Shown here: positions 1 to 51,133 of the stretch, piece after piece | Position numbering within the stretch: position 1 is the stretch's first letter | Layout: the number at the start of each line of letters is the position of its first letter | DNA from: Oceanobacillus indicireducens | GTDB taxonomy: Bacteria > Bacillota > Bacilli > Bacillales > Amphibacillaceae | Reading direction: 5' to 3' | Length of the DNA: 51,133 bases | Assembly (NCBI RefSeq): GCF_014647195.1 | Contig: NZ_BMOS01000004.1 | Span: forward strand, 6,869-58,001 | Translations under genes and position numbers: made by a program | The notes under the pieces: model-generated | What the model was told of the DNA's origin: nothing | What the model saw: the letters and a program-made list of their open reading frames with translations, nothing else | The model's database searches: none

Positions 1-130
1 AGCAGACTAAGAACGCTCTTATGTGGCAACGTCTGACATTAACGTCCTGTGAGTCAACGCTGAGGCCGTGCCTTAGGATGCGCATCCGTCCGCCGGGCAA
101 CTGAACGGTAATTAGAACGCCAATAGAATG
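1..130. other. Unassigned structured, GC-richer stretch
   Basis: No convincing open frame. The stretch is clearly richer in G+C than the flanks and holds several consecutive short hairpins: CAGAC (3-7) with GTCTG (31-35) enclosing TAAGA/TCTTA; AGGC/GCCT near 62-73; GGAT-GCGC-ATCC near 77-88; and CCGT/ACGG near 86-109. This could be the 3' part of a structured RNA cut by the window edge. I compared it from memory with RNase P, tmRNA, SRP RNA, 6S and common riboswitches and could not assign it. It is followed within 70 nt by the ATL gene, so a leader is also possible. Confidence 0.3.
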
Positions 131-198
131 AATGCACAAAATACTTACGCTGAATGAAAGTAATTGTCAGTTGATTTTGAGTGAGAGAGGAGATTTTG

Positions 199-504
199 AT
201 GCTACCATTTACGGAAAAGGTCATTCAAATTATCAAAGATATCCCCGAGGGAAAAGTTATGACTTATGGACAAGTAGCAAAGCTCGCGGGGAATCCACGC
301 GCAGCTCGGCAAGTTGCTCGGATTCTTCATACGATGAGCAGAAAACATCACCTGCCATGGCATCGGGTCATTAATGCTAAAGGACAGATCGCGATGAAAG
401 ACGAAGGAAAGTTCAATGAACAGCGCTTGTCTTTGGAAGCAGAGGGTATTGAAGTCAACAATGCTGGAAAAGTTGATTTAATGAAATATAGAGAAGAACC
501 CTAG
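199..504 (+). CDS. MGMT-family alkyltransferase-like (ATL) protein
   Basis: A DNA-binding protein of about 101 residues related to the C-terminal domain of O6-alkylguanine-DNA alkyltransferase. It has the helix-turn-helix with the arginine finger (NPRAARQVARIL) and the active-site strand. The alkyl-accepting cysteine of PCHRV is replaced by tryptophan (PWHRVI), the hallmark of ATL proteins, which bind and flag O6-alkylguanine for nucleotide excision repair rather than repairing it themselves. The ATG at 199 is chosen because GAGAGGAGA lies just upstream; a GTG at 181 in the same frame has no ribosome binding site. Family assignment is firm; the repair role is inferred from the family. Confidence 0.85.
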   Translation: MLPFTEKVIQIIKDIPEGKVMTYGQVAKLAGNPRAARQVARILHTMSRKHHLPWHRVINAKGQIAMKDEGKFNEQRLSLEAEGIEVNNAGKVDLMKYREEP

Positions 505-597
505 ATTAATTGAGTTATTTATGCTATTATTTTCAATTATACACACAATTAGTATTCGCAATATTTATAGTTTTTATTTAGGGGGAGGTAATTCATT

Positions 598-1551
598 TTG
601 GAAACATTAGGTAAAATAAGTAGATTTGCCACAAGTACATTTGCTTTATGGGTTATTATATTTGCAGCACTTAGTTTCTTTATCCCGCAAGGTTTTGCGT
701 GGATTGCGCCTCACGTATCGCTATTATTAGGTATTATTATGTTCGGGATGGGACTTACCCTTACCGTTGATGATTTTAAAGGTGTGTTTCTTGCTCCAAA
801 AAGTGTATTAATTGGTGTCGTTGCCCAATATACAATCATGCCTCTCACGGCTTTTGCACTGGCGTATGCTTTTAACTTACCTCCTGAAATTGCAGCGGGA
901 GTAATCTTAGTAGGTTGTTGTCCTGGAGGCACATCCTCTAACGTCATGACGTTTATGGCAAAGGGAAATACCGCATTATCTGTAACAATCACTGCGGTTT
1001 CCACATTACTTGCACCAATCATGACACCAACACTCACTTATTTACTCGCAAGCCAATGGCTATCGGTTTCCTTCATGGACATGTTCTTATCGATCGTCCA
1101 AGTTGTGTTACTGCCAATTATTCTAGGTGTCGTTATTCGAATGCTGTTTAGTAAGCAAGTCAACAAAAGCATGGATGTCTTACCTCTCATTTCCGTCGTC
1201 GGGATAGTTGCGGTTGCTTCAGCTGTTGTAGCGGTCAATAAAGAATCGATCATGACGTCTGGACTATTAATTTTTGCAGTCGTCGTCCTCCATAATTGTA
1301 TTGGATATTTACTCGGATACATCGCTGCAAAAGCACTTAAGCTGGATTTCAAAGATCAAAAAGCAATTTCCATTGAAGTTGGAATGCAGAACTCAGGGCT
1401 CGCAGCCTCTCTTGGTCTCGCTCACTTTACACCAATTGCTGCCGTACCTGGTGCTATCTTTAGTGTCTGGCATAATATTTCAGGTCCGCTCCTTGCAAAC
1501 TGGTGGGCAAAAAGAAGCCAGGATGATTCAGACGATAAGAAAGCAGCATAA
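598..1551 (+). CDS. Bile acid:sodium symporter family protein (YocS-like)
   Basis: An integral membrane protein of 317 residues with about ten hydrophobic segments, in the BASS family (SBF domain). The family couples organic-anion uptake to sodium; the substrate here is unknown (bile-acid-like, pantothenate and keto-acid anions are known in the family). Visible family motifs include GMGLTLTVDDF in the second helix, the GCCPGGTSSNVM crossover and EVGMQNSGLA. It resembles B. subtilis YocS. The start is TTG at 598, preceded by GGGGGAGGT at optimal spacing; no ATG fits. It appears monocistronic and is followed by a terminator hairpin. Confidence 0.88.
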   Translation: METLGKISRFATSTFALWVIIFAALSFFIPQGFAWIAPHVSLLLGIIMFGMGLTLTVDDFKGVFLAPKSVLIGVVAQYTIMPLTAFALAYAFNLPPEIAAGVILVGCCPGGTSSNVMTFMAKGNTALSVTITAVSTLLAPIMTPTLTYLLASQWLSVSFMDMFLSIVQVVLLPIILGVVIRMLFSKQVNKSMDVLPLISVVGIVAVASAVVAVNKESIMTSGLLIFAVVVLHNCIGYLLGYIAAKALKLDFKDQKAISIEVGMQNSGLAASLGLAHFTPIAAVPGAIFSVWHNISGPLLANWWAKRSQDDSDDKKAA

Positions 1552-1570
1552 TATCTTTTACCATTCCAAG

Positions 1571-1612
1571 ACCTGTATGATAGGATTAACCTCCCTATTA
1601 TGCAGGTTTTTT
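1571..1612 (+). terminator. Intrinsic terminator after the BASS symporter
   Basis: A 14-bp stem (ACCTGTATGATAGG with CCTATTATGCAGGT, two G-U pairs) is followed by six T's. It lies 20 nt after the symporter stop codon. Confidence 0.75.
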
Positions 1613-1698
1613 CCATGAAAGAATCGATTCCTATGTATGATTTCACATCTTTTTGCGAATGGATAATAACATACACTCAAAGATGAGGAGGATGTTCT

Positions 1699-2103
1699 CT
1701 GAAATTTTCTATTCGTGGAGACGCTCATAAACTCTATCTTCGTTTAAAAGAAATGCCAACTGAAGAGATAAAAAAGAGTCGTTATTTACAAGAAACAAAA
1801 GCAATAAAAGAATTTTACCAAACGCTCGACAAGGAAACATTACAATTAATTTATTACCAAATAGCAAAAGAAAAGAACGGTACCGGGATCATCCCAATCT
1901 TTGCAACAGCGATTCCCTGGCTCCTCTTTCTCTTTGCTAATCCGTTGGAAAGTTTTCTTTTTCAAGATGGAAGTTCCTACTGGATAATTTTCGCATTCCT
2001 TTATTTAGTTCTTCTCAGCATCAGTTTAATCTTACATTTTAAAGAAAAAGCATGGGCTGTCGTGCATGTGAAAATTATTCAAGACATTTTGGCGGAGCGG
2101 TGA
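1699..2103 (+). CDS. Small membrane protein, unknown function, probable CTG start
   Basis: A 134-residue protein if started at CTG 1699, or 117 if started at ATG 1753. The basic, soluble N-terminus is followed by two hydrophobic segments separated by a short polar turn (FLFANPLESFLFQDGSSYW). GAGGAGGA at 1685-1692 sits at ideal distance from CTG 1699, and the frame between 1699 and 1753 reads as a plausible amphipathic peptide (KFSIRGDAHKLYLRLKEM). The ATG at 1753 has no Shine-Dalgarno sequence. An ATG at 1692 overlaps the binding site, is in another frame and stops quickly. I do not recognise the family. The frame is probably real; the start is inferred. Confidence 0.6.
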   Translation: MKFSIRGDAHKLYLRLKEMPTEEIKKSRYLQETKAIKEFYQTLDKETLQLIYYQIAKEKNGTGIIPIFATAIPWLLFLFANPLESFLFQDGSSYWIIFAFLYLVLLSISLILHFKEKAWAVVHVKIIQDILAER

Positions 2104-2221
2104 TAGGATATCTCAACTTTATCAAATAAAGCCGAAATGATTTACTTTGAAATTCCCCTTTACAAGCGGCTAAATTCATTAATCTAATAAAATACCCTGA
2201 GTTCTTCAGTTAATAAAATAA

Positions 2222-2362
2222 GAAACAGCCTTGAACCCATATGAATAATGAATTCTCGGCTGTTTCATTTGTTCACTAAAGTTTTTGTGTTTCTTATCCT
2301 TTTTTACTCTATTTTTAATTTCTCCCAAAGTTATTTACTGATCTGCACGAAACAGCCGAGAA
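2222..2362. repeat. Overlapping inverted repeats between convergent genes
   Basis: GAAACAGCC at 2222-2230 and GAAACAGCCGAGAA at 2349-2362 can both pair with TTCTCGGCTGTTTC at 2253-2266 (9 bp and 14 bp, perfect). The element lies between the convergent small membrane gene and the crotonase gene. A bidirectional terminator is the simplest reading, although T-runs are short. No gene is seen in 2104-2455. Confidence 0.5.
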
Positions 2363-2455
2363 GATAAATTAATGCATGATTAACATTTTCGCTCATTATG
2401 GCGTTACTAGCATAATCCTCTCTAAAAGGGGGGCAAAGACTTTTTTCTTAACGAT

Positions 2456-3262
2456 TCAAGTTTGTGCTTTCTCTATTGTTTTACCAAAGTTAGGTTGGCG
2501 TTTTTCCTTGAATGCTTGAACACCTTCTTCATGATCTTCCGTAGTAATAAGAGATGCTTGGGCAATACGTTCTAGTTCAAGTATTTCATCTAGTGTAGAA
2601 TTATAAGATTGATTAGTAATCTTTTTTATAAAGCCATATGCAATAGTAGGACCTAAAGCTAACTTGCCAGCAAATTCATTCACCTTATTTTGAAAGTCAT
2701 CTAGTGGATAAATGTGATTAACAATACCCAATGCATGTGCTTTCTCAGCAGTAATCGGTTCTGCACTGAATAATAGTTCTTTAGCAAGATAGGGACCTAA
2801 TAATCTTGGCAAGAAATATAATCCACCACCATCAGATATTAAGCCAACTCTTGAAAAACTTAAAGCAAATTTACTGTTATCTGCAGCTAGTATAAGATCA
2901 CTTGCCAATGCTAAATTAAACCCAGCTCCAGCTGCAAAGCCATGTACTGCCGCAATAATTGGCTTTTCTAAGTCCCTCATCAATAGAATTAATTCATTCA
3001 ATGTTCCAATATGATCATAGGCTTCTAACGGCGCTTTCTTTCCCATAGTCTTTACATCTCCACCAGAGCTAAATGATCGTCCTGAACCTGATAGGACAAC
3101 AACTCGTATTGTTTTGTCGTTTTTAGCAAGCTTAAAAGCATTTATTAAGGCCTCCATCATTTCTGGGCTAAAGGCATTTAAACTTTCCGGTCGATTTAGT
3201 GTAAGATGCATTATCCCTGCGTTAATTGTTATAATTAAATCTTCACTTTGAGTGTTTTTCAT
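2456..3262 (-). CDS. Enoyl-CoA hydratase/isomerase family protein (PaaG-like)
   Basis: A crotonase-fold protein of 268 residues. The oxyanion-hole segments are present (SGSGRSFSSGGD and HGFAAGAGFNLALASD). The two catalytic glutamates of classical crotonase are absent: the first position is Asn (GAGFNLAL) and the second lies in FSRVGLISDGGG, with an Asp nearby. That pattern is typical of PaaG-like isomerases, which use one Asp for double-bond shifting, so isomerase activity is likelier than simple hydration. The start at 3262 is preferred because GGAG is 10 nt upstream; the ATG at 3271 is only 1 nt from it. It is the last gene of the minus-strand beta-oxidation unit. Confidence 0.82.
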   Translation of the reverse strand: MKNTQSEDLIITINAGIMHLTLNRPESLNAFSPEMMEALINAFKLAKNDKTIRVVVLSGSGRSFSSGGDVKTMGKKAPLEAYDHIGTLNELILLMRDLEKPIIAAVHGFAAGAGFNLALASDLILAADNSKFALSFSRVGLISDGGGLYFLPRLLGPYLAKELLFSAEPITAEKAHALGIVNHIYPLDDFQNKVNEFAGKLALGPTIAYGFIKKITNQSYNSTLDEILELERIAQASLITTEDHEEGVQAFKEKRQPNFGKTIEKAQT

Positions 3263-3317
3263 TATTTTCATTCTCCTTTTAGTTCATTTATTAAAAGCAG
3301 ACTTTTTAATGAGTGAA

Positions 3318-3740
3318 TCACTTACTTACCCCACTAAAAACTTCTTCAAGTTTATTCCTAATTGAATCTGGAATGGGTTCAGTTTTTTGCTCTGCATAAT
3401 TAAAACAAACTAATGTAGCTGTGGCACGAGCAACCACTTCTTCTTTACTATTTGTAATTTCATGATGTACCGTAAAGCTCTTTGTTCCAATATCTGTAAC
3501 AATAGTAGAAACCTTTAATATTTTGCCTCCAAAAGCTTGTGATATATAATCACATTTAGTGGAAGCTAAAATAAAATTAATCATCAATGGATTTTTATTA
3601 GTCTTTCCAATTCCAATTTCATAGAAAAACTTTGTCCGTGCTTCTTCAAAATATAAAAAATAACTTGTGTTATTTATATGACCAGCTGCATCTGTTTCCG
3701 CAAATCGAACAAATACCTCTATATCAAATGATTTTGTCAT
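3318..3740 (-). CDS. Acyl-CoA thioesterase, 4HBT/YbgC-like hotdog protein
   Basis: A single hotdog domain of 140 residues. The N-terminal active-site segment RFAETDAAGHINNTSYFLYFEEAR matches the D-x-x-G-H-x-N-N signature of 4-hydroxybenzoyl-CoA thioesterase-like enzymes, with the catalytic Asp in ETD. The expected reaction is acyl-CoA + water to free acid and CoA in the cytosol, perhaps to release dead-end CoA esters and recycle CoA. It lies between the thiolase and PaaG-like genes on the same strand. Substrate cannot be read from the sequence. Confidence 0.8.
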   Translation of the reverse strand: MTKSFDIEVFVRFAETDAAGHINNTSYFLYFEEARTKFFYEIGIGKTNKNPLMINFILASTKCDYISQAFGGKILKVSTIVTDIGTKSFTVHHEITNSKEEVVARATATLVCFNYAEQKTEPIPDSIRNKLEEVFSGVSK

Positions 3741-3794
3741 GGTAACCTCCCTAAAATTAAATTAATGTTGAAAACCCAAAATCTATCAACCTAG

Positions 3795-4964
3795 CTATTC
3801 CGCCTCAATAATTGTTGCAATACCCTGGCCTCCACCGATACAGGCGGTGATAAGTGCGTATCTCCCATTTGCACGTCTTAATTCATAGACAGCTTTTGTT
3901 GCAAGAATTGCTCCTGTGGCTCCTAGTGGATGCCCATGAGAAATAGCACCGCCATTAACATTTAATTTTTCCGGATCTAAATGAAGTTCCCTATCACAGG
4001 CAATTACTTGTGCTGCGAAAGCTTCATTTAATTCAATAATATCCATCTCATTTAAATGAAGGCCCGACTTCTCCATAACCTTTCTAGTAGCTGGAACGGG
4101 ACCTATCCCCATAATATTCGGATCGACGCCAGCAACTGCTGAAGCGCGGATCGTTGCCAATGGCTGAACACCTAATTCTTCTGCCTTTTCTCTTGACATA
4201 ATCACAAGAGCCGATGCAGCATCGTTTAATCCTGAACTGCTCCCTGCTGTCACTGTTCCTCCTTTTAGAAAAGCCGGTTGTAATTTAGATAACCCTTCGA
4301 TTGTCGTCTCCGGCCGAGGATGTTCATCCGTTTTAAAAACAATGGGTTCCCCTTTTCGAACTGGAACGCTAATTGGTACAATTTGTTCCTCAAAGCGTCC
4401 TTCTTCCATTGCTTTAGCCATTCTTTGTTGACTCCGTAATGAAAATTCATCCTGCTCTTCTCTACTAATTTCATATTTTCTCACCAAATTTTCTGCCGTT
4501 ATGCCCATTGGTGGATCGCCTATTTCCTTTGGTGAAAGTTGAGAGCCGCGAAACTGTGGTGGTGCTGAACTATATGCCCCTTCAGCTCTGTCCATCAAAT
4601 ATGGTGCACGACTCATACTCTCTGTACCACCAGCAACATAAATATCACCATCTCCTGCTCGAATTGCTTGTGCAGCTAAATGAATAGCATTAATTCCTGA
4701 ACCGCACTGGCGATCAATTGTAAGACCCGGTAATTCCATTGACAATTCCGTTTGCAAGGCTGTTAACCTAGCAATATTTCCTCCACCACTTAATACATTT
4801 CCAAGAATCACATCATCGATAGATTGCGGATCAATACCTGTACGCTTAATTGCTTCTTTAATAACTTCTGCTCCAAAGACATGCGCCGGAACAGTTGCCA
4901 AAGCACCACCCTGTCTTGCTATTGCTGTTCGAACAGCTGATACGATAACTGCATCTCTCTCCAT
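3795..4964 (-). CDS. Thiolase (acetyl-CoA acyltransferase)
   Basis: A full-length 389-residue thiolase II. The nucleophilic Cys is in [18 protein letters not shown] (near residue 86). The C-terminal catalytic His is in [16 protein letters not shown], and the second Cys is in [10 protein letters not shown]. It cleaves 3-oxoacyl-CoA with CoA to acetyl-CoA and a shortened acyl-CoA, or runs the reverse condensation. Its place beside hydratases, SDR and acyl-CoA dehydrogenase argues for the degradative direction as the final step of the cycle. A good ribosome binding site (AAGGAGAG) precedes the ATG. Confidence 0.92.
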
Positions 4965-5052
4965 TGGATACTCTCCTTATGATTTTACTTTTAATCCATA
5001 TTTTATTGATATATCCAGACATTTAATAGAAGGAATTCGGTAGTATACGGGT

Positions 5053-5457
5053 TTAGACATATTTCTTGAATGTGATTGCTCCATTAATTACCTCTTTTCC
5101 ATCTTGATTCACAGCCGCTACAGTAAAATCAAGTAATCCTTCACGTTCTTTTTGTAGTTTCCCTTTAAGTGTTATAACATCCTCTAGAAAAACCATCCCT
5201 GCAAAGCGAATTTTATAATCTTGAATAAATCCTTCTTCTAAATAAGGTGTAAATAATTTTGCTAGGTTCCCCATTGTCCACATGCCATGAGCAATGATGC
5301 CAGGTAATCCTGCCTTTGAAGCTTCGGCATCGATTGTATGAATTGGATTAAAATCACCAGATGCACCTGCATATTTTATTAAATCAATTCTTGAAACTGG
5401 ATGAAGTGTAATCTCTTCCAATGAATCACCAATTTGTAAATCAAAGATGCTAGTCAT
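5053..5457 (-). CDS. MaoC-like (R)-enoyl-CoA hydratase, catalytic partner
   Basis: A 134-residue hotdog protein with the complete hydratase-2 signature: SGDFNPIHTIDAEASKAGLPGIIAHGMWTMG carries the catalytic Asp and His of GDFNPIH. It should hydrate trans-2-enoyl-CoA to 3-hydroxyacyl-CoA. Its ATG overlaps the stop of the upstream MaoC_N gene by four bases (ATGA), implying translational coupling and probably a heteromeric complex. It resembles the HadB-type small subunit of split MaoC hydratases. Confidence 0.85.
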   Translation of the reverse strand: MTSIFDLQIGDSLEEITLHPVSRIDLIKYAGASGDFNPIHTIDAEASKAGLPGIIAHGMWTMGNLAKLFTPYLEEGFIQDYKIRFAGMVFLEDVITLKGKLQKEREGLLDFTVAAVNQDGKEVINGAITFKKYV

Positions 5458-5903
5458 CTTACCAACTCCTTTCTTACTGTTTCCGTTATAATTACAGATT
5501 GCCTTTCCGTATATATAATTTTTCCGTCTTTATCCTCACCACTGCCTTGTAATATTACAAAACTAAGAAGACCCATCTTTCCTGTTTTTTCATAGTAATC
5601 AAGAACTTCGGTATAACAATAAACCTCTTCCCCTACCAATAATGGCCTTTTATAATGATATATCTGCTCTCCATGAATAAGACCGACGTTTGGTAAGTTA
5701 AAATCCTCTATTTCTCCATAGTCGAAAACTCGAGGAAAAGTTGGGGGTGCTATATTTTGCTCGTATCTTGATTGTTTGCCATATTCTTCATCCACATAAA
5801 TCGGATGTACATCGCCAATAGCTTCTGCAAACTTCTTAACCGCTCCCCTTTCAACAGTGTTTTTTACCTTTTCAGATCTTTTTCCAATTATATCTTTAAA
5901 CAT
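5454..5903 (-). CDS. MaoC N-terminal (FAS1_DH-like) subunit, probably non-catalytic
   Basis: A 149-residue hotdog protein of the FAS1_DH_region/MaoC_N type (HadA-like). The stretch FAEAIGDVHPIYVDEEY aligns with the hydratase motif, but the catalytic His is Tyr (HPIY) and the Asn is His. The subunit therefore probably shapes the acyl-binding pocket while the following overlapping gene supplies the active site. Conserved PPTFPRVFDYG follows. Split MaoC pairs of this kind act on bulky or long acyl-CoAs in actinobacterial steroid and mycolate pathways (family knowledge); the substrate here is unknown. Confidence 0.8.
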   Translation of the reverse strand: MFKDIIGKRSEKVKNTVERGAVKKFAEAIGDVHPIYVDEEYGKQSRYEQNIAPPTFPRVFDYGEIEDFNLPNVGLIHGEQIYHYKRPLLVGEEVYCYTEVLDYYEKTGKMGLLSFVILQGSGEDKDGKIIYTERQSVIITETVRKELVR

Positions 5904-5935
5904 TTACACAACTCCCCTTTCTCATGTTTATTGAT

Positions 5936-6700
5936 TTAATCTTTTGGTCCACCAGCAACATAAATGACTTGACCATTAACAAATGAAGACTGTTCGTCTG
6001 CAAAAAATGCTACTGTATTCGCAATATCAGCAGGCTTTCCACTTCTAGCAACAGGAATAGAAGCTACACTGAATTTCACCATTTCTTCAAATGAAATACC
6101 GATTCGTTCAGCTGTTTCTCTTGTCATTTCCGTTTCAATGAATCCTGGAGCTACTGCATTTACTGTAATTCCATATTTTCCAAGTTCAATTGCAAGCGTT
6201 TTTGTGAATCCTTGTAATCCTGCTTTTGCTGTTGCATAATTTGCCTGTCCACGATTCCCTAATGCCGAGGTAGATGAAACGTTTATGATTCGGCCATATT
6301 TTTTATCCACCATATATTTTTGAGCTGCACGTGAAGCATAAAATGTTCCTTTTAGATGGACATCCATTACTTGTTCCCAGTCACTATCAGTCATCTTAAA
6401 TAATAAATTATCACGAATAATTCCAGCATTATTTACTAGAATATCAAGTGAGCCGAATGATGTAACAAACTCCTTCATTGCAGCTTCTACTTCATCAGCA
6501 TTAACGACATCCACGACTTTTGAAAAAACTTCATAACCTTGTTCTTCTAATTCTCTCATTGTTTCACTTAGAGCTGCTTCATTTATATCTATGATTCCTA
6601 CCTTAGCTCCTTCCTCAGCAAACCTTTGTGCGATACCTTTACCTATCCCTCTACTTCCACCTGTTATAAAAGCAGTTCTTCCATCAAATCTACCCGTCAT
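5936..6700 (-). CDS. SDR, FabG-like 3-hydroxyacyl-CoA/ACP dehydrogenase
   Basis: A classical short-chain dehydrogenase of 254 residues. It has the nucleotide-binding TGGSRGIGKG near residue 14, NNAG near 90, catalytic Ser in NVSSTSALG, and Tyr/Lys in YATAKAG. Asp-Ile-Asn after the second strand (GIIDINEA) suggests NAD(H) preference. Between an acyl-CoA dehydrogenase gene and the MaoC pair it most likely oxidises the 3-hydroxyacyl-CoA made by the hydratase, giving the thiolase substrate. It ends in the FabG-like VNGQVIYVAGG. Confidence 0.87.
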   Translation of the reverse strand: MTGRFDGRTAFITGGSRGIGKGIAQRFAEEGAKVGIIDINEAALSETMRELEEQGYEVFSKVVDVVNADEVEAAMKEFVTSFGSLDILVNNAGIIRDNLLFKMTDSDWEQVMDVHLKGTFYASRAAQKYMVDKKYGRIINVSSTSALGNRGQANYATAKAGLQGFTKTLAIELGKYGITVNAVAPGFIETEMTRETAERIGISFEEMVKFSVASIPVARSGKPADIANTVAFFADEQSSFVNGQVIYVAGGPKD

Positions 6701-6720
6701 AAAAAATTCCTCCCTTATTT

Positions 6721-7896
6721 TTATATAAATTGGCCTACTTTAACATGGCCTTTTAAAAGATTTCTAGAAATAATTAATCGTTGTATTTCATCCGTGCCAT
6801 CATAAATTCTCCATAATCTAGCTTCACGATACCAGCGTTCAATTGGCAGCTCGCGTGTATACCCCATGCCACCATGAATTTGCAGAACACGATCCACCAC
6901 ATTATTACCTATATTCGCTCCATAAAGCTTTGCTATTGAGGCTAAATGGCGGTTATCTTCTCCCTGATCAAGCGTAAAAGCAGCATTTAATACGAGCCAT
7001 TTTGCGGCTTCAATTTCTACTGCCGAATCAGCGATTTGCCACTGGATTGCTTGCCTGTCAGCAATCGGCTTTCCAAATGTCTTCCTTTCTTTAGAATAAT
7101 CAATCGCCATTTGAAGTAGCCTTTCGCTAGCTCCTACAGCAGTCGCACCAACAATCCATCTAGCAAAACCAATCCATTCTAAGCCGAGCTGATAACCACC
7201 ATCGACTTCTCCTAGAATGTTCTCTTCTGGAACACGTACATTATCAAACACTAATCCTGCCGGTCCCCATTCTCCCATTGTATGAATATATTCTGATTTC
7301 CAACCCATTTCCCGATCAACAATAAAGCATGTAACCCCATCTGTGCCTGTACGTTGATGCTTTTCTTTATCTGTCACAGCCATAACCATTACAAAATCTG
7401 CTTCATTTCCTCCCGTAATAAATGTCTTTTCTCCATTTATTACCCATTCATTTCCATCCTTTACGGCGGTTGTTTTTAATCCTCTTGTATCCGATCCCGC
7501 TCCAGGCTCCGTCATAGCAAAGCATGACTTCTTCTCACCATTTATTGTTGGTATCAAATACTGTTCTTTTTGATCCTCATTTCCATAATAGAGAATGTTA
7601 TCTGCAGTACCACCGAATTGAAACGGGACAAAAGACTTTGAAACTTCCATTTGTACAATTGCTAGCATCATTTGACCAATATCTGCTCCCCCATATTCAG
7701 CGGGTGTATTGATCCCCCAAAATCCAGCTTCCTTTGCTTTCAATTGCAATTCATTTTGTTTTTCTTTAGATAAACTGGGCTTACCTTCCATTTCATTACG
7801 AAGGACCTCATTTTCTAAAGGTATCAATTCCTTTTCGACAAACTTTCGGATTGTTTCTTGCACCATTTTTTGTTCATCTGTCAGGCGTAAATACAT
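6721..7896 (-). CDS. Acyl-CoA dehydrogenase
   Basis: A 391-residue FAD-dependent acyl-CoA dehydrogenase. FAD/substrate motifs are CFAMTEPGAGSDTRG and FITGG, and the C-terminal signature is QIHGGMGYTRELPIERWYREARLWRIYDGTDEIQ. The position usually occupied by the C-terminal catalytic Glu (YEGT) is Asp (YDGT), so the catalytic base may lie elsewhere, as in IVD/LCAD. ATG 7896 is preferred over GTG 7905 because AAGAGGAG is 8 nt upstream of it. It is the first gene of the unit acd-SDR-MaoC-MaoC-thiolase-thioesterase-crotonase. Confidence 0.9.
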   Translation of the reverse strand: MYLRLTDEQKMVQETIRKFVEKELIPLENEVLRNEMEGKPSLSKEKQNELQLKAKEAGFWGINTPAEYGGADIGQMMLAIVQMEVSKSFVPFQFGGTADNILYYGNEDQKEQYLIPTINGEKKSCFAMTEPGAGSDTRGLKTTAVKDGNEWVINGEKTFITGGNEADFVMVMAVTDKEKHQRTGTDGVTCFIVDREMGWKSEYIHTMGEWGPAGLVFDNVRVPEENILGEVDGGYQLGLEWIGFARWIVGATAVGASERLLQMAIDYSKERKTFGKPIADRQAIQWQIADSAVEIEAAKWLVLNAAFTLDQGEDNRHLASIAKLYGANIGNNVVDRVLQIHGGMGYTRELPIERWYREARLWRIYDGTDEIQRLIISRNLLKGHVKVGQFI

Positions 7897-7927
7897 TTCA
7901 TGCACTCCTCTTATTTATTAATCACTT

Positions 7928-7947
7928 CATACCAACTAGTTGGTATG
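7928..7947. promoter_or_regulatory. Perfect 20-bp palindrome, probable TetR-type operator
   Basis: ATACCAACTAGTTGGTAT with one further pair on each side makes a perfect 20-bp palindrome, 31 nt upstream of the acyl-CoA dehydrogenase ATG. Its ends (ATACYA...TRGTAT) match the palindrome at 11397-11414. A TetR-family gene lies at 22262-22825. The binding protein is inferred. Confidence 0.6.
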
Positions 7948-8045
7948 TTTAGTGTAAAATATAAGGAAAAATTCCCCCTACCTTTATTATATATATTCAA
8001 GACTGGTTTAATTTTTCCTTTAATGATTAAAAATATTTTCATCCG

Positions 8046-9301
8046 TTATTCAAATGGAAATATTTCTACCTCTCCATCTTCAACAATGCCTGCATCAAAT
8101 TTCCATTGAAGACTTCCTACTTCGTCAATTTCATGAAGTGGAAGAACCAAATTATCCTCTGGTATATTTTTTATCCCTTCATTTACAGCTTCCATAATTG
8201 CCTTTCTGTCTTCAACTGTACCAGCAACTTTCATTGCTTCTACCAAAACATACACACTCTGATAATTTAGTGCAGATTCAGAAGTTGCGTATGGTTCACC
8301 AAAATCCTTTTTATATGTCTCTACAAATCTGTCACTTTGATAAGTATCACTACTCTCAATAGGAAGAGGACCAATTGAACCGTTAAGCAGATCATAGCTT
8401 CCTAAGAAACCAGACATTTCCTCTAATTTTGCTTGGTCCATAATCATAAATCCACCCTCGAATCCCAATTCCTTGGCTTGTTTTATAACAAGCGCAGTAG
8501 GTTCTGAAGGTCCCCCAACAAAAAGCACATCCGGATCTTCATTTAATGCGTTGGTCATTATGGTAAAATAGTCGGTTTCCTTTGCAAAATCAATCTCAGT
8601 TTCATAGACGATTTCTCCCCCCATTTCTTCCCATACAGGAACAATTGATTCAGTCCAGTCCTTACCATATTGGGAGTTTGTAGGAAGGAGTGCCATTTTA
8701 CTTCCAAATTTTTCGATTTGATATCGACTAAATGGTTCTGTCCAAACATTATATTGGGGTGGGATTCCTATCATTAACTCATTCCCTTGTTCATATTGTC
8801 TTGGTTCACTTGTATATGCCATAAGAATGAAATTATCCTCTTCATTAAATTTTTGAGTGGCAAAAACTCCTCCACTGTGAGGTACCCAAACTGCTACAGG
8901 ATCATTTTCCGAAACCATTCGCTTCACATTTACGCCTGTCTCATTTGGTAAATATTGATCATCAAATGCAACGATTTCAAGTTTATACGTCGTTCCATCC
9001 ACTTCAAAGCCATTTCATTAATTTCCTCAGCAGCCATCTCTAGTCCATTCATAACGTTAATTCCATATTGAGCAGCCGGGCCACTTAATGGTCCGCTGTA
9101 ACCTATCTCAACAATCTCCTCTCCTTCACTTAATGTTGGATTTTCTAGAGTTTCTGGCGCTTCTTCCGTTTCACTACTATTTTTATCCCCAGAGTCACTT
9201 GATGACATATCTAGACAGGCTGCTAATCCGAATACAAATAGCAATAGGATTCCAAAACAAGAAATGCTTTTAAACCTCATTAATCTGCTTAATAATTTCA
9301 A
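8046..9301 (-). pseudogene. Branched-chain amino-acid-type ABC substrate-binding lipoprotein, frameshifted
   Basis: The two overlapping frames together make one Leu/Ile/Val-binding-type protein (periplasmic binding type 1). The N-terminal part has a lipoprotein signal ([13 protein letters not shown]), a Ser/Glu-rich linker and [30 protein letters not shown]. After EINEM the frame changes near 9005 and continues as [18 protein letters not shown] to the normal C-terminus. Loss of one nucleotide there explains it. The 5' end has only a TTG (9301) or an ATG (9280) with no good ribosome binding site. A sequencing indel is possible, but the adjacent truncated permease supports real decay. Confidence 0.8.
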
Positions 9302-9310
9302 ACATCTTTT

Positions 9311-9439
9311 TTACGCACCATGAGCAAAGTTAGGAACGTGAAGAATTCCGAATACCATTGTCAAACCTAGCGCCACCAAACTGTAAACACTGCCATTAGA
9401 AAGCCCGTTTAATAATTGCTGGAGAAATAAATCCATCAT
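9311..9439 (-). pseudogene. LivH-type ABC permease, N-terminal fragment only
   Basis: A 42-residue frame reads as the N-terminus of a LivH-type branched-chain amino-acid permease: [20 protein letters not shown], then [14 protein letters not shown]. It ends in TAA exactly where intact proteins continue into the next helix. A strong ribosome binding site (AGAGGAGGG) is preserved before the ATG pair. The rest of livH, livM and both ATPase genes are absent and the fragment abuts the broken binding-protein gene, so a deletion probably joined the two ends of a transporter operon. Confidence 0.75.
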
Positions 9440-9549
9440 TTTCCCTCCTCTTTTTTTCTATTTACTGTTGGGGTAATAATTTTTGAATGTAATTTTCTAA
9501 TTTATAACAAGTGCTTACTCACGAATAACATCTCTAATGTTTGTAGTCG

Positions 9550-10293
9550 CTAAATATTAAGCGTACCACCATCAATTACAAGTGTTTCTCCTGTAATAAA
9601 GGAAGCTTCATCTGAAGCAAGGAATAATACAGCATTCGCTATTTCTTCCGGTTGTCCGATTCTTTTTAAAGCGTTAGCTGTAGATAAAACTGGCCATTTA
9701 TCCGTCTTTCTCCAGTCATCAACCATACTTGTTTCAATTATTCCTGGTGCAATGGCATTGATTCGTATATTCTTCCTCCCAAATTCAGTTGCTGTCGATT
9801 TAGTAAGTGCAATAACACTGCTTTTTGATGCCGAATATGCCGCAACTAACTTTTGCCCTTTTATGCCTGCAATACTTGCTGTATTTATAATTGAACCTCC
9901 CGACTTCATATGCAGAATGGCATATTTCATACCAAGAAATACACCTGTTATATTTATATCCATAACTTTCTTCCATTCCTCAAATGAAACATCGGGCAAT
10001 TTTTTCTCTACACTATTTACTCCAGCATTATTAAACATAATATCGAGCCGTTCATACTTAGCAATCGTTTCTTGAACCATATTTTGTACTGCATGATCAT
10101 TAGTTACGTCAGTCTTTATACAATTAGCTTCTCCATTTTCCTTTCTTATTAGATTTACGGTTTCACATGCAGTCTTTTCATTTAAATCAACGACGACCAC
10201 CCTTGCTCCTTCCCTTGCAAATCGAATCGCTGTTGCCTTACCGATATCTCCACCGCCACCGGTAATGATTGCAACTTTGTTTTTTAAGCGCAT
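9550..10293 (-). CDS. SDR family oxidoreductase
   Basis: A classical 247-residue SDR with GGGGDIGKATA near the N-terminus, NNAG near residue 90, Ser in NTASIAGI and YSASK as the Tyr/Lys pair. VVVVDLNEK (Asp after the second strand) suggests NAD(H). It ends in ITGETLVIDGG. It resembles glucose-dehydrogenase/2,5-diketo-type SDRs, but annotations in this group are poor guides to substrate. It lies downstream of an MDR oxidoreductase gene with a 54-nt gap and may be co-transcribed. It could oxidise a hydroxy group of the cluster's substrate; inference only. Confidence 0.8.
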   Translation of the reverse strand: MRLKNKVAIITGGGGDIGKATAIRFAREGARVVVVDLNEKTACETVNLIRKENGEANCIKTDVTNDHAVQNMVQETIAKYERLDIMFNNAGVNSVEKKLPDVSFEEWKKVMDINITGVFLGMKYAILHMKSGGSIINTASIAGIKGQKLVAAYSASKSSVIALTKSTATEFGRKNIRINAIAPGIIETSMVDDWRKTDKWPVLSTANALKRIGQPEEIANAVLFLASDEASFITGETLVIDGGTLNI

Positions 10294-10347
10294 AGACTTC
10301 CCCCCTTAATATCTGGATTGTTAAACCTATTTATTAAATAAGTGGCC

Positions 10348-11328
10348 TCATGGCTTAACAATCAATTTCCCATACGTCTTCCTATCGGCTAAAATTTCTA
10401 ATGCGTCTGGAACTTCTCTAAAATCATACGCTTGATATATTAATGGGCGAATTGATTTTTCATCGTAAAGTCGCATTAAGTCTGCATGGATTTCCCTTAC
10501 TTTACTAGGGTGTAACCGTGCAAATAATCCCCAATGCACACCAACAATTGAATAGTTTTTAATGAGTGCATGGTTTACAGGTGCTTCAGGTATGCGTCCA
10601 CCAGCAAAACCGATTACTAACAAACGTCCATCAAATGCAATACATTTACGTGATCTATCAAACACGTCTGCTCCTACTGGGTCATAGATAACATCTGCTC
10701 CACGCCCGTTAGTCTCGCTTTTCACAATCTCTACAAAATCATCCATTATATAATCAATAGCTATGTCCGCTCCAAGATTTTTACATATCTGGACTTTATC
10801 AGGACCACCGGCAGTTGCTATTACTTTTGCCCCCCTTGCCTTACCAAGTTGGATAGCTGCTGATCCTACTCCACCCGCACCGGCATGCACCAAAAGTACC
10901 TCCCCTTTTTGGAGATTACCTCGGTAATATAACCCATAATAAGAAGTTTGATAGGTTATGAACATTGCAGCAGCATCCGTTGCAGCCATTGAATCTACAA
11001 TAGGATAAACAGATTCCTCTGGAACACTCACCCATTCAGATAACCCTCCATCCGGTAATGGAGGAGTTGCGATCACACGTTGCCCCACTTTTAACTGAGT
11101 GTTTTTTCCAATTTCACGAATTACTCCTGAAATCTCCGCTCCTGGCGTAAATGGGATTGGGGGCTTTTCCTGATACTTTCCCTGACAAAGTAATATATCA
11201 AAAAAATTAAGTGAAGAGGCTTCTACTTCAATCAGTATTTCACCTTCCTGAATAGACGGTCGTGAATGGTCTTGCAATTCTAATACTTCTCGTGGATTAC
11301 CTAATTTCGTTACCTTCCAACTACGCAT
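10348..11328 (-). CDS. MDR/quinone oxidoreductase-like (zinc-free) reductase
   Basis: A 326-residue medium-chain dehydrogenase/reductase of the quinone-oxidoreductase type. It has the GroES-like N-terminal domain, PGAEISGVI, and Rossmann motif HAGAGGVGSAAIQLGKARGAKVIATAG. The zinc-ligand set of alcohol dehydrogenases is missing. Members reduce quinones or activated double bonds such as enoyl-CoA with NADPH. ATG 11328 is chosen because GAAGGAGGA precedes it; the longer frame from 11355 has no ribosome binding site. Its unit starts behind the operator-like palindrome at 11397. Confidence 0.82.
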   Translation of the reverse strand: MRSWKVTKLGNPREVLELQDHSRPSIQEGEILIEVEASSLNFFDILLCQGKYQEKPPIPFTPGAEISGVIREIGKNTQLKVGQRVIATPPLPDGGLSEWVSVPEESVYPIVDSMAATDAAAMFITYQTSYYGLYYRGNLQKGEVLLVHAGAGGVGSAAIQLGKARGAKVIATAGGPDKVQICKNLGADIAIDYIMDDFVEIVKSETNGRGADVIYDPVGADVFDRSRKCIAFDGRLLVIGFAGGRIPEAPVNHALIKNYSIVGVHWGLFARLHPSKVREIHADLMRLYDEKSIRPLIYQAYDFREVPDALEILADRKTYGKLIVKP

Positions 11329-11396
11329 TAAAATTCCTCCTTCTTCGCTCTTCATCCTATATTTCGAATTTAAAAAAGTCGTTTTCCAAAATAATT

Positions 11397-11414
11397 ATAC
11401 TAAACGTATAGTAT
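11397..11414. promoter_or_regulatory. Near-perfect 18-bp palindrome, probable operator
   Basis: ATACTAAACGTATAGTAT has one mismatched pair. It lies 69 nt upstream of the MDR oxidoreductase start. Its outer bases agree with 7928-7947, and its left half (ATACTA) with the sites at 22184 and 24946. Probably bound by the cluster's TetR regulator. Confidence 0.5.
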
Positions 11415-11479
11415 GCTTATAAAATGCATTTATAGACGGTATATTCAGCCTATTCACTTTGGATTTTATCTCTCAATAC

Positions 11480-13018
11480 TTAAAACCCTGTCTGCCAATT
11501 AGCAAGTCTACGTTCACTCATGGATCCATTTTTCATGCAGGCATATTCTAATGTTTGAGAAAGAAACTTTCTTGTATCTCTTGGATCGATGATATCGTCA
11601 ATAAGATGTTTCCCTGCTGCTTTATATGGGGAACTGTCGAAACTCCATGATTCTAATAATTTTAATCGTTCCTCTTTCGCATTTTGCGATTGTTGAAGGT
11701 CACGGCCATAAACAACATTTATACCAACTTCAGGGCCAGTAAAATTTATCTCGGCTGTTGGCCAAGCAACTACAAAATCAGCCCCCATTGTTGGGCCGCA
11801 CATATTCCCATAAGCGGCACCAATACTCTTTCGAATAACAATTGAAATTTTAGGTACTGTTGACTGCGCAAGAGCTTGATTCCACATCATAATCTTTGTA
11901 GGCATCTTTAATTTTTCAGCTTCACCGGATACTCTAAACCCCGGAATATCATGTAAGAAAACAAGTGGAATATGGTAAGAATCACAAAGACAAATAAATT
12001 CAGTCGCCTTTTCACATTCCTTAGGGCCTGCTGCGCCCGCGTATTTCAATGGTTGATTTGCGATAATACCTACTACTTTTCCATTAATACGAGCCAAAAC
12101 AGTTATAAGCGCAGTTCCATATAAAGATTTTAATTCGAAGTAATTCCCATCATCAACAATTTGACGAATAACCTTTTTCATATCATAGGCACGTTGTCGT
12201 CTAGTCGGTACGAGATTAACAATCTCATCAAGTCTTCTATATGGATCATCTTTTGTCTCTTTAACCGGCGGCTCTTCACTTGAATGTAGTGGCATATAAC
12301 TTAAATATTCCTTCATTTCCTGTATAGAGTCTTCCTCACTCGTAACAAAGCGATCTACTTGCCCAGTATAATTTGCATGAATTTCCCAACCACCGAGGGC
12401 TTCATTTGAAATCTTTTCACCTGTAGCGACTTCCAACATACGTGGTCCCGCTACTGCCATCGCGCTTCCTTTTACTTGTGTTACAAAATCTGATGTTACA
12501 GCTGTCCATGTTGGGCCGCCAAAGCTATCTCCTAAAATTGCAGTTATTAATGGAACTTTACGATTGTGGAGCAAAAGTTCTTGCGGAAACAACATCTGGC
12601 TTATCCCGTCAGACCCCATACCATCAGGCATCCTTAAGCCTCCACCTTCCATTAAATTCAATAACGGAAATCCGCGCTTAACGGCAAATTGATGTGCTGC
12701 CTTTGATTTACGAAAATAAACCATTCCTTCCGTTCCAGCAAGAACTGTTTTATCAGCTGCCTGCAATACAACTGGCCTTCCTTCTACTTTACCTAAACCC
12801 GTAATTATTCCATCACCAGCACTTTTCTCTTCAAAACCTAATTGGTCCGAATGGGCAAGTAATCCTAATTCTAAAAATGTATCCGGATCGACAAGCTTTT
12901 TTATTCGCTCTCTAGCAGTTAAATGACCATGTTTATGCAATCTTTCAAGCTTTTCTTTTCCACCTCCATACTTTGCTTGCTCTTTTCGCTCCCATAATTC
13001 CTCTATCATCCCGTCCAT
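11480..13018 (-). CDS. Acyl-CoA carboxylase, carboxyltransferase subunit
   Basis: A 512-residue carboxyltransferase with two crotonase-like domains, of the propionyl/methylcrotonyl/geranyl-CoA carboxylase beta group. Visible features are the N-terminal GHLTARERIKKLVDPDTF, the NQPLKYAGAAGPKECEKATEF segment, HDIPGF, and GAAYGNMCGPTMGADFVVAWPTAEI. It moves carboxyl from carboxybiotin to an acyl-CoA. No biotin carboxylase or biotin carrier gene is in the window, so its partners must be elsewhere. In this context it may carboxylate a branched intermediate that blocks beta-oxidation. ATG 13018 has GAAGGAG at 8 nt. Confidence 0.85.
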   Translation of the reverse strand: MDGMIEELWERKEQAKYGGGKEKLERLHKHGHLTARERIKKLVDPDTFLELGLLAHSDQLGFEEKSAGDGIITGLGKVEGRPVVLQAADKTVLAGTEGMVYFRKSKAAHQFAVKRGFPLLNLMEGGGLRMPDGMGSDGISQMLFPQELLLHNRKVPLITAILGDSFGGPTWTAVTSDFVTQVKGSAMAVAGPRMLEVATGEKISNEALGGWEIHANYTGQVDRFVTSEEDSIQEMKEYLSYMPLHSSEEPPVKETKDDPYRRLDEIVNLVPTRRQRAYDMKKVIRQIVDDGNYFELKSLYGTALITVLARINGKVVGIIANQPLKYAGAAGPKECEKATEFICLCDSYHIPLVFLHDIPGFRVSGEAEKLKMPTKIMMWNQALAQSTVPKISIVIRKSIGAAYGNMCGPTMGADFVVAWPTAEINFTGPEVGINVVYGRDLQQSQNAKEERLKLLESWSFDSSPYKAAGKHLIDDIIDPRDTRKFLSQTLEYACMKNGSMSERRLANWQTGF

Positions 13019-13051
13019 ATAATTTCTCCTTCTTCGTTATAGTCCATTTAT

Positions 13052-14710
13052 TTATCTATCCTCTTTTAAAAGTCTGCGTAGAACTTTACCAGAACTTGTT
13101 GCTGGTAAGCTATCAAGGAATTCTACATCACGCGGGTACTTATATGCTGCCATTTTTTCCTTTGACCATTTAATGATATCCCTTTCACTAACTTTTCCTT
13201 TATAAGCAGGATTCAATACAATATAAGCTTTTACACTCTCTCCTCTATTTTTATCAGGCACACCGATAGCCGCTACTTGTAAAATTGCCTCATGATCATT
13301 CAATAAAGCTTCAACATCTTCAGGAAAGACACTATACCCTGATGATTTAATCATTTCTTTTACCCGACCATTAAAATATAGAAATCCTTCCTCATCAAGC
13401 ATCCCAATATCACCTGTAAACACCCAACCACCTTTTAGTGTTTCCTTTGTTGCGTCTGGTCGATTTAAATAACCTTTAAATACTCCAGGATTTTTTATAA
13501 CAATTTCTCCTTGAACTCCTGGTGGTAAGTCTTCACCTGTTTCTATATCTACAATACGTATTTCTGTATCATACGTAGCAATACCACAAGTTCCAAATTT
13601 AATATTTTCAATCGGCATAAATGTATCACATGTATGTGTTTCACTTAATCCGTAAGAAGCTTCTAAAAGTACACAGCCTCCAGTGACTTTCTCCCAAGCT
13701 TCGGCTAGGTTTTGATCCACTTTCGTTCCAAAACTTGTTGCGAAGTTTAGTTCAAGTGATGTTAAATTCCTCTGTTCAATCTCTGGGAAATTAAGAATAG
13801 CAGCATTCATTGTAGCGACCGTATATAATTTATTTACTTTATAATCTTCAATTGCCTTTACAGCTGTTTCTACATCGAAACGCGTCAGCAAAATACATGA
13901 TAAAGAATTATAAACAGGAAGATTAACTCCCATCACCATGCCAGCAATATGACAAAGGGGTGCAACTGCCAATGTAATATCTGATTGTTTCATTTGATAT
14001 CCTTGAGCTGTTGCGGCTGTTTTAAACAGAGCATTCCCATATGTGAGCATCGCTGCTTTTGGCCTTCCCGTTGTTCCAGAGGTAAAAACCATCAAGCCAA
14101 CATCTTCCCATATATCAATCTGTTCAGTCTCTGAAATTGGATTATTTGATTGTATTTCTTCTAGTAAATCGAAATTACTATTAAGTTTCTTTTTTTCAAT
14201 TTTTAATTCGTCTGGTAATGGTAATGTTTTCGCCTCAGGAAGGAAATCTGTATAATGAGTAGTTATGATAAATTGGAGCGAGGTCGTCTGCTGTTTTACT
14301 GCTTCTACTTGTTCATACAATTCCTGAGCCGAAATGATAGCCTTAATTTCAGCTTCATTAATAAAATAGAGGAGCTCTGCTTCCTTGTACATTGGGCTCA
14401 ATGGCACAACTATTGCACCAAGCATTTGAATTGCATAATGACAGATCAGATATTGGGGACAGTTCTGCATATATAATGCAATTCGATCGCCCTTTGAAAC
14501 ACCCTCCCCTTTAAGAAACTGTGCAAATCGGCGGGAATTATCACTTAGTTGTTGCCAAGTAATATTGTTTCCGTAATAAGTATAGGCAGTTTGTTGTGGA
14601 TGGTTAATCGCGTTTTGTAGCAAATATTCATGTAATGGTTTCTCACCTAGACGATAGTGCAATGTTTCCTGCATATCACTTGGCCAGCTTTTCTTTAAAA
14701 TGGATTTCAT
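13052..14710 (-). CDS. AMP-forming acyl-CoA synthetase
   Basis: A 552-residue ANL-superfamily ligase. It has the P-loop FTSGTTGRPKAAM near residue 213, the A5 motif ASYGLSET, TGDIG (A7), GRVKEMIKSSGYSVFP (A8) and the catalytic Lys in SSGKVLRRL near the C-terminus. It activates a carboxylic acid with ATP to acyl-AMP and then acyl-CoA. It is one of three diverged ligases in the cluster and sits 33 nt upstream of the carboxyltransferase gene, so the two are probably co-transcribed. The acid is unknown. CCAGGAGGT precedes the ATG. Confidence 0.88.
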   Translation of the reverse strand: MKSILKKSWPSDMQETLHYRLGEKPLHEYLLQNAINHPQQTAYTYYGNNITWQQLSDNSRRFAQFLKGEGVSKGDRIALYMQNCPQYLICHYAIQMLGAIVVPLSPMYKEAELLYFINEAEIKAIISAQELYEQVEAVKQQTTSLQFIITTHYTDFLPEAKTLPLPDELKIEKKKLNSNFDLLEEIQSNNPISETEQIDIWEDVGLMVFTSGTTGRPKAAMLTYGNALFKTAATAQGYQMKQSDITLAVAPLCHIAGMVMGVNLPVYNSLSCILLTRFDVETAVKAIEDYKVNKLYTVATMNAAILNFPEIEQRNLTSLELNFATSFGTKVDQNLAEAWEKVTGGCVLLEASYGLSETHTCDTFMPIENIKFGTCGIATYDTEIRIVDIETGEDLPPGVQGEIVIKNPGVFKGYLNRPDATKETLKGGWVFTGDIGMLDEEGFLYFNGRVKEMIKSSGYSVFPEDVEALLNDHEAILQVAAIGVPDKNRGESVKAYIVLNPAYKGKVSERDIIKWSKEKMAAYKYPRDVEFLDSLPATSSGKVLRRLLKEDR

Positions 14711-14906
14711 TTGCTCTACCTCCTGGTATAAGAGTCCTGTCTGAAAGTAACCCCTTCTTCAATCCCACGGTAGCATCCCAGTAAGCTATAACGATTCATT
14801 GTTCATTACATCCTATTTTTTCTAATACTGATTTGTAGATAATAAAATTTCATTAACAAAATTATTGATATTAAATCCCTCCACATTTGCATTTCATATC
14901 ATCGTT

Positions 14907-16508
14907 TCAAACCGTCTCTTCTCTAATTTGCCGTCTTAAAATCTTGCCAACAGCTGTTTTAGGTAATTCCTTTCTAAACTCAATAATCCGCGGTACTTTA
15001 TAAGCTGACAAATTCTTTTTACAGAAAGCAATTAATTCTTCCTCATCACATTTCATCCCATCTTTCAAGACGATTACAGCTTTCACTGTTTCTCCTCGGT
15101 AAGAATCAGGGACCCCTATAGCGACAGCTTCTTGGACTGCGGGATGTTGATAAATAACTTCTTCCACATCGCGAGGGTACACATTATACCCGCTTGCGAT
15201 AATTAAGTCCTTTTTACGATCAACAATAAACAGATAGCCTTCTTCATCCATATAAGCAATATCTCCTGTGTAGAGCCAACCATCGCGAAGTGCATTCTCT
15301 GTCTCTTCAGGCATATTCCAGTACCCTTTCATGACTTGTGGTCCTTTAATAATAACCTCGCCAATTTCACCGGGTGGAAGCTCTTTCGAACCCTCTTCTA
15401 AATCAACAATTTTATAATCCGTAGAAGGTACTCCAATACCAACACTCCCAGGTTTTCTATTACCGAAAGACGGATTACAATGTGTTGTTGGTGAGGTTTC
15501 TGTGAGACCATATCCTTCTAATATTTTCGCACCGGTTTTTTCTTGGAATTTCTTTAATAACTCTACCGGCATTGGTGCACTACCACTATTACAAGTACGA
15601 ATACTATCCAGACCATATGCTTCTACATCTGGATGGTTGATTAATGCAATATACATAGTAGGTACTCCAGGAAATGATGTTGGTTTGGTCTCCTTTATTG
15701 TTTGTAGGACTTCCTGAATTTCAAATTTAGGCAATAATATGCTTTTTGCACCTATAAAGATTGAAAGATTCATCGCTGAAGTCATTCCATACACATGGAA
15801 AAGTGGTATTGCAGTTAGAGTCCGCTCTTTTCCTAGTTCCATAGTATCTCGAAAGTACTCGTATGTTTGTAATACATTTGCAAATAAATTTCGATGGGTC
15901 AACATTGCCCCTTTTGAACGTCCCGTAGTTCCGCCTGTATATTGTAAAACTGCTATATCCTCAGATGGATTGAAGGCAACTTCGACTGGTAATTGCTTTG
16001 CTCTTTTCAAAAAGCTGTTAAATTCAATTGCTACACTGTCCCTCGTATCTTTACCTTCAAAATTAACTGTAATTATTCGTTTAACAGATGTATTTTCAAT
16101 AATAGACCTCAAAACCGGTAGTAAATGTTCATAAATTATAATCGTTTCAGCATCTGAATCATTTAAAATGTATTCCAACTCTTTTTCTACAAGCATTGGG
16201 TTCAGCTGTGTTACGATACCACCAGCTTGTAATATTCCATAATAACTAATGACATATTGTGGACAATTCGGGAGCATAATTGCTACCCTTTCTCCTTGCT
16301 CAAACGCTTCTTGTTGAAGTGCGGCAGTAAAAGAATCTACCAACTCCCCTAACCTTTTATAGGTCATCTCATTTCCATAGAAATATAGGGCCGGGTTGTC
16401 ACCATAATGGGTGATGGACTTCTTTAGGATTTCGGTTATTGGTTCGTCAGGTATACTAATTTCCTTTCTTATATAATCCGGATAATGTTTTAGCCATACT
16501 TTATCCAT
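14907..16508 (-). CDS. Long-chain-type fatty acid-CoA ligase
   Basis: An ANL ligase of 533 residues with QYTGGTTGRSKGAMLTH (P-loop), EGYGLTETSP, YTGDIAYMDEEGY, DRKKDLIIASGYNVYP and the C-terminal Lys in AVGKILRRQI. It is closest in look to bacterial long-chain acyl-CoA synthetases (FadD/LcfA). ATG 16508 (MDKVWLKHYPDY) is chosen: a purine-rich AGGGGG site is upstream, whereas the longer frame from 16571 would run through an operator-like palindrome. It lies downstream of the phosphotriesterase-like gene. Confidence 0.87.
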   Translation of the reverse strand: MDKVWLKHYPDYIRKEISIPDEPITEILKKSITHYGDNPALYFYGNEMTYKRLGELVDSFTAALQQEAFEQGERVAIMLPNCPQYVISYYGILQAGGIVTQLNPMLVEKELEYILNDSDAETIIIYEHLLPVLRSIIENTSVKRIITVNFEGKDTRDSVAIEFNSFLKRAKQLPVEVAFNPSEDIAVLQYTGGTTGRSKGAMLTHRNLFANVLQTYEYFRDTMELGKERTLTAIPLFHVYGMTSAMNLSIFIGAKSILLPKFEIQEVLQTIKETKPTSFPGVPTMYIALINHPDVEAYGLDSIRTCNSGSAPMPVELLKKFQEKTGAKILEGYGLTETSPTTHCNPSFGNRKPGSVGIGVPSTDYKIVDLEEGSKELPPGEIGEVIIKGPQVMKGYWNMPEETENALRDGWLYTGDIAYMDEEGYLFIVDRKKDLIIASGYNVYPRDVEEVIYQHPAVQEAVAIGVPDSYRGETVKAVIVLKDGMKCDEEELIAFCKKNLSAYKVPRIIEFRKELPKTAVGKILRRQIREETV

Positions 16509-16534
16509 GAACAAATACCCCCTAAAAATTATTA

Positions 16535-16548
16535 AGTAAGCGCTTACT
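16535..16548. promoter_or_regulatory. Perfect 14-bp palindrome upstream of ligase
   Basis: AGTAAGCGCTTACT lies 26 nt before the ligase ATG. An imperfect copy of one side (AAGTGCTTACT) occurs at 9509-9519, next to the broken ABC genes. It is probably an operator, possibly for a regulator different from the one at 7928 and 11397. Confidence 0.45.
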
Positions 16549-16586
16549 ATAGAACATCTAGTACTAGTCATTCCGCCTCTATCATC

Positions 16587-17549
16587 CTATGTTTCTAAAT
16601 AAAACATTTGCTTAATAATTTCTTCTGAGATACCCCGTGATTTTAAATCTGGTATAATATTTTCAAAAATGTGAGTCGGATACCAATCTTTTACTAATGT
16701 TGCAGTGTCGTCGTTCATTTCCAATGGACGCCCTAGCCAGTAATTAATGGAATCATGGGAGAGCATGATTTGTTTTTCATACCCCTCTTCAAGTAACTTT
16801 ATAAGCGTATTTATACGCTCTTCATCCATTGGAGCTCCAACCAGTTTTTGAATTCCAAATCGATCAAAACCAATTTTTACTCCAGTTTTTAAAGTATCTC
16901 TTTGATAATCAATATTTGTATTGCCACACATATGACCGATAATAATTTTAGATGGTTCTACTCCTAATTCAATAAGCAATCTAGCCTGCTCAGGTCCCAT
17001 TGTCCCCATCTGCGTATGCGTAATAATTCGAATACCTGTTTCTTTATGCACCTCTGCTGCTATATCGAAAAACATTTTTTCATACGGGGTGATTTCATCC
17101 TTACTTGAAGCAAGCTTAATTATTCCTGGTTTAATATCAGTCCCTGCTATACCTTCGTTGATCTCCGTCATGAACATTTCATAAATATCCTTTTCCGCCG
17201 TTCCTAACGAATCGCGAAACTTAAAATAGGTTGTAGCCCCTTCTCCTTCATAATAATAGCCAGTAGAACAAACTATCTGAATCCCTGTAGCCTCAGATAT
17301 TTGTTTTAATAGTTCAGGATTTCTACCACATTCATTGGGGGTTGGATCTACAACTGTTTTAATTCCATACTTCTTAACAGCATTTGCAGCCTTTGTTCCC
17401 GCACTTAACGCTTCGTCTGCATTAAAGGGACCATTCGTTACATCACCACTGTATCCTGGATAGCCAAATATAAAATGTTCATGGATTAATGTCTTTCCCA
17501 TATCTTCGACAGGAATCTTACCTGTGACCGTTTCAATCCATTCGCCCAA
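16587..17549 (-). CDS. Phosphotriesterase-like lactonase (PTE family)
   Basis: An amidohydrolase of about 320 residues in the PTE family, with its metal ligands present: HEH near the N-terminus (TLIHEHF), carboxylated Lys in GIIKLASS, His in ITHTQMG, His in IIGHMCGN and Asp in MLSHDS. Most natural members are lactonases acting on gamma/delta-lactones or acyl-homoserine lactones; true phosphotriesterase activity is rare. The start is read as TTG 17549, with AAGGAG 9 nt upstream; earlier codons overlap the preceding ligase gene. Being placed between ligase genes suggests it opens a lactone to a hydroxy acid that is then CoA-activated (inference). Confidence 0.83.
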   Translation of the reverse strand: MGEWIETVTGKIPVEDMGKTLIHEHFIFGYPGYSGDVTNGPFNADEALSAGTKAANAVKKYGIKTVVDPTPNECGRNPELLKQISEATGIQIVCSTGYYYEGEGATTYFKFRDSLGTAEKDIYEMFMTEINEGIAGTDIKPGIIKLASSKDEITPYEKMFFDIAAEVHKETGIRIITHTQMGTMGPEQARLLIELGVEPSKIIIGHMCGNTNIDYQRDTLKTGVKIGFDRFGIQKLVGAPMDEERINTLIKLLEEGYEKQIMLSHDSINYWLGRPLEMNDDTATLVKDWYPTHIFENIIPDLKSRGISEEIIKQMFYLET

Positions 17550-17589
17550 ACCTATCAACTCCTTAAAGGATTTAAAATAATAGATTCTG

Positions 17590-19239
17590 TTAGCTTTTCT
17601 CTTGTAATTCTCTCCATAATATTTTTCCACTTGAAGTTGTTGGAAAGCTTTCGACAAACTCAATAATACGTGGATATTTATACGCTGCCATTTGACTTTT
17701 CGACCATTCTATAATTTCATCTTCCTTTATTTTACCGATAAAATCAGTCTTCAATATGATAAAGGCTTTTACAGTTTCTCCACGCTTTTTATCTGGAGCA
17801 CTTACTACACATGCCTGTTCAACGGCTGGATGCTTATATAAGATAGCTTCCACTTCTGTCGGCCATACTTTAAATCCTGAAGCATTTATCATTCGCTTTA
17901 ATCGATCCACAATAAAAAAGTACCCTTCTTCATCCATTTTCACAATATCACCTGTTCGAAAAAACTGTTTTCCATCTATCTCTATATGTGATACCTTATT
18001 CTCATCCTCTCGATTGTAATAGCCGGAAAAGACTTGGGGCCCATTGACCACAAGCTCTCCTAGTTCATGAGGTCCAACCTCACTTCCCGTAGCTAGGTCT
18101 ATTACTCTAGCATCCACATCAAATGAAGGGATTCCCAAGCATTGTAATTTAGGACGATTTGGTGGATTGAAGTGCGTATGTGATATGGTCTCTGTCAGAC
18201 CGTATCCCTCATAATAACGAAGACCTGTTCTCTCATACAATTGTTCTCCTACTGCTTCCGGAAGCGGTGCTCCTCCACCTCCTATTACTTGTAAGGAAGA
18301 TAAGCTATAACTATTCATATTTGGATTTGATAAAAAGTCTATTAACATCGTGCTTATATTAATCCAATGTGTACAACCATGTCTCTCCATTTCCTTCGCT
18401 GCATAATCACGATCCCAACGGGTCATCATCACGATCGTACTACCTGATTGAATAGGGGCAAGTGCACTGTGAATTAACCCTGTTACATGAAATAATGGTA
18501 GAGTTAACAATGGAATCGCATCAGCTGTCATATTCATCCATAGGCTTGCTCCTACAGTATTTGCCTGAATTGTTCTATTGGGGTGAATACATCCTTTCGG
18601 CATCCCTGTTGTTCCAGACGTATAGGGAATCATTGCTACATCATCTTCTAAGCCATCATATTCATCTATTTGATAGGTTTCACTTAAAGCATCTTTCCAA
18701 AAAATAACATTAGATAGCTTTTGATTATTATTCGCAAGATTAGGTTTGAAATCATTATTCTCGTTATACTCACCTGAGTATTCGGAATACGAAGTTACTA
18801 TGATATTATTCAAGGAAGTTTCTTTTATTAATGGGACTATATTGTCATACAATTCCTCCCCAATAATTGCATATTTAATATCGCAATCCTTCACATAAAA
18901 CGCTAAGTCCTGCGTCGTGCTCATCGGATTAATTGGAACAACTACAGCCCGTAGGCGCAAAATAGCAAAGAAGCTTATGAGGTATTGTGGAGAATTCTGC
19001 ATGAACAACAATACTTTCTCTTGCTTTTCTACCCCTAATTTCTTTTTTAAATACCCAGCAAGTATCTCGACTTCCTCAAGTAGCTCTGTATACGTAATAC
19101 TTCTTCCATAATAATGTATGGCAATTTTATCAGGATATTTTTTTGTTGAAATGACTAGGTTATCATATATGGTTGTCTTCGGTATTGTTAAACTTTTAGA
19201 TAAACGAGGCGGCCAAAACTTAAAATGATTTTTATTCAT
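17590..19239 (-). CDS. AMP-forming acyl-CoA synthetase
   Basis: A third ANL ligase, 549 residues, with PYTSGTTGMPKGCI, EGYGLTETISHTHF, RTGDIVKMDEEGY, DRLKRMINASGFKVWP and the catalytic Lys in SSGKILWREL. It is more similar in motif details to the 13-kb ligase than to the 15-kb one. It is immediately upstream (about 40 nt) of the lactonase-like gene on the same strand, so a ligase-lactonase pair is translated from one message. GAGGAGGAG precedes the ATG. Confidence 0.88.
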   Translation of the reverse strand: MNKNHFKFWPPRLSKSLTIPKTTIYDNLVISTKKYPDKIAIHYYGRSITYTELLEEVEILAGYLKKKLGVEKQEKVLLFMQNSPQYLISFFAILRLRAVVVPINPMSTTQDLAFYVKDCDIKYAIIGEELYDNIVPLIKETSLNNIIVTSYSEYSGEYNENNDFKPNLANNNQKLSNVIFWKDALSETYQIDEYDGLEDDVAMIPYTSGTTGMPKGCIHPNRTIQANTVGASLWMNMTADAIPLLTLPLFHVTGLIHSALAPIQSGSTIVMMTRWDRDYAAKEMERHGCTHWINISTMLIDFLSNPNMNSYSLSSLQVIGGGGAPLPEAVGEQLYERTGLRYYEGYGLTETISHTHFNPPNRPKLQCLGIPSFDVDARVIDLATGSEVGPHELGELVVNGPQVFSGYYNREDENKVSHIEIDGKQFFRTGDIVKMDEEGYFFIVDRLKRMINASGFKVWPTEVEAILYKHPAVEQACVVSAPDKKRGETVKAFIILKTDFIGKIKEDEIIEWSKSQMAAYKYPRIIEFVESFPTTSSGKILWRELQEKS

Positions 19240-19282
19240 GTATAGACTCCTCCTCTTTAGCTATTGCATGAAATTATCTTTA

Positions 19283-20260
19283 CTACGGAAGTAACACAAG
19301 CTTTCCTTTTGTTTCTCTTCCCTGCAACTTCCTATGAACTTTGGCAGCGTCGCTTAATGGATAAGTTCCGCCAATTGTGAGTACTAATTCACCGTTATTC
19401 ATATACTCTAGTAGTTCCTGTAAGCTCTTTTGATACAAAGCAGGCTTATTCATTATCTGTGGTAGGAAAAATCCAATAATTGATTGATTACGTCGCATTA
19501 AAATTCTTGGATCAAATTCTGACTGTTCACCGCTCGCTGCGCCATAAATGACGAGCCTACCAAAAGCGGCCAAGCATTTCACTGTTTTATTAAAAACCTC
19601 TCCCCCTACCATTTCTAGAGCTAAATCAACACCTTTACCATCTGTTAATTCACGGATTTCCTTCTCCCATCCTTCCTCTGAATAATTAACAGTGTAGTTC
19701 GCTCCCATCTCCTTTGCAAAAGCTAATTTCTCCTTCGTACTTGCCGTTGCGATCACTTTTTTTGCTCCTATTTTTTTGGCAAGCTGTACTGCAATAGAGC
19801 CGACTCCTCCCGCAGCTGCGTGAACAAGCACTGTTTCTCCTTCTTCCAATCTCCCCATTGTTTTCAAAATATGATAAGCACTTAACCCTTGTAGTGGTAA
19901 TGCAACAGCTCTTTCGAAAGACACATCTTTAGGAATCGGAATTAGCTGACTCGCATGCACAACAGCATATTCCGCATACCCTCCTGAACCGATTAACGTT
20001 ACAACTCGCATTCCTTCCTTTATATCTTGGACATTTTTTCCAACCTTCTTTACTACCCCTGCGATTTCTGCGCCTGGAACAAATGGTAACGGTGTCGGTA
20101 CAACATAATTACCTTCCCTCCTGGCGGTATCAGCATAATTCACACCAATAGCTTTTACTTCAATTAATACTTCATCTTGACTAAATGCTGGTATTTCCAT
20201 CTCGATGAGTTCCAACACATCGGGACCACCAAATTCTTTAAATTGAATTCCTTTCATCAT
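19283..20260 (-). CDS. NADPH:quinone oxidoreductase-like MDR protein
   Basis: A zinc-free medium-chain reductase of 325 residues, beginning MMKGIQFKEFGGPDVLELIE and with HAAAGGVGSIAVQLAKKIGAKKVIATAS as the cofactor-binding segment. It is closer to classic QOR than the 10-kb paralogue. ATG 20260 (or 20257) is chosen because GGGAGG lies upstream; the extended frame to 20287 would touch the ComB-like gene's stop. It follows the phosphatase-like gene in the unit kinase-ComB-QOR. Role here is unknown; reduction of an enone or enoyl thioester is plausible. Confidence 0.82.
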   Translation of the reverse strand: MMKGIQFKEFGGPDVLELIEMEIPAFSQDEVLIEVKAIGVNYADTARREGNYVVPTPLPFVPGAEIAGVVKKVGKNVQDIKEGMRVVTLIGSGGYAEYAVVHASQLIPIPKDVSFERAVALPLQGLSAYHILKTMGRLEEGETVLVHAAAGGVGSIAVQLAKKIGAKKVIATASTKEKLAFAKEMGANYTVNYSEEGWEKEIRELTDGKGVDLALEMVGGEVFNKTVKCLAAFGRLVIYGAASGEQSEFDPRILMRRNQSIIGFFLPQIMNKPALYQKSLQELLEYMNNGELVLTIGGTYPLSDAAKVHRKLQGRETKGKLVLLP

Positions 20261-20286
20261 TCCACTTCCCTCCCGATTCTCACTCA

Positions 20287-21042
20287 TTATTTTCCCTTAC
20301 AAGTTTCCATTTTTTCCAAACAAATTATTTTCTTTTCCAATAGTATGGGTATAATCGATAATTCACCTTGTTTGCTAACAAATGCTAGATCTTGTTGGAG
20401 GTCGTGGGAGTGTAGCATTTGGCCAACTCTTGATTCACTTAGAACATTATAGGCTTCATGGGATAAATTTTGATAGAATATTTTAGATGCTAATGCGCTA
20501 TCCGTTAATTCAATATTATTTAAACCATACTCTTTTACCAATTGCTCAATAAAATAACCAGCCCCATAAAAATCTTCAAGACAAAATTGATTCGATGATC
20601 CAGAGCAAACGACAATTATTGTCTCATTATCATAGGTCTTTATAATCTGTTTACTTACAGCCTCTCCATTTAACAAGGAAGCAATATAAACCTCTTTCGC
20701 TGGAGCTGATTGCCGTATCGCAACGGTTCCATTCGTAGTAGATAGTAAGACTGTTTTATTCTTTACATGTTCTTCTAATCTTGATGGGGCTGGGCTTAAA
20801 AACCCATCAATTGTAATACCGTCATATTCCCCAACGAGGGCAACATCCTCTGTTTTATAACCCTTAGCCATAAGAATTGCTTCTTCCCCATTCATTACAG
20901 GGATTACTTCTTTTGCACCAAATTGCAAACATGAAATGATTGTGGAGGTTGCCAGTAATACATCAAACACAACTGCAATTTTATCGTCACTCATTTGTAC
21001 CGTATCTATTTCTTCCTTTTTGAGAAGCAAATGAACTTTCAA
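20287..21042 (-). CDS. ComB-family (2-phosphosulfolactate phosphatase-like) protein
   Basis: A 251-residue protein of the ComB family. Visible family segments are VVFDVLLATSTI (DVLRATTTI-like), LLSTTNGTVAI and CSGSSNQFCLEDFYGAG. Characterised members are Mg-dependent phosphatases that dephosphorylate 2-phosphosulfolactate in coenzyme M or sulfolactate synthesis. No ComA or ComC is nearby, so that pathway is not supported here. TTG 21042 is taken as the start, 4 nt after the kinase stop codon and behind GAGGGGG. Tight coupling to a kinase gene suggests action on a phosphorylated intermediate of the same pathway (inference). Confidence 0.8.
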   Translation of the reverse strand: MKVHLLLKKEEIDTVQMSDDKIAVVFDVLLATSTIISCLQFGAKEVIPVMNGEEAILMAKGYKTEDVALVGEYDGITIDGFLSPAPSRLEEHVKNKTVLLSTTNGTVAIRQSAPAKEVYIASLLNGEAVSKQIIKTYDNETIIVVCSGSSNQFCLEDFYGAGYFIEQLVKEYGLNNIELTDSALASKIFYQNLSHEAYNVLSESRVGQMLHSHDLQQDLAFVSKQGELSIIPILLEKKIICLEKMETCKGK

Positions 21043-21046
21043 CGAA

Positions 21047-22114
21047 TCACAGCCCCCTCGCAGAATCCAATGCATATTGAATTAAAGTTTCTGTATATTG
21101 ATCTAGCTGAGCAAATCTTGGATCACTCGTCTGTCCCTTAAAGTACCGATAATAAATTTGTTGACATATTACCGCTAGTTTAAAGTAAGCAAAAGTAAGG
21201 TAAAAATTAATCATTGATACGTCACGACCGCTCCTATTTGCGTAATGTTCCAAAAATTCTTCTCGAGTAAAAAATCCCCCCCATGTTGTTACAGATGCTT
21301 TTCCTAACCCTGTTTTCAATTGTTCAGGATCATCTGGCTGTGTCCAATACGATAAAGCAACACCTAAATCTGCAAGGGGATCACCGACAGTTGTCATCTC
21401 CCAATCAAACAAACCAATCATTTCACTAAAGTCCTCAGAAAACATTGCATTATTTAGTTTATAATCATAATGAATAATTGTTGGTTTAGGTGAAGATGGA
21501 ATACTTTTCCGCATCCAATTTGTTAATTCTTTGAGTCCAGAAATCTCACTTGTCTTTGCGTTATCATAACGCTTAATCCAACCAGCTACTTGACGCTCCA
21601 TGAATCCATCTGGTTTTGTGATATGCTCTAATTCTGTTTTTTTATAATCAATACGATGTAATTCAACTAATCTTTCAACCATTAATTTTGAAATTTTCTT
21701 TCCTAATTGCTCGTCATAAGTTACCCCTTCAGGAAAAGTTGAATCAAGAACTATGCCTTTTCTGCGTTCCATGATAAAAAAAGGGCTTCCCACAACTTCC
21801 TCATTTTTCGAAAAGTGATAAGGTTTTGGTGCTGTTGGGTATAATGGATATAAACTAGATAATATCTTGTATTCCCTTTCCATATCATGAGCTTTTGGAG
21901 CAACCGGTCCAAGGGGAGGTCGTCGTAATACTGCCTCCCACGCTCCTATTCGCAATAGATAGGTAAGGTTAGATGCTCCTGCACCGAATTGTTCAATTTC
22001 TAATTCTCCACTTGGAACTTCAGGCATCTTTTCCCGAATATAATGATAAAGTGTTTTCCTATCCAGCTCTTCACCTTTTCTAACAGGCATTGTGTCTCTA
22101 TATAAAGATTTCAC
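21047..22114 (-). CDS. APH-type phosphotransferase (ACAD11 kinase-domain / LvaA-like)
   Basis: A 355-residue aminoglycoside-phosphotransferase-fold kinase. The catalytic loop HYDYKLNNAMF (residues 215-225, Asp 217) and metal-binding DWE (237-239) are intact, and the substrate loop region carries RRPPLGPVAPKAHDMEREY. These features are shared with the kinase domain of ACAD10/11. Family knowledge: ACAD11 kinase and Pseudomonas LvaA phosphorylate the 4-hydroxy group of 4-hydroxyacyl-CoA. GTG 22114 is preceded by GAGAGGAG at 8 nt. The matching dehydrogenase lies at 23669-24895. Confidence 0.85.
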   Translation of the reverse strand: MKSLYRDTMPVRKGEELDRKTLYHYIREKMPEVPSGELEIEQFGAGASNLTYLLRIGAWEAVLRRPPLGPVAPKAHDMEREYKILSSLYPLYPTAPKPYHFSKNEEVVGSPFFIMERRKGIVLDSTFPEGVTYDEQLGKKISKLMVERLVELHRIDYKKTELEHITKPDGFMERQVAGWIKRYDNAKTSEISGLKELTNWMRKSIPSSPKPTIIHYDYKLNNAMFSEDFSEMIGLFDWEMTTVGDPLADLGVALSYWTQPDDPEQLKTGLGKASVTTWGGFFTREEFLEHYANRSGRDVSMINFYLTFAYFKLAVICQQIYYRYFKGQTSDPRFAQLDQYTETLIQYALDSARGL

Positions 22115-22178
22115 CTATCTATCTCCTCTCACGACACTGCTCATTATGCAGCTTATTAGCAATATATCGGGACTTTCG

Positions 22179-22206
22179 TTTGCATACTATCCGGTCAGCA
22201 TGCAAA
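22179..22206. promoter_or_regulatory. Imperfect palindrome with ATACTATCCGGT, probable TetR operator
   Basis: TTTGCAT (22179-22185) and ATGCAAA (22200-22206) flank the core ACTATCCGGTCAGC. The 12-mer ATACTATCCGGT (22184-22195) recurs inverted at 24935-24946 before the other acyl-CoA dehydrogenase. It lies 65 nt upstream of the kinase GTG and downstream of the tetR gene. Confidence 0.6.
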
Positions 22207-22261
22207 GCATATTCTATTAGTAAATAGTAAAAATGAAATTTGTAGAGCCAAAGTTACAATA

Positions 22262-22825
22262 CTACTTTTCTATACCAGTTAGTATCATTTTAGAATAAAT
22301 GGATACCAATTGTTCTGGCGTTACTTCACCTTCTGTTTTATACCAATTATAACTCCAGTTTGTTATCCCAACTATTCCAAATGAAATCATATCTGGACGT
22401 AAATCATCTCTAATTTCCCCATGTTTAATTCCTTCCTCAACAATACTTTCAATATTTAAGCGGAATTGTTTACGCTTCTCTTTGATTATTTTAATGTGCT
22501 TTTCGGATAAATGTCGCATCTCACGGAAAAAGACACGAGCACTTGAACCATTTTCAACAATGTCTGTAATTATTAAACGAATAATTTCAATTAATTGGTC
22601 TTTATATGATGTGTAACTTCTGTTTATAATTTCATACTGAGCTTCTAATAATTTTGTTATATATTCCTCATGAATATCCATTAATAATTGCTCTTTACTA
22701 GAATAGTAGTAATAAAATGTACCTTTTGTAACATCTAGTTCATCCACTATATCTTGAATGGAAGTGGTACTAAAGCCCTTTTTTTCAAATAATAAAATAC
22801 TTTGTTTTACAATTTCACTTTTCAT
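22262..22825 (-). CDS. TetR/AcrR family regulator
   Basis: A 187-residue regulator. The N-terminal TetR helix-turn-helix is clear (KGFSTTSIQDIVDELDVTKGTFYYYYSSKEQLL), followed by an all-helical ligand-binding domain ending in a hydrophobic segment. It resembles FadR/PaaR-type regulators of acyl-CoA catabolism, which release DNA on binding an acyl-CoA. It lies within the catabolic cluster, and operator-like palindromes occur at 7928, 11397, 22179 and 24931. The actual effector is unknown. Confidence 0.88.
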   Translation of the reverse strand: MKSEIVKQSILLFEKKGFSTTSIQDIVDELDVTKGTFYYYYSSKEQLLMDIHEEYITKLLEAQYEIINRSYTSYKDQLIEIIRLIITDIVENGSSARVFFREMRHLSEKHIKIIKEKRKQFRLNIESIVEEGIKHGEIRDDLRPDMISFGIVGITNWSYNWYKTEGEVTPEQLVSIYSKMILTGIEK

Positions 22826-22890
22826 TTGTCTGACCTCGCAAGTTTATAATTTTGTTACTCTTAACTTACCACAAGGTCTGTAATATTTCA

Positions 22891-23667
22891 CTAAGCAAAA
22901 GCGTGAGATCCGCCATCAACAGTTAAAATATCACCTGTTACAAAGTCCGATGCTTTTGACGCGAGAAATAATGCAGCTCCTTTCAAATCTTGGTCATTCC
23001 CAAATCGATTCAAGGGTGTTCCTTGTAAAATTTCGTCTCCGCCTTTTTCTAATAATCCCCGTGCCATTTTTGTTGGAAAAAAACCTGGGGCGATCGCATT
23101 TACATTTATATTATGTTTTCCCCATTTTACTGCCAAATCTTTTGTAAACGTTATAACAGCACCTTTGCTCGTATTATATCCTATCGTATCCATCACTTCA
23201 GGGTTTGTACCGCCAAAACCAGCGATCGAAGCGATATTGATAATTTTCCCTTTATTTTGGTCTATCATTACCTTTCCAACTTCTAAACTCATGAGATAAG
23301 TTCCAGTAATATTCACATCTATCACCTTATGCCATGCCTCTATTGGCATATCAACAACTGATGCACCCCATGTAGCTCCGCTGTTATTCACTAAAATATC
23401 AATGGACCCGAAATGTTCTACCGTTTCTTTAACAACCCTCTTTATATCGTCATGGTTCGTTACATCACAACTAAATGCTAACGAATCGACTCCTAGCTTC
23501 TTTAGTTCCTCACTTGTTTCTTTACAGGACTCCAATTTCCGGGAACAAACAACAACATTTGCTCCTGCTTCTGCAAAAGCCTGTGCCATTTGTGCCCCCA
23601 ATCCACGTCCACCACCAGTAATAATTGCTGTTTTTCCTTCTAATCGAAACAAATCGAATACAGTCAC
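22891..23667 (-). CDS. SDR family oxidoreductase
   Basis: A 258-residue SDR with TGGGRGLGAQMAQ, NNSGATWGAS, Ser in NIASIAGFG and Tyr/Lys in IGYNTSKGAV; the insert TNPEVMDT before the Tyr is typical of a gluconate-dehydrogenase-like subgroup. It starts only one nucleotide after the ACAD11-like dehydrogenase gene ends, so the two are co-transcribed. In the Lva pathway an SDR (LvaD) makes the 4-hydroxy group by reducing a 4-keto acid, and this enzyme may do the same or oxidise a later 3-hydroxyacyl-CoA. That role is inference. Confidence 0.83.
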   Translation of the reverse strand: MTVFDLFRLEGKTAIITGGGRGLGAQMAQAFAEAGANVVVCSRKLESCKETSEELKKLGVDSLAFSCDVTNHDDIKRVVKETVEHFGSIDILVNNSGATWGASVVDMPIEAWHKVIDVNITGTYLMSLEVGKVMIDQNKGKIINIASIAGFGGTNPEVMDTIGYNTSKGAVITFTKDLAVKWGKHNINVNAIAPGFFPTKMARGLLEKGGDEILQGTPLNRFGNDQDLKGAALFLASKASDFVTGDILTVDGGSHAFA

Positions 23668-23668
23668 T

Positions 23669-24895
23669 TTAATATACCTCCTGAGCTAGCTTATGCTTTT
23701 TAAGTTCTAATCTAGCAAGTTGGCGGCGGTGCACCTCATCTGGTCCATCCGCAAGTCTAAGTGTTCGCGAATTTGCCCAATGGTTTGCTAAGGTAAAATC
23801 TTCACTAACCCCTGCACCACCATGTGCTTGAATGGCTCGATCAATGACTCTAAGTGCCATACTTGGCGCAACAACTTTAATCATCGCAATTTCAGCTTTT
23901 GCTTCTTTATTTCCTACCGTATCCATCATGTATGCGGCTTTTAGAGTTAGTAAACGTGCTTGCTCAATTTCAATACGGGAATCTGCAATCCATTCCTGAA
24001 CAACACCTTGCTCAGCAATTTTCTTACCAAAAGCTTCCCGGTGTTGAGCGCGCTTACATAGATCTTCAAGTGCACGTTCCGCAGCTCCAATTAAACGCAT
24101 GCAATGATGAATTCTTCCAGGGCCTAAACGTCCTTGAGCGATAGCAAACCCTTTGCCTTCGTCCCAAAGCATATTCTCTGCTGGAACTCTTACGTTATCA
24201 TAAACAATTTCTGCATGACCATGGGGCGCATCATCATAACCAAAAACTGGAAGCATGCGCTCAATCTTAACGCCTTTTGTATCTAACGGAACAAGAATCA
24301 TAGATTGTTGTTCATACTTCTCTGCCTTTGGATCATTTTTTCCCATGACGATTGAAATTTTACAACGAGGATCTCCAGCACCGGACGTCCACCATTTACG
24401 TCCATTAATAACATATTCGTCACCATCCCTTATAATACTCGTTTCGATATTCGTTGCATCACTCGAAGCAACATCGGGCTCTGTCATCGAGAAGCATGAA
24501 CGAATTTCACCTTCAAGAAGGGGCTCAAGCCATTGCTTTTTTTGTTGTTCTGAACCATAACGTACTAATACTTCCATATTACCGGTATCGGGTGCACTGC
24601 AATTAAATACTTCAGGACCTATCATGGATCTTCCCATTATTTCACAAAGCGGAGCATACTCGAGATTTGTTAATCCTGCACCATACTCACTTTCCGGTAA
24701 AAACAAATTCCATAATCCTTCTGCCTTCGCTTTCTCTTTCAATTCTTCCATAATTGGAGGTACAGTGGACCATCTAGTTTCCTGTTGATTTAACTGCTCC
24801 TTGTAAACCTTCTCGTTGGGATAGACATACTTCTCCATGAAGTCATTAAGCTTTTTCTGCAATTTAACTACTTTTTCTGTGTAGGTAAATTCCAT
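23669..24895 (-). CDS. ACAD10/11-like acyl-CoA dehydrogenase (LvaC-like)
   Basis: A 408-residue dehydrogenase with the ACAD10/11 subfamily signatures: [70 protein letters not shown] and [11 protein letters not shown]. The usual C-terminal catalytic Glu is Asp (near residue 383), as in the subfamily. Family knowledge: these enzymes remove phosphate from 4-phosphoacyl-CoA and yield an enoyl-CoA, working with the kinase. Mammals fuse kinase and dehydrogenase; here they are separate genes in one locus. GAGGAGGAA precedes the ATG. Confidence 0.9.
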
Positions 24896-24930
24896 TTTTT
24901 ATTCCTCCTCATATTTTATTCTAACAACTA

Positions 24931-24948
24931 ACCTACCGGATAGTATTT
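24931..24948. promoter_or_regulatory. Operator-like site before ACAD11-like unit
   Basis: ACCGGATAGTAT (24935-24946) is the inverted copy of the 12-mer at 22184-22195. It sits about 20 bp downstream of the -10 box of the minus-strand promoter and 35 nt upstream of the start codon, a repressing position. Confidence 0.6.
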
Positions 24949-24965
24949 TTTGAATCTTTGGTATT

Positions 24966-24993
24966 ATTATAACAAACAATTATTAGAAAGCAA
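24966..24993 (-). promoter_or_regulatory. Sigma-A promoter of the ACAD11-like unit
   Basis: On the minus strand TTGCTT (24993-24988) and TATAAT (24971-24966) are separated by 16 nt. The downstream operator-like site would block initiation or escape. Confidence 0.6.
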
Positions 24994-25048
24994 TGTTTTT
25001 TTAGATTATCATCCAAAAATGAAGCACTTATATTAAAATAACTTTTTC

Positions 25049-25077
25049 TTGACAAGCAATTCAATATTCGTTAAATT
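25049..25077 (+). promoter_or_regulatory. Sigma-A promoter of the omega-aminotransferase gene
   Basis: TTGACA at 25049-25054 and TAAATT at 25072-25077 are 17 nt apart. This implies an untranslated leader of about 165 nt before ATG 25251. Confidence 0.5.
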
Positions 25078-25116
25078 GAAAATAATAGAATATTATAAGC
25101 TGCTTAGTCTAATTGA

Positions 25117-25219
25117 CTCTATTGCAGAAATAGAGCAATCCATTAGATAAAACCAGTTATATTGTGCAGATGTATGGAAATATTCTTCCCTATGCCTCTG
25201 CCAGTATTGCTGGTTTTTT
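25117..25219 (+). promoter_or_regulatory. Structured leader with terminator-like hairpin
   Basis: A first hairpin (CTCTATT/AATAGAG, 25117-25135) is followed by nested pairing: AAAACCAG (25149-25156) with CTGGTTTT (25210-25217), enclosing GCAGA/TCTGC and a GGAA/TTCC hairpin, then a T-run to 25219. CCAG at 25201 can also pair with CTGG at 25210, so alternative folds exist. It sits just before the ribosome binding site of the aminotransferase. An attenuator or riboswitch is possible; I do not recognise the aptamer. Confidence 0.4.
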
Positions 25220-25250
25220 ATATTTTCCATCATTTTAAGGAGGCGTAAAT

Positions 25251-26603
25251 ATGGAACAAGAAAAATTAATTGAATTGGACAAGAAGCATTTCATTCATCC
25301 TACTTCATCGATTCAGCAACAGCAAAAAGACGGAGCGAAAATGATTGTTGAGAAAGGCGATGGAATTTATTTAACGGATAGAAATGATAACGTTTACATT
25401 GATGCGATGTCATCTTTATGGAATGTGAATGTTGGTCACGGAAGAGAGGAACTCGCTGAAGCGGCCGCCGAACAAATGAAAAAGTTAGCTTTTAGTTCGA
25501 CTTTTTCTACTTTCAGCCATGAGCCAGCGATATTACTTGCTGAAAAAATAAGCTCTCTTGCTCCCGAGGGATTAAACGCAGTCTTCTTTACATCCGGTGG
25601 CTCCGAATCGAATGATACAGCAATCAAACTCGCAAGACACTATTGGAGGGTTCAGGATAAACCGGAAAGAAGAAAAATTATTGGAATCAACCGAGCTTAT
25701 CATGGTGTTGCTGCTGCCTCAACAAGCGCTACAGGCATTCCTGAATTTTGGAATATGGCAGGTAAAATGATGACAGATATTTATCACGCTGATAATCCAT
25801 ATGGCATCGGCAAGGATAAAGCTCTTTCCTCACTCCGATCCGTTATTGAAACAGAAGGTCCAGAAACAGTTGCCGCCTTTATTGCAGAACCGATTCAGGG
25901 AGCTGGCGGTGTACTCGTTCCACCAGAAAATTACTTGCAAGAGGTACGAAATCTTTGCGACGAGTACGGAATTTTGTATATTGCGGATGAAGTGATTACT
26001 GGCTTTGGGCGCACTGGAAAATGGTTTGGTGTTGAAAATTACGGTGTTACTCCAGACATTATTTCTTTTGCGAAAGGCGTTACAAGCGGGTATATCCAGC
26101 TTGGTGGAGTTATTGTCTCTGATCAGATCCATGACGTTTTAAAAGAAAAGTCTGCCGGTACCCTTTTCCATGGTTACACGTATAGTGGCCACCCTACCGC
26201 AACTGCTGTTGGACTCAAAAATATTGAAATCATGGAAAATGAAGGACTGCTAGAGAATGCACAGAAAATGGGAGAGGTCATGCTCAAAGGCTTTAAAAAG
26301 CTTAAAGAAGAACTCGATATTGTTGGGGATGTTCGTGCTGTTGGCTTACTTGGTGCCGTAGAGCTTGTGGAAGATCCTGCCACAAATAAGCGGTTTGCTA
26401 GTGACTTACAAGTAGCTCCAAAAGTAATCGAAGCTCTGCATCAGCGTGGTGTAATTTGTCGTGCTGTTACCTACGAAGGAACAGACATTATCTGCTTCTG
26501 CCCGCCGCTCATTATTAATGAACAACAAATCGAAACAATGATAGAGAGACTTCATGATGCGATTAAAGAAGTGAGAAAAGAGTTATCGGCTGTTTTAAAA
26601 TAA
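25251..26603 (+). CDS. Class III omega-amino acid aminotransferase
   Basis: A 450-residue PLP aminotransferase with FFTSGGSESNDTAIKLARHYW (cofactor phosphate), ADEVITGFGRTGKWF (Asp to PLP nitrogen) and the Schiff-base Lys in FAKGVTSGY. It resembles omega-amino acid:pyruvate transaminases acting on beta-alanine, GABA, 5-aminovalerate or diamines, giving a semialdehyde. It is followed by a permease and, after a further promoter, by semialdehyde dehydrogenase and CoA-transferase genes, which favours an omega-amino acid substrate. AAGGAGG precedes the ATG. Confidence 0.88.
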   Translation: MEQEKLIELDKKHFIHPTSSIQQQQKDGAKMIVEKGDGIYLTDRNDNVYIDAMSSLWNVNVGHGREELAEAAAEQMKKLAFSSTFSTFSHEPAILLAEKISSLAPEGLNAVFFTSGGSESNDTAIKLARHYWRVQDKPERRKIIGINRAYHGVAAASTSATGIPEFWNMAGKMMTDIYHADNPYGIGKDKALSSLRSVIETEGPETVAAFIAEPIQGAGGVLVPPENYLQEVRNLCDEYGILYIADEVITGFGRTGKWFGVENYGVTPDIISFAKGVTSGYIQLGGVIVSDQIHDVLKEKSAGTLFHGYTYSGHPTATAVGLKNIEIMENEGLLENAQKMGEVMLKGFKKLKEELDIVGDVRAVGLLGAVELVEDPATNKRFASDLQVAPKVIEALHQRGVICRAVTYEGTDIICFCPPLIINEQQIETMIERLHDAIKEVRKELSAVLK

Positions 26604-26614
26604 ACATTTTAGAC

Positions 26615-26647
26615 AGGTGGGATTCCTTCCTAAAACGAATCCCACCT
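26615..26647 (+). other. Intercistronic hairpin, 10-bp perfect stem
   Basis: AGGTGGGATT (26615-26624) pairs with AATCCCACCT (26638-26647). No T-run follows, so it is more likely a message-processing or stability hairpin between aminotransferase and permease than a terminator. Confidence 0.55.
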
Positions 26648-26676
26648 CATACTACATTCCAGTAAGGAGGGCTTAC

Positions 26677-28083
26677 ATGGATTCAGACCAAAAACTTCTA
26701 AAACTGTTAGGAAATAAGGACGTACTAGCACTTGCCTTTGGCGCTATGATTGGCTGGGGCTGGGTTGTCACGACAGGTATTTGGATTAATGAAGCGGGAT
26801 CTTTGGGGGCTATTTTAGCTTTTGTTATCGGTGGGATTATGGTAGTCTTCGTAGGTCTTACTTACGCGGAGCTCGCTGCTGCGATGCCGCTCGTTGGTGG
26901 TGAATTTGTCTATACGTATAAAGCGATGGGCAGGGTGCTGTCCTTTATCACAACATGGGCCATCATCTTCGGTTATGTATCTGTTGTCGCTTTTGAGGCG
27001 GTTGCCTTACCGACCGTGTTCGAATATTTAATTCCGAATTTCAGCCAAGGCTATTTGTACACAATCCAAGGCTGGGATGTAACGCTTACTTGGGCAGGTA
27101 CTGGAATGCTTGGATCGATTCTTATTGCATGGGTGAACTATCGCGGGATTAAACTAACTTCTTTCATCAATATCGTACTGACATTATTAATCATTATCGC
27201 AGGCATTTTACTTATTACAGGTAGTAGTGTTTCCGGCACAACTGCAACAATGGAACCGTTCTTTCAAAAAGGATTTTCCGGATTATTAACCGTTATCGTC
27301 ATGACTCCATTCATGTTTGTTGGCTTTGATGTGATCCCTCAAGCTGCAGAAGAAATAAATCTACCGAAAAAACGAATTGGTCAACTACTTATTTTTTCGG
27401 TTATTTTAGCGGTTATCTGGTATGTTTCTATTATTTTTGGTGTTTCACGGGTCATGACACCTTCAGAACTTGCAGCAACAAACTTAGCAACTGCAGATGC
27501 AATGAGTAACGCTTATGGCGGAAGTCAATTAATGGCTAATATTCTTGTCCTTGGAGGGATCGGCGGGATTTTGACAAGCTGGTTAGGTTTTTACGTTGGT
27601 GGTAGTAGAGCAATTTATGCCCTCGCAAAAGCTGGCATGTTACCAAAATTCCTAGGCGAGTTACACCCTAAATACCGGACTCCACATAAGGCAATCATTC
27701 TTATCGCAGTTCTGTCCACGATGGCGCCACTGCTTGGCCGCCCTGCTCTTGTCTGGTTTGTCGATGCAGGTGGAATCGGACTTGTCATCGGTTGGTCCAT
27801 GGTCGCACTTTCCTTTGTCATCCTAAGAAAGAAAGCACCGGAAATGGAGCGTCCATTCAAACTTCGCGGTGGATCGGTAATTGGCTGGATTGCAACCATC
27901 CTTGCATTTGGAATCGCTACTTTATATTTACCAGGCATGCCATCTGCTTTAGGAATTCCAGAATGGATTATTATCGGATTCTGGTTCTTAATTGGAGCGA
28001 TTTTTTACAATTATTCCATGCACAAATATGGGAAAGAAAACGTAGAAGATCATATGAAAAAAGAAATTGACCGCATTGCTTAA
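26677..28083 (+). CDS. APC-family amino acid permease
   Basis: A membrane transporter of 468 residues with about twelve hydrophobic helices. The N-terminal LAFGAMIGWGWVVTTG is the APC unwound first helix, followed by TYAELAAAMPLVGGEFVYTYKAMG and PQAAEEINLPKKRIG. It imports amino acids or amines by proton or exchange coupling. ATG 26677 (MDSDQKLLKLL) follows AAGGAGG; the longer frame would start inside the intercistronic hairpin. Immediately downstream of the omega-aminotransferase, it probably brings in that enzyme's substrate. Confidence 0.88.
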   Translation: MDSDQKLLKLLGNKDVLALAFGAMIGWGWVVTTGIWINEAGSLGAILAFVIGGIMVVFVGLTYAELAAAMPLVGGEFVYTYKAMGRVLSFITTWAIIFGYVSVVAFEAVALPTVFEYLIPNFSQGYLYTIQGWDVTLTWAGTGMLGSILIAWVNYRGIKLTSFINIVLTLLIIIAGILLITGSSVSGTTATMEPFFQKGFSGLLTVIVMTPFMFVGFDVIPQAAEEINLPKKRIGQLLIFSVILAVIWYVSIIFGVSRVMTPSELAATNLATADAMSNAYGGSQLMANILVLGGIGGILTSWLGFYVGGSRAIYALAKAGMLPKFLGELHPKYRTPHKAIILIAVLSTMAPLLGRPALVWFVDAGGIGLVIGWSMVALSFVILRKKAPEMERPFKLRGGSVIGWIATILAFGIATLYLPGMPSALGIPEWIIIGFWFLIGAIFYNYSMHKYGKENVEDHMKKEIDRIA

Positions 28084-28089
28084 TATTGT

Positions 28090-28117
28090 TTGCAAAAATT
28101 TTAGAATATACTATAAT
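28090..28117 (+). promoter_or_regulatory. Sigma-A-like promoter after the permease gene
   Basis: TTGCAA (28090-28095) and TATAAT (28112-28117) are spaced by 16 nt. It would start a leader of about 190 nt before the CoA-transferase gene. Confidence 0.45.
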
Positions 28118-28234
28118 AAAAATAATGAATCGTGTTAAGGCGCATCCACGCCTATGTCACATGATCAATGTAGCAATTTAAATAGTAAACTGCCTAATCT
28201 GTTTACAGTCCCTACCAGGATTGTTCCAACAGCC

Positions 28235-28291
28235 AAAAGCCAGTTCAAATTGATTTACAGGATGCTGTATATCGTTTGAGCTGGCTTTTTT
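28235..28291 (+). terminator. Long-stem terminator in the leader of the CoA-transferase operon
   Basis: AAAAGCCAGTTCAAA (28235-28249) pairs with TTTGAGCTGGCTTTT (28275-28289) with one G-U, followed by T's. It ends about 12 nt before the ribosome binding site of the CoA-transferase. Upstream in the same leader are further hairpins (AGGCG/CGCCT near 28140-28155 and GTAAAC/GTTTAC near 28185-28206). It is either the delayed end of the permease transcript or, given the promoter at 28090, an attenuator. Confidence 0.65.
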
Positions 28292-28316
28292 AATACATAT
28301 GAAAGGAGGTTCATTC

Positions 28317-29465
28317 ATGGCTTCAGCTCTTTCTAATTTTAAAATTCTTGACCTGTCCCGGGTACTTGCCGGTCCTTATTGTACGATGATTTTAGGTGAC
28401 CTCGGTGCTGAAGTGATTAAAGTCGAAGCGCCTGGAGGGAGTGACGATACCCGAAAATGGGGTCCCCCCTTTCAAGAAGGTGTGAGTGCTTATTACCTGA
28501 GCGCGAACCGCAACAAAAAAAGTATTACGGTCGATTTAAAGACGGAAGAAGGAATCACCCTCATTAAGAAATTAGTAAAAGAAAGTGATGTCATTATCAA
28601 TAACTTTAAAACTGGGACAATGGCAAGACTTGGACTCGATTATGAAACCGTTGCGGATATTAATCCAGGAATTGTCTTCTGCTCCATCACCGGTTTTGGC
28701 GAAACGGGTCCAAATAAAGCGATGCCCGGCTATGATTTTATCGTGCAAGCAATGAGTGGCTTAATGAGTATCACAGGAGATAAAAATTCTGGACCGCAAA
28801 AACTTGGTGTCGCTATTACAGATGTTTTAACCGGGCTATATGCCTGTATCGGCATTCAGGCTGCACTGCTTGAAAGAAACTTCTCTGGCAAAGGACAGAA
28901 ACTTGATATTTCACTCTATGACAGTGCCGTCAGTTCACTCGTTAATATTGGCAGTAATTATTTAATGTCAGGGAAAATCCCTGAAGCACTCGGTAATCAT
29001 CATGCCAATATCGTTCCGTACCAAACATTTAAAACATTAGATGGTGAAATTGTTATTGCGGTTGGCAATGATCACCAATATAAATCACTATGTACCGTTC
29101 TCGAAAGACCTGAGTTAGGTACAGATGCTAGATTTTTAACGAATCCGGACCGCGTCCAGCACAGGGAACAATTAGTTCCATTATTACAGGAGGTATTTGC
29201 GACGAAACCTACCTACTATTGGCAAAAGCGCTGTAATGAAAATAACATTCCCTGCGGACCGATACAAAACCTGGAAGAAGTGAGCAAAGATCCGCAGCTC
29301 ATCGCTCGTGACATGTTTATTAGCGCTGAACATCCAACTGCCGGACCGATTAAGATGATTGGCAGTCCATTGAAATTATCGAGAACACCCGTAACATACC
29401 GCCATCACCCGCCTAACGCTGGGGAGCATAATGAGGAAATCATGAATCAAACAACAAAAAACTAA
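28317..29465 (+). CDS. CaiB/BaiF (family III) CoA-transferase
   Basis: A 382-residue family III CoA-transferase. It has the N-terminal LSRVLAGPYCTMILGDLGAEVIKVE, SANRNKKSITVDLK, GPNKAMPGYDFIVQAMSG, and the catalytic Asp in ITDVLTGL. It moves CoA from one acyl-CoA to a free carboxylate. In this operon a succinyl-CoA:glutarate (SugCT-like) or similar dicarboxylate CoA-transferase is plausible. ATG 28317 follows AAAGGAGGT; the frame also opens at 28299 without a binding site. Confidence 0.88.
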   Translation: MASALSNFKILDLSRVLAGPYCTMILGDLGAEVIKVEAPGGSDDTRKWGPPFQEGVSAYYLSANRNKKSITVDLKTEEGITLIKKLVKESDVIINNFKTGTMARLGLDYETVADINPGIVFCSITGFGETGPNKAMPGYDFIVQAMSGLMSITGDKNSGPQKLGVAITDVLTGLYACIGIQAALLERNFSGKGQKLDISLYDSAVSSLVNIGSNYLMSGKIPEALGNHHANIVPYQTFKTLDGEIVIAVGNDHQYKSLCTVLERPELGTDARFLTNPDRVQHREQLVPLLQEVFATKPTYYWQKRCNENNIPCGPIQNLEEVSKDPQLIARDMFISAEHPTAGPIKMIGSPLKLSRTPVTYRHHPPNAGEHNEEIMNQTTKN

Positions 29466-29482
29466 TTTTAGGAGATGATCAT

Positions 29483-30694
29483 ATGAATTTTGAATTCACG
29501 GAAGAACAAAATATGCTACGTAAAACAGTGAGAGATTTTACCGATAGGGAGATCATGCCGTACATTGCAGATTGGGACCGAACAGGACAATTTGATCCAA
29601 GTATAATTGACAAAATTTCCGAACTCGGTCTAATGGGTGTATGTATCCCAGAGGAATATGGCGGTAGCGGCATGGATTACAATTCCCTTGCAATTGTATG
29701 TGAAGAACTTGAGCGAGGCGATACCGCATTCCGGACAGCCGTCTCCGTCCATACCGGATTAAATAGCATGACGTTGCTTCAGTGGGGTACGGAAGAACAA
29801 AAGCAAAAATATCTCGTGCCACAAGCAAAGGGAGAGAAAATCGGTGCATTCGGCCTCACGGAGCCAGCTGCCGGATCTGATGTTGCAGCTTTAGAAACGA
29901 GTGCTGTTAAAGATGGTGACCATTATATTTTAAACGGTCAAAAGACATGGATTTCCCTCTGTGATCTGGCGGACAACTTTTTAGTATTTGCCTACACTGG
30001 TGACAGATCGGAAAGACATAAAGGAATCTCTGCTTTTATCGTGGAGCGGACATGGGATGGTTTTTCCTCTAAAGCAATTAAAGGAAAACATGGCATACGT
30101 TCCGGGAATACTGGAGAGATCTTTTTCGATAATGTGAAGGTACCGAAAGAAAACCTGCTTGGTGAAGAAGGAGAAGGCTTTAAAATTGCCATGTCAGCCC
30201 TCGATAATGGACGCTTCACCGTTGCAGCCGGTGCCGTCGGACAAATTATGGCTTGCATCGAGGCTAGTGTAAAATACTGTCATGAGCGGGAAACTTTCGG
30301 TAAGGAGATTGGAAAACATCAGCTCGTGCAACAGATGATTGCCAAAATGGAAGCTGGTTTTCAAATGAGCAGACTTCTCGTCTATCGCGCCGGAGAGTTA
30401 AAAAATCAAGGAAAACGGAACACAAGAGAAACATCCCTCGCTAAATGGCAGGCGTGCGATTTTGCCAACCGAGCTGCGGATGATGCCGTCCAAATCCACG
30501 GGGCATACGGATACTCTGATGAATATCCGGTAGAAAGATATTTACGCAACTCAAAAGCGCCTGTTATTTATGAAGGGACGAGAGAAATTCATACGATCAT
30601 GCAAGCAGAATATGTCCTTGGCTACCGTCAGGATAAAACGCTTAATCGAATGCTGCCTGCTTGGGAAGAATCTTCAACCGTTCCCGGTCTCTAA
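29483..30694 (+). CDS. Acyl-CoA dehydrogenase, glutaryl-CoA-dehydrogenase-like
   Basis: A 403-residue acyl-CoA dehydrogenase with FGLTEPAAGSDVAAL, QIHGAYGYSDEYPVERYLRN and the catalytic Glu in IYEGTREIH. The segment ELERGDTAFRTAVSVH keeps the Glu and Arg that bind the substrate carboxylate in glutaryl-CoA dehydrogenase (ELERVDSGYR in human, from memory). This supports, but does not prove, oxidation and decarboxylation of glutaryl-CoA to crotonyl-CoA. It follows the CoA-transferase by 17 nt. Confidence 0.85.
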   Translation: MNFEFTEEQNMLRKTVRDFTDREIMPYIADWDRTGQFDPSIIDKISELGLMGVCIPEEYGGSGMDYNSLAIVCEELERGDTAFRTAVSVHTGLNSMTLLQWGTEEQKQKYLVPQAKGEKIGAFGLTEPAAGSDVAALETSAVKDGDHYILNGQKTWISLCDLADNFLVFAYTGDRSERHKGISAFIVERTWDGFSSKAIKGKHGIRSGNTGEIFFDNVKVPKENLLGEEGEGFKIAMSALDNGRFTVAAGAVGQIMACIEASVKYCHERETFGKEIGKHQLVQQMIAKMEAGFQMSRLLVYRAGELKNQGKRNTRETSLAKWQACDFANRAADDAVQIHGAYGYSDEYPVERYLRNSKAPVIYEGTREIHTIMQAEYVLGYRQDKTLNRMLPAWEESSTVPGL

Positions 30695-30718
30695 TTATTA
30701 GTGAAGGAGAGTGTCTAA

Positions 30719-32161
30719 ATGCAGATTGAAACGATGACAAAAAGCTTATTCATTAATGGTTCCTGGAGAGATTTTGACGGAAAAACAGAAACAGTCTATA
30801 ATCCGGCCACATTAGAACCAATCACAGAAGTCGCTTATGCCGGAAAAAAAGAAACGGAAGAAGCAATTGAAGCTGCAGCAGAAGCTTTTCTCTCCTGGAG
30901 TGAGACGACTGGACGTGAGCGATCGACCATTTTATATAAAGCACACCAGCTCATGTTGGAAGATGCAGAACGGCTTGGCAAAATTTTGACAATGGAACAA
31001 GGAAAGCCATTAAATGAAGCAATCGGCGAAGTAAAAGGTGCAGCCGCCTTCTTACTCTGGTATGCCGAAGAAGCAAGCAGAGGATACGGGGAATGGATCC
31101 CTTCTTCCAATAAGAATAAACGGATGCTCGTCATCCCACGACCTGTTGGAGTTGTTGGAGCAATTACGCCTTGGAACTTCCCAGCCTCTATGATCACTCG
31201 AAAAATTGCTCCTGCTTTAGCAGCAGGATGTACCGTTGTCTTGAAGCCAGCTCCTGAAACACCGCTTTCTGCTATCGAGATTATGAAAGTGTTTGAGAAA
31301 GCTGGTATGCCTAATGGAGTTGTAAACTTAATTACGGGTGATTCCAAAGCAATTGGCGAGGCTCTGCTTGAAAGTAAAGAAGTCCGCCATATTACATTTA
31401 CCGGATCAACCGCGGTTGGAAAATATTTAATGCAAGAAAGTGCCAACCATGTGAAAAAGCTGTCGCTTGAGCTCGGTGGCCATGCACCAAGTATTGTTTT
31501 TGAAGATGCCGACCTTGAGAAAGCAGCAACACTCGTGCTAGGGAGTAAATTTAGAAATAACGGTCAGACGTGTATCTGTACGAACCGTTTATATGTCCAC
31601 GAATCCATTGCCGAACAATTTACTGCGAAACTTACAGAAAAAGTAGCACAATTAAAGATTGGTTCAGGCTTAGAGAAAGATACGGAGATTGGACCTTTAA
31701 TCAATAAGAAAGCTTTAGAAAAAGTACATTCCCATTTGGAAGATGCTGTAAGTAAAGGAGCAAAAGTTCTGAATGGAGGCGCTCCATGGGATGGTAATTT
31801 AAAAGGGCATTTCTATCAGCCTACGATTCTATCTGAAGTGACAAACGATATGGTTATTATGAATGAAGAAACCTTTGGACCGATCATTCCGATTCAAACA
31901 TTTAACGATGAAAGCGACGTAATTAATAAGGCAAATGATACAGACTATGGGTTAGCCTCTTTTATTTTCACGGAGAATACGAGTCGGGCAATCCGAGTTA
32001 CGGAAAAGTTGGACTACGGTATTGTCGGTGTCAACGATGTCTTCCCTGCCAGTCCAGAAGCTCCTTTTGGTGGTATCAAACAATCTGGAAACGGTAAAGA
32101 AGGCGGAAATCACGGGATGGATGAATTCCTTGAACAGCAATTTGTTTCAATTGGGATTTAG
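30719..32161 (+). CDS. NAD(P)-dependent semialdehyde dehydrogenase (GabD-like)
   Basis: A 480-residue aldehyde dehydrogenase. It shows TPWNFPASMITRKIAPALAAG, FTGSTAVGK, the general base Glu in ELGGHAPSIVF and the catalytic Cys in NNGQTCICTNR. It resembles succinate-semialdehyde dehydrogenase; closely related enzymes oxidise glutarate semialdehyde. As last gene of the operon it would turn the aminotransferase product into a dicarboxylate for the CoA-transferase. AAGGAGAG precedes the ATG. Confidence 0.9.
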   Translation: MQIETMTKSLFINGSWRDFDGKTETVYNPATLEPITEVAYAGKKETEEAIEAAAEAFLSWSETTGRERSTILYKAHQLMLEDAERLGKILTMEQGKPLNEAIGEVKGAAAFLLWYAEEASRGYGEWIPSSNKNKRMLVIPRPVGVVGAITPWNFPASMITRKIAPALAAGCTVVLKPAPETPLSAIEIMKVFEKAGMPNGVVNLITGDSKAIGEALLESKEVRHITFTGSTAVGKYLMQESANHVKKLSLELGGHAPSIVFEDADLEKAATLVLGSKFRNNGQTCICTNRLYVHESIAEQFTAKLTEKVAQLKIGSGLEKDTEIGPLINKKALEKVHSHLEDAVSKGAKVLNGGAPWDGNLKGHFYQPTILSEVTNDMVIMNEETFGPIIPIQTFNDESDVINKANDTDYGLASFIFTENTSRAIRVTEKLDYGIVGVNDVFPASPEAPFGGIKQSGNGKEGGNHGMDEFLEQQFVSIGI

Positions 32162-32170
32162 TAAATAATT

Positions 32171-32214
32171 ATGGTGAGTTCCTCTGCCACGCCAGAGAGG
32201 ACTCACCATTTTTT
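32171..32214 (+). terminator. Intrinsic terminator of the omega-amino acid operon
   Basis: ATGGTGAGTTCCTCT pairs with AGAGGACTCACCAT (one bulge) and is followed by TTTTTT. Confidence 0.8.
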
Positions 32215-32221
32215 CATCCTG

Positions 32222-32539
32222 TTATTTAGGTGTTTTTACCATATTCTCGTACTGTTTATATAAATCCTTCATTGCCGAAGCGAGCGCGTTACCTGCCTTT
32301 CCCAGATAATGCTCTTTAATTGCTTGCACAGGCTTATCAATTCCATCTTGCAAACTATGCCCCTTTAGTAAATATTGAACAAAATCTCTACCATGCTCTG
32401 TTGCGAGTGTACAACTTGCCGTCACGATTACCCCATACTTCTTATCGATTTCCGCAGTAATTGTCAATGTTTCATAGATATTTTTTGCTGCCATCCCTGA
32501 TGGTAGTCTCGAATGTCCTGCGATAAAGACTGTGTTCAT
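32222..32539 (-). CDS. DUF3870-like small protein
   Basis: A 105-residue soluble protein with IAGHSRLPSGMAAKNIYETL, VIVTASCTLATEHGRDFVQYLLKG and a C-terminal helix ending in KDLYKQYENM. I recognise the pattern as DUF3870, a family of unknown function often found beside amino-acid or nucleobase catabolic genes. GGAGGAGATGG precedes the ATG. It is convergent with the semialdehyde dehydrogenase gene. No function is assigned. Confidence 0.7.
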   Translation of the reverse strand: MNTVFIAGHSRLPSGMAAKNIYETLTITAEIDKKYGVIVTASCTLATEHGRDFVQYLLKGHSLQDGIDKPVQAIKEHYLGKAGNALASAMKDLYKQYENMVKTPK

Positions 32540-32764
32540 CTCTCCATCTCCTCCGTTTTTATATTCTCTATATTATTAATATACCATGATTTGTATATCT
32601 TTTTATAATTTCTTTAGTATTACAAAAGATACTAAGGATTATGGGAAGAGTCAAGGCCAAAAAACTACTATGATAAATTACGTGCAGCGGACAAATCGAG
32701 CAGCAACCTTTCTAAGTACCCCAAAGATCGCAATCAAGAGAGTGTGGGATCTAGCAAATAATAA

Positions 32765-32787
32765 AAGCGCCCAGACTTCGGACGCTT
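32765..32787 (-). terminator. Terminator of the nag operon (minus strand)
   Basis: On the minus strand AAGCGTCC-GAAGTCT-GGGCGCTT is followed by TTATTATT. It is 10 nt beyond the nagB stop codon. No gene is seen between here and 32539. Confidence 0.65.
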
Positions 32788-32797
32788 GTCAAAATAG

Positions 32798-33532
32798 TTA
32801 TTTACCCTCTACACCACTCAACGCTGCTTCATCAACAATAACAGTAACATTTTCATGCTTTTTCAAAATTGAGGCTGGGAAGTCTTCTGTAACTTCGCCA
32901 TTTAATAATTTTGCCATTGCATCTGCTTTTGCTTCACCAGAAACAAGTAATAGAATCTCTTTACTGTTCATGATTGTTTCGATTCCCATAGAAACTGCTT
33001 GTGTTGGCACTTCTTCAATTGAATTGAAGAATCGTGCATTTGCTTGAATAGTAGACTCATCTAAATCAACAATATGTGTCTTACTAGTGAATGATGTTCC
33101 TGGCTCATTAAAACCAATATGGCCATTTCCACCAATACCCAATACCTGAACATCAATTCCACCTACTTGTTCAATTGCACGCTCATGTTCCATACATTCT
33201 TTTTTCAAATCTGTTGCAGCACCATTTGGAATGTGAACACGGTCTATCGCAATATCTACATGGCGAAATAACTTTTCATTCATAAAATAATAATAGCTAT
33301 TTGGATCATTTTGTTCTAATCCGACATATTCATCTAAATTGAAAGTAGTCACATTTTCAAAAGATATTTCATTTTGCTGATGCTTTTCAATAATTCGTTG
33401 ATAAAGTCCTTCTGGTGTGGAACCAGTTGCTAAACCAAGAACCGGGTTTTCCAACGAATTGATACGATCAACCATAAACTCGGTTGCTTTTTCGCTCATC
33501 TCATCATAGTCTTTTACTTTGATAACGTTCAC
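32798..33532 (-). CDS. nagB: Glucosamine-6-phosphate deaminase
   Basis: A 244-residue deaminase/isomerase: GlcN-6-P to fructose-6-P and ammonia. It shows GLATGSTPEGLYQ (phosphate loop), NLDEYVGL (catalytic Asp), GIGGNGHIGFNEPG (ring-opening His) and TRAVSMGIETI-like QAVSMGIETI. It lacks the long C-terminal extension of the allosteric E. coli enzyme, as is usual in Bacillus. GTG 33532 follows GGGGGAG at 8 nt. It is the last gene of nagE-nanE-crr-like-nagA-nagB. Confidence 0.95.
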   Translation of the reverse strand: MNVIKVKDYDEMSEKATEFMVDRINSLENPVLGLATGSTPEGLYQRIIEKHQQNEISFENVTTFNLDEYVGLEQNDPNSYYYFMNEKLFRHVDIAIDRVHIPNGAATDLKKECMEHERAIEQVGGIDVQVLGIGGNGHIGFNEPGTSFTSKTHIVDLDESTIQANARFFNSIEEVPTQAVSMGIETIMNSKEILLLVSGEAKADAMAKLLNGEVTEDFPASILKKHENVTVIVDEAALSGVEGK

Positions 33533-33587
33533 TATTCAATCTCCCCCAAATATAAAACTTCTACATCTATTTCGATAATAATACAGA

Positions 33588-34766
33588 TTATTCATATTGG
33601 AATGAAATTTTCCCACGGCATATTGTATATTTAATGTTCAGATCATCATCGACCAATAGGATATCGGCAACTTTCCCTAGAGTAATACTGCCTTTTTGAT
33701 CGTAAATGCCAATTTGTTTTGCCGGGTTAACGGAAGCCATCTCAACAATATTACGCAGCTTAACACCTTCCAGTTGAAGCATTTGCTTAGCACCATCATG
33801 CATCTTCAAAATACTGCCTGCTAATGTTCCATCTTCTAAAACAGCTCTATCATTTTTTACTTTAACTGGCTGACCACCAAGCTCATAGTCTCCATCTGGC
33901 AGCCCTTTAGCCCGCATCGCATCCGTAATTAAAATAATCCGCTCACTGCCCATGTTATTATAAATTAATTGCAGCATTTCTGGGGTAACATGAATTCCAT
34001 CTGCGATAAGCTCTGCTCGTAATTCATCCAATTGAAATGCAGCACCAACTGCACCAATATCACGGTGATGGATTCCATTCATTGCATTGCAAAGGTGGGT
34101 CAGTTGGCTAACCCCTTGTGCTACTGCCTTTTTGATTCCAGCAAATCCAGCATCTGTATGCCCTGCCGATACATTCACACCAGCTGCTGCGAGATGTTTT
34201 ATAAAAAGACCTTCTTCATCATGCTCTGGTGCCATCGTAATCGTTTTTATATTGCCACCTGATTGCTCCTGCCATTTCTTAAATTGCTCTAAATCTGGCT
34301 TAACAATATACTCTTTTGGTTGTGCGCCAGCTTTTGACTTTTCTACAAAAGGGCCTTCCAAATGGATACCGATCATTTCCGCCTGACCCGGTTTATTTGG
34401 ATAACGTGCAGCATTTTCTAAGGCTTTCGAAATGTTATCAGGTGACTGCGTAATCGTCGTTGCGATAAAGCTTGTCGTTCCTTCCATTGGTAAAAGCGAT
34501 GCAATCTTGTCCAGCGCTTCTTCTGTTGCATCCATGGTGTCCGCTCCATTTGCACCGTGGATGTGACCATCGATAAATCCAGGGATGGCGATTAGCCCGG
34601 TCGCATCAATAATGTGAGCGACCTCAGTGAAAGTCTGTGTGAAGGACTCTCCCTCCAAAAGGCTTTGAATCTGTTCATTTTCAATGTAAATCCCACCATT
34701 TGGGATAACTTTATCTTCCAGATAGATTTTAGCATTTTTTATAAGAATGGACTTATTGGTTTCCAT
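33588..34766 (-). CDS. nagA: N-acetylglucosamine-6-phosphate deacetylase
   Basis: A 392-residue amidohydrolase that removes acetate from GlcNAc-6-P. Metal and catalytic residues are visible in GFIDGHIHG, GIHLEGPFVE (Glu), GHTDAG, THLCNAMNGIHHRD and the catalytic Asp in LITDAMRAKG. It feeds nagB downstream. An AGAGGG site lies 8 nt before the ATG. Confidence 0.95.
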   Translation of the reverse strand: METNKSILIKNAKIYLEDKVIPNGGIYIENEQIQSLLEGESFTQTFTEVAHIIDATGLIAIPGFIDGHIHGANGADTMDATEEALDKIASLLPMEGTTSFIATTITQSPDNISKALENAARYPNKPGQAEMIGIHLEGPFVEKSKAGAQPKEYIVKPDLEQFKKWQEQSGGNIKTITMAPEHDEEGLFIKHLAAAGVNVSAGHTDAGFAGIKKAVAQGVSQLTHLCNAMNGIHHRDIGAVGAAFQLDELRAELIADGIHVTPEMLQLIYNNMGSERIILITDAMRAKGLPDGDYELGGQPVKVKNDRAVLEDGTLAGSILKMHDGAKQMLQLEGVKLRNIVEMASVNPAKQIGIYDQKGSITLGKVADILLVDDDLNIKYTICRGKISFQYE

Positions 34767-34799
34767 TGTTCGCGCCCTCTCTGCAAATTTCTGCTAATG

Positions 34800-35291
34800 C
34801 TATTTGTCTTCAGCTGTTATAATAACCGTTTCTCCTGCTTTAGCTGTCTTTTCAGATGTAAAGTGATAATTTTTCTTTCCTTCTGCACTATTGGTAATGA
34901 CAATTGGCGTAATTGTATTTGATGCATGTTCACCAATGTATTCCAAATCTGCTTCCATCAAAAGCTGACCAGCTTTTACTTCATCATCAACATTTATCTT
35001 TGCTGTAAATCCTTCACCTTTAAGTCCAACTGTCTCAAGTCCAATATGGATTAGAATTTCAACGCCACCTTCTGTAACAAGTCCGATCGCATGCTTCGTT
35101 TCAGCAACTTGAATAACCTTTCCGTCTACAGGCGAATAGATCTTTCCATCTTCCGGAATAATGGCAATCCCTTCACCCATCATTTTTTCGCTAAATACTG
35201 GATCCGGAACTTCTTCCAAAGGTACAATCTTTCCATTTACTGGTGCAACTATATTTTCTTCCTTTTTTTGCTTGAATAATTTTTTAAACAT
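34800..35291 (-). CDS. PTS glucose-type EIIA component (Crr-like)
   Basis: A 163-residue soluble EIIA of the glucose/GlcNAc family. The phosphorylated His is in VEILIHIGLETVGLKGEGF and the second conserved His in ETKHAIGLV. It takes phosphate from HPr and passes it to the EIIB domain of the neighbouring NagE-like permease, which lacks its own EIIA. ATG 35291 (MFKKLFKQKKEE) follows AAAGGA; the longer frame from 35324 is not supported by a binding site. Confidence 0.9.
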   Translation of the reverse strand: MFKKLFKQKKEENIVAPVNGKIVPLEEVPDPVFSEKMMGEGIAIIPEDGKIYSPVDGKVIQVAETKHAIGLVTEGGVEILIHIGLETVGLKGEGFTAKINVDDEVKAGQLLMEADLEYIGEHASNTITPIVITNSAEGKKNYHFTSEKTAKAGETVIITAEDK

Positions 35292-35333
35292 GGCTGATTT
35301 CCTTTCTTGTATTAGGATCATCATTATCTACTA

Positions 35334-36011
35334 TTAAAGCATATCTTTAATTTCATGAGCAAATCGGGCAGTAATATCTTTTGGCCTTGTAATTGCACCG
35401 CCGACGACTGTCGCATATACACCTAATTCAAAAACTCGCTTCAGCATTTGCGGTGTCATAATATTTCCCTCGGCAATTACTGGCTTATCGACGGCACGTA
35501 GTATCTCTTTTAAAAAGGCAAAATCATCATCATATAATTTCTTACCTTTTGTATGCTTGGTATAACCATGTAATGTCGTTCCGATGTAATCAAATCCTAA
35601 TTTTTCAGCAATAACAGCTTCTTCCATTGTTGATATATCTGCCATCAATTCAACATTTGGTGCTTTCTCTCTTGCATAGGAAACTAATTCCTCCAAAGTT
35701 TTTTCAGGTCTTTGGCTGATTGTGGCGTCCATTGCAATAACTTCACAGCCACTTTCAATTAATTCATCGATCTCTTTACTCGTTGCGGTGATATAGACAT
35801 CAGATCCTTCATAATCCCGCTTTACAATTCCAATAACAGGAAGATCCACTTCTTTTTTTATTTCGATAATATCTTCTTTTGAATTGGCTCGAATTCCTTT
35901 TCCCCCACCTTGAGCAGCAGCAAGTGCCATCTTACTCATGATAAAGGACGAATGAAGCGGTTCGTCTTCTAACGCTTGACACGATACAATTAAATTTCTC
36001 GGTAATTTCAA
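35334..36011 (-). CDS. nanE: N-acetylmannosamine-6-phosphate 2-epimerase
   Basis: A TIM-barrel epimerase of about 225 residues that converts ManNAc-6-P to GlcNAc-6-P. It shows [32 protein letters not shown], the phosphate-binding IAEGNI and [12 protein letters not shown] 36011 is preferred: GGAG lies 9 nt before it, whereas the ATG at 36020 directly abuts the GGAG. Its presence in a GlcNAc PTS operon suggests that ManNAc or sialic-acid-derived sugars enter the same route. Confidence 0.9.
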
Positions 36012-36026
36012 AACAGTCATCTCCTA

Positions 36027-37577
36027 TTACTTCTCCAATTCTTCCTCAACCTCATTTTTAATAACAGAAACCTGTGGTCCGTAGATTACTTGTACGCCTT
36101 CACCTTTTACAATAACACCTTTACTTCCTGTTTGCTGTAAGGCATCCTTGTCTACCATTTCGCCATCTTTAACCGTGACACGCAATCTCGTCGCACAATT
36201 ATCGACATCAACAAGGTTATCTTTTCCACCCAATGCTTGAATAATTGCAAGTGGTCGCTCCTCACCGGAACCTTGAGTTGTTTGTACTGTCGTATCATCT
36301 TCTGCCTTCTTGTCTTCACGTCCAGGTGTTTTAAAATTAAACTTCCTTATCAAGAAAGTGAACGTAAAGAAATATAAGAAGAACCAAATGACTCCGATTG
36401 GGATAACATACATCCAGTTCGTTAAAGCCTGACCTTGTAATATTCCAAATAAAATAAAGTCAATAAATCCTCCTGAGAAGGTTTGTCCGATTGTTATTTG
36501 GAAAATATGTGCTAGCATAAATGCTAAACCGTCAAAAATTGCATGGATCACATAAAGCACTGGTGCGATAAATAAGAATGAGAATTCCAATGGCTCTGTA
36601 ATACCCGTTAAAAAGGACGTCAATCCAGCTGAAAGCATTAATCCACCGACAACCTTTTTATTTTCAGGCTTCGCAGTTCTATAGATGGCGTAAGCTGCCC
36701 CTAATAATCCAAACATCATCGTAATGAATCGCCCAGACATAAAACGTGAAGTACCTTCAAAGAATTTCGTTGTCGTAGGGTCACCCAATTGTGCAAAGAA
36801 TATATTTTGTGTTCCTTGAATTAATTGCCCACCAATTTCCAATGCTCCACCTAAGCCAGTTTGCCAGAACGGTAAATAGAAAATGTGATGCAGTCCAAAT
36901 GGGCCTAATAAACGCAAGATAAAGCCATAGAAGAATGTACCAATATACCCTGTTGCATTAACAATATCCCCAAAGCTAAAAATACCATTTTGAATAATCG
37001 GCCATACAAAATACATGACCGTTCCAAGAATAATTGCAGAAAAAGAAGTTACAATTGGAACAAATCGTGATCCTCCAAAGAATCCTAAGAACTGTGGCAA
37101 CTCAATTTTATTAAATCGATTATGCAGCATACCTGCCATAATCCCAACAAGAATTCCGCCAAAAACACCTGACTCTAATGTTTGAACTCCTAATGTAACA
37201 CCTTGCCCAACTGCTGAAAGATTATCTGCTGCAAGGCTATCTGTAATAATTAAAATAGCATTAATTGTTGCATTCATGACAAGGTAACCAATTAATGCAG
37301 CTAACCCTGCGGTACCTTTATCTGATTTAGCGAGACCAATGGCAACACCTACCGCAAAGATAACCGGTAGATTCGCAAACACAATGTCCCCAGCAGAACT
37401 CATTATCGTAAAAATTGCTTGAAGCCAACTATGGTCTAAAATTGGATAAACACTAACTGTATTTGGATTAGATAAAGCACCACCGATACCAAGCAAAAGA
37501 CCTGCTGCAGGCAGAATAGCAATTGGAAGCATAAACGATTTCCCAAATTGCTGCGCTTTACCGAAAAACTTTTTCAT
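36027..37577 (-). CDS. nagE: N-acetylglucosamine PTS permease, EIICB
   Basis: A 516-residue PTS permease. The N-terminal EIIC domain has about ten hydrophobic segments with AGLLLGIGGAL, GGILVGIMAGMLHNRF and GITEPLEFSFLFIAPVLY. The C-terminal EIIB domain has the phosphocysteine in DNCATRLRV. Imports and phosphorylates GlcNAc (or glucose-type sugars). No EIIA is fused; the separate gene at 34800 fits. The GlcNAc assignment rests on co-operonic nagA, nagB and nanE. AGGTGTT-type site (CGGAGGTG) precedes the ATG. Confidence 0.9.
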   Translation of the reverse strand: MKKFFGKAQQFGKSFMLPIAILPAAGLLLGIGGALSNPNTVSVYPILDHSWLQAIFTIMSSAGDIVFANLPVIFAVGVAIGLAKSDKGTAGLAALIGYLVMNATINAILIITDSLAADNLSAVGQGVTLGVQTLESGVFGGILVGIMAGMLHNRFNKIELPQFLGFFGGSRFVPIVTSFSAIILGTVMYFVWPIIQNGIFSFGDIVNATGYIGTFFYGFILRLLGPFGLHHIFYLPFWQTGLGGALEIGGQLIQGTQNIFFAQLGDPTTTKFFEGTSRFMSGRFITMMFGLLGAAYAIYRTAKPENKKVVGGLMLSAGLTSFLTGITEPLEFSFLFIAPVLYVIHAIFDGLAFMLAHIFQITIGQTFSGGFIDFILFGILQGQALTNWMYVIPIGVIWFFLYFFTFTFLIRKFNFKTPGREDKKAEDDTTVQTTQGSGEERPLAIIQALGGKDNLVDVDNCATRLRVTVKDGEMVDKDALQQTGSKGVIVKGEGVQVIYGPQVSVIKNEVEEELEK

Positions 37578-37612
37578 AAAAATAACACCTCCGGAAAATT
37601 ATTTTCATAAAC

Positions 37613-37641
37613 ATCTTAACAACCGCTTTCATTTATGTCAA
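37613..37641 (-). promoter_or_regulatory. Sigma-A promoter of the nag operon
   Basis: On the minus strand TTGACA (37641-37636) and TAAGAT (37618-37613) are exactly 17 nt apart. The spacer contains TGAAAGCGGTTGTT, a degenerate catabolite-repression-like sequence with about three mismatches to the cre consensus. Confidence 0.7.
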
Positions 37642-37662
37642 TATAATATTGAATCGCAATGA

Positions 37663-37671
37663 TGGTATAAT
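37663..37671 (+). promoter_or_regulatory. Extended -10 promoter of the murR/rpiR gene
   Basis: TGGTATAAT is an extended -10 element 30 nt before the regulator start; no good -35 box is seen. It faces the nagE promoter in the 124-bp intergenic region. Confidence 0.5.
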
Positions 37672-37700
37672 GTTTAAAGTTAAGAAGGGAGATGAAGCCG

Positions 37701-38498
37701 TTGAATTTCGAAAATAGGATTCAAAAATATAACGCTGTACTGACCGAAAGCGATCGAAAAATTACAAAGTATCTACTTGCAAATAAAGTTACTATACGTG
37801 ATAAAACCATTATCGATTTAGCAGAGGAAATTCAAGTATCTCCAGCTAGTATAACTAGGTTTTGCAAAAAAATTGATTTCAGCACGTTTCAGCAAATGAA
37901 ATACTCCTTAATCGGCACAAGTACAGAGAATAAGAAAAGTGATCATACATTCGATACAGTCTATAACTATTATCAGACGATTATCAAATCAACCCAGCAA
38001 TTTTTCAGCGAAGAACAAACAGCTAGAATTGTGAATCTCATTTTAGACTCAAATAAGGTATTATTTTGTGGAATTGGCAACTCCGGATTGGTTGCACATG
38101 AGTTCAACAGCAGAATATATCGAATGGGAATCACTTCAGAATCTGTAACGGATGCACATGATCTGTTAATGAAAAGCAGTCTACTAAAAGAAAATGATTT
38201 GCTCGTTTGCTTCTCGAATTCCGGAAAAACAAAACCTATTATTGACTCAGCAAAAATAGCAAAATCCAATAAGGCAACCATTATGGTTGTAACCAATTTT
38301 GAACAAACAGCTTTAACCAAACTCGCAGACGAGGTTGTTCTCATCTCAAGCTATAAGTACATTGATGATGCGAAGTTCATTAATTCTCAATTACCAGGAC
38401 TCTTCCTGCTTGATTTACTAACCTACAAATTACTTAACCATGAAGATTTAATGCGTGCACGTCAACGAACATTAGATGCCATTGAGAAATATAGTTAA
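37701..38498 (+). CDS. MurR/RpiR family regulator with SIS domain
   Basis: A 265-residue regulator. The N-terminal HTH_6 domain (IIDLAEEIQVSPASITRFCKKIDF) is followed by a SIS sugar-phosphate-binding domain (VLFCGIGNSGLVAHEF, CFSNSGKTKPIIDSAKIAK). Divergent from the nag operon, it probably controls it in response to an amino-sugar phosphate such as GlcNAc-6-P or ManNAc-6-P. TTG 37701 is preferred because GGAG lies 9 nt before it; the ATG at 37692 abuts the GGAG. Confidence 0.87.
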   Translation: MNFENRIQKYNAVLTESDRKITKYLLANKVTIRDKTIIDLAEEIQVSPASITRFCKKIDFSTFQQMKYSLIGTSTENKKSDHTFDTVYNYYQTIIKSTQQFFSEEQTARIVNLILDSNKVLFCGIGNSGLVAHEFNSRIYRMGITSESVTDAHDLLMKSSLLKENDLLVCFSNSGKTKPIIDSAKIAKSNKATIMVVTNFEQTALTKLADEVVLISSYKYIDDAKFINSQLPGLFLLDLLTYKLLNHEDLMRARQRTLDAIEKYS

Positions 38499-38689
38499 TG
38501 AATAGGCTTGAGTTCTGAAAACTAAATTATGAGATACGAAAATAGCTGCTAGCATGATCTTCTACAAAATTCAAGAAATGTTGACGTTTAAACGAGTAAA
38601 ATAAGGCGTGGGAGCTAACACTGAAAAAAGTGTAAACCCAACGCCTCTGTTCACTGCGATATCCTGCATCCGCGACAATGTGTTCCGGC

Positions 38690-39230
38690 AGTTCGAAAAA
38701 GTTTTCTTCAATCGAGTCGAGAAAAGATTGGGAATATAATGCGGACGAAGATACCTTTTTGGGCCCAAATAGACGAGAAGTACGGTTTAGCCATCATTAA
38801 ACACGAACAGACAGGTACGGATTCACCCGTGAATTTAAAGTGTACGAATGTGAGGACTGTTCGGGCTGTCTACTCCGCGATTTATGCACGAAGGCAAAAG
38901 AAGGAAACAACCGAAAAGTCTACAAATTAATGAAAAGTGGAGTCCCAAAAAGAATATATACGTACGAAGTTTTCAGACGAGAAAACTGGTAAAATTTACG
39001 GAAAACGTAAAATCGACCTAGAACCAGCATTCGGTTTCCTGAAGGCTAATTTGGGTTTCACTCGTTTTTCCGTCAGGGGAAAACAGAAAGTGAAGAATGA
39101 ATTAGCCTTTGCATTGATGGCGGTGAATTTGAGTAAAAACGCCACCATGAACGGAAAATCGTGCCGGGATAGGAAAAATCACAAAAAAAGGTTCCAAGCA
39201 AATTTTTATTGCTTGTCTACGAAGGACTAA
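38690..39230 (+). pseudogene. IS1182-family transposase, degraded C-terminal remnant
   Basis: Pieces in three frames together match the C-terminal half of IS1182-type DDE transposases: WEYNADEDTFLGPNRREVRF, then YGFTREFKVYECEDCSGCLL with RDLCTKAKEGNNRKVY (the zinc-like Cys cluster), then KTGKIYGKRKIDLEPAFGF, LKANLGFTRFSVRGKQKVKN and ALMAVNLSK. Several frameshifts and the loss of the N-terminal half make it inactive. No terminal inverted repeats were found. 38499-38690 holds an AGGCGT/ACGCCT hairpin and no gene. Confidence 0.8.
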
Positions 39231-39244
39231 TGATGCTTGCTGCA

Positions 39245-39300
39245 AAAAATAGAGCAATAGCAATGGTAAAAGTAATAGCCATTGTTATCGCTCTATTTTT
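39245..39300. terminator. 22-bp near-perfect hairpin with flanking A/T runs
   Basis: AAAAATAGAGCAATAGCAAT (39245-39264, then GG) pairs with CCATTGTTATCGCTCTATTT (39279-39298, then TT), two non-Watson-Crick positions. It follows the transposase remnant and may have been its terminator. 39301-39463 shows no gene. Confidence 0.65.
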
Positions 39301-39463
39301 AATCCTGTGAATTGACACTGCGAGTTTTCGGCATTTGTCCAAATTCGAGCAGTAAAACTGCAGTGATCAACTTAGGTAACTAATGGACTCTGTTAACCTT
39401 AGATTAAAGCCAGTTCTACAATGGCCCGAGCTGCAGACATTTTGCCGAAATGTTCGACAGACA

Positions 39464-40642
39464 TTACCGGCTCTCCTCCTTCAACCTGAGTTTCCTCAAC
39501 CGACGAACTACTTCATCTAATCGCTCTTTACTAACCGTTAAAGCAATTCGAATATAACCTTCACCTGATGGTCCAAAAGCTGTTCCTGGAGTAACAATCA
39601 CTCCAGCCTCCTCTAGCAGTTTGTTAGCAAAACTGTTCGCTGTAAATCCAGTGGGAACCTTCGCCCAAAGAAAAATGGTTCCTCTCGTTTTTTCTGTAGA
39701 AATCCCTAATTCGTTCAGCGCTGTGTATAGCTTCTCCATCCGCTCTTGATAAATGGCATTATGCTCCTTGACTGCGGATAAATCACTCCGTAACGCTGTA
39801 GCCGCAGCCTTTTGTACAGCAAGAAACTGGGAAGAATCAATATTACTTTTCAAAGTGGCCAAGGCTTGAATGACATGCTTATTTCCAACCACATAACCGA
39901 TTCGCCAGCCTGTCATATTAAAGCTCTTTGATAATGAACCAAATTCCACTGCATAATCCTTGGCGTCTGGGACTTGCAGGACACTCGGAGCTTTATAACC
40001 GTCAAATGTTATCAGATTATATGCCGCATCGCTCGCAAGCAAAATTTTATTATTCTTTGAAAAAGTTGCTGCTTCCCGAAACGTGTTTAATTCAACAGTG
40101 GCACCTAGCGGATTGCTTGGATAATTTAACATCAAAAGTTTGGCCCGTTGCTTGTTCCTTTTAGAGATCCTGCCAAACTCTGGAATATAACCCTTTTCTT
40201 CATTTAAAGGCAATAATATACTTTCACCACCAGCCAAAAGGACCCCTTTTTGATATACTGGATAGCCCGGATCAGGGACAAATACCGCGTCACCCGGGTT
40301 TAAAACCGCCTGAAACAGATTAACAATCCCTTCCTTCGAACCGATTAGTGCCAAAACCTCTGTATCGGGATCCAGATCAACAGCATATTGTTTTTTATAA
40401 AATTCCGCAACCGCCTCTTTAAATTCAGAACAGCCACTGTACGGGGAATAACGATGGTTATCAGGATTCTTTGCCTCAAGCACGAGCCGCTCATAAACAA
40501 AATCGGGTGTAGGTAAATCAGGAGCACCAATCCCTAGATCAATAACATCGACTCCCTCTTTCTCGAGTTCCGCTTTTTTACGTTGGAATTCGGAAAATAC
40601 GTAGGCTGGTAAACTTTTCACCCTATCCGCTATCGTAATCAT
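39464..40642 (-). CDS. Class I/II PLP aminotransferase (LL-DAP-aminotransferase-like)
   Basis: A 392-residue fold-type I aminotransferase. It has IDLGIGAPDLPTP, YSPYSGCSEFKEAVAEFY, the Asn/Tyr region LLMLNYPSNPLGATV, ASDAAYNLITFDGYKAPS, the Schiff-base Lys in GSLSKSFNMTGWRIGY and Arg in GYIRIALT. It resembles LL-diaminopimelate/aspartate-type aminotransferases of Bacillaceae, but substrate cannot be assigned; firmicutes normally make diaminopimelate by another route. GGGAGG precedes the ATG. Divergent from the TAXI gene. Confidence 0.83.
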   Translation of the reverse strand: MITIADRVKSLPAYVFSEFQRKKAELEKEGVDVIDLGIGAPDLPTPDFVYERLVLEAKNPDNHRYSPYSGCSEFKEAVAEFYKKQYAVDLDPDTEVLALIGSKEGIVNLFQAVLNPGDAVFVPDPGYPVYQKGVLLAGGESILLPLNEEKGYIPEFGRISKRNKQRAKLLMLNYPSNPLGATVELNTFREAATFSKNNKILLASDAAYNLITFDGYKAPSVLQVPDAKDYAVEFGSLSKSFNMTGWRIGYVVGNKHVIQALATLKSNIDSSQFLAVQKAAATALRSDLSAVKEHNAIYQERMEKLYTALNELGISTEKTRGTIFLWAKVPTGFTANSFANKLLEEAGVIVTPGTAFGPSGEGYIRIALTVSKERLDEVVRRLRKLRLKEESR

Positions 40643-40879
40643 TTTTTACCTCCCAAATAGGTCATTCTTTTCTTATTTCTATCGTATTGAAGGTATCGCT
40701 TTTTTAGAAGAAAAGGAAAGAACAATCCTCTTCTAGAAACTCCACTTTTCAAAGTTTTGTAATACTCCTAAGCTTTCCAACATAATTTGTAATAACTTGG
40801 ATAGCTTGCCTTTTCTATGAGTTAACAAAGAACGTTTAAAATGTGGACAAAATAAAGAGGAAAAAGGGGATCGATAAAG

Positions 40880-41872
40880 TTGAGAATAAAGAATTTAATT
40901 TATTTTTTATTGTTGATGGGATGTATATTACTCATACTTGCTGCTTGTGGAGAGGGGAAGAAAAATATAGCAATTGGTCCTCCAGCAAGTGAGACGAATA
41001 CGGCATCAAGTTTAATTCTTGATGCATATGGGATCGGTGATGGTGATTACAATGCGTATCAAGAAGGATTTGGTGATGCGGCAGATGGCGTACAGGATGG
41101 AAATATTGATATATCAATTGGTATTTTAGGCTTGCCTGCAGGTAACATTGAAAGCCTGCAAGCATCTGTTGGGGATGTGAAAATGCTAGGACTCTCGGAT
41201 GAAGCGATCGCACATATTGAGGAAAATAGTGGGTACAAACGTTTCACTATTCCACAAGATACGTACGATTTTCTTGAATCAGATGTTGAAACTGTTACGG
41301 CCTATGCAATTCTAATGGCAAGCACCGATACAATTGATGAAGAGCTTGGTTATGAGCTTGCAAAAAGTATGGTTGAGAATGCGAACGAAAATACACATGC
41401 ACAGTCTGAACATATGACATTAGAAAATGCTCTTCTTGGGGCAGAGGGACTACCAATTCATCCAGGTGCAAAACGTTATTATGAAGAACAAGGCTTAACA
41501 GTAGACAATCCTGTAGCAGAATTAAATACAACGGAAGCGAAACCTGAGCTTATATTAGGAACGGGCAGTCAAGGCGGCACCTATTATCCTCTTGGAGGAG
41601 AAATGGCTAATATTTGGAATAACCATATCGATGGCATCAATATAACGAATACGGAAACTGGGGCATCGATTGAAAACCTTGTTGGAATTCGTAACGGGGA
41701 TATTGACCTTGGTATGACCGTTCATGTTCCAGCACAAGCTGCAATTAATGGGGAAGCGGATTTTGAAGGAGAGAAAGTTGAGAACGCCGCTTTTATCGGT
41801 CATATTTATCCAGAGGTTATTCAAATTATAACCCGTGAAAGTACTGGTATCGAGAGCCTTGATGACTTTTAA
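40880..41872 (+). CDS. TAXI-family TRAP substrate-binding lipoprotein, circularly permuted
   Basis: A 330-residue lipoprotein with lipobox LILAAC (Cys 23). Segment order is reversed relative to normal TAXI proteins. Residues 28-205 (IAIGPPASETNTAS, DGNIDISIG, SLENALLG-like LENALLGAEGLPIHPGAKRYY) match the usual C-terminal half. Residues 222-330 (ELILGTGSQGGTYYPLGG, GASIENL, GDIDLGM, IYPEVIQIITRESTGIESLDDF) match the usual N-terminal half. Both halves are complete, joined by a linker near 205-221, so the two-lobed fold could still form. TTG 40880 follows GGGGA at 9 nt. The downstream TRAP permease supports a transport role. Confidence 0.82.
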   Translation: MRIKNLIYFLLLMGCILLILAACGEGKKNIAIGPPASETNTASSLILDAYGIGDGDYNAYQEGFGDAADGVQDGNIDISIGILGLPAGNIESLQASVGDVKMLGLSDEAIAHIEENSGYKRFTIPQDTYDFLESDVETVTAYAILMASTDTIDEELGYELAKSMVENANENTHAQSEHMTLENALLGAEGLPIHPGAKRYYEEQGLTVDNPVAELNTTEAKPELILGTGSQGGTYYPLGGEMANIWNNHIDGINITNTETGASIENLVGIRNGDIDLGMTVHVPAQAAINGEADFEGEKVENAAFIGHIYPEVIQIITRESTGIESLDDF

Positions 41873-41953
41873 TTTCATCATTCGCAAATGTTGGGGGATC
41901 TTTTAACCAGGAAGGTCCCTCATCGTTTAGCTTCTCCGTAAGGGTGTGATTAG

Positions 41954-43912
41954 ATGAAAGAAAACCAAGAAATCAACGTAAAGGAAATTTTAGAGAAATA
42001 CGATAAAGAAAGTAATTTCCGTGAGAATATTGGAAAATGGGCATGGATTGTAACATTTTTAGGTGTTGCCTTAACCGCTTTCCATTTATATACAGGATAC
42101 TTTGGAAACCTCCCATCCCAACAGCAAGGTGCTGTCCACCTTGGGACTGCACTTGGTATTATCTTTTTGCTTTTCCCGGCAAAAAGTGGTCTGCAGAAAT
42201 TACAGAAGACGGTTCCATGGTATGACGTTCTTCTCGCATTTTTGGCCATGTATGTGACTTATCATAAAGTCATCTTTTTTGATTCAATTCTCGAGAGTCG
42301 GATTGCAGGCTACAGTATGCTCGATACAATCATTTCCATACTCGGTATCTTTCTCTTACTCGAAGCAACCCGTCGTACAGTTGGTTTACCAATTGTAATT
42401 GTAGCTGGAGTTACGTTACTTTATGCTTTATTTGGTAATATCATACCAACACAGATCTTGTCTCATCCTGGTTTTGCTTTTGACCGCTTGGCAACAGATT
42501 TATGGTATAAGGAAAGTGGTGTTTTCGGGACACCCATTCAAATTTCAGCTAAGTTTATTTTCCTCTTTCTGTTTTTCGGTGTAGTCCTCGTACAAACAAA
42601 GATTGGTAAATTTTTCAATGACCTTGCATTCGCGTTAACAGGGAGATATACAGGCGGAACGGCAAAAGCAGCCGTCGCGGCTAGTGCATTGCAAGGAATG
42701 GTTTCTGGAAGTTCTGTTGGTAATACCGTCGCTTCCGGTTCCTTTACCATTCCGATGATGAAGAAGGCAGGATTTAAACCAGAGTTTGCTGCGGCAACAG
42801 AAGCATCAGCGTCAACAGGTGGACAAATTATGCCTCCAGTAATGGGAGCCGCAGCATTTATTATGATGGAATACTTAGGCGTGTCCTACGCAACAATCAT
42901 GATTGCTGCTGCAGTTCCAGCTGTCTTATATTTTACAGGGATATTTATCGGAACACACTTTGAGGCGAAACGATTAGGTATTGTTGGTCTGCCAAAGTCA
43001 GAACTCCCGAGTTTCCGTAAATTAATGATTAAAAATGGATATATGCTTTTACCATTAGTCGTCGTCATCGGCACAGTCATGATTGGGTTCACCCCACAGC
43101 GGGCTGCTTTACTAGGGATTTTGTCAGCTTTTTTGATAAGTTTAGTTAGAAAAGAAACGAGGCTCAATTTTAGGCAAACGATTCATGTACTTGAACAAGG
43201 AGCGCGTGTCGCTTTACCGGTAATAGCTGCAGTTGCTACGGCTGGTATTATTGCTGGAGTAGTCAGTATCACCGGCCTCGGTTCTAAATTTGCTTCCGGT
43301 ATTATTGCATTATCAAGTGGACATTTATTTTTAGCGCTATTTTTCACGATGATCGCTTGTCTGATTCTTGGAATGGGATTACCGACAACGGCTAATTACG
43401 TGGTAACAGCAACAATTGCAGCACCAGCACTTATTAATGAATTCGGTGTAGCGCCAATCGCTGCGCATATGTTTGTCTTTTACTTTGGAATTGCAGCAGA
43501 TATTACACCACCTGTCTGTCTTACCGCATATGCTGGAGCGGGAATAGCGAGGGCGAATCCATTTAAATCCGGAGTCATCGCAGTGAAGCTCGCAATTGCG
43601 GCATTTATTATACCGTATATATTTGTTTATGATTCAATTCTCGTTCTAATAGATGTTACACCAGTAAGGCTTGTCATTGCTCTTGCAACAGCATTATTGG
43701 GTATGATCGCTGTTAGCAGTGCAGTCATCGGCTTCTTTGTCCGGAATTCTTATTCTTGGGAGCGGATCATTCTTTTCGTCGCTGGTATTATCTTGATCGT
43801 TCCAAATATAATGAGCAGTACGATTGGTTTAGTTTTAGTATTAGGGATCTGGTACATTCAAAAACGACGTAAGGACGACAATGGAAATATGGGGATGAAT
43901 GTGTCGGTATAA
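41954..43912 (+). CDS. TRAP transporter fused permease (DctQM type, TAXI-associated)
   Basis: A 652-residue membrane protein combining the small four-helix DctQ-like part and the large DctM-like part. It shows the cytoplasmic N-terminus, then about 16 or more hydrophobic segments. Motifs typical of the fused TAXI-type permease are SALQGMVSGSSVGNTVASGSFTIPMMKK, ATEASASTGGQIMPPVMGAAAFIM and LGMGLPTTANYVVTATIAAPAL. It imports a carboxylate or amino acid with sodium. It follows the permuted binding-protein gene by 81 nt and is its likely partner. Confidence 0.92.
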   Translation: MKENQEINVKEILEKYDKESNFRENIGKWAWIVTFLGVALTAFHLYTGYFGNLPSQQQGAVHLGTALGIIFLLFPAKSGLQKLQKTVPWYDVLLAFLAMYVTYHKVIFFDSILESRIAGYSMLDTIISILGIFLLLEATRRTVGLPIVIVAGVTLLYALFGNIIPTQILSHPGFAFDRLATDLWYKESGVFGTPIQISAKFIFLFLFFGVVLVQTKIGKFFNDLAFALTGRYTGGTAKAAVAASALQGMVSGSSVGNTVASGSFTIPMMKKAGFKPEFAAATEASASTGGQIMPPVMGAAAFIMMEYLGVSYATIMIAAAVPAVLYFTGIFIGTHFEAKRLGIVGLPKSELPSFRKLMIKNGYMLLPLVVVIGTVMIGFTPQRAALLGILSAFLISLVRKETRLNFRQTIHVLEQGARVALPVIAAVATAGIIAGVVSITGLGSKFASGIIALSSGHLFLALFFTMIACLILGMGLPTTANYVVTATIAAPALINEFGVAPIAAHMFVFYFGIAADITPPVCLTAYAGAGIARANPFKSGVIAVKLAIAAFIIPYIFVYDSILVLIDVTPVRLVIALATALLGMIAVSSAVIGFFVRNSYSWERIILFVAGIILIVPNIMSSTIGLVLVLGIWYIQKRRKDDNGNMGMNVSV

Positions 43913-43978
43913 GAAAGTTTTAAAGTACCAAAATAACAAATTGACAAAAACGGATTAAACAATAAAAAAATAACGGAA

Positions 43979-44025
43979 AAAAAGCTAGAATTGGTGATCA
44001 CTACCTTCATCTTTTCTAGCTTTTT
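43979..44025 (+). terminator. Terminator of the TAXI-TRAP operon
   Basis: AAAAAGCTAGAA (43979-43990) pairs perfectly with TTCTAGCTTTTT (44014-44025). The A- and T-runs allow use in both directions. Confidence 0.75.
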
Positions 44026-44320
44026 GTAACAACAACGAAGGACAACACATCCCCCCTAAAACATCTCTCCTGCTATCCAATGAATTGTAAAATTTTTAGG
44101 TACCTTAGTCCTAATTCTTCGCACTCGATTGTCGAATGAATCCACTGACTTTTTATATCTCTTCCCCCTTCCTTTGCCAATCCAGTACCTGAAGCTTAGT
44201 TATATTCTCCCTATCTTGCCCAAAAGTATCATAAATGTCCCGAATAAAACTTTTTTTCGTCAAAGTGTGCAATTTTAGGTTTTATAGAAATTATTGTAAA
44301 TATTTATTATAATTAACTAA
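44026..44320. other. Intergenic stretch without recognised features
   Basis: No open frame with a ribosome binding site, no clear hairpin with T-run and no known RNA motif was found between the TRAP terminator and the sigma-operon promoter. Confidence 0.5.
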
Positions 44321-44349
44321 TTGAAGCCTGTTTAAGGTTGTATTATAAT
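44321..44349 (+). promoter_or_regulatory. Sigma-A promoter of the split sigma-factor operon
   Basis: TTGAAG (44321-44326) and TATAAT (44344-44349) are exactly 17 nt apart, 43 nt upstream of the start codon. Confidence 0.7.
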
Positions 44350-44391
44350 CATCAATTTTGCCTTTATTAATATAGAAAGGAGGAAAAAAGG

Positions 44392-45027
44392 ATGGAAGAA
44401 ACCACAATTTCTGATGGGAAACATTGTGAGTTCATGTGGGCAAATAAATTTATAGCAGAAAATGAATTAATTTTCCGGAATCGTTTAATAAAGTCATTTT
44501 TGCTTAAGAAGGAAAATTACTTTTTGCTAAATCAATCCATCCGCCATCCAACGCCAGAAACGAATAATGCTTTAGATAAGGCATTCCAAGATCATTTTGC
44601 CGAGATCAGGTTAATTAGTCAATTATCAAATGAATTGAGAAGACATGCCATTCGTTATGACAAGAAGGTTAACTTGTACAGAAGAAGTCAATTACTAATT
44701 TTGGACCAGCCAATCCATGACGAAACAGAGAATAGCATATCTTTCAAAGATGTTATCACAGATAAGCATGCTATCCCTGTTGATGAAGCGGCGCTAGAAA
44801 ATAACCAGGATTTGCAATGCTATCTTGAAAATCCAACTCTATTTCAAGCTTTTTCTTCCCTTACTTCCAGGCAGAAACAAATTTTAAATCAAGCGTATCT
44901 TTTCAAGATGTCTGATACAGAAATTGCCGCTAAAGAAGGTGTATCCCAGCAATCCATTTCCAAGACGAGAAACAGAGCTTTAAGGGAGCTAAGAAAACAA
45001 CTATTGGCAGAGGAGGATAAAACATGA
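44392..45027 (+). CDS. Sigma-70-like factor with region 4 (SigO/YvrI-like)
   Basis: A 211-residue protein whose C-terminus is a clear sigma region 4 helix-turn-helix (LTSRQKQILNQAYLFKMSDT, then AAKEGVSQQSISKTRNRALR). No convincing region 2 (-10 recognition) is visible in the N-terminal part. This fits the B. subtilis SigO (YvrI) type, which needs a separate co-factor, RsoA. The next genes, a YvrJ-like peptide and an RsoA-like protein, overlap in a chain, supporting the assignment. AAAGGAGG precedes the ATG. It may be driven by sigma-A from the promoter at 44321. Confidence 0.75.
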   Translation: MEETTISDGKHCEFMWANKFIAENELIFRNRLIKSFLLKKENYFLLNQSIRHPTPETNNALDKAFQDHFAEIRLISQLSNELRRHAIRYDKKVNLYRRSQLLILDQPIHDETENSISFKDVITDKHAIPVDEAALENNQDLQCYLENPTLFQAFSSLTSRQKQILNQAYLFKMSDTEIAAKEGVSQQSISKTRNRALRELRKQLLAEEDKT

Positions 45028-45197
45028 TTGATATCTCTGCTCTTTCCGGTTTGATTGATATGATAGAAAATGTTGGATTCCCCGTCATCGTGGCTTTGTT
45101 TTTATTAATACGCTATGAAATCAGGATGGAACGTTTGGAAAAACACTCTAAAGATTTATCAGATACAATCAACAAATTAAGGAGGGATCTTTCATGA
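45024..45197 (+). CDS. YvrJ-family small membrane protein
   Basis: A 57-residue protein. The segment NVGFPVIVALFLLIRYEIRM is the YvrJ family core: one membrane helix followed by an amphipathic helix (ERLEKHSKDLSDTINKL). Its ATG overlaps the sigma gene stop (ATGA) and its own stop overlaps the next ATG (ATGA), so the three genes are translationally coupled. In B. subtilis yvrJ belongs to the SigO regulon neighbourhood. Function is unknown. Confidence 0.78.
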   Translation: MIDISALSGLIDMIENVGFPVIVALFLLIRYEIRMERLEKHSKDLSDTINKLRRDLS

Positions 45198-45487
45198 CGA
45201 GTCTCATTGATCTAACGAAAAAAGTGCAAAAGTACAATGATGCCGAATCATTAGAAATTGTTCTTACCCTGTTCGAACCTAAAATCAGAGCATCATTAAA
45301 AGAAACCTCACCACAGGAACAAGTCGATTTATATCAAGAACTAAAAATTAGAGTAATAGAAATCATTAGGAAGTATGACTACAATAATACGTACGGTTTT
45401 TGGGAATTTACCAATCGTCTAAAAGAACTGCATGTAGTTGAACAGACAGCAAAAGAAAATTCTGATCATCCAGTTAAAAATTCATGA
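45194..45487 (+). CDS. RsoA-like sigma co-factor
   Basis: A 97-residue acidic/basic helical protein beginning MTSLIDLTKKVQKYNDAESL. The segment QEQVDLYQELKIRVIEIIRKYDYNNTYGFWEFTNRLKEL resembles sigma region 2 (core-binding helix pattern D-L-x-Q-E-x-x-x-x-x-x-E-x-x-x-x-Y-D). B. subtilis RsoA (YvrHa) is a similar short region-2-like partner of SigO. The assignment rests on this pattern plus the operon context. AAGGAGGGA precedes the ATG. Confidence 0.65.
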   Translation: MTSLIDLTKKVQKYNDAESLEIVLTLFEPKIRASLKETSPQEQVDLYQELKIRVIEIIRKYDYNNTYGFWEFTNRLKELHVVEQTAKENSDHPVKNS

Positions 45488-45556
45488 TAGGGGGATAGGA
45501 TACAAATTCTATATAATCATAGGGTTATTAAATTCATTTGTCATCAGCCACTAAGT

Positions 45557-45584
45557 CCCGTTCCCTTTCATCTTCCAGGGAACG
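45557..45584 (+). other. Perfect 9-bp hairpin after the sigma operon
   Basis: CCGTTCCCT (45557-45565) pairs with AGGGAACGG (45576-45584). No T-run follows, so termination is possible but weak. The remainder of 45488-45747 shows no gene. Confidence 0.45.
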
Positions 45585-45747
45585 GCTACATAAAGCAAGT
45601 CTCCTCAAGCATTCTTCAAGTGGAGATGAATGCCCCATGCTTCTTTGTTTCTCTTGCTTTCTACTCTTATCGTCAATTGTTGTACATGCTCAAGTCTCAT
45701 TCTAATAGATCAGGAATATTCCCTCGAGTCATTCCTAAACCAATGAA

Positions 45748-45774
45748 AAAGGGAGAACGTATTGTCCTCCCTTT
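45748..45774 (-). terminator. Terminator of the subtilase gene
   Basis: AAAGGGAG (45748-45755) pairs with CTCCCTTT (45767-45774). On the minus strand it is followed by a T-run and lies 10 nt beyond the protease stop codon. Confidence 0.7.
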
Positions 45775-45783
45775 ATTTAAAAT

Positions 45784-47091
45784 TTATCCTTCCTGAACAA
45801 CTTCTGTTGAAGAGTGTAATCGGTGGTTTTTCGCCATTTCTACGGCACGTTCCGCGTCAATATATCCCCATATATCATCGAGAATCGGGTGGGCAGTAGC
45901 TTTCAGAATGCTCTTTACATCATTTGGACTAAGATCCGGATTCGCTTCAAGCATAAGAGCAATGACTCCTGCGCAAATTGGGGTTGCCATCGATGTACCT
46001 GATAACTCAATATATTTCTCATCCCTAATCATCTCTGGCAATTCCGATTCGATGCTTGAGCCTGGTGCAAGCAGCGATACAATATTGGTTCCTGGTGCAT
46101 AAATGTCAGGCTTGACGAACGAATCAATTGTAGGTCCTCTACTGGAATAATCGGCTATTCGGTCGTCTGCCCGGTCTAATGTGTTCTGATCATCTGTTGA
46201 TCCCACCGTTATAATGAACGGATCAATTGCTGGCGTACTGATTGTTGTTTGATCAGGACCATTATTTCCAGCAGCGGCACATACAACGATTCCTTGATGC
46301 CAAGCAACTTGAGCAGCTAAACACAACGGATCATCCCTGAAAGACTCGTAGGCAGGAGCTCCGAGTGAAAGGGAGATAATTCGAATACGATGCTCTTCTT
46401 TATGTTCCATACACCATTCCAGACTTTCAATAATCGTTGACAGCCTGCCTTCACCTTGTTTATCTAACACTTTTAATCCAATGATCGAAGCTTCTGATGC
46501 AGGACCCGTATATTTCCCATTAGAAAGACTGCCATTTCCAGCAGCATTTCCTGCGCAGTGTGTTCCATGTCCATTATCGTCATATGGATCTTCTTTCCCA
46601 TTTATAAAATCATGGAAAGCTATTATTCTATTTGAGGGTTGAACAAGGTCGTCATGTGGATGGACACCTGTATCAATCACAGCAATGGCAATCCCTTTCC
46701 CTGTTAAACCTAACTGCTCTCGCACCTGAATCGCACCTATTTGTTCACTGGCGATATCCAGAAAAGATGTTACAATCCGGTCGTAAAAAATCCGTTCTAC
46801 TGCTTCATGATCCTTAATCTGTTTGATTTTATCAGGTGTTAAATGGCCTTTTAATCCGTTAATACTGGGTAATCCTTTACTTAGTTTGTTAGGAGAATCC
46901 TTGTTACATATTTTGAGGAGGTCATCTTTTTTATCCTGCTGGCAATTCTTTTTCAGATAAAGGATAATGGGAATCTCATTGCTATTCGTCGATTTCAGGT
47001 TTACTTTTTGAATATCCCGTAAATGTTCCACTAAGCCTGGATCTAATTTAGACTCTGCATTTTCATACCATACCTTTTTTTGATTGCTCAT
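45784..47091 (-). CDS. S8 subtilisin-like protease, AprX-type, intracellular
   Basis: A 435-residue serine protease with an intact triad: Asp 140 (AVIDTGVHP), His 175 (DDNGHGTHCAG), Ser 367 (SGTSMATP), and oxyanion Asn 277 (AAGNNG). No signal peptide is present; the first 120 residues look like a propeptide-like or regulatory segment. The layout resembles Bacillus AprX, a cytoplasmic subtilase of stationary phase. AAAGGAGGA precedes the ATG. It is convergent with the split sigma operon. Confidence 0.9.
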   Translation of the reverse strand: MSNQKKVWYENAESKLDPGLVEHLRDIQKVNLKSTNSNEIPIILYLKKNCQQDKKDDLLKICNKDSPNKLSKGLPSINGLKGHLTPDKIKQIKDHEAVERIFYDRIVTSFLDIASEQIGAIQVREQLGLTGKGIAIAVIDTGVHPHDDLVQPSNRIIAFHDFINGKEDPYDDNGHGTHCAGNAAGNGSLSNGKYTGPASEASIIGLKVLDKQGEGRLSTIIESLEWCMEHKEEHRIRIISLSLGAPAYESFRDDPLCLAAQVAWHQGIVVCAAAGNNGPDQTTISTPAIDPFIITVGSTDDQNTLDRADDRIADYSSRGPTIDSFVKPDIYAPGTNIVSLLAPGSSIESELPEMIRDEKYIELSGTSMATPICAGVIALMLEANPDLSPNDVKSILKATAHPILDDIWGYIDAERAVEMAKNHRLHSSTEVVQEG

Positions 47092-47146
47092 GTTATTCCT
47101 CCTTTGTTATAAACCTATCCCTCACCAATAGTCAAACTTTAAATTG

Positions 47147-47177
47147 GGGCACCCTTATTGACTATAAGGGCACCCTT
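47147..47177. repeat. Two direct copies of GGGCACCCTT, 21 bp apart
   Basis: GGGCACCCTT occurs at 47147-47156 and 47168-47177, a spacing of two helical turns, upstream of the minus-strand subtilase gene. Each copy contains an inner GGG-CA-CCC palindrome. Likely a binding site for a regulator of the protease or of the divergent transporter. Confidence 0.45.
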
Positions 47178-47359
47178 TCGTTCTAAATAACAACGCACAG
47201 CTAAAATTAAATGATCTTATTCTAAAATACGCTCCTCCGGTAAATAGTTGCAGGTTTTCGAAACAACCTAAGGAATTCCAGGTAACTTAGTACTCCTTTG
47301 ACATTTCCCTCTAGATAATAGAAAATGGTATAGATATTCTACATGAGAGGAAGTTTTAT

Positions 47360-48703
47360 TTGGAGCAGCAAGAGCAATTTTCATCCAGGATAGGATTTAT
47401 TTTATCGGCCGCAGGGGCCGCAATTGGCCTTGGTGCCATTTGGAAATTCCCATACATCGCAGGACAAAATGGCGGTGGCGCATTTCTCATTATTTTTCTT
47501 TTGTTTACCGTTATACTCGGCCTTCCCTTACTGTTAGCCGAATTTACGATAGGTAGAACAGCACAGCAAGATGCCGTTCGTTCTTTCCAGGTAATCGCTC
47601 CCGGAACAAAATGGTATTTTATCGGAATTCTTGGCATGATCAGTGTTTTTATTTTACTTTCCTTCTACAGTGTTATTGGCGGTTGGATCATTACATATCT
47701 ATGGAAAGTCGTGACTGGAGGATTAACCGGTTTAAATGAAGTTCAATATGCAGAGCTGTTCGCAAATACAATAGCGAATCCAGCGATAAGTATCGGTGCG
47801 CAACTGATATTTATCATCATGACCATTTTCGTTATTAGTAGAGGCGTACAAAATGGAATTGAGCAAACAAATAAAATCATGATGCCAGCACTTGCGATCC
47901 TTTTCATCATTCTCGTAATTCGCTCGGTCACCCTTGATGGTGCTTCTGCAGGTGTTGCTTTTCTATTTCAACCTGATTTATCAAAAGTGACATCAAGCAC
48001 AATTCTTGAAGCTATGGGACAATCCTTCTTCACGTTAAGTGTCGGTGTTTCCGTCATGATTACATACAGTGCTTATTTGTCAAAAGACCAGAGTCTGCCA
48101 AGTTCCGCTGTATCGATTGTCGTTATGAATATAATGGTTGTTCTCTTGTCGGGTCTTGTGATATTTCCTGCAGTATTCTCGTTTGGAATGGAGCCGGATG
48201 CAGGGCCGACCCTTTTATTTAATGTGCTTCCTACGATTTTCAGTCAAATGCCAGCCGGGATGCTGTTTTTCGCAGCGTTTCTCATAGTCTTTTTATTTGC
48301 GACCTTAACATCGGCTTTTTCCATGCTGGAAATTATTGTAGCCGTCATTTCCAAAGGCGACCCTGTAAAAAGGAAAAAATGGGCCTGGATTGTCGGATTA
48401 GCAATCTTTCTCTTCGGTGTACCGTCTGCACTCTCTTTTGGTATTTTGAGTGATGTTTCGTTATTCGGCAAATCAATCTTTGACTTAGCGGATTACACCG
48501 TGAGTAATATTTTGCTGCCAACGGGGGCATTATTCATCGCAATTTTCGTATCTGTTAAAATGAAAAAATCAGCGATGTACGAAGAATTAAAACGGGGCAG
48601 CAACTTAATGTACGGCATCTTCCAAGCTTGGTTCTTCCTCGTTCGCTACATCGTTCCAGCGTTGATTATTTTTGTCATGCTCGATGTACTTGAAATCTGG
48701 TAA
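47360..48703 (+). CDS. Sodium:neurotransmitter symporter family (NSS) transporter
   Basis: A 447-residue membrane transporter of the NSS/SNF family (LeuT-like). The first helix reads [22 protein letters not shown] with the unwound sodium/substrate site, followed by [23 protein letters not shown]. Eleven to twelve hydrophobic segments are seen. Bacterial members import amino acids with sodium. TTG 47360 follows GAGAGGAAG; no ATG is available near the conserved N-terminus. Confidence 0.9.
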
Positions 48704-48819
48704 GGCCGCGAAGCAATACATGCCACTTTCTAAATTTTATCGCCGTATTTCCGTATAGTAACTGTATAAATAGTCAAAATAAAAAGGCATAGATTGATAC
48801 AAATATACGGAGGTGCAGC

Positions 48820-49068
48820 ATGAATAAACCATACCGGTGTCCAAATTGCAAAACAAACAGATCGCGCTTTAACCTGATCGAACAGACCGCAACTCCCGTC
48901 AAACTCGATGCAAAAACGGGTGAAATCTTAGAAGAATATACGAGTGAAGATACGCTTCTTTTTCACCAAGCTTATAATGGACCGCAATACAGAATTCAGT
49001 GCGGGGTATGTGGATTAATTGAAAATGAAAAGATGTTTGAACAGTTTGCGGAGTATGATGGGAATTGA
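48820..49068 (+). CDS. Small zinc-ribbon-like protein, unknown function
   Basis: An 82-residue protein with two Cys pairs, CPNC (residues 7-10) and CGVC (residues 61-64), about 50 residues apart. They probably form one zinc ribbon. The middle is acidic ([16 protein letters not shown]). ACGGAGGTG precedes the ATG. I do not recognise the family; a nucleic-acid-binding or adaptor role is typical of such ribbons but unproven. It lies 51 nt into the stretch after the NSS transporter with its own possible promoter. Confidence 0.65.
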
Positions 49069-49074
49069 GTATTT

Positions 49075-49183
49075 GGTGTCTGGCAGAACTCAAATTTTGC
49101 AAGAATATATTCTTCCGCCAAACACCTCCAACAGAAAAATGGTAAACTATATTATGATATGGTTTACCATTTTTTTGAGGTGT
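49075..49183 (+). promoter_or_regulatory. Attenuator-like leader with competing hairpins
   Basis: GGTGTCTGGC (49075-49084) can pair with GCCAAACACC (49117-49126). A terminator follows: AAAAATGGTAAAC (49135-49147) with GTTTACCATTTTT (49162-49174) plus T's, extended outward by ACACCTC (49122-49128) with GAGGTGT (49177-49183). ACACC is therefore shared by two exclusive pairings. The structure ends 28 nt before the regulator's ATG. Confidence 0.5.
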
Positions 49184-49211
49184 CTAACTCCTCAACTAGG
49201 AGGTCTATCCC

Positions 49212-50090
49212 ATGCTCCAACAATTAAAAAAACATTTTCCTTCCTTACAATCTTATAAAAAAACACCAACGGAAATCGATGATAAACTGACATGGTTTAT
49301 TGCAGAGAATGGCCAAATTATCAGTATCGATCCGTCCGAAATCACTGAAAAGGATTCCGCTTTATTACATATCTTTCTAAAACCGTACCAACATAATTTT
49401 CCGCCTATGACGAAAGCAGAAAAATTATGGCAGCAATACATTCAAGCTGACGGTGAGCTACCGATAATAGAAAACATGTTTCGCCTAATCTTTTTCCAAA
49501 TCCCGCCAGATCAACTACAACCAGCAGACTTCAAGGACGCCCTTAATCAATTATTTGAAAAAGAGATGATTATCCTATGGGAAAGTGAAACGGAAGGAGT
49601 CATTGTTGATAAAGAGCTCACCGACTATGAAGAAGATATTTCATTAGAGGAAATCATCGACATTTTAATGAGTGATCTATACATAAAAATCCGCTTTTTC
49701 GTGAGCCCATATCTTACGGAACTCCGACAAGCGAAACATTATTATAACCAATTAACTTCTCAAGCAAGCATTGTCTTCTCCTACTCGGAGCATAATGTGA
49801 TTTCTTATATAGAAGCAATTCCTTACCTGCTTATCGATCAACTAACACCGAAATTAAGAGACGATCTGCAGCAGCTCATCCCACAGGAATTTCAACACGA
49901 TAAGGGGTTCCTAAAGATGATGGAAGTTTTTCTGAAAAGCAATTTAAATGTTTCAGTAGCGGCTAAAAAGCTATATATGCACCGTAACAGTTTTCAATAC
50001 CGAATTGAAAAGTTCAAGGAAAAAACGGGTCTCGATATCCGAAATTTCCATCATGCACTAACTGTTTACCTGGCTTTATTGGTCAAGTGA
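49212..50090 (+). CDS. PucR/CdaR-type helix-turn-helix regulator
   Basis: A 292-residue protein. The C-terminal PucR-type HTH is clear (LKSNLNVSVAAKKLYMHRNS, then FQYRIEKFKEKTGLDIRNF). The N-terminal 230 residues have no clear GAF or GGDEF signature. Such regulators commonly control purine, sugar-acid or amino-acid uptake genes in response to a metabolite. It lies 130 nt upstream of the MsmX-like gene on the same strand and could regulate it or a sugar system. TAGGAGG precedes the ATG. Confidence 0.75.
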   Translation: MLQQLKKHFPSLQSYKKTPTEIDDKLTWFIAENGQIISIDPSEITEKDSALLHIFLKPYQHNFPPMTKAEKLWQQYIQADGELPIIENMFRLIFFQIPPDQLQPADFKDALNQLFEKEMIILWESETEGVIVDKELTDYEEDISLEEIIDILMSDLYIKIRFFVSPYLTELRQAKHYYNQLTSQASIVFSYSEHNVISYIEAIPYLLIDQLTPKLRDDLQQLIPQEFQHDKGFLKMMEVFLKSNLNVSVAAKKLYMHRNSFQYRIEKFKEKTGLDIRNFHHALTVYLALLVK

Positions 50091-50166
50091 ATCCATTTGT
50101 AAAGTTGCCTAAAACATGTCCAAAGCTTTGTGCACGTTTACCATTTAATGAGTAATCGTTCTTCAC

Positions 50167-50197
50167 TATAATGAAATCAGTGAATAAAACGTTTTCA
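50167..50197 (+). promoter_or_regulatory. -10 box and candidate cre site before the MsmX-like gene
   Basis: TATAAT (50167-50172) is followed at 50184-50197 by ATAAAACGTTTTCA, which matches 12 of 14 positions of the CcpA cre consensus TGWNANCGNTNWCA. A cre site at the start of transcription would repress it. Confidence 0.5.
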
Positions 50198-50220
50198 TAT
50201 ATTTGAAGGAGGATCTCATA

Positions 50221-51133
50221 ATGGCTGAACTCGTATTAGAAAATATTCAAAAGAAGTATGATAAAGATGTCGTAGCGGTTAAAGACTTTAACCTGCATAT
50301 TGAAGATAAGGAGTTTATCGTATTCGTTGGACCATCCGGCTGCGGTAAATCTACTACACTACGAATGATTGCAGGTCTAGAGGAAATCACGGAAGGAAAC
50401 CTGTACATTGATAATAAGCGGATGAACGATGTTTCTCCAAAAGACCGTGATATTGCAATGGTTTTCCAAAACTACGCCCTCTATCCGCATATGAGTGTAT
50501 ACGATAATATGGCATTTGGATTAAAACTGCGGAAATTTAAGAAGGCGGAAATCGATAAGCGCGTAAATGAAGCAGCTAAAATTTTAGGCTTGGAGGAATA
50601 CTTAACTCGTAAACCTAAAGCACTTTCTGGTGGTCAGCGTCAGCGTGTTGCATTAGGACGAGCCATTGTCCGCGATCCGAAAGTGTTTCTCATGGACGAA
50701 CCTTTATCAAACCTTGATGCTAAATTACGTGTCCAGATGCGTACAGAAATTCAAAAGCTGCACAGGCGTCTGCAATCAACTACTATTTACGTTACACACG
50801 ATCAGACGGAAGCAATGACAATGGCTACCCGTCTCGTTGTTATGAAGGATGGAGAAATCCAGCAAATCGGTTCTCCTGAAGAAGTGTATAAGAACCCTAA
50901 TAACGTATTCGTCGGTGGCTTCATCGGCTCACCAGCAATGAACTTCTTTACAGGCATCGTGAAGGATTCTTACTTTACCATGGGGGACGTGAAAATAAAA
51001 ATTCCTGAAGGCAAGCTGAAACCATTAAAGGATAATGGCTACCTTGATAAAGAAGTCATTCTCGGTGGTCGCCGTATCATTAAAAAAGATGAACTTGTCT
51101 TTCTAGAGGCAAATCTAGAGTCTACGATATCTG
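50221..51133 (+). CDS. Carbohydrate ABC transporter ATPase (MsmX/UgpC-like), cut by window end
   Basis: The first 304 residues of a MalK-type ATPase. It has Walker [11 protein letters not shown]-loop [19 protein letters not shown], signature [19 protein letters not shown], Walker [17 protein letters not shown] and switch His in YVTHDQTEA. The C-terminal OB/TOBE domain has begun. Bacillus MsmX is a shared energiser for several sugar importers. Where MsmX has GIRPEDIHDEL this copy reads [11 protein letters not shown], coinciding with adapter-like DNA at 51060. AAGGAGGATC precedes the ATG. Confidence 0.93.
51060..51081 (+). other. Sequence identical to Illumina P5 adapter end
   Basis: Twenty-two bases (TCTCGGTGGTCGCC followed by GTATCATT) equal the 3' end of the reverse complement of the Illumina P5 adapter and are followed by six A's, as in adapter read-through. 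The underlying ATPase motif is altered at exactly this place. Probably an assembly artefact. Confidence 0.8.

Follow-up and report, generated by a model that had tools for sequence, protein, structure and literature searches.

Can the two halves of a TAXI substrate-binding protein trade places and the protein still serve a TRAP transporter? This question is raised by a gene of the window, that is, of the whole stretch of DNA analysed here (51,133 nucleotides, C4:6869-58001). An earlier note had proposed, from the letters alone, that the gene encodes a natural circular permutant of a TAXI protein, and this has been borne out, since the halves are swapped in the window protein and the same order recurs in all 80 relatives kept for comparison. 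It is highly probable that the protein is such a permutant and that it serves a TRAP transporter, a judgement that leaves the identity of the ligand aside.

A TAXI gene with exchanged halves

The gene (40880-41872, +) encodes, from a TTG start, a protein of 330 amino acids, for which PF16868 is the sole family matched in a Pfam scan. The match (210 bits against a cut-off of 27) falls into two stretches in swapped order, profile positions 111-289 lying at residues 27-205 and being followed by positions 1-109, and TIGR02122 is also matched in two stretches (212 bits against 84.35). As these scores exceed the curated cut-offs, the swap would be invisible to annotation by ordinary TAXI models. PF16868 is matched by all the 54 permuted proteins that were aligned, that of the window among them, and the three other matches above the cut-off in the window's genome show the normal order (profile positions 1-289, 1-289 and 3-289). 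The features of the locus are:

40880..40948 (+): signal peptide with lipobox LAAC at residues 20-23, by pattern only; Cys23 is the putative lipid anchor
40949..40963 (+): very short tether from the Cys to the first strand, from the tether-length count; the profile match begins within it
40958..41494 (+): former C-terminal half, PF16868 111-289, now first (profile match)
41498..41548 (+): new linker TVDNPVAELNTTEAKPE connecting the former C- and N-termini, similar in 38 proteins
41549..41872 (+): former N-terminal half, PF16868 1-109 (match 41555-41869), now last (profile match)
41954..43912 (+): partner fused TRAP permease, 652 aa (TIGR02123, 716 bits, cut-off 321)
39464..40642 (-): divergent class I/II aminotransferase, LL-diaminopimelate aminotransferase-like, a possible pathway neighbour; L053 and L055 have a homologue next to their permuted gene

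Mapped on VcGluP, the half that now comes first comprises most of lobe 2, the second hinge strand and the C-terminal part of lobe 1, and the half that now comes last comprises the first part of lobe 1, the first hinge strand and a short segment of lobe 2, with the stop codon following SLDDF. The signal peptide with its lipobox and the partner permease downstream, both named in the earlier note, are in place. No DUF3394 is claimed for the permease, the match covering profile positions 3-49 of 181 and standing at the cut-off. A 97-aa C-terminal remnant of an IS1182-family transposase (38937-39230, +) lies between an RpiR-type regulator and the aminotransferase.

Regarding the break, the earlier note had placed it between DDF and KNIAIGPP and held that almost nothing was lost. 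The second part stands, with about three residues missing in comparison with VcGluP (D142 corresponds to D329 of the window protein and K146 to K28), but the exact site has to be moved to the KGK loop before the strand; normal-order sisters read ..DLKGKRVAIGPP.. across it. On VcGluP the break maps to 142-146, within domain 2 (132-254) and just past the hinge strand 116-131 as delimited in the accessible text of PMC11574862, and both old ends fall in domain 1. Most members start a few residues after the lipobox, often with Gly, continue with NIAIGPP or similar and end with a motif like S-L-D-D-L-K, while the linker joining the old ends has 16-19 residues of similar sequence in the 38 proteins examined. 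The halves match crosswise and the old ends are joined, as in a circular permutation, and the window protein is a variant TAXI member, homologous to the family but not collinear with it.

What fold would such a protein adopt? Given that both hinge strands are spared and many pocket residues from both halves are kept, an ordinary two-lobed TAXI fold with relocated ends is predicted, in which the chain would still cross the hinge twice, through unchanged strands. Among the pocket residues of VcGluP, S40, Y45, Y46, S75, E125 and G203 have identical counterparts in the window protein (five from the N-half, G203 from the C-half), and Y45, S75, E125 and G203 are invariant in the 54 aligned permuted proteins (of 81 known), which share 69 invariant positions altogether. 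V44, Q93, H123, Y200 and M201 differ in the window protein; Q93 is replaced by V and Y200 by G in all 54 proteins, and M201 by I in 49 of them. According to the parts of PMC11574862 consulted, Q93 and Y45 are the residues of VcGluP whose mutation reduced binding most. The normal-order sister L017 likewise has V and G at the Q93 and Y200 positions (by eye), so these two replacements are not exclusive to permuted proteins.

Distribution of the permuted order

Is the swap confined to this genome? A scan of genome_contigs (84,980 species) with eight permuted proteins as queries yielded 97 relatives, of which the best 80 were kept; it undercounts, because exact peptide patterns were required. These best 80 loci come from 78 strains, two of which carry two each, and the nearest named relative among them is Oceanobacillus alkalisoli (93%). 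The C-half precedes the N-half in 80 out of 80, as judged with both halves of a normal-order sister, and the breakpoints are alike throughout; the order is thus shared by relatives, whose lack of it the earlier note had named as evidence against its reading. Going by their record titles, 51 of the kept loci belong to Bacillota and 29 to Pseudomonadota (23 Gammaproteobacteria and 6 others), the gammaproteobacterial ones being mostly Halomonas/Vreelandella kin, together with Pseudomonas, Oceanisphaera and Oceanimonas, and five of the six others presumably Alcaligenaceae. Since at least 80 relatives in two phyla carry the same swap, it is a real natural rearrangement and not a sequencing error, and constitutes a shared trait of a subfamily in two phyla.

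Within the genus the permuted order was found in 7 of 28 genomes and within the family in 30 of 159, the window's own being counted in both cases, and each of the 32 matches listed in the family scan is collinear with the permuted query. In wider genome samples, the permuted form is rare beyond the family: in a sample of 398 genomes of the phylum (E <= 1e-55) the matches were the window's genome and G445, the latter with the normal order, and 2 of 293 genomes from the order of a Halomonas genome, that one included, have the permuted form (G580, which contains L096, and G738, which contains L114). Two stretches of viral contigs matched a search pattern, and neither was confirmed as a relative; on plasmids there were 331 matching records, all below 60% identity, and the 20 listed were two-piece matches with no permuted one among those 20. 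Two further gene arrangements came to light in these genomes. In Siminovitchia thermophila (L058:849-7008) the permuted pair is preceded by a TAXI gene of normal order, which comes with a permease of its own, and the genome of L128 has an apparently frameshifted TAXI gene (G583:C1:20794-21710), with overlapping pieces (6-156 and 155-320) in different frames.

Gene neighbourhood and candidate ligands

What does this subfamily bind? Neighbouring genes were counted by tblastn with representatives scoring above the NCBIfam cut-offs, namely HglS, the 2-oxoadipate dioxygenase/decarboxylase (L101, 746 bits, cut-off 550), 2-aminoadipate transaminase (L122, 729 bits, cut-off 650) and L-piperidine-6-carboxylate (P6C) dehydrogenase (L105 and L116, 823 and 808 bits, cut-off 730). 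The 23 gammaproteobacterial loci have HglS in 17 cases, the transaminase in 11 and the dehydrogenase in 4; at least one of the three is present in 22, the exception being a 4.3-kb contig (L097), and 22 of the 23 genomes have HglS somewhere. As a control, none of 139 listed normal-order TAXI genes of the same 23 genomes lies within 12 kb of HglS (190 TAXI-profile matches, the weakest ones and one split gene being left out). The resulting Fisher p of 2e-18 is overstated, because the genomes are related. None of the three enzymes named above was matched at 1e-40 in the normal-order contexts L047-L052. A P6C dehydrogenase match of 29% in L039 and an ExaC-like dehydrogenase in L131 were excluded from the counts, and a neighbour in L056, taken for a 2-aminoadipate transaminase in the first clustering, was dropped as glutamate-1-semialdehyde-aminomutase-like.

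HglS converts 2-oxoadipate to D-2-hydroxyglutarate in lysine breakdown, according to the accessible part of PMC7286885, and these gammaproteobacterial neighbours therefore point to 2-aminoadipate or 2-oxoadipate as the ligand there. Judged from the neighbours, L-2-aminoadipate or 2-oxoadipate has about an even chance of being the ligand, at least in Gammaproteobacteria; among the papers within reach, none on 2-aminoadipate and a TRAP transporter together was found.

The alternative, that the protein binds a different amino or dicarboxylic acid such as glutamate or 2-oxoglutarate, falls just short of an even chance. The TAXI proteins with a known ligand, VcGluP (PMC11574862) and BP0403 (PMC12344293), bind glutamate, as far as the available portions of both papers go, and HglS was present in none of the 11 Bacillota genomes searched. 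It has to be weighed, on the other hand, against the gammaproteobacterial linkage to genes for 2-aminoadipate and 2-oxoadipate, and against the replacements Q93V and Y200G, which change the glutamate pocket. One of two betaproteobacterial genomes has HglS, outside the examined neighbourhood of the binding-protein gene.

The case for 2-aminoadipate or 2-oxoadipate is thin in Bacillota. In L053 and L055 an aminotransferase and a TPP-dependent enzyme adjoin the permuted gene, and L053 also has a CoA-transferase that is nearest to succinate-glutarate CoA-transferase, below the cut-off. The window has the class I/II aminotransferase next to the permuted gene and encodes, at 25251-32161 (+), a class III aminotransferase, an APC permease and, about 9-13 kb from the permuted gene, a CaiB/BaiF CoA-transferase of the same kind as that of L053 (below the cut-off), an acyl-CoA dehydrogenase (395 bits for acryloyl-CoA reductase and 381 for glutaryl-CoA dehydrogenase, both below the cut-off) and an SSADH-like dehydrogenase, also below the cut-off. 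These neighbours would fit a route from 2-aminoadipate to glutaryl-CoA, and the stretch perhaps encodes a pathway of the glutarate or 5-aminovalerate type.

Origin and spread

Did the swap happen once? In a tree of 65 proteins, for which the permuted halves were rearranged into normal order and three long-branch rows (L002, L003 and the normal L058 protein) were included, the 38 permuted proteins form one clade (95/94), nested within a 100/100 clade with 8 normal-order proteins. A quick permease tree, with several normal-order rows incomplete, agrees with the split between permuted and normal order (25 of 41 rows, SH-aLRT 98), and in both, L121 (Aquibacillus sediminis) splits off first among the permuted proteins. 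Because the more distant TAXI proteins examined have the normal order, the permuted one is to be regarded as derived, most probably from a single origin.

The trees of the separate halves, from which the three long-branch rows were omitted, bear on the alternative that permutation took place more than once, independently, at this site. With the N-half the permuted proteins are again one clade (SH-aLRT 85). In the C-half tree, by contrast, L121 groups with the 8 proteins of normal order (100/97) and all nine sit within the permuted set, so that two changes are needed, and a single permuted clade appears in none of 200 bootstrap trees, although the AU test does not reject it (p-AU 0.457). In view of the full-length and N-half clades, the breakpoint and linker that are alike among the permuted proteins and the position of L121 in the permease tree, repeated permutation is improbable. 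The gamma- and betaproteobacterial members occupy two separate positions among Bacillota in both the full-length and the permease trees, which suggests at least two transfers, in one direction or the other.

Probable transport role and proposed explanation

A permease lies 3' of the permuted gene in 79 of the 81 loci, that of the window included (74 belong to one cluster, and those of L115 and L129 were found by direct search); three of the 79 (L097, L126 and L127) end at contig edges. As for the two loci without a counted permease, for L132 the sequence at that place is missing, and in L057 no permease stands beside the gene. The latter, from Virgibacillus sp. MSJ-26 (L057:4369-8567), has its permuted protein beside a PAS-GGDEF-EAL-PilZ protein and is perhaps sensory; the same strain has a second permuted copy, with permease (L089).

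L057 speaks for a reading in which the permuted protein is sensory or otherwise unrelated to transport, or in which the swap ended transport and left the gene to drift. This is very improbable in view of the 69 invariant positions, the permease downstream in nearly every locus and the matching permease tree. That the order is an assembly artefact, or overlapping or tandem normal-order genes read as one, is hardly conceivable, for although the draft genome of the window is split into 89 contigs, the order is present in the 80 kept loci of other assemblies, including one complete chromosome (Lentibacillus sp. CBA3610, L102), and in a single-contig genome of 4.4 Mb separate from these 80 (G013), and the permuted ORF is well inside its contig (a further profile match lies at C4:146 kb), where gaps of 237 bases to the upstream gene and 81 to the permease contain no residual half-gene and, at assembly level, leave no room for tandem genes.

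How could a permuted protein serving transport have arisen? Duplication is a known route to permutation. The term "permutation by duplication" occurs in PMC3320104. An ancestral normal-order TAXI gene may have been duplicated in tandem and then trimmed, in such a way that the old ends, both in lobe 1, became joined by a new linker and new ends opened next to the hinge, where lobe 2 begins; among the loci examined, no intermediate of such a duplication came to light. The product would fold as a two-lobed TAXI protein, since neither the hinge strands nor the segments that form the pocket are interrupted, and would close on its ligand and pass it to the adjoining permease. The main consequence would lie in the lipid anchor, attached to lobe 2 through about 6 residues instead of to lobe 1 through about 24.

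A lipobox is indeed present, by pattern and by eye, in 74 of the 80 kept relatives. The distance from the Cys to the first strand has a median of 6 residues in 74 permuted lipoproteins versus 24 in 27 normal-order proteins, which points to a shorter tether. The ranges overlap, however, with two of the 27 normal-order proteins having 8 residues, and six members of non-gamma Pseudomonadota (L099, L123, L125, L126, L127 and L132) have type-I-like signal ends and no lipobox, which suggests that the permuted form also occurs without an anchor. Both facts weaken the idea of a short tether, and the six proteins speak against tethering as the sole reason for the permutation.

Comparison with known systems

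Ordinary TAXI proteins (VcGluP, 8S4J; 1US4/1US5; PF16868, TIGR02122) share with the permuted form both homologous halves, many pocket residues, the lipoprotein nature and a fused TRAP permease as partner. They differ in having collinear halves, where the permuted form has swapped halves, a new linker and new ends in lobe 2, as well as in the longer tether given above. Unusual architectures are known within the family, such as the elongated TAXI proteins and TAXI-GltS fusions (BP0403) described in PMC12344293, but these, in the text at hand, involve extra domains or fusion with the order unchanged. The earlier note had called the permutant undescribed, and a literature search limited to titles and the starts of abstracts, with most subscription papers outside its reach, agrees in that it returned no permuted TAXI or TRAP binding protein; the main texts of PMC11574862 and PMC12344293 contain no word starting with "permut".

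Of known proteins, the closest in kind is TpMglB-2 (Tp0684) from Treponema pallidum, a circularly permuted ABC sugar-binding lipoprotein termed "Type Ic", which has relatives among treponemes and Gram-positive bacteria; its authors propose that permutation and tethering may be connected, as an adaptation to anchoring (PMC4990184, from the portion available). A broader proposal is that one permutation founded a TRAP subfamily for C6 acids of lysine breakdown (2-aminoadipate or 2-oxoadipate), which spread between phyla and whose anchor, beside the hinge on a short tether, pre-orients the protein on the permease, as a second independent case after TpMglB-2. Taken as a whole, this is tentative and rather unlikely to hold in every part. 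The subfamily makes the link drawn by the authors of the TpMglB-2 study testable, as permuted and ordinary forms with related permeases allow a side-by-side test of how attachment point and tether length act in docking and transport. The gene neighbours supply a ligand to be tested, and a natural permutant with its ends beside the hinge may serve as a biosensor scaffold.

As far as the accessible text of PMC4990184 shows, TpMglB-2 and the permuted TAXI protein are both natural circular permutants of two-lobed, tethered binding proteins, but TpMglB-2 is a Type I protein of an ABC transporter, whereas the permuted TAXI protein most probably serves a TRAP transporter. The moved part of TpMglB-2 aligns poorly, while both halves of the permuted TAXI protein align clearly, and TpMglB-2 has a fourth hinge crossing where its normal kin have three, whereas the permuted TAXI protein keeps both of its hinge strands.
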